A stretch of 47,022 nt of DNA. It comes from Bacteroidota bacterium (GTDB lineage: Bacteria; Bacteroidota; Rhodothermia; Rhodothermales; UBA10348). The position numbers were made by a program, and so were the translations under genes. The DNA is taken from NCBI GenBank assembly GCA_022567305.1, contig JADFHF010000028.1, positions 1 through 47,022 of the forward strand, read 5' to 3'. The notes below the pieces were generated by a model. It saw nothing but the letters and a program-made list of their open reading frames with translations, made no database searches and was not told the origin of the DNA. This document shows positions 1 to 47,022 of the stretch, piece after piece. Every line of letters starts with the position of its first letter. Within the stretch, counting starts at the first letter, position 1.

Positions 1-127
<127 letters not shown>

Positions 128-157
128 CTAAATATCTGAGTTTTTCTAGTTTCTGTC

Positions 158-2254
158 TTATGCCATTACCACACCGGCCGAGGCAGAGACGATTTCTTCT
201 GCCACCGACTTGGGTACTTGTGCATAGTGGTCAAATTGCATCGTGAAAATGGCGCGACCTTGCGTAATCGAACGCATATCGGTTGCGTAACCAAACATAT
301 TCGAAAGCGGCACCATTGATTTTATGACCTGCGCCTCCTGGCGCTGTGACAAGCCCTCGATGCGACCGCGTCGACTGTTGAGGTCACCAATCACATCGCC
401 CATATACTCTTCGGGGGTCACGACTTCTACAGCCATGATCGGCTCCATCAGCGTCGGTTTTGCGCTCCTGGCTGCACTCCGAAACGCCATACGCCCCGCA
501 ATCTCGAATGAGAGCTGGTCGGAGTCCACATCATGAAATTTGCCATCGTAAAGACGTGCCTTCACGCCTTCGATGGGATATCCGGCGAGCGGTCCCTGAT
601 CCATCGCATTGCGAATACCTTTTTCGACGGAGCCGATGTACTCGCGTGGAATAGATCCACCGCGAATTTCATCCACGAACTCGAGACCTGTGCCCTCTTC
701 ACTCGGGCCAATCTCAATCCAGACTTCTGCAAACTGTCCTCGTCCACCGCTTTGCTTCTTGTGCTGGTAACGCTCATCTACTGTCTGCTGCAGAGCCTCA
801 CGATACGCAACCTGAGGTTTTCCAACGTTGGCTTCCACTTTGAACTCTCTCTTCAGACGGTCGACGATAATCTCCAGATGAAGCTCTCCCATTCCAGCGA
901 TAAGTGTCTGACCCGTCTCCTCGTGAATAGCGATCTTGAACGTCGGATCCTCCTCAGCCAACTTCTGGAGTCCGACATCCAATTTGTCGTTGTCGGCTTT
1001 CGTTTTTGGTTCGATTGCAATTCGGATGACCGGATCGGGAAATTCCATTTTCTCAAGAATCACTGGATGTTTCGGATCACACAGCGTATCCCCGGTGTGA
1101 ATCTTTTTGAGCCCGACAGCTGCAGCGATGGCTCCGGCTTGAACGACGTCTACATCCTCCCGGCTGTTCGCGTGCATCAACAATATCCGCCCGATGCGCT
1201 CCTTCTTACCTGTATTTGTATTCAAAACCTGAGATCCCTTTTTCAGGGTACCCGAATACACTCGGAAAAACGTAAGCTTTCCGACATACGGATCCGTCAT
1301 GATCTTAAAGGCGATCGCGCTAAACGGGGCATCAGGATCTGCTGGTCGCTCGACCTCGGTTTCCGACCCTGGTACAACACCTTTGATCGGTGGAACGTCG
1401 AGTGGACTCGGTAGAAAGTCGATTACGCCGTCTAACAATCTCTGTACTCCCTTATTCTTAAAGGCGGAACCACAGAACACAGGCGTGATGTCCATGCTTA
1501 AGGTGGCTTCACGCACGACGTTCTTCAGCTCATCGGCCGTAATTTCGTCCCCTTCCAAATACTTCAACAGGAGGTCGTCATTGTGCTCGGCGACGGCCTC
1601 CAGCAGATTGATCTGCCAGTGGCGCGTCGTTCCCTTCAAGTCGCCTGGAACATCGATCTCATCCCATGTTGCTCCTTGAGTATGATCGTGCCAAATGATC
1701 GCCTTATTCGAAATCAGGTCGATCACACCTCTAAACAATTCGCCTTCACCAATCGGCACCTGAATAGGAACCGGGTTAGCCTTGAGACGGTCACGCATCT
1801 GGGTGATGGCGTTCTCGAAGTCAGCTCCCGTACGATCCATTTTATTGATGAAGGCGATGCGTGGCACCTTGTATTTGTTAGCCTGTCGCCAAACGGTCTC
1901 CGACTGAGGTTCGACCCCTCCAACTGCACAGAAAAGCATTACGGCGCCGTCCAGAACTCGAAGTGAACGCTCTACTTCCACGGTAAAGTCTACATGGCCC
2001 GGAGTATCAATAATGTTTATCTGATGATCCTGCCAGGCGCAAGTTGTAGCCGCGCTCGTTATGGTGATGCCGCGTTCCTTCTCCTGTTCCATCCAGTCCA
2101 TGGTGGCGCCGCCCTCATGAACCTCACCCATCCGGTGGACACGACCGGTATAGAACAATACTCTTTCGGTCGTGGTCGTCTTACCGGCATCGATATGAGC
2201 CATAATGCCGATATTTCGAACCTTATCCAGACTATATTTTAGATTCTCGCTCAT
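158..2254 (-). CDS. fusA: Elongation factor G
   Basis: This 698-residue protein is the translocation GTPase that moves tRNA and mRNA through the ribosome after peptide-bond formation. The N-terminal GTPase domain is plain: P-loop [13 protein letters not shown] near residue 19, RGITI of switch I, DTPGH of G3, and NKMD of G4. Domains II to V follow at the usual spacing, including the GGRGQFAEV segment of domain IV and the AGVVMA end. Length is normal for bacterial EF-G. It lies 57 bp downstream of rpsG and 51 bp upstream of tuf, so it is very probably cotranscribed with them. No frameshift or missing GTPase motif was seen. Confidence 0.98.
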
Positions 2255-2311
2255 TACGGTCAGCCATGGTCCGAAACGGCCCCATTGCCCAAAATCTCAA
2301 TGGTCTATCCT

Positions 2312-2779
2312 TTAAAATCTAAAGTGAGCAAATGCCTTGTTGGCCTCTGCCATCCGGTGCGTATCGTCTTTCTTTTTGATCGCGCCGCCCTCTCCTTTAG
2401 CCGCACTGATCAGCTCATTCGCCAATCGGTTGGCCATACTCTTATCATTTCGCGCATGCGCATATTGAAGCAACCACCGAAACGCCAATGCTACTCGCCG
2501 GTCAGGCCGAACTTCGATCGGAACTTGGTACGTAGCACCACCGACACGCCGACTTCGAACCTCTACCAACGGAGCTACGTTGTTGACAGCTCGTCGAAAC
2601 ACTTCAATTCCTTCCTCCTTGGTCCGATCTTCGATTACATCAAATGCCTGATAAACAAGACGACGGGCGACACTCTTCTTCCCACTCGTCATTACGACAT
2701 TGACAAATCGAGACACCAAGACATCATTGAAGACGGGATCTGGCGTTGGTTGCCGCTTTTCTGCACTTCTTCTTCTCAT
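2312..2779 (-). CDS. rpsG: 30S ribosomal protein S7
   Basis: The 155-residue product is ribosomal protein S7, which nucleates assembly of the 3' domain of 16S rRNA and sits near the E site. It shows the typical start [19 protein letters not shown], then the conserved [14 protein letters not shown]-type region (here [19 protein letters not shown]) and an [11 protein letters not shown] end. Length matches the family (about 155). It lies between rpsL (106 bp upstream) and fusA (57 bp downstream), the canonical str order. Confidence 0.97.
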
Positions 2780-2885
2780 AGTCTCGCTTGGACAAACAAA
2801 TGAGGCATATCGTCACCCGAAAGTTTCAACACGCCATTACATGACCCTACCATTCAGTTGGAACTGGGCACAAAAACCCAAATCC

Positions 2886-3260
2886 TTACCTCTTCGGGCG
2901 CTTCGTACCGTATTTTGATCTCGACTGACGACGATCATCAACACCGGACGTATCAAGTGCGCCCCTGACGACGTGATACTTCACGCCTGGCAGGTCCTTT
3001 ACGCGTCCTCCTCTAACCAGCACAATTGAGTGCTCCTGCAAGTTGTGCCCCTCGCCCGGGATATAGGCTATCACCTCAAAACCATTCGTCAAGCGTACTT
3101 TGGCGACCTTTCGCAGAGCCGAATTCGGCTTCTTGGGGGTCGTTGTATAGACTCGCGTGCATACACCTCTACGCTGTGGACAAGCGGACAGAGCAGGTGA
3201 CTTTGTCTTGCGCACCTTTTTCTTGCGTCCTTTTCGAACCAATTGTTGAATCGTTGGCAC
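2886..3260 (-). CDS. rpsL: 30S ribosomal protein S12
   Basis: Ribosomal protein S12 sits at the decoding centre and controls translational accuracy. The sequence has [14 protein letters not shown] at the N-terminus, the loop [19 protein letters not shown] with both lysines of the streptomycin-binding region intact, and [13 protein letters not shown] near the C-terminus. I place the start at a GTG at 3258-3260, which gives 124 residues, the normal family length beginning directly before PTIQQL. A TTG at 3270-3272 would add four residues and is preceded by AGGT at short spacing, so it cannot be excluded. It is the first gene of the str operon. Confidence 0.93.
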
Positions 3261-3560
3261 GATCGCTATCAATTTACCTGAATGATATGATTCAAATCCG
3301 TCACAAAGCCCCTAAAAACGGCCTAAGCGACAGTTACTTCAATCCCGCAAGATACGGTTTCTGGTCATTGGAACACGATTCCAATAGTGAAGAAACATTG
3401 AGTTGAGCCCAAGAAAAGTCCAAATATGTCAGAAAAGGACTCTAGTCACCGATTTAGGAAAGGTATTGTTATATATCACAATAACAATAAGTAACTTCGA
3501 TTGGGGGCCCTTCAGGGGTCGCGGTCATCCGGGTCCAGTCTGATGTGATGACCGGTTTCT
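3261..3560. other. Intergenic region between ftsH and rpsL; leader of the str operon
   Basis: About 300 bp separate the ftsH stop from the rpsL start, both on the minus strand. The stretch is AT-rich around 3461-3492 and must hold the str operon promoter or leader if that operon is transcribed on its own, but I see no convincing -35/-10 pair or Bacteroidota-type element. An imperfectly placed inverted repeat (CGGTCATC at 3522-3529 with GATGACCG at 3547-3554) lies directly after ftsH without a T tract, so it is only a weak terminator candidate. No gene is supported here. Confidence 0.5.
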
Positions 3561-5834
3561 TTACTTCGATTTGGAGTCTGAAAGCTCCTCTTCTCCTTCG
3601 GTGGCACGGTCAATTGCCGGATCCTGCTCGCTGGACACGCCGTCGCCGCTAGACACGCCGTCGCCGCTAGACACGCCGTCGCCGCTAGACACGCCGTCGC
3701 CGCTAGACACGCCGTCGCCGCTAGGCACGCCGTTGCCGCTAGACTCTACCGCCTCCGTCACGGCAGTCTCTGCGTCAGTCTCTGCTGTCTTCTCCGCCTT
3801 TGCCTTCTTTGCTGCAGCCTCCACTCGCGCTGCCTCTGTTTTCGCTGCCTCAGCGGCGATATCAATGTAGTCTCCTCCGTATGGTCGAGGCCCGAGAATG
3901 TCAAGCAGCTCTGCAGCGCCCAATACCTCCTTCTCAAGAAGGGTTTTCGCCATTTTCTCCAACTTCTCTCGCTGTTCCTTAAGCAGAGCGCGGGCCCTTT
4001 CTCGAACATCGTCGATTATGGCTTTGACCTCCTGGTCAATGATCCGGGCCGTCTTATCAGAGAAAGGTTTCTGAAAAATGGGGCCTTCGGCAGCGGAGCC
4101 AGACAAATTAAAGCTGACCGGGCCGATCTTTTCACTCATGCCGTAGTCGGCGACCATGGCATAGGCCATTTTTGTAATGCGCTCCAGGTCATTTTGAGCA
4201 CCCGTCGAAATGCGTCCGAAGATGATTTCCTCGGCGACACGGCCGCCGATGGCCATGGTCATTCTGTCTATTAGGGCCTCCTTGGTATAGAGGTAGCGCT
4301 CTTCCGGCAGGTATTGAGCGTATCCGAGTGCGGCTAAACCCCTGGGCACAATGGACACTTTGACGACAGGATCGGTATAGCGTAGGAACCAGCCCGTAAT
4401 GGCGTGACCGGCTTCATGGTACGCCACGATTTCGCGTTCGTCCGGAGAGATAATTTTGTTTTTCTTCTCGAGTCCGGCAATGACGCGGTCGATGGACTTT
4501 TCGAAGTCATCCATCTCTATGACGTCTTTGTCTTCCCTTGCAGCGAGCAGTGCGGCTTCATTGCACACGTTTGCGATCTCTGCTCCGGCGAATCCGGGAG
4601 TCTGAGCCGCGAGAAGGTCCATATTGACGACTTCCGAGATCATCAAATCCCTTGTATGCACGCGGAAAATCTCTGCGCGCTCTCGTTTGTCCGGTTTGTC
4701 CAGCAAGATCTGTCGGTCAAATCTACCCGGTCTTAATAATGCCGAATCTAGCACGTCTGGCCGGTTCGTGGCGGCCATGATGATGACACCCGAATCCGTG
4801 TTGAATCCATCCATCTCAACGAGGAGTTGATTGAGAGTGTTTTCCCTCTCGTCGTTTGCCCCCATCATCGTTCCTCGTCCTCGAGAACGACCAATCGCGT
4901 CAATTTCATCAATGAAAATGATGCATGGGGCCTTCTCTTTGGCCTGACGGAATAAATCCCGCACTCGCGCGGCACCGACGCCAACAAACATTTCGACAAA
5001 ATCAGATCCTGAAAGCGAGAAGAACGGCACTTCCGCTTCCCCTGCAACGGCCTTTGCTAGAAGAGTTTTCCCCGTCCCGGGTGGCCCCACAAGGAGGACA
5101 CCCTTAGGAAGTTTGCCTCCAAGCCGCGTAAATCGATCCGGATTTTTGAGAAAATCTACGACCTCGACAACCTCTTCCTTTGCTTCATCAAGTCCGGCTA
5201 CGTCCTGGAACGTCAACCGCATGTCTCCCTGGGTGTCAAAGAGTACGGCCTTGTTTTTCCCGATGTTGAGAACCTGAGAGCCCGGACTCATTCGGCGCAT
5301 GAGAAAAATCCACATGACCAGAATAATTCCCAGAGGAATCATCCATGTCAGAAGTCCTCCCAGCCAATTTTCCTCCCGTGACGCCTTGAAGACAATCTCC
5401 GTCTTGCCTTCTGAAAGTGCCCTCTCGTTATAGTCGAGCAGATACTGAATAAGGTCGTGATCGGTCGGTTTGTTACTTGAGAACGCATTCGCATTCTCTT
5501 CGTCGGGCCCGGAAAGAAAGCTCTGCTTTGGAGGCGCCACTTCGACCCGCCCTTCACGCACGGCTTCAATCCTATACTTGCCCCTGACACGCAGGTCGTT
5601 GACAACGTCTACCTCTTCGACATATCCGTCAGAGACTTGTCTCAGAAACGTCGAATATTCGACCTCATTGGAAACTCTGCTGCTGACGTTCAGCACAAAA
5701 TGGACCATCAAGGCTAGAAAGATGGCCAGATACAGCCACATTAGATAGCCTCGGCGCCTTTCGGGGATACGAGGGCCCTTCCCCGAAGAAGGCCGTTTGT
5801 CCAATTTCAATTTCTCGCGGTGGTCTTGAGCCAC
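3561..5834 (-). CDS. ftsH: ATP-dependent zinc metalloprotease FtsH
   Basis: FtsH is a membrane-anchored AAA+ protease that degrades misassembled membrane proteins and short-lived regulators. The 757-residue protein starts at a GTG; no in-frame ATG lies between it and the upstream stop. It has a first transmembrane segment at about 32-50, a periplasmic domain, a second segment at about 160-178, Walker A GPPGTGKT near 250, Walker B IIFIDEID, the second region of homology (ATNRPD...RPGRFDR), and the zinc site HEAGH near 470. The C-terminus is odd: after an Ala/Lys-rich stretch comes a low-complexity tail with about six copies of a GDGVSS hexapeptide, then an acidic end. The protein is longer than typical FtsH (about 640-700) because of this tail. 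Confidence 0.97.
3630..3737 (-). repeat. 18-bp tandem repeat in the ftsH 3' end
   Basis: Six consecutive 18-bp units (plus-strand form GCTAGACACGCCGTCGCC) are nearly identical; only the first and last carry substitutions. The unit length is a multiple of three, so copy number can change without a frameshift. On the coding strand it encodes a glycine/aspartate/serine/valine hexapeptide in the cytoplasmic C-terminal tail of FtsH. Confidence 0.95.
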
Positions 5835-6069
5835 TAGTGAAGGGATTTGATGATTGTTTGAGAATTCACGCGTGACATGTCATGACGGATTCACTGCCGT
5901 AAATAGTTGCAAATGGGTGTCTCGATTTTCGCCTCAAGCATCCCGAATTTGTGTGCCATTTACAAAGCCGAATCCGTACCTCCGCATGTCTGTAAGGTTC
6001 CGACCGGTATTGAACGACTTGAACTTGGAAATGATGCCCGCCCGAGTACCTGAAACGGGGATTAGAGGA

Positions 6070-9000
6070 CTAGTCGTCTTCCAGGGACGTCATGAGAATA
6101 TAGAACGATCCGTCGGGTAACGAGAGGTCAAGATCCGCTACCGCGTCGTCGGTAGCAGTCTTCGAAGGGAATATTCCCCATGTGATAGTGAGTTCGGTCA
6201 GGCTTGGATCTACGTCTTTCAAGATCATGACTTTCTGATCCTCCGTATCCATGCTTGCCGCGTACTCCCCGGCCCTTTTTCTAGCCGCCGTGGTCCCCGC
6301 TAGGGCTGCAAGACGCACGGTCCAACCGACGATGGACAGATCAAGTACACGCCGAAGACGTAGTGGCTTGAGTGTAGATGATTCTAAGTATTCAAACTCT
6401 CCGTCAAGGTCCTCATCGTCGAGCACGATATCTGGATATTTATCCAGCATAACCCAACCTTGTTGTTCAATCTGATCATTCTCGGTTGGCAATATATCTG
6501 AAGCGATCAGTCCCTTTTTTAGGGTATCTGAAGCGATCAGTCCCTTTTCCGGGGTATCTGTATCGACCGCAACCGAGTCTGAAACCACCACAGGATTCAC
6601 CGCGAGAGCGTCCACTACCGTCGGCAGTCTCAGTGAATCTGTCGGGACCCGTAGCTCGGCTATTAACTCAGTCGAGTCAACAGGCAAGGCTAGATTAAAT
6701 TTGCCGAGCGAGTCTGTCTGGGCTAGAGCCGCATCAACGTCATTGAGCAGAGAGTCCGAAAACACGACGGATATATCGACCGCGACAGGTTCACTGACTA
6801 TTGGTTTTCGCAGTTCCACGACCGCTTGCCGAAGCGCTCGGGCCCGAGCCGCGTAGTCGGTCTCGCCGTAATCTCGAAGAATGACGTCAAATAGATCTTC
6901 CACAAAATAGAGAGGGCGCTCAGGTTCTTCTTCAGTGGGCGAAACCACCGAGAGGGGCACGCGCATCGGATCTATCCCCAGTGAATCCTTCTGGATCAAG
7001 CCCGTCGCCGCTGAATCGTCTAATGCTCGACTTTCCAGCGAAAAATCGATCGATTCGAGTAAACGATTCAAAGAATCAGGTGGAACGGGTGAGATGCCGA
7101 CGGAATCCGATTCCACAACAATTTCGGAATCGATCATTTCTGGTAATCGATTTTGATGCGTCGAGTCCGCAGCCAAAGCGGGCGAAAGATCAGACATCGT
7201 AGAATCTGGTATCTTCGACAACGATTGATCCAATAGGGTTGAATCCGCCTCTTCCGACTCTTCCTCTTTTTCAAAACCGTATTTCTCTGGCCATAGCTCG
7301 ATCAGGAGACTGACCGGTATCTGCAGATTAATCGGAGCAAGAATTTTTTCTCGATCGGCGGCAGCCTGCTCCAGAAAAAATTCGCCGCCGGCTAGAAGCG
7401 CCTGGGCGCTGGCGTCAGTTCCTGGATACGAAACGGCAATAAGTACAGTCTGATTGATCAGATCGTCGGCGTGTCCGGATTGCCACTCGTCGAACACGAG
7501 TTCATACAGTTCGAGTGCAAGCGCTGAAGAATCGACGATGGCCTCACGTATCTGAATGCCACGCTGCGTTCGTATACGATCGGAAAACTCGGAGTCCGGA
7601 TACTGGTCAAGTATCTGGTCGTATAGTCGTGAAGCCGAAAGTGAATCACCTAGCGTTTTCTGAACCTCGGCCAACGCATAGTATGATCTCTGAACGACCC
7701 CCTCGTCTGGGTTATCATCGATTACTCTGCGATACCAGACCGCAGCTGAATCGGGCATATTCAGTGCCAAGAATAGAGCGTTCCCCAGATCCAGCCATGA
7801 GATCGACCTCTTAGTATACATGATTGCTTGAGAAAGCGAATCCCGTGGAACATCCGACGTATCTATTTCCGGTAGTGTGGTTGGGTCGTCGGGATTAAAT
7901 CCCAGCGGCGACTGCTCTTCCCCGATCAATAAATCAACAGGCTGACCACGGACCGCTTCAATGCGTCTCCAGTTAGGAACAAGCGGTCGATCACCCCACC
8001 GCAGAAGAAAGCTGTTTCTCCCGTCAGCGACGCGCTCCTGATCCCTGTGAAAAAGAAACCCGGATTGCGTGCCTGCCGAGGCGCCACCCGAATCAATAAT
8101 TTTTCCTTCAGGCAATCCTCGAGTGAGAAAAGAATCTCGCGAATCCGAAGCTTGGCGAAACTGTTGTGCGAGAAGGCGCTCATCGCGCTCTTTACGCTGC
8201 TCCTCAAGCAGGAGCGCCCGCGCGAGCCTCAATTCCAAAATCTTGGCATCAAAATCTTCCTGGCTCATGGATCCGAGCCAGAGTAACGAGTCCATATCGG
8301 CAATCCCCTTATAGACGCTCGCGTACCGGTTGAAATTGGCTTTGATCTCAGCGGCATCCGTGATGGCTACACGTGTAAATTGTGCCTCACCGAAACTGCC
8401 GGTCAACGGGCGAGATGATGGCTTCGCAAGAGACACGGCAGCCGTATCAAAATGAGCTGCCGCGAGCACGTAGTCTCGATCGAGATCGCGATGAAGTTCG
8501 GCCATCGCATAGTGCGTGCGACCTCTCAGGTCCCCATCGATTGGAGTCGTTCGATTCTCCTCGTAGAGAAGATCGAAATAGGAATTGTAGGCCGCATCAG
8601 CCTGAAGCTGAGCCTGAAAAATCCGCCCCTTCAGATATCTCAATTCGTCGCGATACTCGAAATTCTTATCGTCCCTCTCCATTTTACGGAGCTCGTTTAA
8701 CGCGTTTTCAGCGTCTCCATAAATCCCGTTTACGCGAATAGCACTTAGTCGAGCCGCAAAATCCAGTTCGTAGAGAGGATTAAATCGTCGCACCCGCTGA
8801 TATGCCTTGACCGCCTCTTCCGGTTCGCCCATCGTCTCGTAAACCTGCCCAAGCAGGAATTGAGCTCTAGCGGCCAGTTCCTTTTCCTTCGCTTCATCAA
8901 GGCCGGTGGACAAGGCGTCCGCCGCTGACTCCCAATCTGAACGTTGGACATACAATTCACCAAGAGCAAGTCGATAGCTCGCTATCCACTTTTCCCGGAC

Positions 9001-9501
9001 GTCCTCTTGCGCTAAACTCTCCTGAAGAAAGGCCAACGCCTCATCGTACGATCGACTGATGATGAGCGTGCGTGCAAACCAAAATCGAGCCTCTTCTTCC
9101 AGGTCCGAGTGTCTGTCAATAACCTCCCGGAATTTCTGAAGTGCACCTACAAAGTTTTCCTGATAAAAGTAGGATTTCCCAATCAACAGAAGCGCATCAT
9201 CGACCCATTTAGAGTTTTCGTGTTCACGTAAGATGTCAGCGCTCTTGACCACAGCGTTTTCAAACTCCCGGTTGGCCGTATTCCCGCTTGGGCGGGCGAA
9301 TAACGGCAAATAACGATCTCTATCGACTGGTTCGTCTTTGTGTTCAATTGCCTGATACCCCTTGTCGTAGGCCTTCCGGGCGTTGTAAAACGTGTTGTAG
9401 TACGCCTTGAAATTGTCAACCCGTCGCCCAAGGAACGTGTTGGAACTGCAGCCGGACGACAGAATCGCAAAAAGAAGAAGAACGATGGCTCGACGGATCA
9501 T
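6070..9501 (-). CDS. PorW/SprE-type TPR lipoprotein, probable type IX secretion component
   Basis: This 1143-residue protein begins with a lipoprotein signal (lipobox LSSGC, acylated Cys18). Directly after it comes KAYYNTFYNARKAYDKGYQ, which resembles the start of PorW/SprE lipoproteins needed for type IX secretion and gliding in Bacteroidota. Tetratricopeptide-like helical repeats fill about residues 60-300 and reappear at about 540-680 (ALAEVQKTLGDSLSASRLYD). Between about 740 and 1020 lies a long Ser/Asp/Leu-rich region with many DSL/DST motifs, likely disordered, including an exact internal duplication. A T9SS sorting domain on a protein encoded at 38.8-40.8 kb supports the pathway being present. 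The family assignment rests on N-terminal similarity and TPR content; a generic TPR lipoprotein is the alternative. Confidence 0.8.
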   Translation of the reverse strand: MIRRAIVLLLFAILSSGCSSNTFLGRRVDNFKAYYNTFYNARKAYDKGYQAIEHKDEPVDRDRYLPLFARPSGNTANREFENAVVKSADILREHENSKWVDDALLLIGKSYFYQENFVGALQKFREVIDRHSDLEEEARFWFARTLIISRSYDEALAFLQESLAQEDVREKWIASYRLALGELYVQRSDWESAADALSTGLDEAKEKELAARAQFLLGQVYETMGEPEEAVKAYQRVRRFNPLYELDFAARLSAIRVNGIYGDAENALNELRKMERDDKNFEYRDELRYLKGRIFQAQLQADAAYNSYFDLLYEENRTTPIDGDLRGRTHYAMAELHRDLDRDYVLAAAHFDTAAVSLAKPSSRPLTGSFGEAQFTRVAITDAAEIKANFNRYASVYKGIADMDSLLWLGSMSQEDFDAKILELRLARALLLEEQRKERDERLLAQQFRQASDSRDSFLTRGLPEGKIIDSGGASAGTQSGFLFHRDQERVADGRNSFLLRWGDRPLVPNWRRIEAVRGQPVDLLIGEEQSPLGFNPDDPTTLPEIDTSDVPRDSLSQAIMYTKRSISWLDLGNALFLALNMPDSAAVWYRRVIDDNPDEGVVQRSYYALAEVQKTLGDSLSASRLYDQILDQYPDSEFSDRIRTQRGIQIREAIVDSSALALELYELVFDEWQSGHADDLINQTVLIAVSYPGTDASAQALLAGGEFFLEQAAADREKILAPINLQIPVSLLIELWPEKYGFEKEEESEEADSTLLDQSLSKIPDSTMSDLSPALAADSTHQNRLPEMIDSEIVVESDSVGISPVPPDSLNRLLESIDFSLESRALDDSAATGLIQKDSLGIDPMRVPLSVVSPTEEEPERPLYFVEDLFDVILRDYGETDYAARARALRQAVVELRKPIVSEPVAVDISVVFSDSLLNDVDAALAQTDSLGKFNLALPVDSTELIAELRVPTDSLRLPTVVDALAVNPVVVSDSVAVDTDTPEKGLIASDTLKKGLIASDILPTENDQIEQQGWVMLDKYPDIVLDDEDLDGEFEYLESSTLKPLRLRRVLDLSIVGWTVRLAALAGTTAARKRAGEYAASMDTEDQKVMILKDVDPSLTELTITWGIFPSKTATDDAVADLDLSLPDGSFYILMTSLEDD
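6495..6554 (-). repeat. 30-bp tandem duplication inside the PorW-like gene
   Basis: Two head-to-tail 30-bp copies are identical over the first 24 bases (plus strand TATCTGAAGCGATCAGTCCC...) and diverge by a few bases at the end. They encode two copies of a KGLIASDTLK-like decapeptide in the disordered Ser/Asp-rich region, so the reading frame is kept. Confidence 0.93.
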
Positions 9502-9611
9502 TGCTATATATCACAAGAGCGTCTCGGGGAGCGTTACCTCTACCCGAGTGCTGTTTCGATATCAACTATAATGGACTGGTAGCTTAGAGTCAGACGCGTG
9601 TCAGAGCAATG

Positions 9612-11075
9612 TCAAACACAACTCACGTAAACCATATTTGTACGTCCTTTGGCAGGCAGGGGCATTCCTGCAGTGATGACAACCGTGTCACCGTCTGCAA
9701 CGAGCTCCTCTTTCTTCAGTACCTCGTGGACGAGTTCGATCCCTTTATCGGTGTCGGGTTGGAAAGGAATGTAGAATCCTTTTGTTCCCCAGGTTAGCGC
9801 TAACTGCCCCACTACAGATTCGTCGTCAGTAAAGGCGTAAACAGGAATTCCCGGTCGGTGACTGGCAATGGAACGTGCGGTTCTTCCTGATGCGGTTAAG
9901 CATGCGATGGCCTTTGCATTTACCTGGCCAGCGAGTTCTGTTGCCGTCCTCGAAACCGCATCCGTCACACCCAGAAGTAAAGAACCGTGCATGGGTGAAG
10001 CGTATGCGCGGTAGTCGACCTCAGCCTCTTCGATGACGCTCGACATGACCTCAACGCAAGCAACAGGGTAGTTTCCAACAGCCGTTTCGCCTGAAAGCAT
10101 CACAGCATCAGTACCGTCAAGGACGGCATTCGCGACATCGCTCACTTCGGCTCGTGTCGGCCTGGGGTTCTCGATCATGCTCTCGAACATTTGCGTGGCC
10201 GTGATCACCGGTTTTGCAGCTGCCAGGCATTTGCGAATGATGAGCTTCTGAGTGCCCGGTACGCGAGAGAGGTCCATCTCGATGCCGAGATCACCGCGAG
10301 CCACCATAATGGCATCTGCCGTGTCAATGATTTGATCGATCCTTTCGACCGCTTCCGGTTTTTCAATCTTTGCCAGAATCATGGGGGGCTTTTCAGACGT
10401 CCTGGTCCTTTCGACGAGATCGGCGACATCCGATTCATCTCGAACAAACGACAATGCAATCAAATCGGCGCCACAGGACAATCCGAAATCCAGATCAGAA
10501 AGATCTTTTTCCGTCATTGACGCGGTCGAGGTTCGAATATTCGGAAGATTGATGCCCTTTTTTGACAACAACTCCCCGCCCGTGATCACTTCCGCGATCA
10601 CCTCACCATCTCTCGTCTCCAAGACTTTCAATTCGATGGCTCCATCATCGAGCAGAATCGAATTGCCCACGGATACATCCTTGGCGAGTGTGGGATATTC
10701 AATGAAAATGTGCTTGGACGTGCTCTCACCCGCTGCGCCTCCGGAAAGAGTCAAGTGAGACCCTGTTTCCAGGATAACGCGGCCGCCGCGTACCTCTCCC
10801 ACTCTGATTTTCGGACCCTGTAAATCGAGCAGGATTGGCACAGTTTTGTGCTCGCCGACCGCTGCTTCCCGAACCCTTTCAATCAGCTGGCTGTGAAAGT
10901 CGTGAGTACCGTGGGAAAGATTCAATCTTGCCACATCCATGCCCGCCTGAACAAGAGCCCGAATGGTGGCGGCGTCAGAACTGGCGGGCCCAAGCGTGCA
11001 AACAATTTTAGTGCGTCGTCGCAATCGGTAGTACTCAGGCAGACAAGGAATTGGACGTAGGAAGGTACTGTCCAC
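9612..11075 (-). CDS. pyk: Pyruvate kinase
   Basis: Pyruvate kinase makes pyruvate and ATP from phosphoenolpyruvate and ADP in the last step of glycolysis. The 487-residue protein shows KIVCTLGPAS, MDVARLNLSHG, DLQGPKIRVGE, LSFVRDESDV, the catalytic lysine segment ILAKIEKPEA, the substrate-loop signature IMVARGDLGIEM, and ITATQMFESM, plus the C-terminal allosteric-type domain. The start used is a GTG at 11073-11075; a TTG 18 codons further in (just before RRRTKIVCTLG) is a plausible shorter start. It lies 42 bp downstream of the ABC-2 permease gene on the same strand, so read-through from that locus is possible. Confidence 0.97.
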   Translation of the reverse strand: MDSTFLRPIPCLPEYYRLRRRTKIVCTLGPASSDAATIRALVQAGMDVARLNLSHGTHDFHSQLIERVREAAVGEHKTVPILLDLQGPKIRVGEVRGGRVILETGSHLTLSGGAAGESTSKHIFIEYPTLAKDVSVGNSILLDDGAIELKVLETRDGEVIAEVITGGELLSKKGINLPNIRTSTASMTEKDLSDLDFGLSCGADLIALSFVRDESDVADLVERTRTSEKPPMILAKIEKPEAVERIDQIIDTADAIMVARGDLGIEMDLSRVPGTQKLIIRKCLAAAKPVITATQMFESMIENPRPTRAEVSDVANAVLDGTDAVMLSGETAVGNYPVACVEVMSSVIEEAEVDYRAYASPMHGSLLLGVTDAVSRTATELAGQVNAKAIACLTASGRTARSIASHRPGIPVYAFTDDESVVGQLALTWGTKGFYIPFQPDTDKGIELVHEVLKKEELVADGDTVVITAGMPLPAKGRTNMVYVSCV

Positions 11076-11090
11076 CTAACTCAGGGCCAA

Positions 11091-11108
11091 CCGACCAAAT
11101 ATGGTCGG
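11091..11108 (-). terminator. Weak hairpin between the ABC locus and pyk
   Basis: A perfect 6-bp stem (CCGACC / GGTCGG) with a 6-base loop sits in the 42-bp gap. It has no T tract on the minus strand, so intrinsic termination is uncertain; it may only be a processing or pausing structure. Confidence 0.25.
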
Positions 11109-11117
11109 GTTCGGGGC

Positions 11118-12587
11118 CTATCGAACGTCGTAGCGAATAAAAGCTACAAACGCTCCGGCGAACGCAAGAACCGTGAAGACCGACAACAAACCAAAGTCGA
11201 TCATGGAAGGTTTGAGAACCGCACTCAGTGACTCCACTGGATCCACGAACTTCGGCATGTCAGATGTATCGACCGCTTCCCCACCGCTTCCGAGAAACAT
11301 AATCATTCGCCCACCCGACGCTGACTGTCGGGCTTGACGTCGCCGTTCCGCTCTCTCCTCTTCCTGCTTGGTCTTCAAGTAGCTTGAAAACGATTCGCGA
11401 TACGCAAACATCTGATCCTCATACCGCTTCTTGATCGACGTATTCGTGCCGCCGAGATTCATCGCCGTGAGCTGATAGGCCGATGAGGGAGAAAATCGTG
11501 AAAGTATAAATGCCAGGCGTTCCTGTTCCAATTTCGCATTCCGAAGGTCTTCGTTCAATTTACGATTGAACTCTGTTACACTCAGCTCCATCTCTTCTCG
11601 CACGTCACGATCCTCCTGGTCCCACTCGTCTTTGTTGGCGTCGTAGTACGCCCGCCTTTCCTCTCTGGAGGCCCCTTCAAGTGCAGAAAAACGATTTTTC
11701 CAGGCCTCTTGTCGCCATTCTCGAATCAGCTGTTGCTGGTCCGTGCGGAATCGATCCTTCTGACTCTCGTTCTCCGCCACCGTTGGAACGGAAACCAGTT
11801 GACCTGCTGCCATGGTGGCGCCTCTCGGAACAATCAGAACCAGCATGATCCATACGACAAGGAGCACCAGGAATGAAACAGATGACCTTTTGGTAAGGGA
11901 AGAAACCAGGAGACTGAGGGCAATAAAGAATGTGAAGTAAAGAATCGAGACACCGATTAAGGCAACCAGCTTGGCCCAGTCATCCCCGGTCATAGGTACG
12001 TTGAGCACCATGAGCAACAGGACGCCGATCAGAATCGGAATCAACAAAGGAATCGTGAGTCCCAACCACGATCCCACGAATTTCGCAAATAAATACTGGC
12101 CTCTGGGAATCGCATTGGATAGCGCCAGTTTCAAAGTACCCCTCTCGCGCTCACCGTTTATCGCATCGAACGTGAATAATATTGCGAAAAGAGATAAAAC
12201 CACCTGGACGATGAACGTGAAATCGACGAACCGAAAGACGGCGAACAGAGGCGATTCCGAGTACAAACTTTGTTCCAGCTTGACGTCTTCGCGACTGCTG
12301 ATTTTGGAGAGTCGACCCACATCGAAACTCACACCAGATACAAAAATCTGCATCGGAGACGGTTTCCTATAGACCGTATTGTCCATCGCGAAAAATGAGG
12401 TAGCTTCAGCGAGAGACTGATCGACGAGCTGAGTTGCCGTTTCGTACTGATCGACGGACGCGTGGTACTCCTGGATGCCGATGAACACGCTCAGCAGGAT
12501 CAAGAGCGAACAAACGCCAAACGTTGCCACAAACTTTGGACTCTGCAGAATGGCCTTCAGTTCTTTCTCTACCAGGATCGTGAACAT
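11118..12587 (-). CDS. ABC-2 type permease, DUF3526-like (copy A)
   Basis: This 489-residue multi-pass membrane protein is a permease of the ABC-2 superfamily. It starts MFTILVEKELK, a cytoplasmic entry followed by a first transmembrane segment. A long extracytoplasmic loop separates it from the conserved cytoplasmic motif FDAINGERERGTLKLAL near residue 150 and further transmembrane helices. A large, charged, coiled-coil-prone loop follows at about 260-390, before the last helix and the ending GAFVAFIRYDVR. I chose ATG 12585-12587 because it aligns with the start of the upstream paralogue; a TTG 13 codons earlier would overlap that gene's stop. It is the last of the ABC genes in a tight minus-strand run. 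The substrate is unknown. Confidence 0.88.
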   Translation of the reverse strand: MFTILVEKELKAILQSPKFVATFGVCSLLILLSVFIGIQEYHASVDQYETATQLVDQSLAEATSFFAMDNTVYRKPSPMQIFVSGVSFDVGRLSKISSREDVKLEQSLYSESPLFAVFRFVDFTFIVQVVLSLFAILFTFDAINGERERGTLKLALSNAIPRGQYLFAKFVGSWLGLTIPLLIPILIGVLLLMVLNVPMTGDDWAKLVALIGVSILYFTFFIALSLLVSSLTKRSSVSFLVLLVVWIMLVLIVPRGATMAAGQLVSVPTVAENESQKDRFRTDQQQLIREWRQEAWKNRFSALEGASREERRAYYDANKDEWDQEDRDVREEMELSVTEFNRKLNEDLRNAKLEQERLAFILSRFSPSSAYQLTAMNLGGTNTSIKKRYEDQMFAYRESFSSYLKTKQEEERAERRRQARQSASGGRMIMFLGSGGEAVDTSDMPKFVDPVESLSAVLKPSMIDFGLLSVFTVLAFAGAFVAFIRYDVR

Positions 12588-12622
12588 GGAATCGTTGGGT
12601 TGATTAAAAAAAAGCAGGCGGC

Positions 12623-14035
12623 TCAACGCACGTCATACTTCAGAAAGGCCACGAAGGCACCGGCGAAAAAGACAATGTTGAACAGCAACAGAAGGCCCAG
12701 ATCCGGTAGAGACGCACCTATGGCATCCGACACATCTGGTGGTTCGTATGTGAATGCAGGCAGTTCCCGTAGATCAATCTCTTCAGGTTCTTCTACCTCA
12801 TCGTCGCCATGCCTCATGAATCGAAATCCTTGAGTGTCGGCGTTTTTGCTCTGCATGAATTGAGCGAAGGCGGCCTGGTATGAATTCGCGGCATCCATGT
12901 ACGATGACCTTAGCGCTAGTGAAGTTGATGCTAAGTCGGCAGCCGCGAGAGAAAAAGACGCAGTTGGAGATATTCGAGCCAAAGCCAATGCAAATTTTTG
13001 TCGGCGAGCGGCTTTGTTATTTCGCTGTTCGTTCAACTGCTCCGTCAAGACGAGCATTTTGGCGTCAAAGTCGTCCTGCTGCTGCCCCATGAATTCTTGC
13101 ATATCGGCCATAAACTGAGCGTGATCATCGTTATTTCTATTTTCCTGAATAAACTCCTGCATCCCATTCATTCTCTCGCTGAACAGTTGCCTGGAGTATT
13201 TGCTCTTTTCGTAGTCGATCTGATCAACACTCGGCACATCGACAGCCTGACCAGAGATCAGAACGGAAGCCCGTGGAATGATGAGTACCATAAAAATCCA
13301 AACGACGAGCAGCATCAAGAACGAAGACGAAGAATGCTGCGTCATCGCCGAGATAAAAACCGAAAGAGTAAGAAATACACCGAAATAGAGCACTCCAGCA
13401 AAAATGACCATCGCCAATCGTATCCATGAATCGCCATCCATCGGAACGCCTAGCAGTGGAAGCATCACGCATCCGATCAAAATCGGAATCATGAGCGGTA
13501 CAACCAGTGCCAAAAAAGACCCAACTAGCTTAGCCAAAACGTATTGATCCCTGGGGACCGGATTGGCAAAGGAGAGTGCCAGGGTGCCTCTCTCTTTCTC
13601 GCCATTGATGGCATCGTATCCAAAAAGGATGGCGAACAAGGAAAGAACAATCGTGAAAATGAACTCGAGATCCAGAAATCGAAACACAGCAAAAATAGGA
13701 TCCTCATTGAATCGACTATCCTCAGCTCGAAGTTCACCGCGAGACTCTATATCGATCGTACGACCGATGTCATTCGATATCCCCGATACCAGCGCCGCCA
13801 GTGGCTGCGGCGGCAAGAAAATCCTATGATCGATCTCTCCCCAATCGGTGAGTCCTTCCATCTGTCGCATGTTCTCCACGACAGCGCCTTCATACTCCTG
13901 TCGGCTGACGTCATAGTTCCGGGCCCCTACATAAAAGGCAAGCAAGATCAACACGGCGCAGACGCCAAACGTTACGGCGAATTTCGTCGTCCCGACGATT
14001 TCCTTGAGCTCCTTGTCCAGCAAAAGTTTAAACAT
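12623..14035 (-). CDS. ABC-2 type permease, DUF3526-like (copy B)
   Basis: This 470-residue paralogue of the neighbouring permease starts MFKLLLDKELKEI and has the same plan: a first transmembrane segment, an extracytoplasmic loop, the motif YDAINGEKERGTLALSFA, several transmembrane helices, a polar helical loop with Gln/Asp-rich segments at about 260-400, a last helix, and the ending GAFVAFLKYDVR. It lies 29 bp downstream of the ATPase gene and 35 bp upstream of copy A, strongly suggesting cotranscription and a heteromeric transporter. ABC-2 permeases of this kind usually export or handle unknown substrates; none can be named from sequence. Confidence 0.88.
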   Translation of the reverse strand: MFKLLLDKELKEIVGTTKFAVTFGVCAVLILLAFYVGARNYDVSRQEYEGAVVENMRQMEGLTDWGEIDHRIFLPPQPLAALVSGISNDIGRTIDIESRGELRAEDSRFNEDPIFAVFRFLDLEFIFTIVLSLFAILFGYDAINGEKERGTLALSFANPVPRDQYVLAKLVGSFLALVVPLMIPILIGCVMLPLLGVPMDGDSWIRLAMVIFAGVLYFGVFLTLSVFISAMTQHSSSSFLMLLVVWIFMVLIIPRASVLISGQAVDVPSVDQIDYEKSKYSRQLFSERMNGMQEFIQENRNNDDHAQFMADMQEFMGQQQDDFDAKMLVLTEQLNEQRNNKAARRQKFALALARISPTASFSLAAADLASTSLALRSSYMDAANSYQAAFAQFMQSKNADTQGFRFMRHGDDEVEEPEEIDLRELPAFTYEPPDVSDAIGASLPDLGLLLLFNIVFFAGAFVAFLKYDVR

Positions 14036-14064
14036 GATTCGCGCTTGTTTTTAAGCGTTCTACC

Positions 14065-14883
14065 TTAAGATATCGCAGGTTCTTCTTCGTGTGGTACGGA
14101 TTCAGGCGTCTTCTCCATGTATCCAGCCATGTACTGAACGTAGAGTTTTTCGAGATCCTCTCCGCGAAGTTCCTCGGCGGATCTTTGCATCACCAGCTCA
14201 CCCAGGTTCATAATTCCAATCGTATCTGCGACATCCTTGGCCCGAAAGATATCGTGGGTAGACATAAGAATCGCTTTCTGCTCGCTCCTGAGATCCTCGA
14301 GTAGCTTGATAAATTCGCGTCCGGCTTTGGGATCCAGTCCGGCGGTAGGTTCATCCAGAAGAATCGCTGGAGCATCTTTAAGAATCGCGATCGCGATTCC
14401 ACATTTCTGACGCATCCCTTTTGAGTAGCCCTTGAGCCTCCGCGAATGCGCAACCTCTTCCAAACCCACTCGCATCAGAACATCTCGATAATCATCTTTC
14501 GAATAGTCTTTCTTTCCTCCCAGCTTGGCAAAGAAATCCAGATTCTGAATAGCCGTGAAGTTTGGGTACAACATCACGTTCTCAGAAACAAATGCAAGCC
14601 GTTCTTTCGCTTTTAAAGGCTCCTTGTGAGTGACAATTCCGTCTACTCGCGCTTCGCCCTCTGTCGGCTCAATGAAATTGAGGAATAGATTGATGGTTGT
14701 TGTTTTACCTGCCCCGTTTCCACCCAACATCGCATAGATCTCACCTGGATGAACGGTAAACGAGACCTTGTTCAGCCCAAGCGTGCCGTCTTCGTACACC
14801 TTGGTCAGACCATCCGCTTCGAGGAGCGGTGCTTCATTCCGGGCTGCTGACGTTCCCTCTTCCATGCGATTCGACTCTTCCAT
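14065..14883 (-). CDS. ABC transporter ATP-binding protein
   Basis: This 272-residue cytoplasmic ATPase has Walker A GGNGAGKTT at 54-62 (a glycine replaces the usual proline), signature-like YSKGMRQK at 153-160, Walker B ILLDEP at about 174-179 followed by TAGLDP, and an H-loop STHD. It matches the CcmA/NatA-like group that pairs with ABC-2 permeases. I chose ATG 14881-14883 because the ABC domain begins soon after; an earlier in-frame start would run into the upstream gene. It is the only ATPase in the locus, so it probably powers all three permeases. The last 25 residues are rich in Glu and Pro. Confidence 0.93.
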   Translation of the reverse strand: MEESNRMEEGTSAARNEAPLLEADGLTKVYEDGTLGLNKVSFTVHPGEIYAMLGGNGAGKTTTINLFLNFIEPTEGEARVDGIVTHKEPLKAKERLAFVSENVMLYPNFTAIQNLDFFAKLGGKKDYSKDDYRDVLMRVGLEEVAHSRRLKGYSKGMRQKCGIAIAILKDAPAILLDEPTAGLDPKAGREFIKLLEDLRSEQKAILMSTHDIFRAKDVADTIGIMNLGELVMQRSAEELRGEDLEKLYVQYMAGYMEKTPESVPHEEEPAIS

Positions 14884-14929
14884 ATTAAAAGTACGTACGT
14901 GAGTTCTAACTATGACCAAGCGTCGCTTC

Positions 14930-16444
14930 CTATCGCCGCGACAATCGTATTCCAAATACGACGATACCGATGACCAGACCGATGATGAGAATGATAATGA
15001 ACAGCGTTCCCAGGATGTTGGCTTCTAGTGCCACTTCTACAGTGATCGTTTTGTCCTCTCCTCGAATTGGAAGGTCATCGGAGAGCGACGTCGTGCGAAC
15101 ACGGACCTCATATCGACCGGGTGAGACATCCGCAGGTGGGGTAAAAAATAGACTAATCGTTCGCTCTTCACTGATGCGGAGTGATTCGATCACTTCCGGT
15201 TCTATTCTTTCCGTCCAGTTCAGGGGTGGATCCACTTCGATGCGGATATTGTCTAAACGCCTGGAACCTTCGTTTACGATTTCGAGGGAGACTTCAACGG
15301 TCTCGTCTGCATTGATCGTGTGAAATAGTTGCTGCAAACGAACGAGAATTTCTCCGACGCCCCGGGGTACCAGTTCGAGGGGGGTGTACCCGACACCCAG
15401 ATCATCGAGTTCCGTTGTGGTCAAAGTCCTCTCGCTGACGTCTCCAATTTCATCAGAACGTTCACGCGGAATGGCCACCGCGTAGAACAGAATGGGCTCG
15501 TCCATATTGACGTTTTGCGTAGGTCGATCCGGAAGGAATACCCTGAGTGCAATCTGTCTGGTATTGACTCCTTCCCGAAACTGAAATTGACTCAAGCGAT
15601 TCCCTGACGCCGTGTCCACGAAATATCGATTGATTTCAGACGGCAGATTCACCGCCTCCAACTTAAACGTGTTGGATTCACCACTGAAGAGCTCAATAGA
15701 CATCGCAAAGTCCGTCGTTGCACCCAGCTCTACCTCCTGGGAGAATTGTTCTGACTGTATCGCGGCCTTATTTACTGAGGCATCTTTTTGAAGAAAGACT
15801 TTGAGACGTCGCTCAGAACCGTGTCCGTATATAATATTGACCGAAACGGCGTCCACGTCTTGGAGGAGTGCGAATTCCAGTACTTGTGGCTTACCATAAT
15901 GAAGCTCTTCAACTTTCGCTTCGTACGGAAGTCCAATAATTGAACCCTCGTCGTTTAGGAGCGACACATAGACATCGTGTACCACGTCCGGCTGGAGACT
16001 TCTGAAAATCTCGTCTTCGAAGAATTCAAGCTGAGAGAATTCCGCACCTCCCGCAGCCGCATTTCCGATCTGTAAGCGGACTAGCTTTCGCGTTCCCGTA
16101 CCCTGGTACTTGATGGCCGAAAGAATCGTCACGTATTGCTGCTCAAAAATGACAGCTAGAAGCGACTGCTGGTAGTTGACCTCTGCGTCTGAATAGGCGA
16201 CTCGAGCCCGATCATAGTCCGTTTTAGGGATCAACCGCCGATCATATAGCCCCTTCTGACGCTCGTATTCTGACTTTGAAACCTCATACGCTTCCTTTGC
16301 GCGCTTCAAACCAAGTAATGTGTATTGATCATCCCGTTGATTAAAGAAAGTGCTACTCTGCGCAACGAGACCGTCTGGCGTAACCAACCCGATGAAAAGG
16401 GCGGCAAACAAAAGACTCCTAAATTTCAATATCGACTGTAACAT
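14930..16444 (-). CDS. Exported membrane-anchored protein: adaptor-like coiled coil plus NEW3-type domain
   Basis: The 504-residue protein has an N-terminal signal peptide ending near AQSS, then a long amphipathic helical region at about 38-95 (YERQKGLYDRRLIPKTDYDR) that resembles one arm of the coiled-coil hairpin of HlyD-type adaptors or TolC. A beta-rich middle of unknown fold follows. Near 380-470 lies a NEW3-like domain (alpha-galactosidase-associated, COG1470-like), with VEVSLEIVNEGSRRLDNI and SPGRYEVRVRTTS. One transmembrane helix at about 478-498 and a short RLSRR tail close the protein. Most of it is therefore outside the cytoplasm, anchored at the C-terminus. It sits 39 bp after permease C and 46 bp before the ATPase, so it is probably a periplasmic part of the same transporter. 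Confidence 0.75.
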   Translation of the reverse strand: MLQSILKFRSLLFAALFIGLVTPDGLVAQSSTFFNQRDDQYTLLGLKRAKEAYEVSKSEYERQKGLYDRRLIPKTDYDRARVAYSDAEVNYQQSLLAVIFEQQYVTILSAIKYQGTGTRKLVRLQIGNAAAGGAEFSQLEFFEDEIFRSLQPDVVHDVYVSLLNDEGSIIGLPYEAKVEELHYGKPQVLEFALLQDVDAVSVNIIYGHGSERRLKVFLQKDASVNKAAIQSEQFSQEVELGATTDFAMSIELFSGESNTFKLEAVNLPSEINRYFVDTASGNRLSQFQFREGVNTRQIALRVFLPDRPTQNVNMDEPILFYAVAIPRERSDEIGDVSERTLTTTELDDLGVGYTPLELVPRGVGEILVRLQQLFHTINADETVEVSLEIVNEGSRRLDNIRIEVDPPLNWTERIEPEVIESLRISEERTISLFFTPPADVSPGRYEVRVRTTSLSDDLPIRGEDKTITVEVALEANILGTLFIIILIIGLVIGIVVFGIRLSRR

Positions 16445-16483
16445 GTTTGCAACGTGGGAGGTGGAGCGGATACGATCAGCGTG

Positions 16484-17923
16484 TCATCGTACATCGTATC
16501 TTAAAAAAGCTACGTAGGATACCAGAAATGGGATAAAAAGGTAGGCAAGGAGACTCACCATTGCCCAAACATTTGATCTAAGTACGTTTGAGAGCTGGGG
16601 TTCCCTGACTTCGAAACTGGGCGGTGCGTCCCAAGGGGGTGGATCTTCGGCACCGAGATTGCCCATCATTACCATGCCTTCCATTCCGACTTCGAGACGA
16701 TTACTTCGCTGATGCGCAAAAATCGTCTGGTCGATGATCTGATAGTGAGCGTGAACGGCATTTCGATACCCTTCATAGGCCAGATCCCGCGTGCCGGCCT
16801 CATTAGATACAAAAAACGTTAGCGCAGAAGCGGGCGAAAGCAGTGATATCGCCCGACTTAGCCCTCTTTGGCTTTCTTTCTGGCGCATGAATTCCAAATC
16901 GATCTCACGAACCCTGTCCCGCTGCCTACGGTCGTATGATTGTGCGATCTCCAGGTATTCCGTCCGAAACTGACGGGATTCTGGTGTTTCACGTCGAACG
17001 AATTCGAATGCACCGCGGATGGAATCGTTTCCACTCAGGCACATGTAGAGCTCGCCCGCCTTTTCTCTCATCTCTTGTGACAAATCGTCAACAATTCCCG
17101 CCTTCTCTATGCGAATAGATTCCTGGGAGGCCGTCGGGAGAGCGATGGCTGCAATTTTTTCGCCAGCCTTCGGGATAACCAACTGTAGCACAACCCACAT
17201 CACCAGAAGAACGACGATGGCCGTACGACTCGAGTGGCAAAAGGTCGACACCATGAGACCCATCGCGAAAAACCCGGCAAGGAAGATCGACGACATCGCG
17301 AACATGAACCCAATTCTAGAAACAGCCTCAGCCTCGAAGAATCGACTGTCATACGCCCCGAGTACGAGATATAACAGTAGCGACCCGACAAGAAACGTGA
17401 ACCACAGAACCGTATATCCACCGAGCAGCTTGCCAAAGAGTATCGAGTCTCGAGGCACCTGATTTGCGAGAACGGCTCTCAGCGTACCTCGCTCCTTTTC
17501 CCCGGAAATCATATCGAATGCGAGTAACACAGCCAGTAAGCTGAACACGACCTGAACAAGAAAAAGAAAATCAAAGCTCCCAAACGTGGATAATGTGGAG
17601 AAATCCTGGGCTTCGATATTCCCGGCCGTTGTGGCATTCGCATCTCTGGAGAACGCGAAATAGATCGGCATATAGGGTTCGGTACCCCGTGCGAGAGCCG
17701 AAAGAACTACGGGAGCCCGATACGCCCTCAGATTCGAGGAAGATGGATCTTCCGCCTGATACTCTGCGAGTTGACGATCAAAAGCTGCTTTTCGAGCCTC
17801 ATAATATTCGTAATTGATGAAGGCACTCGGCGGCATCAGGACCATGCTGAACACGGCGATTGCAACAAATCGCTGATTCAGAAGACTGTCCAGAATCTCC
17901 TTGCGGACTAAATGGAAAAGCAT
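16484..17923 (-). CDS. ABC-2 type permease, DUF3526-like (copy C)
   Basis: This 479-residue protein is the most divergent of the three permeases. It starts MLFHLVRKEILDSLLNQRF, has the shared motif FDMISGEKERGTLRAVLANQ near residue 130, several transmembrane helices, a large extracytoplasmic or polar helical region with conserved Arg/Glu content, and ends SYVAFLRYDVR like its two relatives. It is the first gene of the ABC run and lies 141 bp downstream of a small secreted protein gene. Loss of an ABC domain in the protein itself means it needs the separate ATPase encoded three genes on. Confidence 0.87.
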   Translation of the reverse strand: MLFHLVRKEILDSLLNQRFVAIAVFSMVLMPPSAFINYEYYEARKAAFDRQLAEYQAEDPSSSNLRAYRAPVVLSALARGTEPYMPIYFAFSRDANATTAGNIEAQDFSTLSTFGSFDFLFLVQVVFSLLAVLLAFDMISGEKERGTLRAVLANQVPRDSILFGKLLGGYTVLWFTFLVGSLLLYLVLGAYDSRFFEAEAVSRIGFMFAMSSIFLAGFFAMGLMVSTFCHSSRTAIVVLLVMWVVLQLVIPKAGEKIAAIALPTASQESIRIEKAGIVDDLSQEMREKAGELYMCLSGNDSIRGAFEFVRRETPESRQFRTEYLEIAQSYDRRQRDRVREIDLEFMRQKESQRGLSRAISLLSPASALTFFVSNEAGTRDLAYEGYRNAVHAHYQIIDQTIFAHQRSNRLEVGMEGMVMMGNLGAEDPPPWDAPPSFEVREPQLSNVLRSNVWAMVSLLAYLFIPFLVSYVAFLRYDVR

Positions 17924-18064
17924 CGCGATTCCCTGGTGATGGAGATGCTGTTGTATTCCATTCCCGAATGCCTCCGCTCACTCACGTTCTGTTTGCTTGA
18001 GGGCGGTTCGGCTACTCCGCGCTACAAACGTACTGACCCGGCGAATATTGTGCTTCGCGAAGAT

Positions 18065-18586
18065 CTAGCTGTTGACCGCGTGATAATCGGCGACAAGCCG
18101 TTCTACGAGAACGCCGAGATCCTGTAATATTGCGTCAGCGGCTGAAGAATCAATGACTCCGACTTTCCCCGCTCCCCAGGCCACCGCATAAGTTGTAAAA
18201 CCAGGATCCGACAGTTTGTTCATCAAAAAGAAGACCTCCAGTCTTATTGAATACAACGTGGAGGTTTCGAGATCGATCGACGAAACGATATCTATATGCA
18301 AGACGGGAGAATCCTCGAGCAGGAGCCAGTCTGTCTCATCTAGAACGGGAATCCCACCATTTCTGAGGCCCATGGTTACCGCAGACAGAACATCTTCCTT
18401 CTGTAAACCGGTGAAAGTCAGTTCATCGTCCAGATCCCCGCCCATAACGTAAACGCCTTCCAGCCCTCTGAGTGCGTCCATCTCATCAACAAAGCCCTGA
18501 GCCAACAACGACCCAGAGGAAAGCAGTACGCAGACTGAAAAGACCGTTAGAATACAGGCAAAGCGAGTTCGATTCTGCATCCTCAT
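18065..18586 (-). CDS. Secreted protein of unknown function
   Basis: From ATG 18584-18586 (a second ATG lies two codons on), the 173-residue product has a clear signal peptide (RTRFACILTVFSVCVLL, cleavage near LLAQG). The mature part is about 145 residues, acidic and mixed alpha/beta, with a pattern LEGVYVMGGDLDDELTFTGL near its start and alternating hydrophobic strands. I do not recognise a family. The longer in-frame extension to 18700 would bury the signal peptide and is disfavoured. It lies 141 bp upstream of permease C on the same strand, so it may belong to the ABC transcription unit. Confidence 0.7.
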   Translation of the reverse strand: MRMQNRTRFACILTVFSVCVLLSSGSLLAQGFVDEMDALRGLEGVYVMGGDLDDELTFTGLQKEDVLSAVTMGLRNGGIPVLDETDWLLLEDSPVLHIDIVSSIDLETSTLYSIRLEVFFLMNKLSDPGFTTYAVAWGAGKVGVIDSSAADAILQDLGVLVERLVADYHAVNS

Positions 18587-18979
18587 AGATACTACTTCCT
18601 CGTTTCCATTCATAACAAGTAGGCTACTGTTCAGGTGGTTCATCAAACCATTCGTCACAAGATCATGCGCTCTCGCCGTCGGTAACGCATCCTTTTTCAA
18701 CGACTTCCGTAGTCCGCAATATGGATAAACTCTTACTGTCAGGGCCCGTTTCGGGCACTTGTCCGCAGAATGATATCCAAAAGCATTTGGAAGACATATC
18801 TAAAGATGCTTGTCGGAAGTTTGAGCTGAACATGTTCGGGCGTTTCGGTTTCAGTACCGAATAGCAGAACGGGTCTCATCGGTATAGCTCAATCAATATT
18901 TACGAACGATGTCATTGATATTCATTTGAATTGACGATCGTTCCAACCGTGTAAAAATCTTTCTTGGGAGGGTCAAGAT
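18587..18979. other. Divergent intergenic region
   Basis: This 393-bp stretch separates two divergently transcribed genes and should hold promoters for both. I see a short hairpin GCCCG-TTT-CGGGC at about 18744-18756 without a T tract, and AT-rich sequence at 18895-18960, but no convincing -35/-10 pair. GGGAGGG at 18966-18972, seven bases before the ATG at 18980, is a good ribosome-binding site for the plus-strand gene. Confidence 0.5.
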
Positions 18980-19528
18980 ATGTACACGTCATCCATCAGC
19001 CGCAGGATTGCTTTGAGTCTGACTTTTGCCGTCGCTCTAACGTTTTCCGCGACAGCTCAACAGACCATCGGAAATGGTCCATCAGAAAACAACTCAAACG
19101 AATTGTCCCTGAACGCAGATCACTTCGAAAGTCTATCGACCATCGTAGTAGATCTACGTGAAGCTGAATTTCTTCCGTTAAAACCACCCGCGCTCACGCG
19201 TCTGGAGTGGGACGAATTCGGGTTTCGCCTTGAGGTTGCACTTGGGTCAGGACACCGTGGACTTCAAAATTCTGCCATGCGGTTAATCATTGCCTATGGC
19301 GAAAATTTCGATCTGACTGAAAGTGCCGTTTTCGACGTGATGCGTCTTTACCGTGACGGAGATTCTCCACGAATCCGACGAATGGCCGTGGTTGCCCTCG
19401 CGCAGCTTGATTCCGACTGGGCAATGAAATTTCTGGAGAGATCGGTCCGGTTTGAGAAAAGCGACCAAGTCCGACACACCATTCTAGCAATTCTTCACGA
19501 ACAGCGCTACCGGCAGTCGTCCATCTGA
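18980..19528 (+). CDS. Secreted HEAT-repeat-like protein
   Basis: The 182-residue product has a signal peptide (RRIALSLTFAVALTFSATAQ, cleavage after about residue 27). Its C-terminal half carries helical repeats resembling HEAT or PBS-lyase units, e.g. SPRIRRMAVVALAQLDSDWA and SDQVRHTILAILHEQRY. Such short HEAT proteins usually mediate protein-protein contacts; no enzymatic residues are apparent. It has a strong ribosome-binding site seven bases upstream of its ATG and is followed 25 bp later by a strong intrinsic terminator, so it is probably transcribed alone. Confidence 0.8.
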   Translation: MYTSSISRRIALSLTFAVALTFSATAQQTIGNGPSENNSNELSLNADHFESLSTIVVDLREAEFLPLKPPALTRLEWDEFGFRLEVALGSGHRGLQNSAMRLIIAYGENFDLTESAVFDVMRLYRDGDSPRIRRMAVVALAQLDSDWAMKFLERSVRFEKSDQVRHTILAILHEQRYRQSSI

Positions 19529-19553
19529 CGAAGTGGAGTATAACTATTCGTTC

Positions 19554-19590
19554 AGCCCGTGGCGCTCCGAGCGCTACGGGCTTTTCTTTT
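19554..19590 (+). terminator. Rho-independent terminator after the HEAT-like gene
   Basis: A 13-bp stem (AGCCCGTGGCGCT at 19554-19566 with AGCGCTACGGGCT at 19570-19582, one G-T wobble) with a three-base loop is followed directly by a T-rich tract. It lies 25 bp after the stop of the plus-strand gene. Confidence 0.93.
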
Positions 19591-19704
19591 GGCTAGGCTC
19601 ATTGGGGCTGCTCTTATTTTGCTGCTTTCATTCGGAATCGATGGGTCATTCTTCTAAACGCGGTCCCGTAAGACGCTCCGATCTGCGCTTTCCGTTTTTG
19701 CACT

Positions 19705-19737
19705 AAAAAAACCGCCACGACCAACGGCCGAGGCGGT
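19705..19737 (-). terminator. Minus-strand intrinsic terminator without an adjacent gene
   Basis: Read on the minus strand, the stem ACCGCC / GGCGGT (outer 6 bp, extended inward by CGGCC / GG-CG pairing with mismatches) is followed by seven T residues (A run at 19705-19711 on the plus strand). The nearest minus-strand gene upstream, the multiheme cytochrome gene, ends 858 bp away. Confidence 0.75.
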
Positions 19738-19823
19738 GACTATCGCCCTCCCTCTCGAGGATGCTCAGTTGCCACACATCGTATCACACTGGATTCCGGC
19801 GATAGTGTCTTTAGGAACGCTCA

Positions 19824-19856
19824 AACGGTTCGTTACAATACATAACGGTTCGTTAC
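19824..19856. promoter_or_regulatory. Two tandem operator-like palindromes
   Basis: The 13-mer AACGGTTCGTTAC occurs at 19824-19836 and exactly again at 19844-19856, a period of 20 bp (about two helical turns). Each copy contains the inverted repeat AACG-GTT-CGTT, and the second extends to TAACG-GTT-CGTTA. A decayed third copy may start at 19864. Spacing and symmetry suggest cooperative binding by a dimeric regulator; the regulator and target gene are unknown. Confidence 0.45.
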
Positions 19857-19999
19857 CGTCCATAAAGGCAACGAATCCGGCGATGAAAATATTGTGCGAA
19901 GGGTCCAAAAAGTGATGGATTGCAACTCGAACCAGTTTTGGGACAAGCCAGTCCGTTATTTATCGTCCGGTCCCCCCACGCGATCCTAACAGTGGGATA

Positions 20000-20170
20000 A
20001 TGCTCTCAAAACCGGCCTCTCAGATCACGCTGAAACAGGTTCTTGTAGTCATGGAGGGAATCGACTCGGGCGCTGTTAAGCAGCACGGCTTTAAGAAAGC
20101 CCTGATCCGATACACAGATTCCGTTAGCAGGCTTATTGACAACCTCAAGCCAGAGAGCTTGAACGAATAG
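20000..20170 (+). CDS. Possible small protein, 56 residues, unknown
   Basis: An ATG at 20000 opens a frame of 56 codons ending TAG at 20168-20170. It reads as a plausible Lys/Ser/Val-rich helical peptide (QITLKQVLVVMEGIDSG at the start). There is no ribosome-binding site, the frame stays open for a further 28 codons upstream without an ATG, and no family is recognised. It may be a chance frame or a remnant in the gene-poor region. Confidence 0.2.
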   Translation: MLSKPASQITLKQVLVVMEGIDSGAVKQHGFKKALIRYTDSVSRLIDNLKPESLNE

Positions 20171-20260
20171 GTCCGCCAAAAGCTAGCTCGCAGGCGGACA
20201 TCGTACACCCCATTTTTCGGTTCGGCCAGACGCGGATGTATGGCCTGTCGGGTACAGTAG

Positions 20261-20278
20261 ATGTTCCAGCTGGAACAT
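20261..20278. promoter_or_regulatory. 18-bp perfect palindrome
   Basis: ATGTTCCAGCTGGAACAT is identical to its own reverse complement, with no spacer. It lies 165 bp upstream of the ribosome-binding site of the truncated plus-strand gene. A perfect palindrome of this length is typical of a binding site for a symmetric dimeric regulator; it has no T tract and no loop, so a terminator role is unlikely. Confidence 0.5.
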
Positions 20279-20324
20279 AATAAGTTCATATTACTCCCTG
20301 TGACCACACACCGTTCACCGTCTC

Positions 20325-20353
20325 TTGCTGGAATCTCGTGATGTGATTACACT
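20325..20353 (+). promoter_or_regulatory. Candidate sigma-70-like promoter ahead of the truncated gene
   Basis: TTGCTG at 20325-20330 and TACACT at 20348-20353 are separated by exactly 17 bases. This points toward the ATG at 20443, 90 bases downstream. The match is to the general sigma-70 pattern, not to the Bacteroidota TTTG/TAnnTTTG pattern, so it is tentative. Confidence 0.25.
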
Positions 20354-20442
20354 AATCGGAAATCAGTCGAGACGATATGCTGACATTCATTAGGTGTTCG
20401 CCGATACCCGTCCTCAGATCACATGTTAGGAGGTGTCTCGGT

Positions 20443-20688
20443 ATGACTAGTTTCGCTTTGACAAATCGCAGCGAATCGGGAAACGCATGGCTATTCATCA
20501 AAGTATCGGCGTTTACGCTAATCGTGCCCGGATCCACTGTCGTGCTGGCGCCGTACCTGCTGCTTCCGGACGCTTCCGTCGGCGCCATAGACGTCTATGG
20601 GTTGGCTGCCCTCCACAATAGGTCGTATTCCGGATTATTCGGGGTCAGGATTAGAAGCCTTCTGATGAGCGGTCGGGCTTCAGCGTGA
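20443..20688 (+). pseudogene. 5' remnant of an isoprenylcysteine carboxyl methyltransferase-like gene
   Basis: A strong ribosome-binding site (AGGAGG at 20428-20433, nine bases before ATG 20443) leads into a frame whose first 55 or so residues look like the N-terminus of bacterial ICMT-family membrane methyltransferases: SGNAWLFIKVSAFTLIVPGS, then a second hydrophobic run and GAIDVYGLAAL. The resemblance stops near 20600, where the frame enters the antisense of the cytochrome gene's 3' end and ends at TGA 20686-20688. The catalytic C-terminal half is absent. I read this as a truncated gene, probably broken by a rearrangement; a genuine 81-residue protein is the alternative. Confidence 0.5.
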
Positions 20689-22577
20689 CGATCGGTGTTG
20701 ATGTATAGAGACGACAAATTCGCCAGAGCGACCGCGGCATCGGGATCGAGCGCGATGGCGTACTTGAAATCACGTTCCGCATCCTCAAAAATTCCCATCA
20801 ACAAATAAGCAAAACCTCGGTTATTGACCGAAGCTTCGAATTTCGGATTTGCCTGAAGAATCTTATCGAAAAGAGATATTGCCGCTTCGTATTGACTCAT
20901 GTTCGTGTACGTGGCCGCTAGTCTGTCTAAAAATCGGAGATGCTCCGGGGCCAGTTTCGCGGCTCGTTCCAGATAAACAATCGCTTTCTGCAGTTCCCCC
21001 GATGCGCTGTACGCCTCTCCAATCCGAAACTGTGTCCACGCGTCGTTTTCAAGGACATTCCCACGCTCAGTGACCAGGCGACGAATCGACGCGTACTCGC
21101 TTTTCAGATACCATAGCCAAATACGAGAAGCCGATACCTGGTCGCCGTCTTCCGATCGTCTTGCTTTCTCCAGAGCCTTAGCGGCTAAATCCAACATCTC
21201 TGGGCGGTTTGTAATTTTTTCGTAATAGCTCATGAATCCTTTCGCTACATCCGTTGCGGTAGGATTTTTGCCGATGAGAGAAGCCATCCGAATGAACCGA
21301 ATTTGATCCGCAGCTTCCTGAGGCGACAGGGGAGCTTTTTGTACGTCAGGGATTCGAATGAAGTGATCCGTAATCTGCACATGAGGAATGTCATTTGTAC
21401 GTGAGGTAGGCATGTGACACGAGGCGCATTCCAATTCCGTACTTCCTGCAACCACGGTCGGCTCGGTACAAGTTTGAATCCCTTTAGCTAAATGACATGA
21501 TTGACACACGGCCGAATACTGTTTCGCCGTCCTGGTCTCGATCTGGACGTGTGGGTCATGACAAGAAGTGCACAGGAGTGGCGTGAATTTCCCATCCTCT
21601 CTCCAACTCGCTGCAAAGCACTCGCTCATGGATAGTCGATCCGGATGCGAAGCCATATTGAACACTTCGACGCTGTCGGGTTGCCGTGGCCAGTAGACAT
21701 TTTGGTAGTCCGCCAGTGCGCGTCCGGGCCGAAAGTCGTCAGGAAGAACCCCGGACCGGAATACATCGACCCCCTGCATGTGACACCGTGCGCAGAGATC
21801 CCATTGTCTTTCGAGCGTAAGCTTACTCGGATTGACAATCGTGCGGTCAATCTCCTGGGAGACATCAACGGCTTTCCCTTCCGTTATCGCCTCAATATGA
21901 AGCGAACCGGGACCGTGACACCGTTCGCACCCGATTCCTTCCGCCACTGAAATGAATCTATTTTCAGATCCTGGCACGAGCGGCGATTTGCCGTTGTGAC
22001 AGGTCATGCAGGCTTCAGGGATGGGGCGGCTGAACCGAACATTTCGGCTCGCGAATCCTGGTGCAAGGTCCCATTTTTGATCCTGAACGTACCACGTAAC
22101 CGGGATCTGATACAGGTACCCGTTGACGTCCATGACGTGAGAATTGGTGTGCTGGCCCGAGCCTACGATGTAGTCGATCTGCTCAACTCGATTATGTACG
22201 GTGTCTTGGCCGACCAGCCGGAATTCGCGAACGAAGAGATCCTCGCCCAACGCAAATGGCTGGTAGTACAAATCCTGCTTGCGTGCATATATTGGTTTTG
22301 GACTGGCGAAGTCCGCATCAGAAAGGGACAAACGGGCGGTTTTCCAAGACCGTCCCATCTGGGCCTTGACGAACGAATTGTACTTGTCCGGATGACATCG
22401 TTGACAGGCTTCTCTTCCCACGTAAGTGGCTTCCGGGGACCAGTTCAGATAGGCAATCTCGGACACGACGGATGAGTCGAGGTCGCGATTGCAGCCGGAA
22501 AACAAATATGACAGGGTAAGGATCGAAAGCGGCGCCAAGAAAAACGCGCAAAATCGAAATTGATGACATCTGCTCAT
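20595..22577 (-). CDS. Multiheme cytochrome c lipoprotein with TPR domain
   Basis: The 660-residue protein starts at ATG 22575-22577 (a GTG two codons earlier is also in frame). A lipobox LFSGC puts the acylated cysteine at about residue 29. The N-terminal half has seven CxxCH heme c sites in order: CQRCH, CMTCH, CERCH, CARCH, CTSCH, CQSCH and CASCH, the layout of cytochrome c554-like or NapC/NrfB-type electron carriers. After about residue 440 come tetratricopeptide repeats (FRIGEAYSASGELQKAIVYL and others) up to the end. It should act as an electron carrier on the outside of the cytoplasmic membrane. Divergent neighbours encode a dehydrogenase pair, a likely electron source. Its 3' end overlaps the antisense end of the truncated plus-strand gene. 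Confidence 0.9.
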   Translation of the reverse strand: MSRCHQFRFCAFFLAPLSILTLSYLFSGCNRDLDSSVVSEIAYLNWSPEATYVGREACQRCHPDKYNSFVKAQMGRSWKTARLSLSDADFASPKPIYARKQDLYYQPFALGEDLFVREFRLVGQDTVHNRVEQIDYIVGSGQHTNSHVMDVNGYLYQIPVTWYVQDQKWDLAPGFASRNVRFSRPIPEACMTCHNGKSPLVPGSENRFISVAEGIGCERCHGPGSLHIEAITEGKAVDVSQEIDRTIVNPSKLTLERQWDLCARCHMQGVDVFRSGVLPDDFRPGRALADYQNVYWPRQPDSVEVFNMASHPDRLSMSECFAASWREDGKFTPLLCTSCHDPHVQIETRTAKQYSAVCQSCHLAKGIQTCTEPTVVAGSTELECASCHMPTSRTNDIPHVQITDHFIRIPDVQKAPLSPQEAADQIRFIRMASLIGKNPTATDVAKGFMSYYEKITNRPEMLDLAAKALEKARRSEDGDQVSASRIWLWYLKSEYASIRRLVTERGNVLENDAWTQFRIGEAYSASGELQKAIVYLERAAKLAPEHLRFLDRLAATYTNMSQYEAAISLFDKILQANPKFEASVNNRGFAYLLMGIFEDAERDFKYAIALDPDAAVALANLSSLYINTDRHAEARPLIRRLLILTPNNPEYDLLWRAANP

Positions 22578-22705
22578 GATCACGAATGGTGGTTGCCGCC
22601 ACTTACACGAACATTTGACGAATGTTCAGCGGCGTCACGAAGATTTGCTATTCTGCCCACGGTCAATCGGGAGCCCAGTCTCATTTATTCACTTTACTAA
22701 CTCGC

Positions 22706-23305
22706 ATGGAATCCAAATATCATCAAGGATCGGGAAATTTTACTCGTCGTGACTTTATCCAGCGGACATCGACGAGTGTCGGATTCGGCTGGCTGGCAAC
22801 CAGCCTTCCATTCATACTTTCGACTGCCAATCTTGCGTGTCAGGCGCAATCAAACGGGGAAGCTTTCAAGGTGCTCTCGGATGCAGAAGCTTCTCTAACA
22901 GACGCGCTCGCTTCGATGATCATTCCTACCGACGAATCCCCTGGCGCGCATGAAGCCGGAGTGGTTTACTTCATCGACCGATCACTCGATTCTTTCGCCA
23001 AACCGTCCACGGAACTCATTCGAACCGGCCTTTCGGATGTTGAGAGTCGTGTGATGGAAATACGGAGCGGGGCTACGTTCGAAGAACTTTCGGATTCTGA
23101 AAAAGCCTCAATCATGAGGACCACGGAACAAACTCCATTCTTTGACAAATTTTACTTTCTGACCATGGCCGGCATGCTCTCTCATCCGAAATACGGAGGA
23201 AATCGAGAGAAAATCGGCTGGAAAATGATCGGATTTGACGACCGTCACGTCTGGCAGTACCCGTTTGGATATTACGACGCGGAGCAAATGATCGAGGAAG
23301 GATAA
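22706..23305 (+). CDS. Gluconate 2-dehydrogenase subunit 3-like protein, Tat-exported
   Basis: From ATG 22706 the product is 199 residues. The N-terminus has a twin-arginine motif (TRRDFIQ) before a hydrophobic stretch, so it is exported folded. The mature part resembles gluconate 2-dehydrogenase subunit 3 (LSDAEASLTDALASMIIPTD, then the hallmark HPKYGGNREKIGWKMIGFD). In characterised enzymes this small subunit partners a GMC-type flavoprotein and often carries it across the membrane by hitch-hiking on its Tat signal. The next gene starts four bases after its stop and encodes exactly such a flavoprotein. An earlier in-frame ATG at 22622 would put 28 residues before the Tat signal and is disfavoured. 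Confidence 0.88.
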   Translation: MESKYHQGSGNFTRRDFIQRTSTSVGFGWLATSLPFILSTANLACQAQSNGEAFKVLSDAEASLTDALASMIIPTDESPGAHEAGVVYFIDRSLDSFAKPSTELIRTGLSDVESRVMEIRSGATFEELSDSEKASIMRTTEQTPFFDKFYFLTMAGMLSHPKYGGNREKIGWKMIGFDDRHVWQYPFGYYDAEQMIEEG

Positions 23306-23309
23306 TCGT

Positions 23310-24968
23310 ATGGGACGGCAGTTTAATTCGCGTGAGGAAGTCGACTTCGTCATTGTTGGTTCCGGCGCCGCCGGTGGCGTCATGGCCCGTGAGCTTTCTC
23401 AGGCCGGGTACGATGTAGTGGTCCTCGAGCAGGGACCCTATTTACAGGCTTCCGATTTTGGGCACGATGAGCTGGAAACGTTTTTCAATCTGGAGTGGAT
23501 GGGTGGTATCGATAACGAGTTTCCCCAGACCTATCGTCTCTCAGAGTCCGAGGAGGCTGTTCTTGTGGGCGCGGGACTACCGGTTCTTATCTACGCCCGA
23601 ATGGTCGGTGGGAGCAGCGTTCACTTCACAGGCAATTATTGGCGTTTTCATCCGATCGATTTTACCGAGCGAAGTCTCCTTGGCGAGATTCCGAATACCG
23701 GATTCGACGACTGGCCAATCACCTACGATGATCTAGAGCCGTATTACACGAAGGTTGATTGGGAAATCGGCGTTTCGGGGATCCCTGGGCCATTCGATCC
23801 CCCTCGTTCCAGACCGTTTCCAGTCCCACCATTGCCCGTCAAGTCTTCCGGCGTATTGATGGACAAAGGTGCCCGGGCACTCGGTCTTCACTCGCAGCCG
23901 GCACCTATGGCCATTCTCTCCGAGGCGTATCAGAATCGACCGGGCTGCGTTAATTGTGGTTTTTGTCTGGCGTTCGGATGCGAAGTATCAGCCAAGTCGT
24001 CAACGCTGGCCACCATGATTCCCCAGGCGGAGGCAACGGGTCGCTGTGAAATCCGATCCGAATCGACCGTTGTTCGCCTCGATACGGGTGAGAATGGCCA
24101 GGTCAAGGAGGTCATGTACCTGGACAAAAACGGAGTGGAGCACGCCCAAAAAGCGAAGGCATTTGTGATCTGTGCGAATGGAGCCGAAACCGCCAGACTC
24201 CTTCTTCATTCCGAATCCAGTCGTCATCCGAACGGGCTGGCAAACTCAAGCGGAAAGGTCGGCAAGTACCTTATGTTTAACACACAGATTCCGACCATGG
24301 GCCTGTTCGAGCACCCACTCAATGAGTATAAAGGTGTGCAGGTAACGCGGATCATACACGACTACTACAACGCTGATCTAAGTCGTGGTTTTTATGGTGG
24401 AGGTGGATTGGATGCTCGATTCCAACCAGGATCACCGCTCTGGTTCGCTCTCCAAGGTCTGCCCGCAGATGCTCCCCGCTGGGGGAAAGAACATAAGCGC
24501 ATCCTGGAAGAATATTATACCCACACGATGTCGGTGGCCGCACATGGAACGTCACTTCCATTAGAGTCGAACACTATTTCCCTGGATCCGACACACGAGG
24601 ACAAGTGGGGCCGTCCTGCGATCCGAGTCACGTACAATGATCACCCGGACGATCTGTCGAATCTTAAATTTTTACAGGACATGTCGGTTGATGTACTGGA
24701 GGCCGCCGGGGCAAAGCACGTTTGGACATTTCCGATTGCACCGACGACTGTTGGAGCCCACTTGTTGGGGACGTGCCGAATGGGGAATGACCCGGACAAA
24801 TCAGTCATCGACCGGTTTCATCGCACGCACGATGTTCGAAACCTGTTCATCGCGGACGGAAGTTCTCTTGTCACCTCAGGACGCGGTCAACCAACCATGA
24901 CGATTCAGGCGCTCGCGTTCCGAGCCGCTGAACACATTTCAGGGTTCGCCGCAAGAAACGAACTATGA
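23310..24968 (+). CDS. GMC family oxidoreductase (FAD-dependent dehydrogenase)
   Basis: The 552-residue flavoprotein oxidises an alcohol or sugar. The FAD-binding dinucleotide fold is at the start (FVIVGSGAAGGVMARELSQA then VVLEQGP). A cysteine cluster CVNCGFCLAFGC near residue 215 is common in gluconate-dehydrogenase-type members. The C-terminal signature runs from HLLGTCRMG to NLFIADGSSLVTSGRGQPT, which carries the expected catalytic-site segment. It has no signal peptide of its own and would depend on the preceding Tat-exported subunit. The pair resembles gluconate 2-dehydrogenase or related sugar dehydrogenases that pass electrons to cytochrome c; the exact substrate cannot be told. Confidence 0.93.
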   Translation: MGRQFNSREEVDFVIVGSGAAGGVMARELSQAGYDVVVLEQGPYLQASDFGHDELETFFNLEWMGGIDNEFPQTYRLSESEEAVLVGAGLPVLIYARMVGGSSVHFTGNYWRFHPIDFTERSLLGEIPNTGFDDWPITYDDLEPYYTKVDWEIGVSGIPGPFDPPRSRPFPVPPLPVKSSGVLMDKGARALGLHSQPAPMAILSEAYQNRPGCVNCGFCLAFGCEVSAKSSTLATMIPQAEATGRCEIRSESTVVRLDTGENGQVKEVMYLDKNGVEHAQKAKAFVICANGAETARLLLHSESSRHPNGLANSSGKVGKYLMFNTQIPTMGLFEHPLNEYKGVQVTRIIHDYYNADLSRGFYGGGGLDARFQPGSPLWFALQGLPADAPRWGKEHKRILEEYYTHTMSVAAHGTSLPLESNTISLDPTHEDKWGRPAIRVTYNDHPDDLSNLKFLQDMSVDVLEAAGAKHVWTFPIAPTTVGAHLLGTCRMGNDPDKSVIDRFHRTHDVRNLFIADGSSLVTSGRGQPTMTIQALAFRAAEHISGFAARNEL

Positions 24969-25456
24969 GACGAACGCCGGCGGTAGGTCTGACGAGTTCT
25001 ATGCGGGAGCTGTCCTCCCTTACTTAATAAATTGACAACCGTCATCAGCTAGGCCCAGAAGACCGTATTGATGTCTTTTCCCGAGTACTCCGACCGGATA
25101 CGAACTCGTCCCGACAGCGAGATTTCCGTTGAGCCCTAACCGACAGCATCTGTCTGCGGAAGAAGCGTAAATAGAAAAACAGAATATATTGCTTGATAGG
25201 CATTCGACCGTCTCGTCACCTTCACCTCGGAAACACGATCTATACACTCGTGTCCTGTATCGGTCATCTGGTATCCCCCATCCGCGACGACACCGATCTG
25301 AAGAAACCAGAACCGGACTGATCACCCGTAAGACTAGGACCGAATAATCTATTAAAGGATCAGATGGTTTGAAATTGATCTGGGGTCACGTTCGACTGAG
25401 AAAAGCCCTCCTGTAACCTCACAAGCTGGCTTTTACATTCAGACAAAGTGTCGACC
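24969..25456. other. Intergenic region without a supported gene
   Basis: About 490 bp lie between two convergent genes. A 101-codon minus-strand frame at 25020-25325 starts without a ribosome-binding site and shows no domain; its composition (many Cys, Arg and Tyr) suggests chance or decayed sequence. No terminator hairpin with a T tract is obvious. I see nothing else here. Confidence 0.5.
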
Positions 25457-27802
25457 CTAAATATCCACGTCCTTTTTCTTCAGAAAGAATACTCCCTCAC
25501 GACCGGATGTAACCACGATGACTCCACTCTTGAAGTACGGGTAGTTGCTCCATGCACCCAATACGCCGGCGTTGTTGTTCTCACCATACGGGACGGTGTC
25601 AAAAAACCCGATTTCAACGGGTGTTTTCGGATCCGATATATCCAGTATTCTGAGGCCGGCCTGATAATTGGTCTGGTACATGTAATTTCCCTTGATATAG
25701 AGATTGTGATCTATGGCATTGTTGTCGGCAAAGTATTCACCGACCAGTTCGGGTTCATCCAGGTCAGCCAAATCAAAGATCAACGTTCGCGTCGCATCCA
25801 CCAGACCCGAGGCCTCATCGCCTTCATCATTGAGATAAAAGTAGGTGTGATCATCCGTTAGCCAACCCTGATGAGTATAGGCTACGTTCGGATATTCCCC
25901 GAGCGAAATGGCCACCGGATTATCCTTATCGGTCACGTCCGCAATGGACAGCGCATTCCCGTTTGAACTCAGGCAGATCTCTCGCCCGGTGTAATCTGTA
26001 TCCGGACCGTGATACGTGACGCATTGTGCGTCGTGAGTGGATCCGCTGCCACGTCCTGTTCGCGTATCTGCAAAGCATCCAGCAAATGTCGGATTGACGG
26101 GGTCTTGAATGTTGATCATGTGAAGCGCGCCTCCACAGGTTTCACCTCCTGAATCACTCCCTACGGCAAACGCAAATCCGGTCTCTTCATTGATGATGAT
26201 ATTGTGACTGCTGAACACACCTTTATATAGGGTCGTCTCCGTAAAGGTGACGGGAGGGCTCGATACGTCCCGGAGCTGACTGAGGTCAAAAACCTGCATG
26301 TGATGTGCACCAGCGCCATCGGCTACGATGTAGGCGTGATCTTTGTAAACCTTAATGTCTCTCCATAGACTGGGATTTGCCGTAGATGTGAGCGGGAGAT
26401 TCCCAAGGTAAACCGGATTGTAGGGATCGGACAGGTCGATAAATGATGTGCCATCCGTTCGGCCGACCAGAGCGTACTCCGCACCCGTTACGGGGTCTTC
26501 CCAACCCCAAACGTCATTGACCTGAATCCCTCGCTTAGCCCCGATATCTTCTGTTGAAAGAAACGCGATCATGTTGACGTCGTGACACGGAAACACACCC
26601 GCTGATTCGTCTTCACACTCTACCATACCCCCCGTTACTGAGGCAAACTTCCCGAACTCATTCGTAACGAATCCTTGTTGAACCCAACCGTCTTCCGAAT
26701 TCGTGAAAATAAACCCCGCCCCTTCAAAATTGTCTTGACCCACCGCACCGACTACGGCAACGCGATCGTCGACTGCGATGTCCCCGCCAAAGCCGCTTCT
26801 GAACTGAAGTCCTTCCACTTCCAACTTCCACGTGCCCGTAATCTCGTCGCCGTTGGTCCGGAATTGGAATACGGCGCCCTCACGCTCGCCATACCCGGTG
26901 GCGCCGACCCAGATCGAACTGCCATCAAACGCGAGTGAGGAGCCGAACTGGTCGCTCCCGCCAGCCGAAAACGGGGCCAGTCGTGGACCTGATTCCCATT
27001 CTCCCGAATCTTCGTCCATCTTATAGATCTGCACTTTGCCGATTCCATTGTTCGAACCCGGTGCTCCCACGCCGAGGTACGGTCCTACAACGAGGAGAGA
27101 AGCACCGAATCGATGGCCGTCCTGACCCGATTCGTCTGTAAGTAGGCCTGCCGAGTTCCACGCCATGTCAGTCTCAGAGAACAGATACGTATGAACCGCT
27201 CCTTTTCTTGCGTCTGCTCCCGGTGATCCCACTGCCGCGATGTTTCCCTGAAGTGCCAGGGACGCTCCAAACGCGGATTGGGAGTCGATCCCTTCGGCAC
27301 TCAAACTTCCACCGGATATCCATTCGCCAGAATCTGCTTGATGATAGTGATCAACGCTTCCATGACCGTCGTTATCGCCTTTTGTACCAATAAGAATGTG
27401 ATGTCCACTTACCGCAACACTTGCGCCGTATCCAGGCCCCGGTCCAGTAAGTTTGGCAACTTCCTCCCAGACTTCGGACGTCCGGCTATAGACGTATGCA
27501 GCATTACCCACGGGAGCGCCGACGACCAGAAAATCGCCCGAAACGTCCAGAGCCTGGCCAAAACCATCTGCTTTGTCACCGGCGTCCGAGGCCCTGAGTT
27601 GAACCGATTCCGTCCAGGATCCGTCCTCGGAAATCGTATAAACATACACAGAACCCGGGGTAATCCGATTACGTCCGTCAGCAATGAATACCTCTTCTCC
27701 CTGCACTTCAACATCAGCCCCGAACTGGGGTGCATACTGACGAGCACTGGATGACATGACAAACATGGGTAAAACTGCCAACGTGGCGATTATCTTTTTC
27801 AT
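25457..27802 (-). CDS. Choice-of-anchor B family protein with FG-GAP-like repeats (copy 1)
   Basis: The 781-residue protein starts at ATG 27800-27802 and has a signal peptide (MKKIIATLAVLPMFVMSSSA). The N-terminal half, to about residue 370, is a run of FG-GAP/integrin-like beta-propeller repeats of the form FGASLALQGNIAAVGSPGAD, repeated about seven times. The second half matches choice-of-anchor B proteins: NDVWGWEDPVTGAEYALVG, GTSFIDLSDP, LWRDIKVYKDHAYIVADGAG, with LVIVD-type propeller repeats. It ends FFLKKKDVDI. Such proteins are secreted or surface-anchored; no enzymatic role is known. It is the downstream partner of a close paralogue on the same strand. Confidence 0.88.
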   Translation of the reverse strand: MKKIIATLAVLPMFVMSSSARQYAPQFGADVEVQGEEVFIADGRNRITPGSVYVYTISEDGSWTESVQLRASDAGDKADGFGQALDVSGDFLVVGAPVGNAAYVYSRTSEVWEEVAKLTGPGPGYGASVAVSGHHILIGTKGDNDGHGSVDHYHQADSGEWISGGSLSAEGIDSQSAFGASLALQGNIAAVGSPGADARKGAVHTYLFSETDMAWNSAGLLTDESGQDGHRFGASLLVVGPYLGVGAPGSNNGIGKVQIYKMDEDSGEWESGPRLAPFSAGGSDQFGSSLAFDGSSIWVGATGYGEREGAVFQFRTNGDEITGTWKLEVEGLQFRSGFGGDIAVDDRVAVVGAVGQDNFEGAGFIFTNSEDGWVQQGFVTNEFGKFASVTGGMVECEDESAGVFPCHDVNMIAFLSTEDIGAKRGIQVNDVWGWEDPVTGAEYALVGRTDGTSFIDLSDPYNPVYLGNLPLTSTANPSLWRDIKVYKDHAYIVADGAGAHHMQVFDLSQLRDVSSPPVTFTETTLYKGVFSSHNIIINEETGFAFAVGSDSGGETCGGALHMINIQDPVNPTFAGCFADTRTGRGSGSTHDAQCVTYHGPDTDYTGREICLSSNGNALSIADVTDKDNPVAISLGEYPNVAYTHQGWLTDDHTYFYLNDEGDEASGLVDATRTLIFDLADLDEPELVGEYFADNNAIDHNLYIKGNYMYQTNYQAGLRILDISDPKTPVEIGFFDTVPYGENNNAGVLGAWSNYPYFKSGVIVVTSGREGVFFLKKKDVDI

Positions 27803-27961
27803 TTCTCCGGGGATATTGGATAGAGATTCGGAGCGAGATATAACGCGCTCGAAGATCAATGAATGGGAATCCAGCGAGAACTAAGGGCTAATGTATTGAA
27901 CTTGAATGCTATGCGAAAGCAGCCGCTCTCAAAGAAGAATCCTCCGCGACGGTATACTCCA

Positions 27962-27996
27962 ATAAAAATGGCCCGGTCGCGTTTTGCGACCGGGCC
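27962..27996 (-). terminator. Strong intrinsic terminator after copy 2
   Basis: A perfect 11-bp stem (GGCCCGGTCGC at 27970-27980 with GCGACCGGGCC at 27986-27996) and a five-base loop is followed on the minus strand by ATTTTTATT. It lies 24 bp after the stop of the upstream choice-of-anchor B gene, which separates the two paralogues into different transcripts. Confidence 0.93.
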
Positions 27997-28019
27997 CGTG
28001 GTCGAAGGAGCTTTGACGT

Positions 28020-30353
28020 CTAAATATCTACATCCTTCTTTCGTACAACGAAGAAACCAATGCTACCACCGGTAACAATGATCACACCACTTTTGAAGTA
28101 TGGGTAGTTACTCCAAGAACCACCACCACCACCGTCCGGGTCAGTATCAAAATAGGCCACTTCAACAGGGGCTTCTCTGTTCGAGATATCCAATACACGG
28201 AACCCGGCACCATAATTAGACTGGTACATCAAATCTCCCTTAATATAGAGATTATGATCAGTCTCGGTCGTCTCCGCAATGTGCTCAGCGGCAAGTTGAG
28301 GTTCATCCAGATCGGTCACATCCCAGATCAGCGTACGCGTTCCTTCCACGAGTCCCTGAGGCTCATCACCCTCGTCGTTCATGTAGAAATACTGGTGATC
28401 GTCCGTGAGCCAGCCTTGGTGTGTATACGCCACATTCGGATACGTAGCCATCGACAGCGCAACCGGATTTTCCTTGTCGGTTACGTCCGCAATAGACAGA
28501 GCCGTTTCATTGGATCCGAGACAAATTTCGTGTCCCTGATAGTCCGTGTCTGGGCCATGGTAAATCACGCATTGAGCGTCGTGTGAATAACCTGTTCCAC
28601 GTCGACCGGTCGTAGGATCTGCGAAACATCCCGCAAACGTTGGATTGACGGGATCGTTCAGATTCAGCATGTGAAGGCCTCCACCACAGGTCTCTCCTCC
28701 TCCACGGCTCCCCACTACGTAGGCAAACCCGGAATCCTCGTTGATCACTATGTTGTGAGCACTCGCGATTCCGTGATAAATCGTGATGGCATCAAATTCC
28801 TGTGGCTCGTCCTGAGCTTTCAGAAGCAGACTCAGATCGAACACTTGGACACCGTGCTCACCGGCCCCGTCGGAGACGATGTACGCGTGGTCGTTGTATA
28901 CCTTGATGTCTCTCCAAGCGGAAGGATTTGCACCCTCTGTCATCATCAACGTGCCCAAGAAGATCGGATTGTCAGCATCCGTAACTTCGACAAAAGAAGT
29001 CTTATTGCTCATTCCAATCAGTGCGAACTCGCGTCCGCTGGCTGCGTCTTCCCAACCCCAGAGGTCATTGGTACTGATCCCCCTCTCACCGCCGATGTCC
29101 TTCACAGAAAGGAATGAAACCATATCCACATCGCTGCAGGGAAAGCCGGAAGCCAGTCCATCCTCACAGTCGACCTGACCACCCGTGATGGACGCCATCG
29201 ACTGTGACTCTGCCCAGACCGGATTGCCTTGAGCCCAACCCTCTTCAGAATTGGCGTACGGAATGGCCGCACCCTCGCCTCTATCGTACCGGGCGGCTCC
29301 GATTGATGCAACTTGATCGTTAGCTGCAATAGCCGATCCGAACCTGGCGCGGGCTTGCATGTCAGTCGGTTCCATGACCCACGTGTTCGCAAGACGCTCC
29401 GTGTCCATGTTGGGTTCGAATTTGTAAATCGCACCAGTAGATCCGCCGTATCCCGGTGCTCCTACCCAGAGTGCGCCGTCGGCAAATTCGAGAGCGGAGC
29501 CAAATGCCTCCCCTCCTTGTGCCGAAAACGGTGCCACTCTTTCATGGAATTCCCACTCACCGGATTCTCCATTCACTTTGAAGATGGCTACGGCGCCAAT
29601 TCTGTTCTCAAAACCAGGAATACCCACGGCCATGTGTGTGCCCGCGATGAGTAAGGCTGATCCAAATCGATTTCCTTCATTGAGGCCCGGATTCGTGATG
29701 GTGCCTCCGGCCACCCATTCGCCCGTATCGGAATCGTAGTTAAACGTATGAACCGTTCCCGTAGAGTTATCTGCTCCCGGTTCGCCTATCGCCGCACGAC
29801 CCTCTGCTACAACGACCACGCTTCCATAACGGCCTCTTTCGGATGTACTGTCGGGGATCAATTGTGTACTTAATCGCCATGAGCCGTCATCGTTCTTTAC
29901 ATAAGCAAACGCAGCTCCGACGTTCTCGGATCTGCGACCGACCGGCGCGCCAACAACAAGAATATTCTGATTGATCGATACGGCTCCACCAAATCCTTCA
30001 ACATCATTACTCAAGCGACTAGATTCTTGCCAAATTCCATAGTCATCTTTTGTAAATACGTATACGGCGCGCGCCAGAGGAGCACCAACCACCATGGTCT
30101 CTCCCGAGATGTCTATGGACCGGCCGAAACCATCTGCCTCTGTGGCATCCGATGCCGACAAAGTGCTCGACTCAACCCACGTACCGTCGTCGGATTGCCT
30201 GTAAAAATAAAGACTGCCAGGGGTGGATGAATTTCTTCCTACACCCGCGATAACCTCCTCACCTGAAACTGCGACGGCCGAACCAAACGACTGGGCTGAT
30301 GCCGGAGCGGCGAGTATTGCCAATACGACAACGAGAAACAAAGACTTTATCAT
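28020..30353 (-). CDS. Choice-of-anchor B family protein with FG-GAP-like repeats (copy 2)
   Basis: This 777-residue paralogue of the downstream gene has the same plan: a signal peptide (MIKSLFLVVVLAILAAPASA), an N-terminal propeller built from FG-GAP-like repeats (FGSAVAVSGEEVIAGVG and related units) to about residue 370, then the choice-of-anchor B/LVIVD half with NDLWGWEDAASGREFALIG, SAWRDIKVYNDHAYIVSDGA, and an ending VRKKDVDI almost identical to copy 1. Its repeats often carry the pattern FGxxLxxxG...xxVGxPG. It is followed by a strong terminator. Start ATG 30351-30353 is fixed by the signal peptide. Confidence 0.88.
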   Translation of the reverse strand: MIKSLFLVVVLAILAAPASAQSFGSAVAVSGEEVIAGVGRNSSTPGSLYFYRQSDDGTWVESSTLSASDATEADGFGRSIDISGETMVVGAPLARAVYVFTKDDYGIWQESSRLSNDVEGFGGAVSINQNILVVGAPVGRRSENVGAAFAYVKNDDGSWRLSTQLIPDSTSERGRYGSVVVVAEGRAAIGEPGADNSTGTVHTFNYDSDTGEWVAGGTITNPGLNEGNRFGSALLIAGTHMAVGIPGFENRIGAVAIFKVNGESGEWEFHERVAPFSAQGGEAFGSALEFADGALWVGAPGYGGSTGAIYKFEPNMDTERLANTWVMEPTDMQARARFGSAIAANDQVASIGAARYDRGEGAAIPYANSEEGWAQGNPVWAESQSMASITGGQVDCEDGLASGFPCSDVDMVSFLSVKDIGGERGISTNDLWGWEDAASGREFALIGMSNKTSFVEVTDADNPIFLGTLMMTEGANPSAWRDIKVYNDHAYIVSDGAGEHGVQVFDLSLLLKAQDEPQEFDAITIYHGIASAHNIVINEDSGFAYVVGSRGGGETCGGGLHMLNLNDPVNPTFAGCFADPTTGRRGTGYSHDAQCVIYHGPDTDYQGHEICLGSNETALSIADVTDKENPVALSMATYPNVAYTHQGWLTDDHQYFYMNDEGDEPQGLVEGTRTLIWDVTDLDEPQLAAEHIAETTETDHNLYIKGDLMYQSNYGAGFRVLDISNREAPVEVAYFDTDPDGGGGGSWSNYPYFKSGVIIVTGGSIGFFVVRKKDVDI

Positions 30354-30680
30354 GTCCTACTTGGGTTTTCTTTCAAATAATTAATCGCCCAGGACGCCGA
30401 GCGTGCGTCAAGATGATGGGAGATGGTGTCCGGGTCTGATTTTGCTAACGAAGGCCATGGAATAGATCAGGTGTCCGAAGGGTTCCGACCATCATCGCAA
30501 TTCACTTCTTCTATAAACGGCGCTTGGAGTGGAAACGCAAAAGCGACCCTTCATACGCAATCACGAATACGTAGATATACGACCAACGGCACGGTCGCTC
30601 CCGTCCTGCGCCGACGCCTGATTTTCGTGCTTGCAGTCCAATTCAACCGAATCGAACTCTCTTGCGGGTTCTCCAAGTCG
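30354..30680. other. Intergenic region upstream of copy 2
   Basis: A 327-bp stretch between two minus-strand genes. It is AT-rich just before the copy 2 start (around 30365-30390) and presumably holds its promoter, but no clear elements can be named. No terminator with a T tract was seen for the upstream gene. A 104-codon plus-strand frame here has no supporting features. Confidence 0.45.
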
Positions 30681-31709
30681 CTATTCCATCGTTATCGACT
30701 CCCGCATGAAATGAGCATAATCGACCGCATACAGTGAGTCGGACGTGTTTGCTGAGAATCCGAATTCCGGATCCGACGGAATGATGATCCCTGCGATCAC
30801 ACCCATGCCTCCTGCCGAAATGGGGCGACCGGATGTGTTGTTGTATTCAGCCGTGACACGATACGTATGCTGGGGGTCGATAAGAATGCCGAACGTTCCG
30901 TAGAACTCACCTCGTGTAATATTGAGCAGACTGCCGTCCTCATCATACTCCGGTCGGCCTGTCCACACGATCTCGGCAGTGGTCAGGTCTTCCATATAAA
31001 TACTCACGGAAAATGGGTGCAAGTGTGCACCCACAGCGACAATTCTTCCCTTAGTTACTGGCTTCCCCTCCCAAGACCAGGAAGATTTCCCGGGCGGGAG
31101 GTCAAATGATTTATCACCGGTGGGAAAAAGCGTATCCATTTGAAACGGAATTACATCGACAAGGGGCCACGGGAGACCCGTCTTAACGAATTTGATCCGC
31201 AGCCTCAAAGACACTCCATGGTACGCCCGGTCCGTGGGGTTGTGGAGCATCACTGATACGACAAGTAAATCACCCGCTTCGAAGGGGATACCCATCAGGG
31301 TTTTGGGCATCTTATACGATCCAGTCTCTTGCCCGGCTGCGAATACGCGCCGCGCGATCGGCAAGAACATCTCGCGATGTTGCGGATCGATCAGATTGAA
31401 ATGATGCAATACATCGCGCGGAACCTCTTGTCCGGAAGAATCCACCAACTCGTACTCAACGCCGTACATGTATCCTGAGATCGGTAGCTCGACGTGAACG
31501 ATCGGGGGATAAACAGCACGGTGCTGATGGAATCCACCTTCCATTCCCATCGGGAGAGGTAATGACACCGGGGTCGTTGCCACGTATAGATCACCATCAT
31601 TCAGCTCTGCAACGACCCTCTCAATTCTTTTCTGTGCTGATGTCCCCGGCACTAGACTTGCGATCAGAGCAAGCACAAGCGAGGTGCGAATGGTTGCTTT
31701 CCACTTCAT
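30681..31709 (-). CDS. Secreted protein with PHM/SURNod19-like fold (tentative)
   Basis: From ATG 31707-31709 the 342-residue product has a signal peptide (TSLVLALIASLVPGTSAQ). The mature part has YELVDSSGQEVPRDVLHHFN near residue 95 and VAVGAHLHPFSVSIYMED near 240. Paired histidines in beta-rich surroundings recall copper-dependent peptidylglycine monooxygenase-like or plant SURNod19-like proteins. Whether it binds copper or is enzymatic is not shown; the full set of PHM ligands cannot be confirmed by eye. It is divergent from the Vgb-like gene, with 183 bp between them. Confidence 0.5.
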   Translation of the reverse strand: MKWKATIRTSLVLALIASLVPGTSAQKRIERVVAELNDGDLYVATTPVSLPLPMGMEGGFHQHRAVYPPIVHVELPISGYMYGVEYELVDSSGQEVPRDVLHHFNLIDPQHREMFLPIARRVFAAGQETGSYKMPKTLMGIPFEAGDLLVVSVMLHNPTDRAYHGVSLRLRIKFVKTGLPWPLVDVIPFQMDTLFPTGDKSFDLPPGKSSWSWEGKPVTKGRIVAVGAHLHPFSVSIYMEDLTTAEIVWTGRPEYDEDGSLLNITRGEFYGTFGILIDPQHTYRVTAEYNNTSGRPISAGGMGVIAGIIIPSDPEFGFSANTSDSLYAVDYAHFMRESITME

Positions 31710-31892
31710 TACGGTCACAAAAGGTGGAGTTCTGCGCGTAGTGGACTGAAAAAACCAATTTATTTGAAAGAAGATCCGCACCTTCGGTACAAAACTGACG
31801 ACGTTCGCAAAACCAACAAAGTTGTCAGAATTCTTGCATTTCTAGTTGAGCGTCCCGATCGTCATAGTTCTGATAAAAAATCCGCTACACCC

Positions 31893-32921
31893 ATGATATC
31901 CTCCATGATCGCCCTCATCTTTCTCTCGACCACGCCCGGCCCGTCTGTGGGCGGACTCAACTCGATCGGAGCCATCGCTCCTGCCGACACCATTAAAGTT
32001 ACGGAATGGCTTGTGCCGTGGAGTCACACTCGCCCGAGAGACCCATTTGTGGCTCCTGATGGACGCGTTTGGTTCTGTGGCCAGGCCGGTGGCTACGTGG
32101 GGGTGCTCGATCCCGAGACCGGAGCATTCAACCGCTATGATTTAGGCAGCGGCGCAGGCCCACACAATCTAATTGTTGACGCAGATGGATTCGTCTGGTA
32201 CGCCGGGAATCGTCGCGCCCATATTGGTCGACTCGACCCTGAATCCGGAGACATCGAGAAATTCCCCATGCCGGACGGAGTAAACGATCCGCACACACTC
32301 GTATTCGATGGATTGGGAGGAATCTGGTTTACCGTTCAATTCTCGAATTACGTCGGCCACCTTAATATTGAGTCCGGAGAAGTTCGAGTGGTTGAGATGC
32401 CCGTGACTCGATCACGACCATATGGTATTAAAATGGACTCGAAGGGAAATCCATGGGTCGTCCTCTTCGGCACCAACAAACTGGCTACGGTGAACCCGGA
32501 AACCATGGAACTGACCACGTTTGATTTAGAGCGTGAGGATGCTCGTCCGAGGCGTCTTGAAATAACGAGCGACGATAAAATATGGTACAGCGACTATGCT
32601 CAGGGCTACCTGGGGCGTTTTGATCCCGAGACCCTAGCGTTCCGCGAGTGGCCGTTGCCTGAAGGTAAAAGGGCACGCCCGTACGGCATGGCCGTAGATA
32701 ATGAAGATCGAATTTGGATAGTAGAGGGGGGTATTTCACCCAATCAGTTCATCGGATTTGATTCTCGATCAGGTGAGTTTATTGAGAGCACTTCGATCCC
32801 AAGCGGAGGCGGAACCGTTCGTCATATGTATTTTCACGAGCCCGAAAACACAATATGGTTTGGGACCGACACCAACTACATAGGAAAAGCGCTCCTACCG
32901 GTACGAAAGCCGAAATTGTAG
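31893..32921 (+). CDS. Vgb-like (streptogramin lyase family) beta-propeller protein, secreted
   Basis: The 342-residue product starts at ATG 31893 with a signal-like hydrophobic segment (MISSMIALIFLSTTPGP). The remainder is a seven-bladed propeller of about 45-residue units such as PRDPFVAPDGRVWFCGQAGG, GPHNLIVDADGFVWYAG and DPHTLVFDGLGGIWFT. This repeat (x-P-H/Y-x-I-x-x-D-x-x-G-x-x-W) is typical of virginiamycin B lyase-like proteins. Most chromosomal homologues are secreted and have no proven antibiotic role, so resistance should not be assumed. The next gene, a secreted S9 peptidase, begins 35 bp downstream, so the two are probably cotranscribed. An upstream in-frame start at 31764 would add a non-signal leader and is disfavoured. 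Confidence 0.82.
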   Translation: MISSMIALIFLSTTPGPSVGGLNSIGAIAPADTIKVTEWLVPWSHTRPRDPFVAPDGRVWFCGQAGGYVGVLDPETGAFNRYDLGSGAGPHNLIVDADGFVWYAGNRRAHIGRLDPESGDIEKFPMPDGVNDPHTLVFDGLGGIWFTVQFSNYVGHLNIESGEVRVVEMPVTRSRPYGIKMDSKGNPWVVLFGTNKLATVNPETMELTTFDLEREDARPRRLEITSDDKIWYSDYAQGYLGRFDPETLAFREWPLPEGKRARPYGMAVDNEDRIWIVEGGISPNQFIGFDSRSGEFIESTSIPSGGGTVRHMYFHEPENTIWFGTDTNYIGKALLPVRKPKL

Positions 32922-32956
32922 TTAAGTCAGACTCTCACTATTAACCATTTCCCATT

Positions 32957-35815
32957 ATGAAGCGTCTTCACCTTTGGCTTTTCTTAGCTCTCGCACCTTT
33001 TGTACTTATTTCATTTATCATGCTGGAGGCGACAGCGCAAACAAAACGTGCGCTAGATCACGAGGCCGTGGAAAATTGGAATCGGATTTCCGGTGTAGCT
33101 CTTTCACGAGACGGAAATTGGGTTCTTTGGGAAATCGGTCCGGAGGATAAGGACGGCCGTCTTCAAATCAGGAGCACATCGGGCGCTACGGAACTCGAAG
33201 TCGACCGAGGAGATGCCGGAGTCTTTTCTGGAAACAGTCAATATGTGGCATTTATGATCGTACCGGCAAAGGATTCGGTTCGAGCCGCTAAACTGGCAAA
33301 GAAAAAGTCAAAGGACATGCCCAAGGACCATATGGGAATCATGGACCTGAATACGGGCTCGATCGACCAGTTTGAACGCGTGCTCAGTTTCAAGCTGCCG
33401 GAGGAAGGTGGAAACAGGATTGCTTATCGATTGGTGAAGGATGAGTCGAAGCCGGATTCGACAGAAGCCGACAAGTCGGAGGAAGAGGATGAAGAAGAAG
33501 AGGAAGAAGACAAGGACGAAGGAACAACGTTGGTCGTACTCAACCTAGAGACGAGGGCGGAGGTTCGAGTTGATGATGTCACCGACTACGAGTTTTCGAA
33601 AGATGGTGCATGGCTGGCATATGTGAGATCCAATGAGGAAGGAGACATAGATGGATTGTATGTGATGGCCGAAGGGTCGTCGGTTGCTATCGCCATGTTG
33701 ACCGGGGAAGGAAACTACAGGCAACTGGCTATGGACGATGCGAGCGAGCAGATTGCTTTTCTCTCGGACCAGCAGGACTACGAAGCGGATCAGCCGCATT
33801 TCACACTGTATCGGGCTTCGTTGGGTGAATCAGCCTCTATGGTTGCAGGCACAGGGGCAAGCGGCCTCTCGGTCGGCTGGTGGATAAGCGAGCACGGAAA
33901 TGTCTATTTCTCAGATTCAGGACAAAACCTGTTCTTCGGTACGGCGCCGGTCCCGGATCTCGAACCCGACGACGACGATGTATTGGATGACGAGAAAGTT
34001 GAGGTCGATGTCTGGTCGTGGACGGACCCGTTGCTTCAACCGCATCAACTGGTGCAACTGGAGAACGAGCAGAAACGGACGTACCTGGCGGTCGCCAGGC
34101 AAGGCGAGGATGGGATCGTTCAGCTCGGTAACCAGCTCATTCCGTCTGTCGTTGTCAGTGAAAAAGGCGACGGACTTGTCGCCTTGGGTACTTCGAACTT
34201 GCCGTATCGACAAGAGATATCGTGGGACTCGCCCGGTTATATGGACGCCTATCAAATCGATATGCGCACCGGAACGCATCGCCAGATTTTGACCCGCGTC
34301 CAGGACCAGATTCGGCTCTCTCCGTCTGGTCACTATGTGTATTGGTGGGATCGCGACGAACTGGTGTGGCGCGGCATCTCAACGGAAAGCGGAGAGCCTA
34401 CGAAACTTTCCGGCGCAATTCCGACGCGGCTCGACAATGAACTCCACGACTGGCCCTACAAGCCCTCCAGCTATGGAATGGCCGGCTGGACGAAAAATGA
34501 CCGTCGCGTGCTTTTTTACGACAAACACGATATCTGGGCCGTCGAACCACACGGCGATTCCCCTCCGCAGAACATCACCGACGGGCTGGGGCGCAAACAG
34601 AACCTGAGATTCAGAATTATTGACTTGGATCCAGACGAAGCTGCGATTGCTGCCGACGAAGACCTCCTGTTATCGGTTCTGGACTATTCAACCAAAAATG
34701 GGGGTGTTTACAGAGACCATATAAACGGCAGAAAGAGTCCCGAAAAAATTGTGACCGGACCCTATGTATGGGGAACTCCACTAAAAGCCAAAGAGGCGGA
34801 CGTGCTCGTCTTAACGTCTCAAAGCTATACAGACTTTCCGGACTACTACACGACGGATCTAAAGATGACGGAATTCCGCCGAATCAGTAACGCGAATCCT
34901 CAACAGGACGAATTCAGGTGGGGAACGTCAGAACTTTACTCTTGGACGTCGACAGATGGACAGCAGCTCGACGGCATTCTGTATAAACCGGAAGACTTCG
35001 ATCCGTCCCGGAAATACCCGATGATGGTGTATTTCTACGAAAAGAACTCAAATAACTTGAACAGGCATCACGCTCCCCGTGCAGGAAGTTCGAGTATCAG
35101 TTATTCGTTCTATGTCAGTCGCGGATACCTCCTTTTCGTTCCGGACATCCCTTACAAAGTCGGCTATCCGGGCGAGAGCGCCATGAATGCGGTCATGCCT
35201 GGAATCACATCCCTTATAGGAGAAGGATTTGTAGATGCAGAACGAATCGGCGTGCAGGGTCATAGTTGGGGCGGGTATCAGATCGCGTACATGGTTACAC
35301 AAACCAACCTGTTTGCGGCCGCAGAAGCGGGTGCGCCGGTCTCGAATATGACAAGCGCTTATGGCGGCATTCGCTGGGAAAGTGGACGAAGTCGAATGAT
35401 GCAGTACGAACAATCACAGAGCCGGATCGGCGGAACGCTATGGAACGCCCAACATCGTTATATCCACAACTCGCCGCTCTTTCAAGCGGACAAAGTGGAA
35501 ACACCGTTACTTATGATGCACAACGATAAAGATGGAGCCGTGCCCTGGTATCAGGGCATCGAATATTTTGTCGCATTGCGTCGATTAGGTCGGCCCGTCT
35601 GGATGCTGAACTACAACGGAGAAGCGCACGGACTCAAGCAGTATAAAAACAGAAAAGACTGGACCATTCGAATGCAACAGTTCTTCGACCACTATTTGAA
35701 AGGAGATCCGGCACCTGTCTGGCTCAAAGAAGGTGTACCTGCCATCAGGAAAGGGAAAACCCTTGGACTCGAACTCACCAGCGAACCTGTCGCTGGAATC
35801 GACTCTCAGAATTAG
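32957..35815 (+). CDS. S9 family prolyl oligopeptidase-like peptidase, secreted
   Basis: The 952-residue protein has a signal peptide (LWLFLALAPFVLISFIMLEA). Its N-terminal two thirds is a beta-propeller with WD40/DPP-like repeats. The C-terminal alpha/beta-hydrolase domain has the nucleophile motif GHSWGGYQ (Ser near 770), the Asp motif HNDKDGAVPW (near 856) and the His motif GEAHGLK (near 891), the complete catalytic triad. This fits an exported oligopeptidase acting on peptides. A striking acidic stretch at about 165-196 (runs of Glu and Asp) is inserted in the propeller region. It is the second gene of a two-gene unit with the Vgb-like protein and is followed by a GC-dinucleotide hairpin and a convergent peptidase gene. 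Confidence 0.93.
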   Translation: MKRLHLWLFLALAPFVLISFIMLEATAQTKRALDHEAVENWNRISGVALSRDGNWVLWEIGPEDKDGRLQIRSTSGATELEVDRGDAGVFSGNSQYVAFMIVPAKDSVRAAKLAKKKSKDMPKDHMGIMDLNTGSIDQFERVLSFKLPEEGGNRIAYRLVKDESKPDSTEADKSEEEDEEEEEEDKDEGTTLVVLNLETRAEVRVDDVTDYEFSKDGAWLAYVRSNEEGDIDGLYVMAEGSSVAIAMLTGEGNYRQLAMDDASEQIAFLSDQQDYEADQPHFTLYRASLGESASMVAGTGASGLSVGWWISEHGNVYFSDSGQNLFFGTAPVPDLEPDDDDVLDDEKVEVDVWSWTDPLLQPHQLVQLENEQKRTYLAVARQGEDGIVQLGNQLIPSVVVSEKGDGLVALGTSNLPYRQEISWDSPGYMDAYQIDMRTGTHRQILTRVQDQIRLSPSGHYVYWWDRDELVWRGISTESGEPTKLSGAIPTRLDNELHDWPYKPSSYGMAGWTKNDRRVLFYDKHDIWAVEPHGDSPPQNITDGLGRKQNLRFRIIDLDPDEAAIAADEDLLLSVLDYSTKNGGVYRDHINGRKSPEKIVTGPYVWGTPLKAKEADVLVLTSQSYTDFPDYYTTDLKMTEFRRISNANPQQDEFRWGTSELYSWTSTDGQQLDGILYKPEDFDPSRKYPMMVYFYEKNSNNLNRHHAPRAGSSSISYSFYVSRGYLLFVPDIPYKVGYPGESAMNAVMPGITSLIGEGFVDAERIGVQGHSWGGYQIAYMVTQTNLFAAAEAGAPVSNMTSAYGGIRWESGRSRMMQYEQSQSRIGGTLWNAQHRYIHNSPLFQADKVETPLLMMHNDKDGAVPWYQGIEYFVALRRLGRPVWMLNYNGEAHGLKQYKNRKDWTIRMQQFFDHYLKGDPAPVWLKEGVPAIRKGKTLGLELTSEPVAGIDSQN

Positions 35816-35821
35816 CGGTTT

Positions 35822-35849
35822 GGGCGCGCGCGCCTGCGCGCGCGCGCAT
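35822..35849. terminator. Alternating GC hairpin between convergent genes
   Basis: Between two convergent stop codons (37 bp apart) lies a (GC)5 tract at 35824-35833 and a (GC)6 tract at 35836-35847, separated by CT. The arms are self-complementary and can form a very stable hairpin on either strand. There is no T tract on the plus strand, so it is a possible bidirectional stop by structure alone. Alternating GC also favours left-handed DNA. Confidence 0.45.
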
Positions 35850-35853
35850 TCAA

Positions 35854-38655
35854 CTAATTCTCAAACCAGTGATGATCTCCTGCGGGCGTTTCCTCATCGT
35901 CGTCCGAGGGCCTCTCCGGCCAACCCACCCGAAGATCGTTCCAGTGCAAAATTGTGTTAAATACGAGTGCGTGGCTTCCCTGCGTGTTCCATCTCCTGAA
36001 GGGCCGGATGGCGAATAGAATCACATGACCTTCTCCCACGGGAACGTCTAGGACAGCTGGCTTGCCGGTTAACTCGCTCTCACCAGTGAGCATTCCGCTA
36101 AGGTTGATTCCCTCCTTTGCAAACTCCAGCACGGTGCGCGGTACCTCTGCGCTCCACGCTTCATCCTTGTACCAATCAGGTGTCGTTCTTCCGCCGACAT
36201 TCTTGTTTACTTGAAATACCGGAGATTGATTGAAATAGGTAGGCAAAGACTCTCCGTACCCGTAGAGAATTGGACTCATCGAATCAGCCCGGACCGTTTT
36301 TACGACCGTTCCTCGAGCCTTAAGATTTGGAGTCCGACGAATACTCACTCGTCGAGTGAGGGCCATATCGATGGGAAAAGCGGATGTGGGGCCCTCTGTA
36401 ATGAAAACGCCTCCTTCCTCGATAAATCGTTTTAGCTTCGCCAGACCATCATATCCCATGCCGACCCGTGCATCCGAAGTCTCATCAATGTGTCCAATGT
36501 GTGGATAGTCTCTAGAACGCTTCCAAGGAAGGGGTTCGCCAACCCGAGAGTTTCCGGCAACCAGAGACTGTGAAGATGCTCTAGTTCTGGGCAGTATCAG
36601 TACATCGTAGTCCTTCAGGTCCGTCGAAGTCAGATCCTGTTCGGAGAGATAGTCGTACGGGATTCCAATCTTGTCGAATCCAATCTGCCACCATCCTGCA
36701 TCTTGCGGCGTCGCAACCCATGTGTGTATGAGCCCTATGCGCGGCACTTCCACCTCATGCATGGATACCTTCGGTCGCTCGGCCATCACATGAACCGTCA
36801 CCCCTAATGCCACGGCCACCTCATCCAACCGATTCGAAAGATTTCGACCGTTCCCATCTTTCTCGATGATAAAGGAGCCCGCATTGAACTTCGTATCATC
36901 AACCGAAAAGGAATCCTCGGCCGCGAAAAAAGCTACGTTTTTTAGGCGGAATCGGAAGACGGAGAAGTTGTCGTCTGTCGTGTTGTTCACGATGAAAAAA
37001 GAACCACTTCCCGGTTCAATGCCTCCATCTACTCGGACATGCTCTGAAAGCAGCTGCATATCAGCCTCGAGAATCGATGCGTCTTCCACTTTGTGAAACG
37101 TCACGTTGTGCATCAGCGGAAGTGTCCAACCCGTATCGTCGTAAGGCGGGTCGGCTCCTTTCGGGAAGTTCTGCCGATCCAATAAAACGTGAGCCAGCGT
37201 GCTGTAGGGTTGATCAAGACGAACGACATAAGATCCTGCGGATGCCGAAAGTGTGTCTTCGTCTGACGTCCATTCCAGATCCTCTCTGGCTTGATGAACC
37301 TCAAGCCCCTGATCGATCAGGATGTTGATCAAATTCACGGTCCCGATTGGACGCAATTGATCGGTCGGAAAAACCCACGCAAAGGGCGCCTCGTCGCGTC
37401 CGCGCTCCAAAGCCCTTCTGGATTTCAAATAGAAATTCTCCACAAACCGAGTGGCATTGTCTGCGGTGTACTTCAGCGCCACGAGGACGCCGCTTTGCAT
37501 GTAGTTGGTGTTGTTTCGAAGAGACCAGGTCGTTTTCTCTAAGGGCGGGTTCGGTCTGTACCACTTTCGAGACGTAGCGCTGTCGTTCAGTTTGAGTTCA
37601 TAGGTTCCGGGTCTTGAGTTTCCCCTGGTCTCGTAGAAGCGACCGATGCTATTCCGCGTATTGGCTATCCAGATGAGATAGTTGGCCGCCCATCCATTGT
37701 AAAATGCATGGGTATACACTCCAGGCATGTCTTTCCTGGTAAGCTCAGAAACCTCTTCGTGCGCCAGATTATGCCATTCGTCGATCGTGATCGGATCGAT
37801 GTATTCGTTGTACGGTCCAAGGCCTGTGGACACGTAGAGGTAGTTTGCTGATTCATGCAGATCGTGCATTACCTGGGGTTTCCAGTGTAAAAAGCTGCCA
37901 AGTAGGTTTCGCGTGAGCTTGAGTGCAAGCCCGAAGCCGTCGCGATTGTTGTCGTGCGCGACGTATGCCCCCCAATACGTAAGTTTCGGACCCACATCTT
38001 CATTGGAAGCCGCGTATCGATACGTGTCGACCACCCGATCTCGTCCGTCAGGCTCGGCGACCGGTGTAAAAATGAATACGACATTCTCCCGAATGGCCTG
38101 AATCATGTTGTTTTCCTCGACCGCCAGTCGATACGTCAGCTCCATCACCATCTCCGGACTCCCCGTCTCCGGAGAGTGAAGGCCTGCGGTGATGTAATAA
38201 ATCGGTGTCGTCACCCTGATAACGTCTTGAGCCTCAGCCTCCGAAATCAGACGAGGGTCTGCGAGTCGATTCAGTCGCAGCCTGTTGGCTTCGAGATCTT
38301 CCAGATTCTGTTCGCTGGAAATAATCACTTCAATCATTTCACGATTCTCTTCCGTCGTTCCGATAGACCGAATTCGCACTCGCGGAGACGCATCAGCTAC
38401 TGCTCTCAAATAGCCGTAAATTTCTGACGTGTAATGCAACGTAGAGGGGTCTCCGATGATGGTACCGAAATACTCCAGGGGTGACGGAACGGAGTCGGAT
38501 TCCGGTAGATGATCGACCCACTCATTTACGAATCGGTCGTCAGTCGTGAATTCGGCAATTTTATCTGCATACGCCTGATCCATTCGCTGCTGGGCATTCG
38601 TTGTTGCAGCAGTTGCGAAGAGAGCGCATGCGAGGACAGACAGGACGGTTCTCAT
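35854..38655 (-). CDS. M14 family zinc carboxypeptidase-like protein with C-terminal GATase-like domain
   Basis: From ATG 38653-38655 the 933-residue product has a signal peptide (MRTVLSVLACALFATAATTN). The M14 domain is shown by AGLHSPETGSPEM, with the HxxE zinc pair near residue 150, and a third histidine candidate in VMHDLHESANYLY near 265. After about residue 610 comes a class I glutamine amidotransferase-like region (LIHTWVATPQDAGWW, DYDVLILPRTRASS, GGVFITEGPTSAF) ending in a ThuA-like HVILFAIRPFRRWN. This architecture is common in secreted M14 proteins of Bacteroidota-related groups. It probably removes C-terminal residues from peptides outside the cell. It is divergent from the metallopeptidase gene, with 143 bp between them. 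Confidence 0.87.
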   Translation of the reverse strand: MRTVLSVLACALFATAATTNAQQRMDQAYADKIAEFTTDDRFVNEWVDHLPESDSVPSPLEYFGTIIGDPSTLHYTSEIYGYLRAVADASPRVRIRSIGTTEENREMIEVIISSEQNLEDLEANRLRLNRLADPRLISEAEAQDVIRVTTPIYYITAGLHSPETGSPEMVMELTYRLAVEENNMIQAIRENVVFIFTPVAEPDGRDRVVDTYRYAASNEDVGPKLTYWGAYVAHDNNRDGFGLALKLTRNLLGSFLHWKPQVMHDLHESANYLYVSTGLGPYNEYIDPITIDEWHNLAHEEVSELTRKDMPGVYTHAFYNGWAANYLIWIANTRNSIGRFYETRGNSRPGTYELKLNDSATSRKWYRPNPPLEKTTWSLRNNTNYMQSGVLVALKYTADNATRFVENFYLKSRRALERGRDEAPFAWVFPTDQLRPIGTVNLINILIDQGLEVHQAREDLEWTSDEDTLSASAGSYVVRLDQPYSTLAHVLLDRQNFPKGADPPYDDTGWTLPLMHNVTFHKVEDASILEADMQLLSEHVRVDGGIEPGSGSFFIVNNTTDDNFSVFRFRLKNVAFFAAEDSFSVDDTKFNAGSFIIEKDGNGRNLSNRLDEVAVALGVTVHVMAERPKVSMHEVEVPRIGLIHTWVATPQDAGWWQIGFDKIGIPYDYLSEQDLTSTDLKDYDVLILPRTRASSQSLVAGNSRVGEPLPWKRSRDYPHIGHIDETSDARVGMGYDGLAKLKRFIEEGGVFITEGPTSAFPIDMALTRRVSIRRTPNLKARGTVVKTVRADSMSPILYGYGESLPTYFNQSPVFQVNKNVGGRTTPDWYKDEAWSAEVPRTVLEFAKEGINLSGMLTGESELTGKPAVLDVPVGEGHVILFAIRPFRRWNTQGSHALVFNTILHWNDLRVGWPERPSDDDEETPAGDHHWFEN

Positions 38656-38798
38656 GAGTTTCGGTTGTTGAATGTTCGGTCGGGCCGGCAATATCTGGAC
38701 TGCCGGGTCGAGTGTCCACAGAAATCCCCTCGCTTCGGGTTGATTACGAGCCGATCCCGACTATATTTAGGGTCCGGATTATCTCTCTTCGAGTGGTC

Positions 38799-40763
38799 AT
38801 GACTCTTTTTCGGCCTTTATTAGTAGTCCTAATCTGCCTGGTCGCGGCGATGCCGGCTCAGTCGCAGGAAGATCGCGTTGACCGTCCGTCGTCGCTCGTC
38901 TCATTTACCGCAACCCACCCCAATGCCATCGTCCGATGGGATCACGAGGCCGGCAGAGCGGATTTGCTTACGGGTGTCCGGCTTGGCGGGCGTTGGGGCA
39001 CCCCATGGGAAATTGCCGTTGCGACGCTGAAAGATTACTCCGATCTTCTTGGACTTGAAGCCGAGCGAGTACAGTTCGAGATTTTGGACGTTAGAGATTC
39101 GCGTGCGGGTGGGCGACGAATTCTGGCGAGAACTTTCATGGTCGAATTGCCTGGTGAAAGTCAGACTTTTTTGATCGGTGTCAACCGAAAAATTGTCGGG
39201 CGAAAATCGTACTTCGATTCTGAGGGACGAGTCGCTGCTCCGGGCTACGTTTTTGTCTCTTCCGACGAAGCCCGCACGTATGATGAAGCACGAGACGACT
39301 GGTATGTATATCTCATTTCTCGGACGCATCAGCGTAGAGACGGCGCTGTAGCCAGCTTGAACCGGACATCTGCCGAGTTGGAATCATTCGCCGGTCTTGA
39401 GCGATCGGCGATCGCGGCCCCGGCCCCGTTTTGGTTTTCAGGCTCTCGTGAAGCTGCTTGTCCGGATAACTCTTATTCCTCTTATGGACAGGGCTTCGTT
39501 TACCGAACGAACCCAATAAACGGCGATCCTGAGGAAGTCACGCTTTCCAACCTGTGCGATCAGACCCCGACCGTTTTAAACGGAAGAGTCGTGACCGTCG
39601 CGCCCGAGTTTGGATTACCCATCTCTGTAAACGATGGGAATTTCAAGTTCGGCCCCAATGCGCCCGAGTTCGACCATGTTTCGATGTACTACCACGTCGA
39701 CAACTTTCTCTCGATGATGTTTGATCGCGGCTTCGATCCAAGCATTGCTAACAATTGGACGATCGATGTTCATATGCAATCAGCAGCCACAAACAGTATG
39801 GTGGCCCGGTATCGTTACCACGAGTTGAAAGTTGGCGAAGCCCTCTATCCGTATCGAAAAGGAGCCCGTGAAGCTGCAATCATTGCCCACGAAGTAACAC
39901 ACTTGCTCATGTACGATCACGTATCGCCTTCCTACCTCGCGTGGGGGCCGAAAGAGAATTGGGCCATGGGTGAGTCGTACGCAGATTATTTCGGTCTCGT
40001 ATATCGTAGCCATCAGTTGGGTCACATGGAGCCCTGGAGACAGCCGGTGATCGGACAATATCATGTGTTAGAAACCACTGAAGACCTGCCTCGAGATCTC
40101 TCTTCACGGGAGCCCCATTACTCCGGATACGGAGTTTCGAATTATGTTGGGAATGGTGTTGGCGACAGCTTCGGGAATATGTACGACAATAGCATGATTT
40201 TCTCGACGGCATTGATGGATTACGACCGGTTGGATGAATCCAATCATTCCAGTTCATTTGTCATCGAGTCTCTCATAAATAGACTGGAAAGCCCCTCGTT
40301 CGCGCGCGGACGGGATGCATTGATGGCCTCTGTGAATGAATGTGCCCTTATCCAGTACCCAAATGAATTTCAATGTTGCGAATTAGGGTTTTGCCATCGC
40401 GTGGTTGGACGAGCCTTCGCATACCGAGGACTCGCCCCTCCGGACAAAATCATTACGGGTATATCTGACTTGAATCCTAAACCCGAACTTTTACGCGATA
40501 GCCCCATTCTGAGTACGCACAACTTTCCTAATCCGTTTGAATCAACGACGACGATTCAATTCGTAAGTGGTCGACCCTCGCACGTGAACATTCGTATTTA
40601 CGACGCCCAGGGTAAATTGATAGACGATGTACTGAATGAATCTCGGACAGCGGGACAACATTCGATCCGATGGACACCGAAGAACATTCCGAGCGGTCCA
40701 TACTTCTATGAGATTGAAGCTGAAGGATTCTCGAAGCGGGGATCCATATTGTTCATCAAGTAG
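38799..40763 (+). CDS. Thermolysin-like (M4/M36-type) metallopeptidase with T9SS sorting domain
   Basis: The 654-residue preproprotein starts at ATG 38799 with a signal peptide (PLLVVLICLVAAMPAQSQ). An FTP/PepSY-like propeptide lies at about 25-160. The catalytic site HEVTH is at about residues 364-368, and a glutamate in NWAMGESYADYF about 26 residues on is the expected third zinc ligand (gluzincin layout). The last 80 residues are a type IX secretion sorting domain: LSTHNFPNPFESTTTIQF, VNIRIYDAQGKLIDDV and SGPYFYEIEAEGFSKRG, ending ILFIK. The enzyme is therefore sent across the outer membrane and probably anchored. Residue-level family (M4 versus M36 or a relative) is uncertain. An apbE gene follows after 31 bp. 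Confidence 0.87.
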   Translation: MTLFRPLLVVLICLVAAMPAQSQEDRVDRPSSLVSFTATHPNAIVRWDHEAGRADLLTGVRLGGRWGTPWEIAVATLKDYSDLLGLEAERVQFEILDVRDSRAGGRRILARTFMVELPGESQTFLIGVNRKIVGRKSYFDSEGRVAAPGYVFVSSDEARTYDEARDDWYVYLISRTHQRRDGAVASLNRTSAELESFAGLERSAIAAPAPFWFSGSREAACPDNSYSSYGQGFVYRTNPINGDPEEVTLSNLCDQTPTVLNGRVVTVAPEFGLPISVNDGNFKFGPNAPEFDHVSMYYHVDNFLSMMFDRGFDPSIANNWTIDVHMQSAATNSMVARYRYHELKVGEALYPYRKGAREAAIIAHEVTHLLMYDHVSPSYLAWGPKENWAMGESYADYFGLVYRSHQLGHMEPWRQPVIGQYHVLETTEDLPRDLSSREPHYSGYGVSNYVGNGVGDSFGNMYDNSMIFSTALMDYDRLDESNHSSSFVIESLINRLESPSFARGRDALMASVNECALIQYPNEFQCCELGFCHRVVGRAFAYRGLAPPDKIITGISDLNPKPELLRDSPILSTHNFPNPFESTTTIQFVSGRPSHVNIRIYDAQGKLIDDVLNESRTAGQHSIRWTPKNIPSGPYFYEIEAEGFSKRGSILFIK

Positions 40764-40794
40764 AAAGCTTTTTTCATCCCCGACCGATGATTCC

Positions 40795-41823
40795 ATGCAG
40801 CGGCTGCTGAGCGTCTGGCTACTCATTTCGGTCTTCATTTCAGGATGTGGCTCATCGAATCAGGCGGTTTTCGAGATCGCGGGACAGACGATGGGAACGA
40901 CCTATCGATTGACATACACTGCTGGCGAAAACCTGAATGGTGAACTCGCCGATCAGACCACGCGACTCCTGGATGAAATCAATGAGTCGCTATCGCCCTT
41001 CATCGAGTCGTCGCTCATTACGCGAATCAATTCGAGTCGGGATACGACCGAGACACACGCGGTGGACTATCATTTTGGCACCGTCTTCAAACATGCTCGA
41101 GAGATCCACGATCTGACGGATGGAGCATTCAACCCGGCTCTAGGTCCTCTTATTCGAGCCTGGGGGTTCGGGAAAGACGATTCGCAGAGCCTGGACAGTA
41201 CTCGGATCGATGAATTGCTACAGCTCACCTCACTGGACGTATTCGTTCTAGACGGAGCAAATCCTCCTCGACTACGCAAGCGACTATCTGAAGCTGAGCT
41301 CGACTTCGGCGCGATCGCGAAAGGATATGCCGTGGATGAACTGGGACGACTTCTCGAGAGTGGGGGGGTAACCGACTACCTGGTCGAAATAGGAGGCGAG
41401 GTTCGCGCTCGTGGTCGCCATCCTGAAAAGCGTTCGTGGCGGGTAGGCATCGAAAAACCGCTGGAAGCATCTCGTGACTTTCAGGTCATTGTACAACTGT
41501 TAGATATCTCCATGGCCACATCCGGCAACTATCGAAATTTCTATTGGAAAGATGGTCGGAAAGTAGTCCACACGATAAACCCGTTTACCGGATATCCAGA
41601 GGACAATTCGCTGTTATCGGTCTCTGTAGTCGCCCGGGATTGTATGACAGCCGACGCATTCGCGACCGCATTTATGGTGCTGGGAATCGATGCAACGCTG
41701 GACCTCATTGAGCGCAACGGAGGACCCGACGTATACCTGATTTCCGGCGGGGATGAGACGGCATTAGAGACATCAATATCCGAGGGATTCTCCCGAATAA
41801 TTGTAGCCGATACCGATCGGTAA
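40795..41823 (+). CDS. apbE: FAD:protein FMN transferase (ApbE), lipoprotein
   Basis: ApbE attaches FMN covalently to threonine residues of exported flavoproteins such as the Rnf and Nqr subunits. From ATG 40795 the 342-residue protein is a lipoprotein (lipobox ISGC, Cys18). It shows QTMGTTYRLTY, DLTDGAFNPALGPLIRAWGF, the flavin-site segment LDFGAIAKGYAVDEL, YLVEIGGEVRARG, ATSGNYRNFY and DCMTADAFATAFMVLG, in the family order. Length is normal. A longer frame overlapping the previous gene would bury the lipobox. Its target is not encoded in the window; it follows the peptidase gene by 31 bp. Confidence 0.95.
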   Translation: MQRLLSVWLLISVFISGCGSSNQAVFEIAGQTMGTTYRLTYTAGENLNGELADQTTRLLDEINESLSPFIESSLITRINSSRDTTETHAVDYHFGTVFKHAREIHDLTDGAFNPALGPLIRAWGFGKDDSQSLDSTRIDELLQLTSLDVFVLDGANPPRLRKRLSEAELDFGAIAKGYAVDELGRLLESGGVTDYLVEIGGEVRARGRHPEKRSWRVGIEKPLEASRDFQVIVQLLDISMATSGNYRNFYWKDGRKVVHTINPFTGYPEDNSLLSVSVVARDCMTADAFATAFMVLGIDATLDLIERNGGPDVYLISGGDETALETSISEGFSRIIVADTDR

Positions 41824-41928
41824 AACCGGTTGCCTCCTGCGTGGACATGATATTATCACCCGCGCACTAGCCCGGAGATTCGGCCACTGGATTCTGCTTG
41901 ACCGCCGAAGCTACTGAGGGGCGAAGAT

Positions 41929-42498
41929 CTACCAGCCAACCCAGGACGGATCGGGTGGAGTGATCCCATTCAGCCTCAGGTAAACGACGGACTGACCACG
42001 ATGGTGGGTTACATGATCGCGCATCATAAGGATGACTTCGTTTTTCGGAAAGGTCCCTGCGAAAGTCTCCGCGTCTTCATGAAGCTGCTCATCGGTTAGG
42101 CTGCTGAGCACCGATGTGCAATAATCGAATGCCTCAGTCATTAGCTCGATAACTTCATCTTTTGACTTTCCATCAGGAGTATAATCCCGATCCGGAGCAT
42201 CAGTGCCACCCAGGAAACTAGACGAGAAAAAGACATTGGTTTGCGCTATGTGAAGCATCTGATCTGCGAAGGATCGCACTTCCTCGGTGGGCTTGAAATG
42301 ATACGTCTCCTCTGGCATCGCCTCGGCATACGAAAGAGTACACTCTTTACATCTTTCCCACTGTGGAACAAAGTATTCGGCAAATTTTGACTTTGAGTTC
42401 ACCGTGGATGCGAACGCGGTAGGGGTGGTCGCCAGTACACCGGCAGCGCCCAGGCTGGCAGAACGAATAAATTTGCGGCGGTTAGTATGCGTATTCAT
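41929..42498 (-). CDS. DinB-family protein with Tat signal
   Basis: From ATG 42496-42498 the 189-residue protein begins with a twin-arginine signal (NRRKFIRSASLGAAGVLA) ending near ATTPTAFAS. The mature part is a DinB-fold four-helix bundle: FADQMLHIAQTN carries the first histidine and MMRDHVTHHRGQ the other pair of the usual metal triad. DinB relatives are mostly cytoplasmic thiol-dependent or metal-binding enzymes of unknown function; export is less usual. The frame upstream to 42540 lacks a signal context and is disfavoured. No obvious partner is adjacent. Confidence 0.85.
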   Translation of the reverse strand: MNTHTNRRKFIRSASLGAAGVLATTPTAFASTVNSKSKFAEYFVPQWERCKECTLSYAEAMPEETYHFKPTEEVRSFADQMLHIAQTNVFFSSSFLGGTDAPDRDYTPDGKSKDEVIELMTEAFDYCTSVLSSLTDEQLHEDAETFAGTFPKNEVILMMRDHVTHHRGQSVVYLRLNGITPPDPSWVGW

Positions 42499-42720
42499 TG
42501 GGGGTATTGGGGATTGATGGGATCTCGGGATACGATTCATTTTTCGAATACTCTCACAGACCCAACAGGTTGCAAGAATCTGGGACGTTTTTACGAGCGA
42601 ACCACCCTTGCATTTCTACGAATTTTTAACCTTATTGACGTCTCACAAAAATTAGTCAGTCGATCCTGACCTAATTCTAACCCACCTTGGATTATACATC
42701 GTTTTTCAAAGAGGAAGGCC

Positions 42721-43257
42721 ATGAAACGAATCATAACTCTCATAATCCTCGTGCCCTGCATGACGGTTATCTCCTTCGCACAGGATGACGGTCCGACCGC
42801 CGAGGAAATGATCGCTGATGCACTAACGGCAGCCATCCCATCCATTGCTAATGACGCAACCGTTATGGATTGGGAAGGAAATATGTTAAGAGAAGGCACA
42901 AACGGATGGACATGTATGCCGACACCGCCCGACAGAGCGGGTCCGGAAGCCATGTGTCTTGACAACGAATGGATAGCCTGGGCGTCTGCCTGGCAAGGAC
43001 ATACGGAACCCCCGGTGCCATCGACCATTGGTTTTGGTTATATGTTGGCAGGAGCCGGAGCAGAAAGCAATACGGATCCATACGCGGAGGGACCGACCGA
43101 TGACAATGAGTGGATGGAATCCCAGCCTCCGCACATCATGTTACTGGTGCCGGACGCGTCGGCTCTGGAGGGTCTTCCCACGGCATTTGGTAACGGTGGC
43201 CCGTGGGTCATGTGGGCGGGCACTTCGTATGTGCACGTGATGATTCCTACCGAATAG
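42721..43257 (+). CDS. Secreted protein of unknown function
   Basis: This 178-residue protein has a signal peptide (MKRIITLIILVPCMTVISFA, cleavage near AQ). It is Met-, Pro- and Trp-rich with the segments NGWTCMPTPPDRAG and WESQPPHIMLL-like (here WMESQPPHIMLLVPD). Two cysteines (in TCMP and AMCL) may form a disulfide. I do not recognise a family. The ribosome-binding site is good: GAGGAAGG directly upstream of ATG 42721. It ends 15 bp before the convergent next gene. Confidence 0.75.
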   Translation: MKRIITLIILVPCMTVISFAQDDGPTAEEMIADALTAAIPSIANDATVMDWEGNMLREGTNGWTCMPTPPDRAGPEAMCLDNEWIAWASAWQGHTEPPVPSTIGFGYMLAGAGAESNTDPYAEGPTDDNEWMESQPPHIMLLVPDASALEGLPTAFGNGGPWVMWAGTSYVHVMIPTE

Positions 43258-43272
43258 CCGCTCCGGGAAATC

Positions 43273-44181
43273 CTATTTTTTTGAGCGTTTCTCTTTTTGC
43301 TCGGATTTGAAGCGATCAACGGCTCGCCGGATCTGAGCATCGGGACTCCCTTCCATGTTGTTCCAAACGGAGTCGACTGCACTTTTGTAACCGTCGATCC
43401 CCATTCCTGTCAGGAGCGAAACACCCCAGTTTCGGCAGGTTCGTTTCAGGTCCTCTCCAACGGCGTGCCTCGGTACAGGCTCACGGTTGTTTTCGGCGAT
43501 AAAGTCCTGCAGGTCGCCAATGCCCTTACCCTGCCGAGCACTCGAAAAATAACTTACTGCGAGTCCAATTCTAGACACTTCTTGGTACCAGTTGCGCGGT
43601 CGGCCGCCTTCGTCGCTAGCCCGACGATCGAATCGGGCAACGGACTTGAAGTCGGGAAACATGGGGAGCGTCTCTATACAGAGACGGGCGAGTTTGAGGG
43701 CCCGCAGCCTCATATCATATCTATAGTATAGTTCGAACTGATACTTCCTTAGTCGTTGCAGGGCATCCTTTTTTCTGTTTACAGCAGCAGAAAACGCCTT
43801 GCCGTCTGTTACGCCCGGAGGAACGACTAGAAAGACGCTGGTCAGTGACTTTTTCCTATCGTAAACCATCCGCAAACCATCGATATAGTCGACGGTGCCC
43901 TTTAGCGACGCGAGTGGTTTCTCTATCACGGATCGTGACGAAATCGTATCAAAAAGGGGAATGACGATATCGAGAACACTAACTCGTGCAAGGATGCCGT
44001 CAATCTTCGTGGATAGTCGTTCCTTTTCTCCGGAGAATTCAAGCGTTGAGAACGCTTTGAATTCAGTCCAAAAACTGTCATACAACTGGAAAGAAATCTC
44101 TTCTGGAACGCAGTCCCAGAGAACGAGGGCATTGAAATAGAGGAGGTCTTCTAGAAATCCTCCTTCCCTGTTAGGCGTCAT
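43273..44181 (-). CDS. Uncharacterised protein, 302 residues
   Basis: I chose ATG 44179-44181; a TTG four codons earlier is in frame. The product has no signal peptide, is basic and largely helical, with Lys/Arg-rich segments (LQRLRKYQFELYYRYDMRLR) and a C-terminal charged tail (RFKSEQKEKRSKK). A middle region near 125-145 (SVFLVVPPGVTDGKAFS) could be a beta strand. No domain is recognised. It is convergent with the secreted protein gene and divergent from the small membrane protein gene. Confidence 0.65.
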   Translation of the reverse strand: MTPNREGGFLEDLLYFNALVLWDCVPEEISFQLYDSFWTEFKAFSTLEFSGEKERLSTKIDGILARVSVLDIVIPLFDTISSRSVIEKPLASLKGTVDYIDGLRMVYDRKKSLTSVFLVVPPGVTDGKAFSAAVNRKKDALQRLRKYQFELYYRYDMRLRALKLARLCIETLPMFPDFKSVARFDRRASDEGGRPRNWYQEVSRIGLAVSYFSSARQGKGIGDLQDFIAENNREPVPRHAVGEDLKRTCRNWGVSLLTGMGIDGYKSAVDSVWNNMEGSPDAQIRRAVDRFKSEQKEKRSKK

Positions 44182-44384
44182 ACCGAATCTCAATTTGTGC
44201 CACCGTGAACAGCTTGGGTATCGGCAGGAATTTGCGGATTGTATAGCCCAATTTTTGCTCTTTTGGGCGAATCTGACCGAAATTTGAACCCTCTCTCACT
44301 CTCCCAACGTTATTCAACCAACGGAGACTATTTATTCCGGTACCGGCGTTCAACTAAATCAGAGTCCACAAAGCATGAACCGTC

Positions 44385-44801
44385 TTGGATAAAAGGAAAG
44401 TAATACTGAGTGCTCTTCTTGCGTCGGTCGTGTATCTGGTGATTGGATACGTGTTCTATTATGTAATCTTCACGGACTTTTTCGCTCGGAATGCTGGTTC
44501 CGCGGTCGGCGTTTACCGAGGTGAGATGATCGTTTGGGCCGTATTTCTCGCCCAATTGGCAATGGGCACACTGACCGCTCTCGCCTGTACATATGCACCC
44601 ACACCGGGTACGATTCGCGACGGCATGAAGATCGGTGCGTGGATTGGACTTCTCGTTGGGGTCGCCACCGCCTTCGATGGGTACGGCGTGTCGCACGTAC
44701 AAAATCTTTTAGCTACCGTCGCTGACGCCACACTCTGGATTGTCCGTGCTTCTATTGCAGGCGGCGTGGCTACGTGGATGCTGGACAAAGAACAAACTTA
44801 A
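44385..44801 (+). CDS. Small membrane protein, about four transmembrane segments
   Basis: The 138-residue product begins at a TTG (44385-44387); the only nearby ATG in another frame meets a stop at once. It has about four hydrophobic segments: VILSALLASVVYLVIGYVFY, VWAVFLAQLAMGTLTALACT, a third at about 84-96 and a fourth at about 110-130. A GEMIVWAVFLAQL-like pattern suggests a DUF1761-like or related family, but I cannot confirm one. Its stop codon overlaps the stop of the convergent gene by three bases (TTAA). Confidence 0.7.
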   Translation: MDKRKVILSALLASVVYLVIGYVFYYVIFTDFFARNAGSAVGVYRGEMIVWAVFLAQLAMGTLTALACTYAPTPGTIRDGMKIGAWIGLLVGVATAFDGYGVSHVQNLLATVADATLWIVRASIAGGVATWMLDKEQT

Positions 44802-46063
44802 TTGTCTCCGTCCGTCTCCAGGAACTGCTTGATCGGGGATTCGATTTCATCATACTTTGAATGGGGTTCCAGCATAGCAAGATCAAATGAGTCCGTGCTC
44901 AGGTTCGCGATGAACGTCGTCGTACTGAACATGGTCGCCTGAGCTTGCACCGGTTCGTCGTGGGACACTCCTGAAAACGAACGAACGTCCGTCTCGCCCT
45001 CTCCGTTAAGGACGGCGTCCAGGTCAAGCTTTTTGTCGATCGGTCCGGTAACGAAATAGGAATTCGTTTCGATTGGTGTACCCTTGATCTCCGAGAGTTT
45101 TTCTGAGGCCTTTGCAAGGAATTCGGCCATTCTCGGATCACCGAATGCCGAAAAATCGAGCTTTTCGTTCAAACTCGAGCCCGTCATCGCTTCCAACATC
45201 GCTTCTCCCAAGCGCTGATTGTAGTCGGCCAACGTTTCAGACCCACCAAAATCTTCGGCTGTCCAGAGATCCGTGATCAAGTAGAATTTTCCCTGCTCTT
45301 CGGCCCTTTCCTCTGACTTGGTAATCGTTTCGACGATTACAATATTCTGCTGCGCCCGAACTCCTCTGATCTTTTTATTCTTTCCTTTTGTGACGGACAC
45401 CTTCGCTTCCATTTCGTAGGTGGGCTGGGCATCCATTTCTGAAGGGGTTATTGCCGGTACCTCTTCCATTCGGGCATTGATGTTGTCCATCGCACCCACA
45501 GCCATCTCAAACATCTCAGCAAAGCCTTGTTGCCAGAACTCTTCCGCTTCGTGGTTGATATTTACAAACCGTTCAGCGCCAAGATCGGTGAGCGTGGCTG
45601 CCTCGGCATTTCCGGAAAGCTTCAAATCTCCATACAGCAGGACTTCGTCTACCGTCGCGTTGCCGAACATATCCACCAATTGCCCGAGCTGAGAGGGTAG
45701 ATTCATGATGGAAACGGTGATATAGCGGACGTACTCAGCATCGGTAGGTTGGGAGTCGTTATCACGAATGTCGATGTCATCCTTTCCCTCCTGCATGATG
45801 ATCCCTTTTTCGAGATCAACCGTCGTTTTCGCCTTCGGTAACGCAGAAACCAACATCACACCGAACTGATCGGCTGCTTCGTCCCAGAGACCGCTAACGA
45901 GTTTCTCCACCTGCCGATCGATTTCTTCGTCCGCCTTCTTTTTCAGCGCCTCCTCGGTCTTTTTTTTGACCTTTTTTAGCAGACCTCCAATCTGAGCATT
46001 CGCGGCTGGGGAAGCCACCAGGGAAAAACCTATCAGGAAAACGAGAATTCGGACGATTCGCAT
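44798..46063 (-). CDS. Secreted protein of unknown function, 421 residues
   Basis: The product has a signal peptide (RILVFLIGFSLVASPAANA). A Lys-rich coiled-coil-like helix follows at about 28-55 (LLKKVKKKTEEALKKKADEE). The middle (60-330) is mixed, with many acidic residues, and the C-terminus is acidic (FLETDGDN). Repeats and catalytic motifs were not seen. An ATPase- or channel-like role is not supported. It is convergent with the small membrane protein gene, and their stop codons overlap. Confidence 0.8.
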   Translation of the reverse strand: MRIVRILVFLIGFSLVASPAANAQIGGLLKKVKKKTEEALKKKADEEIDRQVEKLVSGLWDEAADQFGVMLVSALPKAKTTVDLEKGIIMQEGKDDIDIRDNDSQPTDAEYVRYITVSIMNLPSQLGQLVDMFGNATVDEVLLYGDLKLSGNAEAATLTDLGAERFVNINHEAEEFWQQGFAEMFEMAVGAMDNINARMEEVPAITPSEMDAQPTYEMEAKVSVTKGKNKKIRGVRAQQNIVIVETITKSEERAEEQGKFYLITDLWTAEDFGGSETLADYNQRLGEAMLEAMTGSSLNEKLDFSAFGDPRMAEFLAKASEKLSEIKGTPIETNSYFVTGPIDKKLDLDAVLNGEGETDVRSFSGVSHDEPVQAQATMFSTTTFIANLSTDSFDLAMLEPHSKYDEIESPIKQFLETDGDN

Positions 46064-46246
46064 GACGCTACCTCGGCTATTCGGTGGAGAAGACCCGGAC
46101 TCTTAAAGAAAAGAGTTTTTAACGAAAATGACAACCCAAACCACAGAGTCATTGCGCGAGTGGATGTAAACCATTTAGCGCTTCGAGCGGTCACTACGGT
46201 ATCGAATTCCGACTATTCTTATTCATATCCAGGCCGGAGATCAATC

Positions 46247-47022
46247 ATGCTGCGGAACTATTTGAAAACTGCGCTGCGTTCCATGAGACGCCAGGTCGGC
46301 TTCTCATCCATCAATCTTCTTGGACTCACGATTGGATTCGCCGCGGCGTTCTTCATTCTTCTCTGGGTACAGGATGAAAAATCCTACGACCGTTTTCACG
46401 TGGATACGGACCGGACGTACCGTGTCATGAGGAATTGGCACCAGTCGAATGGATATATCTCTACCGCGCCATCTTTGCCCATGCCGCTCGCCGAAGTCCT
46501 GGCATCGGATTTTCCGGAAATAGAAAACGTTTCCTTATTTAGCTACGAGTTCAATCATGCGCTGACGTCGGGAAATATTGTTTTTCGTGAAACGGGTCGT
46601 TATGCCGGTGCTGATTTTTTCAAGATGTTTTCCTGGGGACTTCTCAAAGGTTCGCCAGAATCCGTTCTTTCGCTACCGAATGCCATCGTACTCTCGGAGA
46701 ATCTGGCGGAGAAATACTACGGCCTCGATTGGCAATCCAAGAACATCGTCGGGTCCGTCTTGACCATGGATAATGAGGTCGATCTGATCGTCTCAGGTGT
46801 GTTCGCGAATGTACCCACGAATTCAACGTACCGATTCGAGTTCATCATCAACATCGAGGAGTTCAATCGTACCCATTCGTGGGTTCATCATTGGGGAAAT
46901 TCGGGCCTTCGGATGTTCGTGCGTCTTCAAGAAGGTGTCGACGCTTCCGTTGTTTCGGAGAAGATCAAGAATGTAGTCGTGGACAATCACCCAACGGCTG
47001 CCACCGAACTCTTTCTTCAGTC
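46247..47022 (+). CDS. ABC transporter permease, MacB/FtsX-type (5' part, cut by window edge)
   Basis: From ATG 46247 the frame stays open to the window end (258 full codons). The start MLRNYLKTALRSMRRQVGFS leads into a first transmembrane helix (INLLGLTIGFAAAFFILLWV), then QDEKSYDRFHVDTDRTYRVM and a periplasmic core domain (MacB-PCD type), the Bacteroidota pattern of FtsX-like permeases. Such proteins usually have about 800 residues with a second half of the same design. These permeases often export toxic compounds or act in signalling; the substrate is unknown. No ATPase gene is visible in the window. Confidence 0.9.
   Translation, partial: MLRNYLKTALRSMRRQVGFSSINLLGLTIGFAAAFFILLWVQDEKSYDRFHVDTDRTYRVMRNWHQSNGYISTAPSLPMPLAEVLASDFPEIENVSLFSYEFNHALTSGNIVFRETGRYAGADFFKMFSWGLLKGSPESVLSLPNAIVLSENLAEKYYGLDWQSKNIVGSVLTMDNEVDLIVSGVFANVPTNSTYRFEFIINIEEFNRTHSWVHHWGNSGLRMFVRLQEGVDASVVSEKIKNVVVDNHPTAATELFLQ

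Follow-up and report, generated by a model that had tools for sequence, protein, structure and literature searches.

A NosDFY-like ABC-2 locus of a Rhodothermales bacterium in which one ATPase may serve interchangeable permease sets

The stretch of DNA analysed here (the window; 47,022 nucleotides from a bacterium of the order Rhodothermales) carries a tight minus-strand run that codes for three ABC-2 permeases (A, B and C), a single ATPase and a single NEW3-domain protein, with a gene for a small secreted protein upstream (Table 1). The six open reading frames bear out the initial annotation, which had described three paralogous permeases with one ATPase and one periplasmic protein. Its gene gaps of 29-46 bp are likewise reproduced with the likely start codons, being 39 nt between C and NEW3, 46 nt between NEW3 and the ATPase, 29 nt between the ATPase and B, and 35 nt between B and A. 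The possibility that promoters or terminators separate the genes, which would have spoken against one transcript, is rejected, as both scans of the locus are near chance (5 promoter-like sites versus 6.6 in shuffled sequences, and 11 terminator-like sites versus 7.9, sd 2.8). The secreted-protein gene lies 141 nt from C, and its product has no match in Pfam or NCBIfam profile searches. It is matched in only 3 of the 114 genomes of the order, adjoining a remnant of C in one (G005) and unlinked, at 28%, in another (G421); whether it belongs to the transporter unit is uncertain.

Table 1. Features of the ABC-2 locus (positions within the window)
Feature	Position	Strand	Remarks
Small secreted protein	18065..18586	-	ATG 18586; upstream of C
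Permease C, 479 aa	16484..17923	-	ABC2_membrane_2 match; extra permease
NEW3 protein, 504 aa	14930..16444	-	NPCBM_assoc/NEW3 match
ABC ATPase	14065..14955	-	Likely ATG 14883; longest ORF from TTG 14955
Permease B, 470 aa	12623..14035	-	Core pair; ABC2_membrane_2 and DUF3526; B clade
Permease A	11118..12626	-	Core pair; likely ATG 12587; longest ORF from TTG 12626; ABC2_membrane_2 and DUF3526; A clade

All three permeases score well above the cut-off of 27.2 bits for ABC2_membrane_2 (PF12679; A 111, B 119, C 124). The earlier description of them as DUF3526-like holds for A and B (26.8 and 26.2 bits against PF12040, cut-off 25), whereas C falls below the threshold at 20.2 bits. A, B and C all carry the coupling motif GE(R/K)ERGTL and end in YDVR, as had been noted initially. 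Pairwise identity is 38% between A and B, 29% between C and A and 24% between C and B, and a tree of 82 permeases, taken from selected loci, resolves an A clade, a B clade and a separate clade for C, which rules out an equal three-way paralogy. The coupling helix was considered as a marker of ATPase sharing and rejected, because a similar helix occurs in permeases of other DUF3526-type loci. The D-x-R tail is found in all 69 intact-ended permeases of the NEW3 clade, orphans included, and in none of 10 other permeases; this count omits three sequences that lack an intact C-terminus (the core A of G005, owing to a stop, and the A of G420 and of G418, at contig ends), and the tail may reflect plain ancestry. 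The genome of the window also codes for two more PF12679 proteins on other contigs; in the stretch examined for each of them there is an ATPase-like match (34%).

The ATPase encoded beside these permeases (ABC_tran, 99.6 bits) has ABCA nucleotide-binding domains and NosF as its PDB relatives. The NEW3 protein consists of a signal or transmembrane segment, an HlyD-like two-helix hairpin, beta-sandwich domains that include NEW3 (49 bits at residues 378-451) and a C-terminal transmembrane helix. Its matches to adaptor hairpins are weak. A structural model was obtained (pLDDT 84, pTM 0.54), and a fold search with the whole model returned a long list of beta-sandwich proteins at low TM-scores, with no functional lead. 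Compared with HlyD/RND membrane-fusion proteins, the similarity is confined to the hairpin (28.5 of 319.3 bits for TIGR00999), such that it does not amount to a full adaptor. Similarity to the GldA/GldF gliding transporter is also remote: the ATPase reaches 129.3 of 402.6 bits for TIGR03522 and the permeases at most 28.0 of 288.5 bits for TIGR03518, both far below cut-off. Transporters of the LanFEG type, which confer lantibiotic protection, also have a single ATPase for a pair of unlike ABC-2 permeases, yet the window ATPase (134.1 bits) lies below the curated cut-off of 309.75 for TIGR03740, and the locus differs in its NEW3 protein and longer permeases. A close parallel is NosDFY (PDB 7o0y and others). 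The model of C matches the NosY fold (Z 26.4, 2.2 A over 245 residues), the ATPase has NosF-type relatives, and both systems have one periplasmic partner and a pair of permease chains. The NosDFY structures contain two NosY chains per entry, whereas the window locus has two unlike core permeases and a third; moreover, about 170 residues are inserted on the periplasmic side of the permease, and in place of a NosD-type protein the locus codes for the membrane-anchored NEW3/hairpin protein with its C-terminal transmembrane helix.

Four of the genes recur together, in the order NEW3-ATPase-B-A, at 45 of 61 NEW3 loci, a count from which L020, L022 to L025, L041, L042 and L055 (the same records as genome loci) and L057 (a partial match) were left out. 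Among the 16 loci without the full core, seven lie at contig ends (L021, L029, L038, L043, L044, L048, L050), L056 is broken near one, and in L039, L046, L047 and L145 the ORF picker took a frame on the opposite strand; tblastn recovered the core genes of the first three, and the genome of L145 has two permease matches. The real exceptions thus number four (L090, L091, L120, L146). Given this conservation, two unlike permeases per ATPase are the normal state of the unit, A and B are its standard pair, strictly so also in loci without C, and only C is extra. The NEW3 protein, ATPase and two permeases are spread across several phyla (the class and phylum samples overlap), often alongside a double-PDZ protein and a divergent two-component system, though the genome of the window gave no match to the double-PDZ protein at 1e-5. 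A literature search, which covered few subscription journals, returned no description of such a conserved unit, no paper on DUF3526 and none that combines "shared ATPase" with ABC-2.

Within the order, the NEW3 protein and the core-type ATPase coincide: of 114 genomes, the same ten have both, in one copy each, and none of the 114 has a second core-type ATPase (E 1e-80). C is present in six of these ten core genomes, once as a remnant and once as a fragment. It is recognised in none of the 104 other genomes (Fisher test 8e-8, with no correction for descent), a zero that involves judgement, as weaker matches of 25 to 29% exist in six genomes: those of G006 and G461 fall outside the C clade, those of G412 and G244 have an ATPase of 49 to 50% about 1 kb away on the same contig, and those of G032 and G423 were not placed in the tree. 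Full-length copies at 48 to 55% identity are encoded by G031, G421 and G419. In G031 and G421 the gene is unlinked, and around the complete copy of G421 no ATPase-like ORF appears in the 2.7 kb to the contig start or in 9.8 kb downstream. G031 and G422 hold B-A pairs without an ATPase, as do G005 and G006, where the pairs lie at contig ends; G422 has kept NEW3-ATPase and lost the B-A that followed it, and in G006 (78% complete) neither the NEW3 protein nor a core-type ATPase was found. Seven of the ten core genomes, each with one core-type ATPase, hold either C or a pair that is additional or relocated, and permease sets thus outnumber the matching ATPases, although contig ends limit the evidence from G005, G006, G419, G420 and the C of G031.

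Outside the order, the nearest relatives of C are the sole family permeases of G283 and G075, each with its own NEW3 protein and an ATPase that shares 55 to 57% identity with the core ATPase. Homologues with their own ATPase, which had been named in advance as evidence against sharing, therefore do exist in these distant units; they do not refute sharing for the window, given that each of the 114 genomes of the order holds at most one core-type ATPase.

A pump of this kind normally comprises a motor, a periplasmic partner and two matched channel proteins. The third channel without a motor at this locus, together with further motorless channels in related genomes, suggests a single motor shared among several interchangeable pumps. 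Our preferred reading, to which we assign a probability of roughly one half on the basis of sequence comparison, is a NosDFY-like ABC-2 machine in which the NosF-like ATPase and the NEW3 protein energise interchangeable permease sets, C being an alternative permease. The ATPase would act as a homodimer, with the membrane-anchored NEW3/hairpin protein as its periplasmic partner, and the heterodimer that this unit originally carried would be that of A and B. C, with no ATPase of its own, would dock on this ATPase together with its NEW3 partner and yield a second transporter with another channel; it is probably a homodimer, since its nearest relatives are single permeases. The homodimer, the shared use of the ATPase (in trans where the genes are unlinked) and the presence of two transporters are all inferred from genomes, and the predicted direction, export or extrusion, follows from the ABC-2 family. 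Several observations weigh against this reading: the B-A pair of G006 in a genome where the core was not found, the decay of C in G005, the faster divergence of C, and the many other ABC ATPases of each genome that could serve it. The original suggestion of three alternative complexes on one ATPase is thereby favoured as regards sharing, and reduced to two as regards the standing of A and B.

C might instead combine with A or B into an alternative heterodimer that uses this ATPase, as its place in one run with them and the common fold, coupling motif and tail would allow; this is unlikely in view of its solitary counterparts in G283 and G075 and of the strict pairing of A with B where C is missing. 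Comparably unlikely is a reading of C as a copy that is redundant or in decay, or as an accessory outside transport, with A, B, the ATPase and the NEW3 protein as the working machine. The remnant in G005, the absence of C from four of the ten core genomes and its divergence, faster than that of A, B and NEW3 as for a dispensable gene, fit such a role. It is opposed by the full-length copies in three other genomes and by the differences between C and its G421 counterpart (0.38/0.25/0.62 at the three codon positions), with a clear third-position excess; by this measure C is under constraint as a protein. Use of a different ABC ATPase encoded elsewhere is slightly less likely still: each genome has many (32 to 65 first-look candidates) and the gene for C lies apart from the core in G421 and G031, but C is recognised only in genomes with the NEW3-ATPase core, and the ATPase partner of its counterparts in G283 and G075 is the one with 55 to 57% identity to the core ATPase. 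A single transporter with all three permeases, as a trimer or mixed assembly, was raised initially from their genes forming one run and is rejected, because most loci hold just A and B, C-type permeases occur singly with an ATPase and NEW3 protein, and the NosDFY entries show two permease chains each.

The usual view of ABC exporters is one of fixed ATPase and permease sets. Among importers, ECF modules combine one energiser with several membrane components, the S-components, which plug into it. MsmK is described as energising multiple ABC transporters (PMC8546688). The window system differs from these importers in that its permeases are of the ABC-2 type and its fixed unit includes a protein on the periplasmic side. 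By analogy, and somewhat more tentatively than the preferred reading of the locus itself, the ATPase and NEW3/hairpin protein may be a modular energiser, a fixed motor to which permease sets (A/B pairs and C homodimers) would be added, lost or relocated, plugging in in trans as S-components do, although in an export-type system. If one ABC-2 motor does serve exchangeable permeases, it would be wrong to write off solitary permease genes as broken transporters, and natural sets such as A/B and C could reveal the rules of recognition between ATPase and permease.

The complete contig of 47,022 bases (source genome in 115 contigs) carries a minus-strand run of, in order, a secreted protein, permease C, a periplasmic-side NEW3-domain protein, an ABC ATPase, permease B and permease A, the three permeases all being ABC2_membrane_2 proteins. 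This gene content bears out the claim of the initial annotation that three permeases accompany a single ATPase and a single NEW3 protein, and the gaps of 29 to 46 nt that it described hold from C through A when the likely starts are used; 141 nt separate the secreted protein from C. Promoter-like and terminator-like matches across the window locus are near chance level, which makes a single transcript plausible. Beyond A lie pyruvate kinase and then a large repeat-rich protein; in genome G005, the gene after A starts like the former and the next one like the latter. The secreted protein belongs to no known family, and its relatives in the order occur only in the window's genome, G005 and G421, each with C or a C remnant.

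A scan of named genome contigs placed a related NEW3 protein at 39 loci, whose hosts by record title include Rhodothermales, Balneolaceae, Zixibacteria, Calditrichota, KSB1, Acidobacteriota and others. Nearly all of these loci with enough contig show NEW3 followed by ATPase, B and A, locus L056 being broken. In named contigs and whole genomes together, the complete order is found at 45 of 61 loci; of the other 16, four are real exceptions and one is a broken locus, and the rest reflect contig ends or ORF-picking artefacts. Such gene order indicates that two unlike permeases per ATPase is the ordinary state of the family. The constant company of A, B and C with ATPase and NEW3, raised in the initial annotation, is seen for A and B at those 45 loci, but not for C, which occurs in only six of the ten genomes of the order that hold the core (the window's, G005, where it is broken, G419, G420, as a fragment, G421 and G031). 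At 1e-15, NEW3 gives a single match per genome, in 23 of the 244 class genomes and 23 of the 296 genomes sampled across the phylum, two overlapping samples. Three loci filed as Gammaproteobacteria or Proteobacteria (L019, L021 and L057) have NEW3 genes that share 69 to 78% identity with that of the window, and the L019 permeases nest with the window's in the tree; these are either mis-binned contigs or cases of transfer.

In the permease tree of 82 sequences, the B rows of the NEW3 family form one clade (100/98), the A rows their own (94/99, not starred), and the C rows a third (100/98) together with the single permeases of genomes G283 and G075. There the unit consists of a C-type permease, ATPase and NEW3, and a C search at 1e-20 returned that one permease only; since these units hold a single C-type permease, a homodimer of C would be the simplest reading. 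NEW3 and the core-type ATPase (1e-80) occur in the identical 10 of 114 genomes of the order, one copy each, and a second core-type ATPase is absent from all core genomes of this sample at that threshold; the second ATPases seen at 1e-60 in G031 and G029 are part of other DUF3526-type loci. C was recognised in none of the remaining 104 genomes, six of which showed weaker similarity (25 to 29%), and its association with the core has a Fisher value of 8e-8, uncorrected for shared descent. C adjoins NEW3 only in the window, G005 (broken) and G420 (a C-terminal fragment at a contig end); in G419 the two may also be neighbours, because each sits at a contig end. The complete C of G421, 54% identical, stands alone with the core on a different contig, and no ATPase-similar ORF was found in the 2.7 kb to the contig start or the 9.8 kb downstream. 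In G031, C is likewise apart from the core, on a contig that stops about 137 bases past it. C diverges more rapidly than do A, B and NEW3; its codon-position differences, for example those to G421 (0.38/0.25/0.62), show a third-position excess, which argues that it is constrained as a protein.

Extra B-A pairs without an adjoining ATPase occur in four genomes: in G031 and G422 they lie downstream of a double-PDZ protein, and in G005 and G006 they are close to contig ends; in the tree such pairs have two separate origins. In G422, a TonB-receptor-like gene that shares 60% identity with the gene after A in G031 begins 36 nt beyond NEW3-ATPase, which indicates that this core is without B and A, and the C search there matched no permeases except the relocated pair. 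With these counted, seven of the ten core genomes carry either C, be it whole, a remnant or a fragment, or a B-A pair that is extra or relocated; in G414, G418 and G029 the NEW3 clade is represented by the core pair only. G006 counts against the shared-ATPase pattern, as the pair is present, yet NEW3 and the core-type ATPase were not found in this 78% complete genome. The G005 locus is decaying, with the B, ATPase and NEW3 reading frames open and a second B-A pair at a contig end; the one-off stops in core A and in the secreted-protein match may also be errors, the genome being a draft. Decay and second pair together suggest that C can be lost, and that the second pair might take over.

Coordinates of loci and features (L-numbers are loci or contigs of comparison genomes; the first three L rows are examples among similar ones)
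Location	Genome	Content
window 18065-18586	G000	secreted protein
L051:4661-7935		PDZ/two-component neighbourhood
L122:9880-15105		PDZ/two-component neighbourhood
L018:8360-12100		PDZ/two-component neighbourhood
L089:6503-10298		double-PDZ protein and B-A pair, no adjoining ATPase, apart from core
L189:6206-10028		double-PDZ protein and B-A pair, no adjoining ATPase, apart from core
L120:931-5696	G422	NEW3-ATPase without permeases; TonB-receptor-like and DUF4249 genes follow
L017:8320-16969	G031	TonB-receptor-like and DUF4249 genes follow, as in L120
L016:6434-13185	G005	C remnant; one in-frame stop in core A, one in secreted-protein match
L146:5887-11212	G203	divergent unit: ATPase, permease, permease, NEW3

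The constituent parts of the unit are of known kinds. In PDB comparison the ATPase resembles NosF and the ATPase domains of ABCA proteins. The predicted structure of C (pLDDT 87) aligns with NosY at Z 26.4 (2.2 A over 245 residues), and differs from that fold by an insertion (about residues 267 to 440) which NosY is without and which, judging from the model and aligned lengths, is probably periplasmic. The NEW3 protein starts with a signal or TM segment and ends with a C-terminal TM helix; in between are a two-helix hairpin weakly similar to HlyD/CzcB-type adaptors and beta-sandwich domains, NEW3 among them. All 69 NEW3-clade permeases with an intact end, orphans included, end in D-x-R, and 64 of the 69 in F-x-x-Y/F-D-x-R; 10 permeases from five other loci of DUF3526 type all lack the D-x-R end. 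This tail comes after the final TM helix and is expected on the cytoplasmic side, where contact with the ATPase or with the basic NEW3 tail would be possible; the pattern is equally expected from common ancestry alone.

At 37 of 61 loci, the gene immediately before NEW3 encodes a secreted double-PDZ protein; at four of the 61, no upstream gene is visible. Genes for a divergent histidine kinase and an OmpR-type response regulator follow at 31 of 61. This larger conserved neighbourhood hints at sensing of envelope stress or toxic compounds there; in the window's order it is found only in G029, and was therefore probably lost in the window lineage.

ECF modules are importers with a shared ATPase. 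MsmK is described as an ATPase that powers several ABC transporters (PMC8546688). Whereas sharing in those systems concerns importers, it is proposed here for an ABC-2 transporter; no paper on the NEW3-ATPase-B-A unit or on ATPase sharing in ABC-2 transporters was found in a literature search covering a minority of the subscription journals. From the observed gene content, order, clades, co-occurrence and absent second core-type ATPase, we infer a C homodimer, shared use of the ATPase and two transporters. The favoured reading is a NosDFY-like machine, in which an ATPase dimer and the NEW3 protein would be the fixed energiser, and on which A/B and C/C dimers would serve as alternative permeases.
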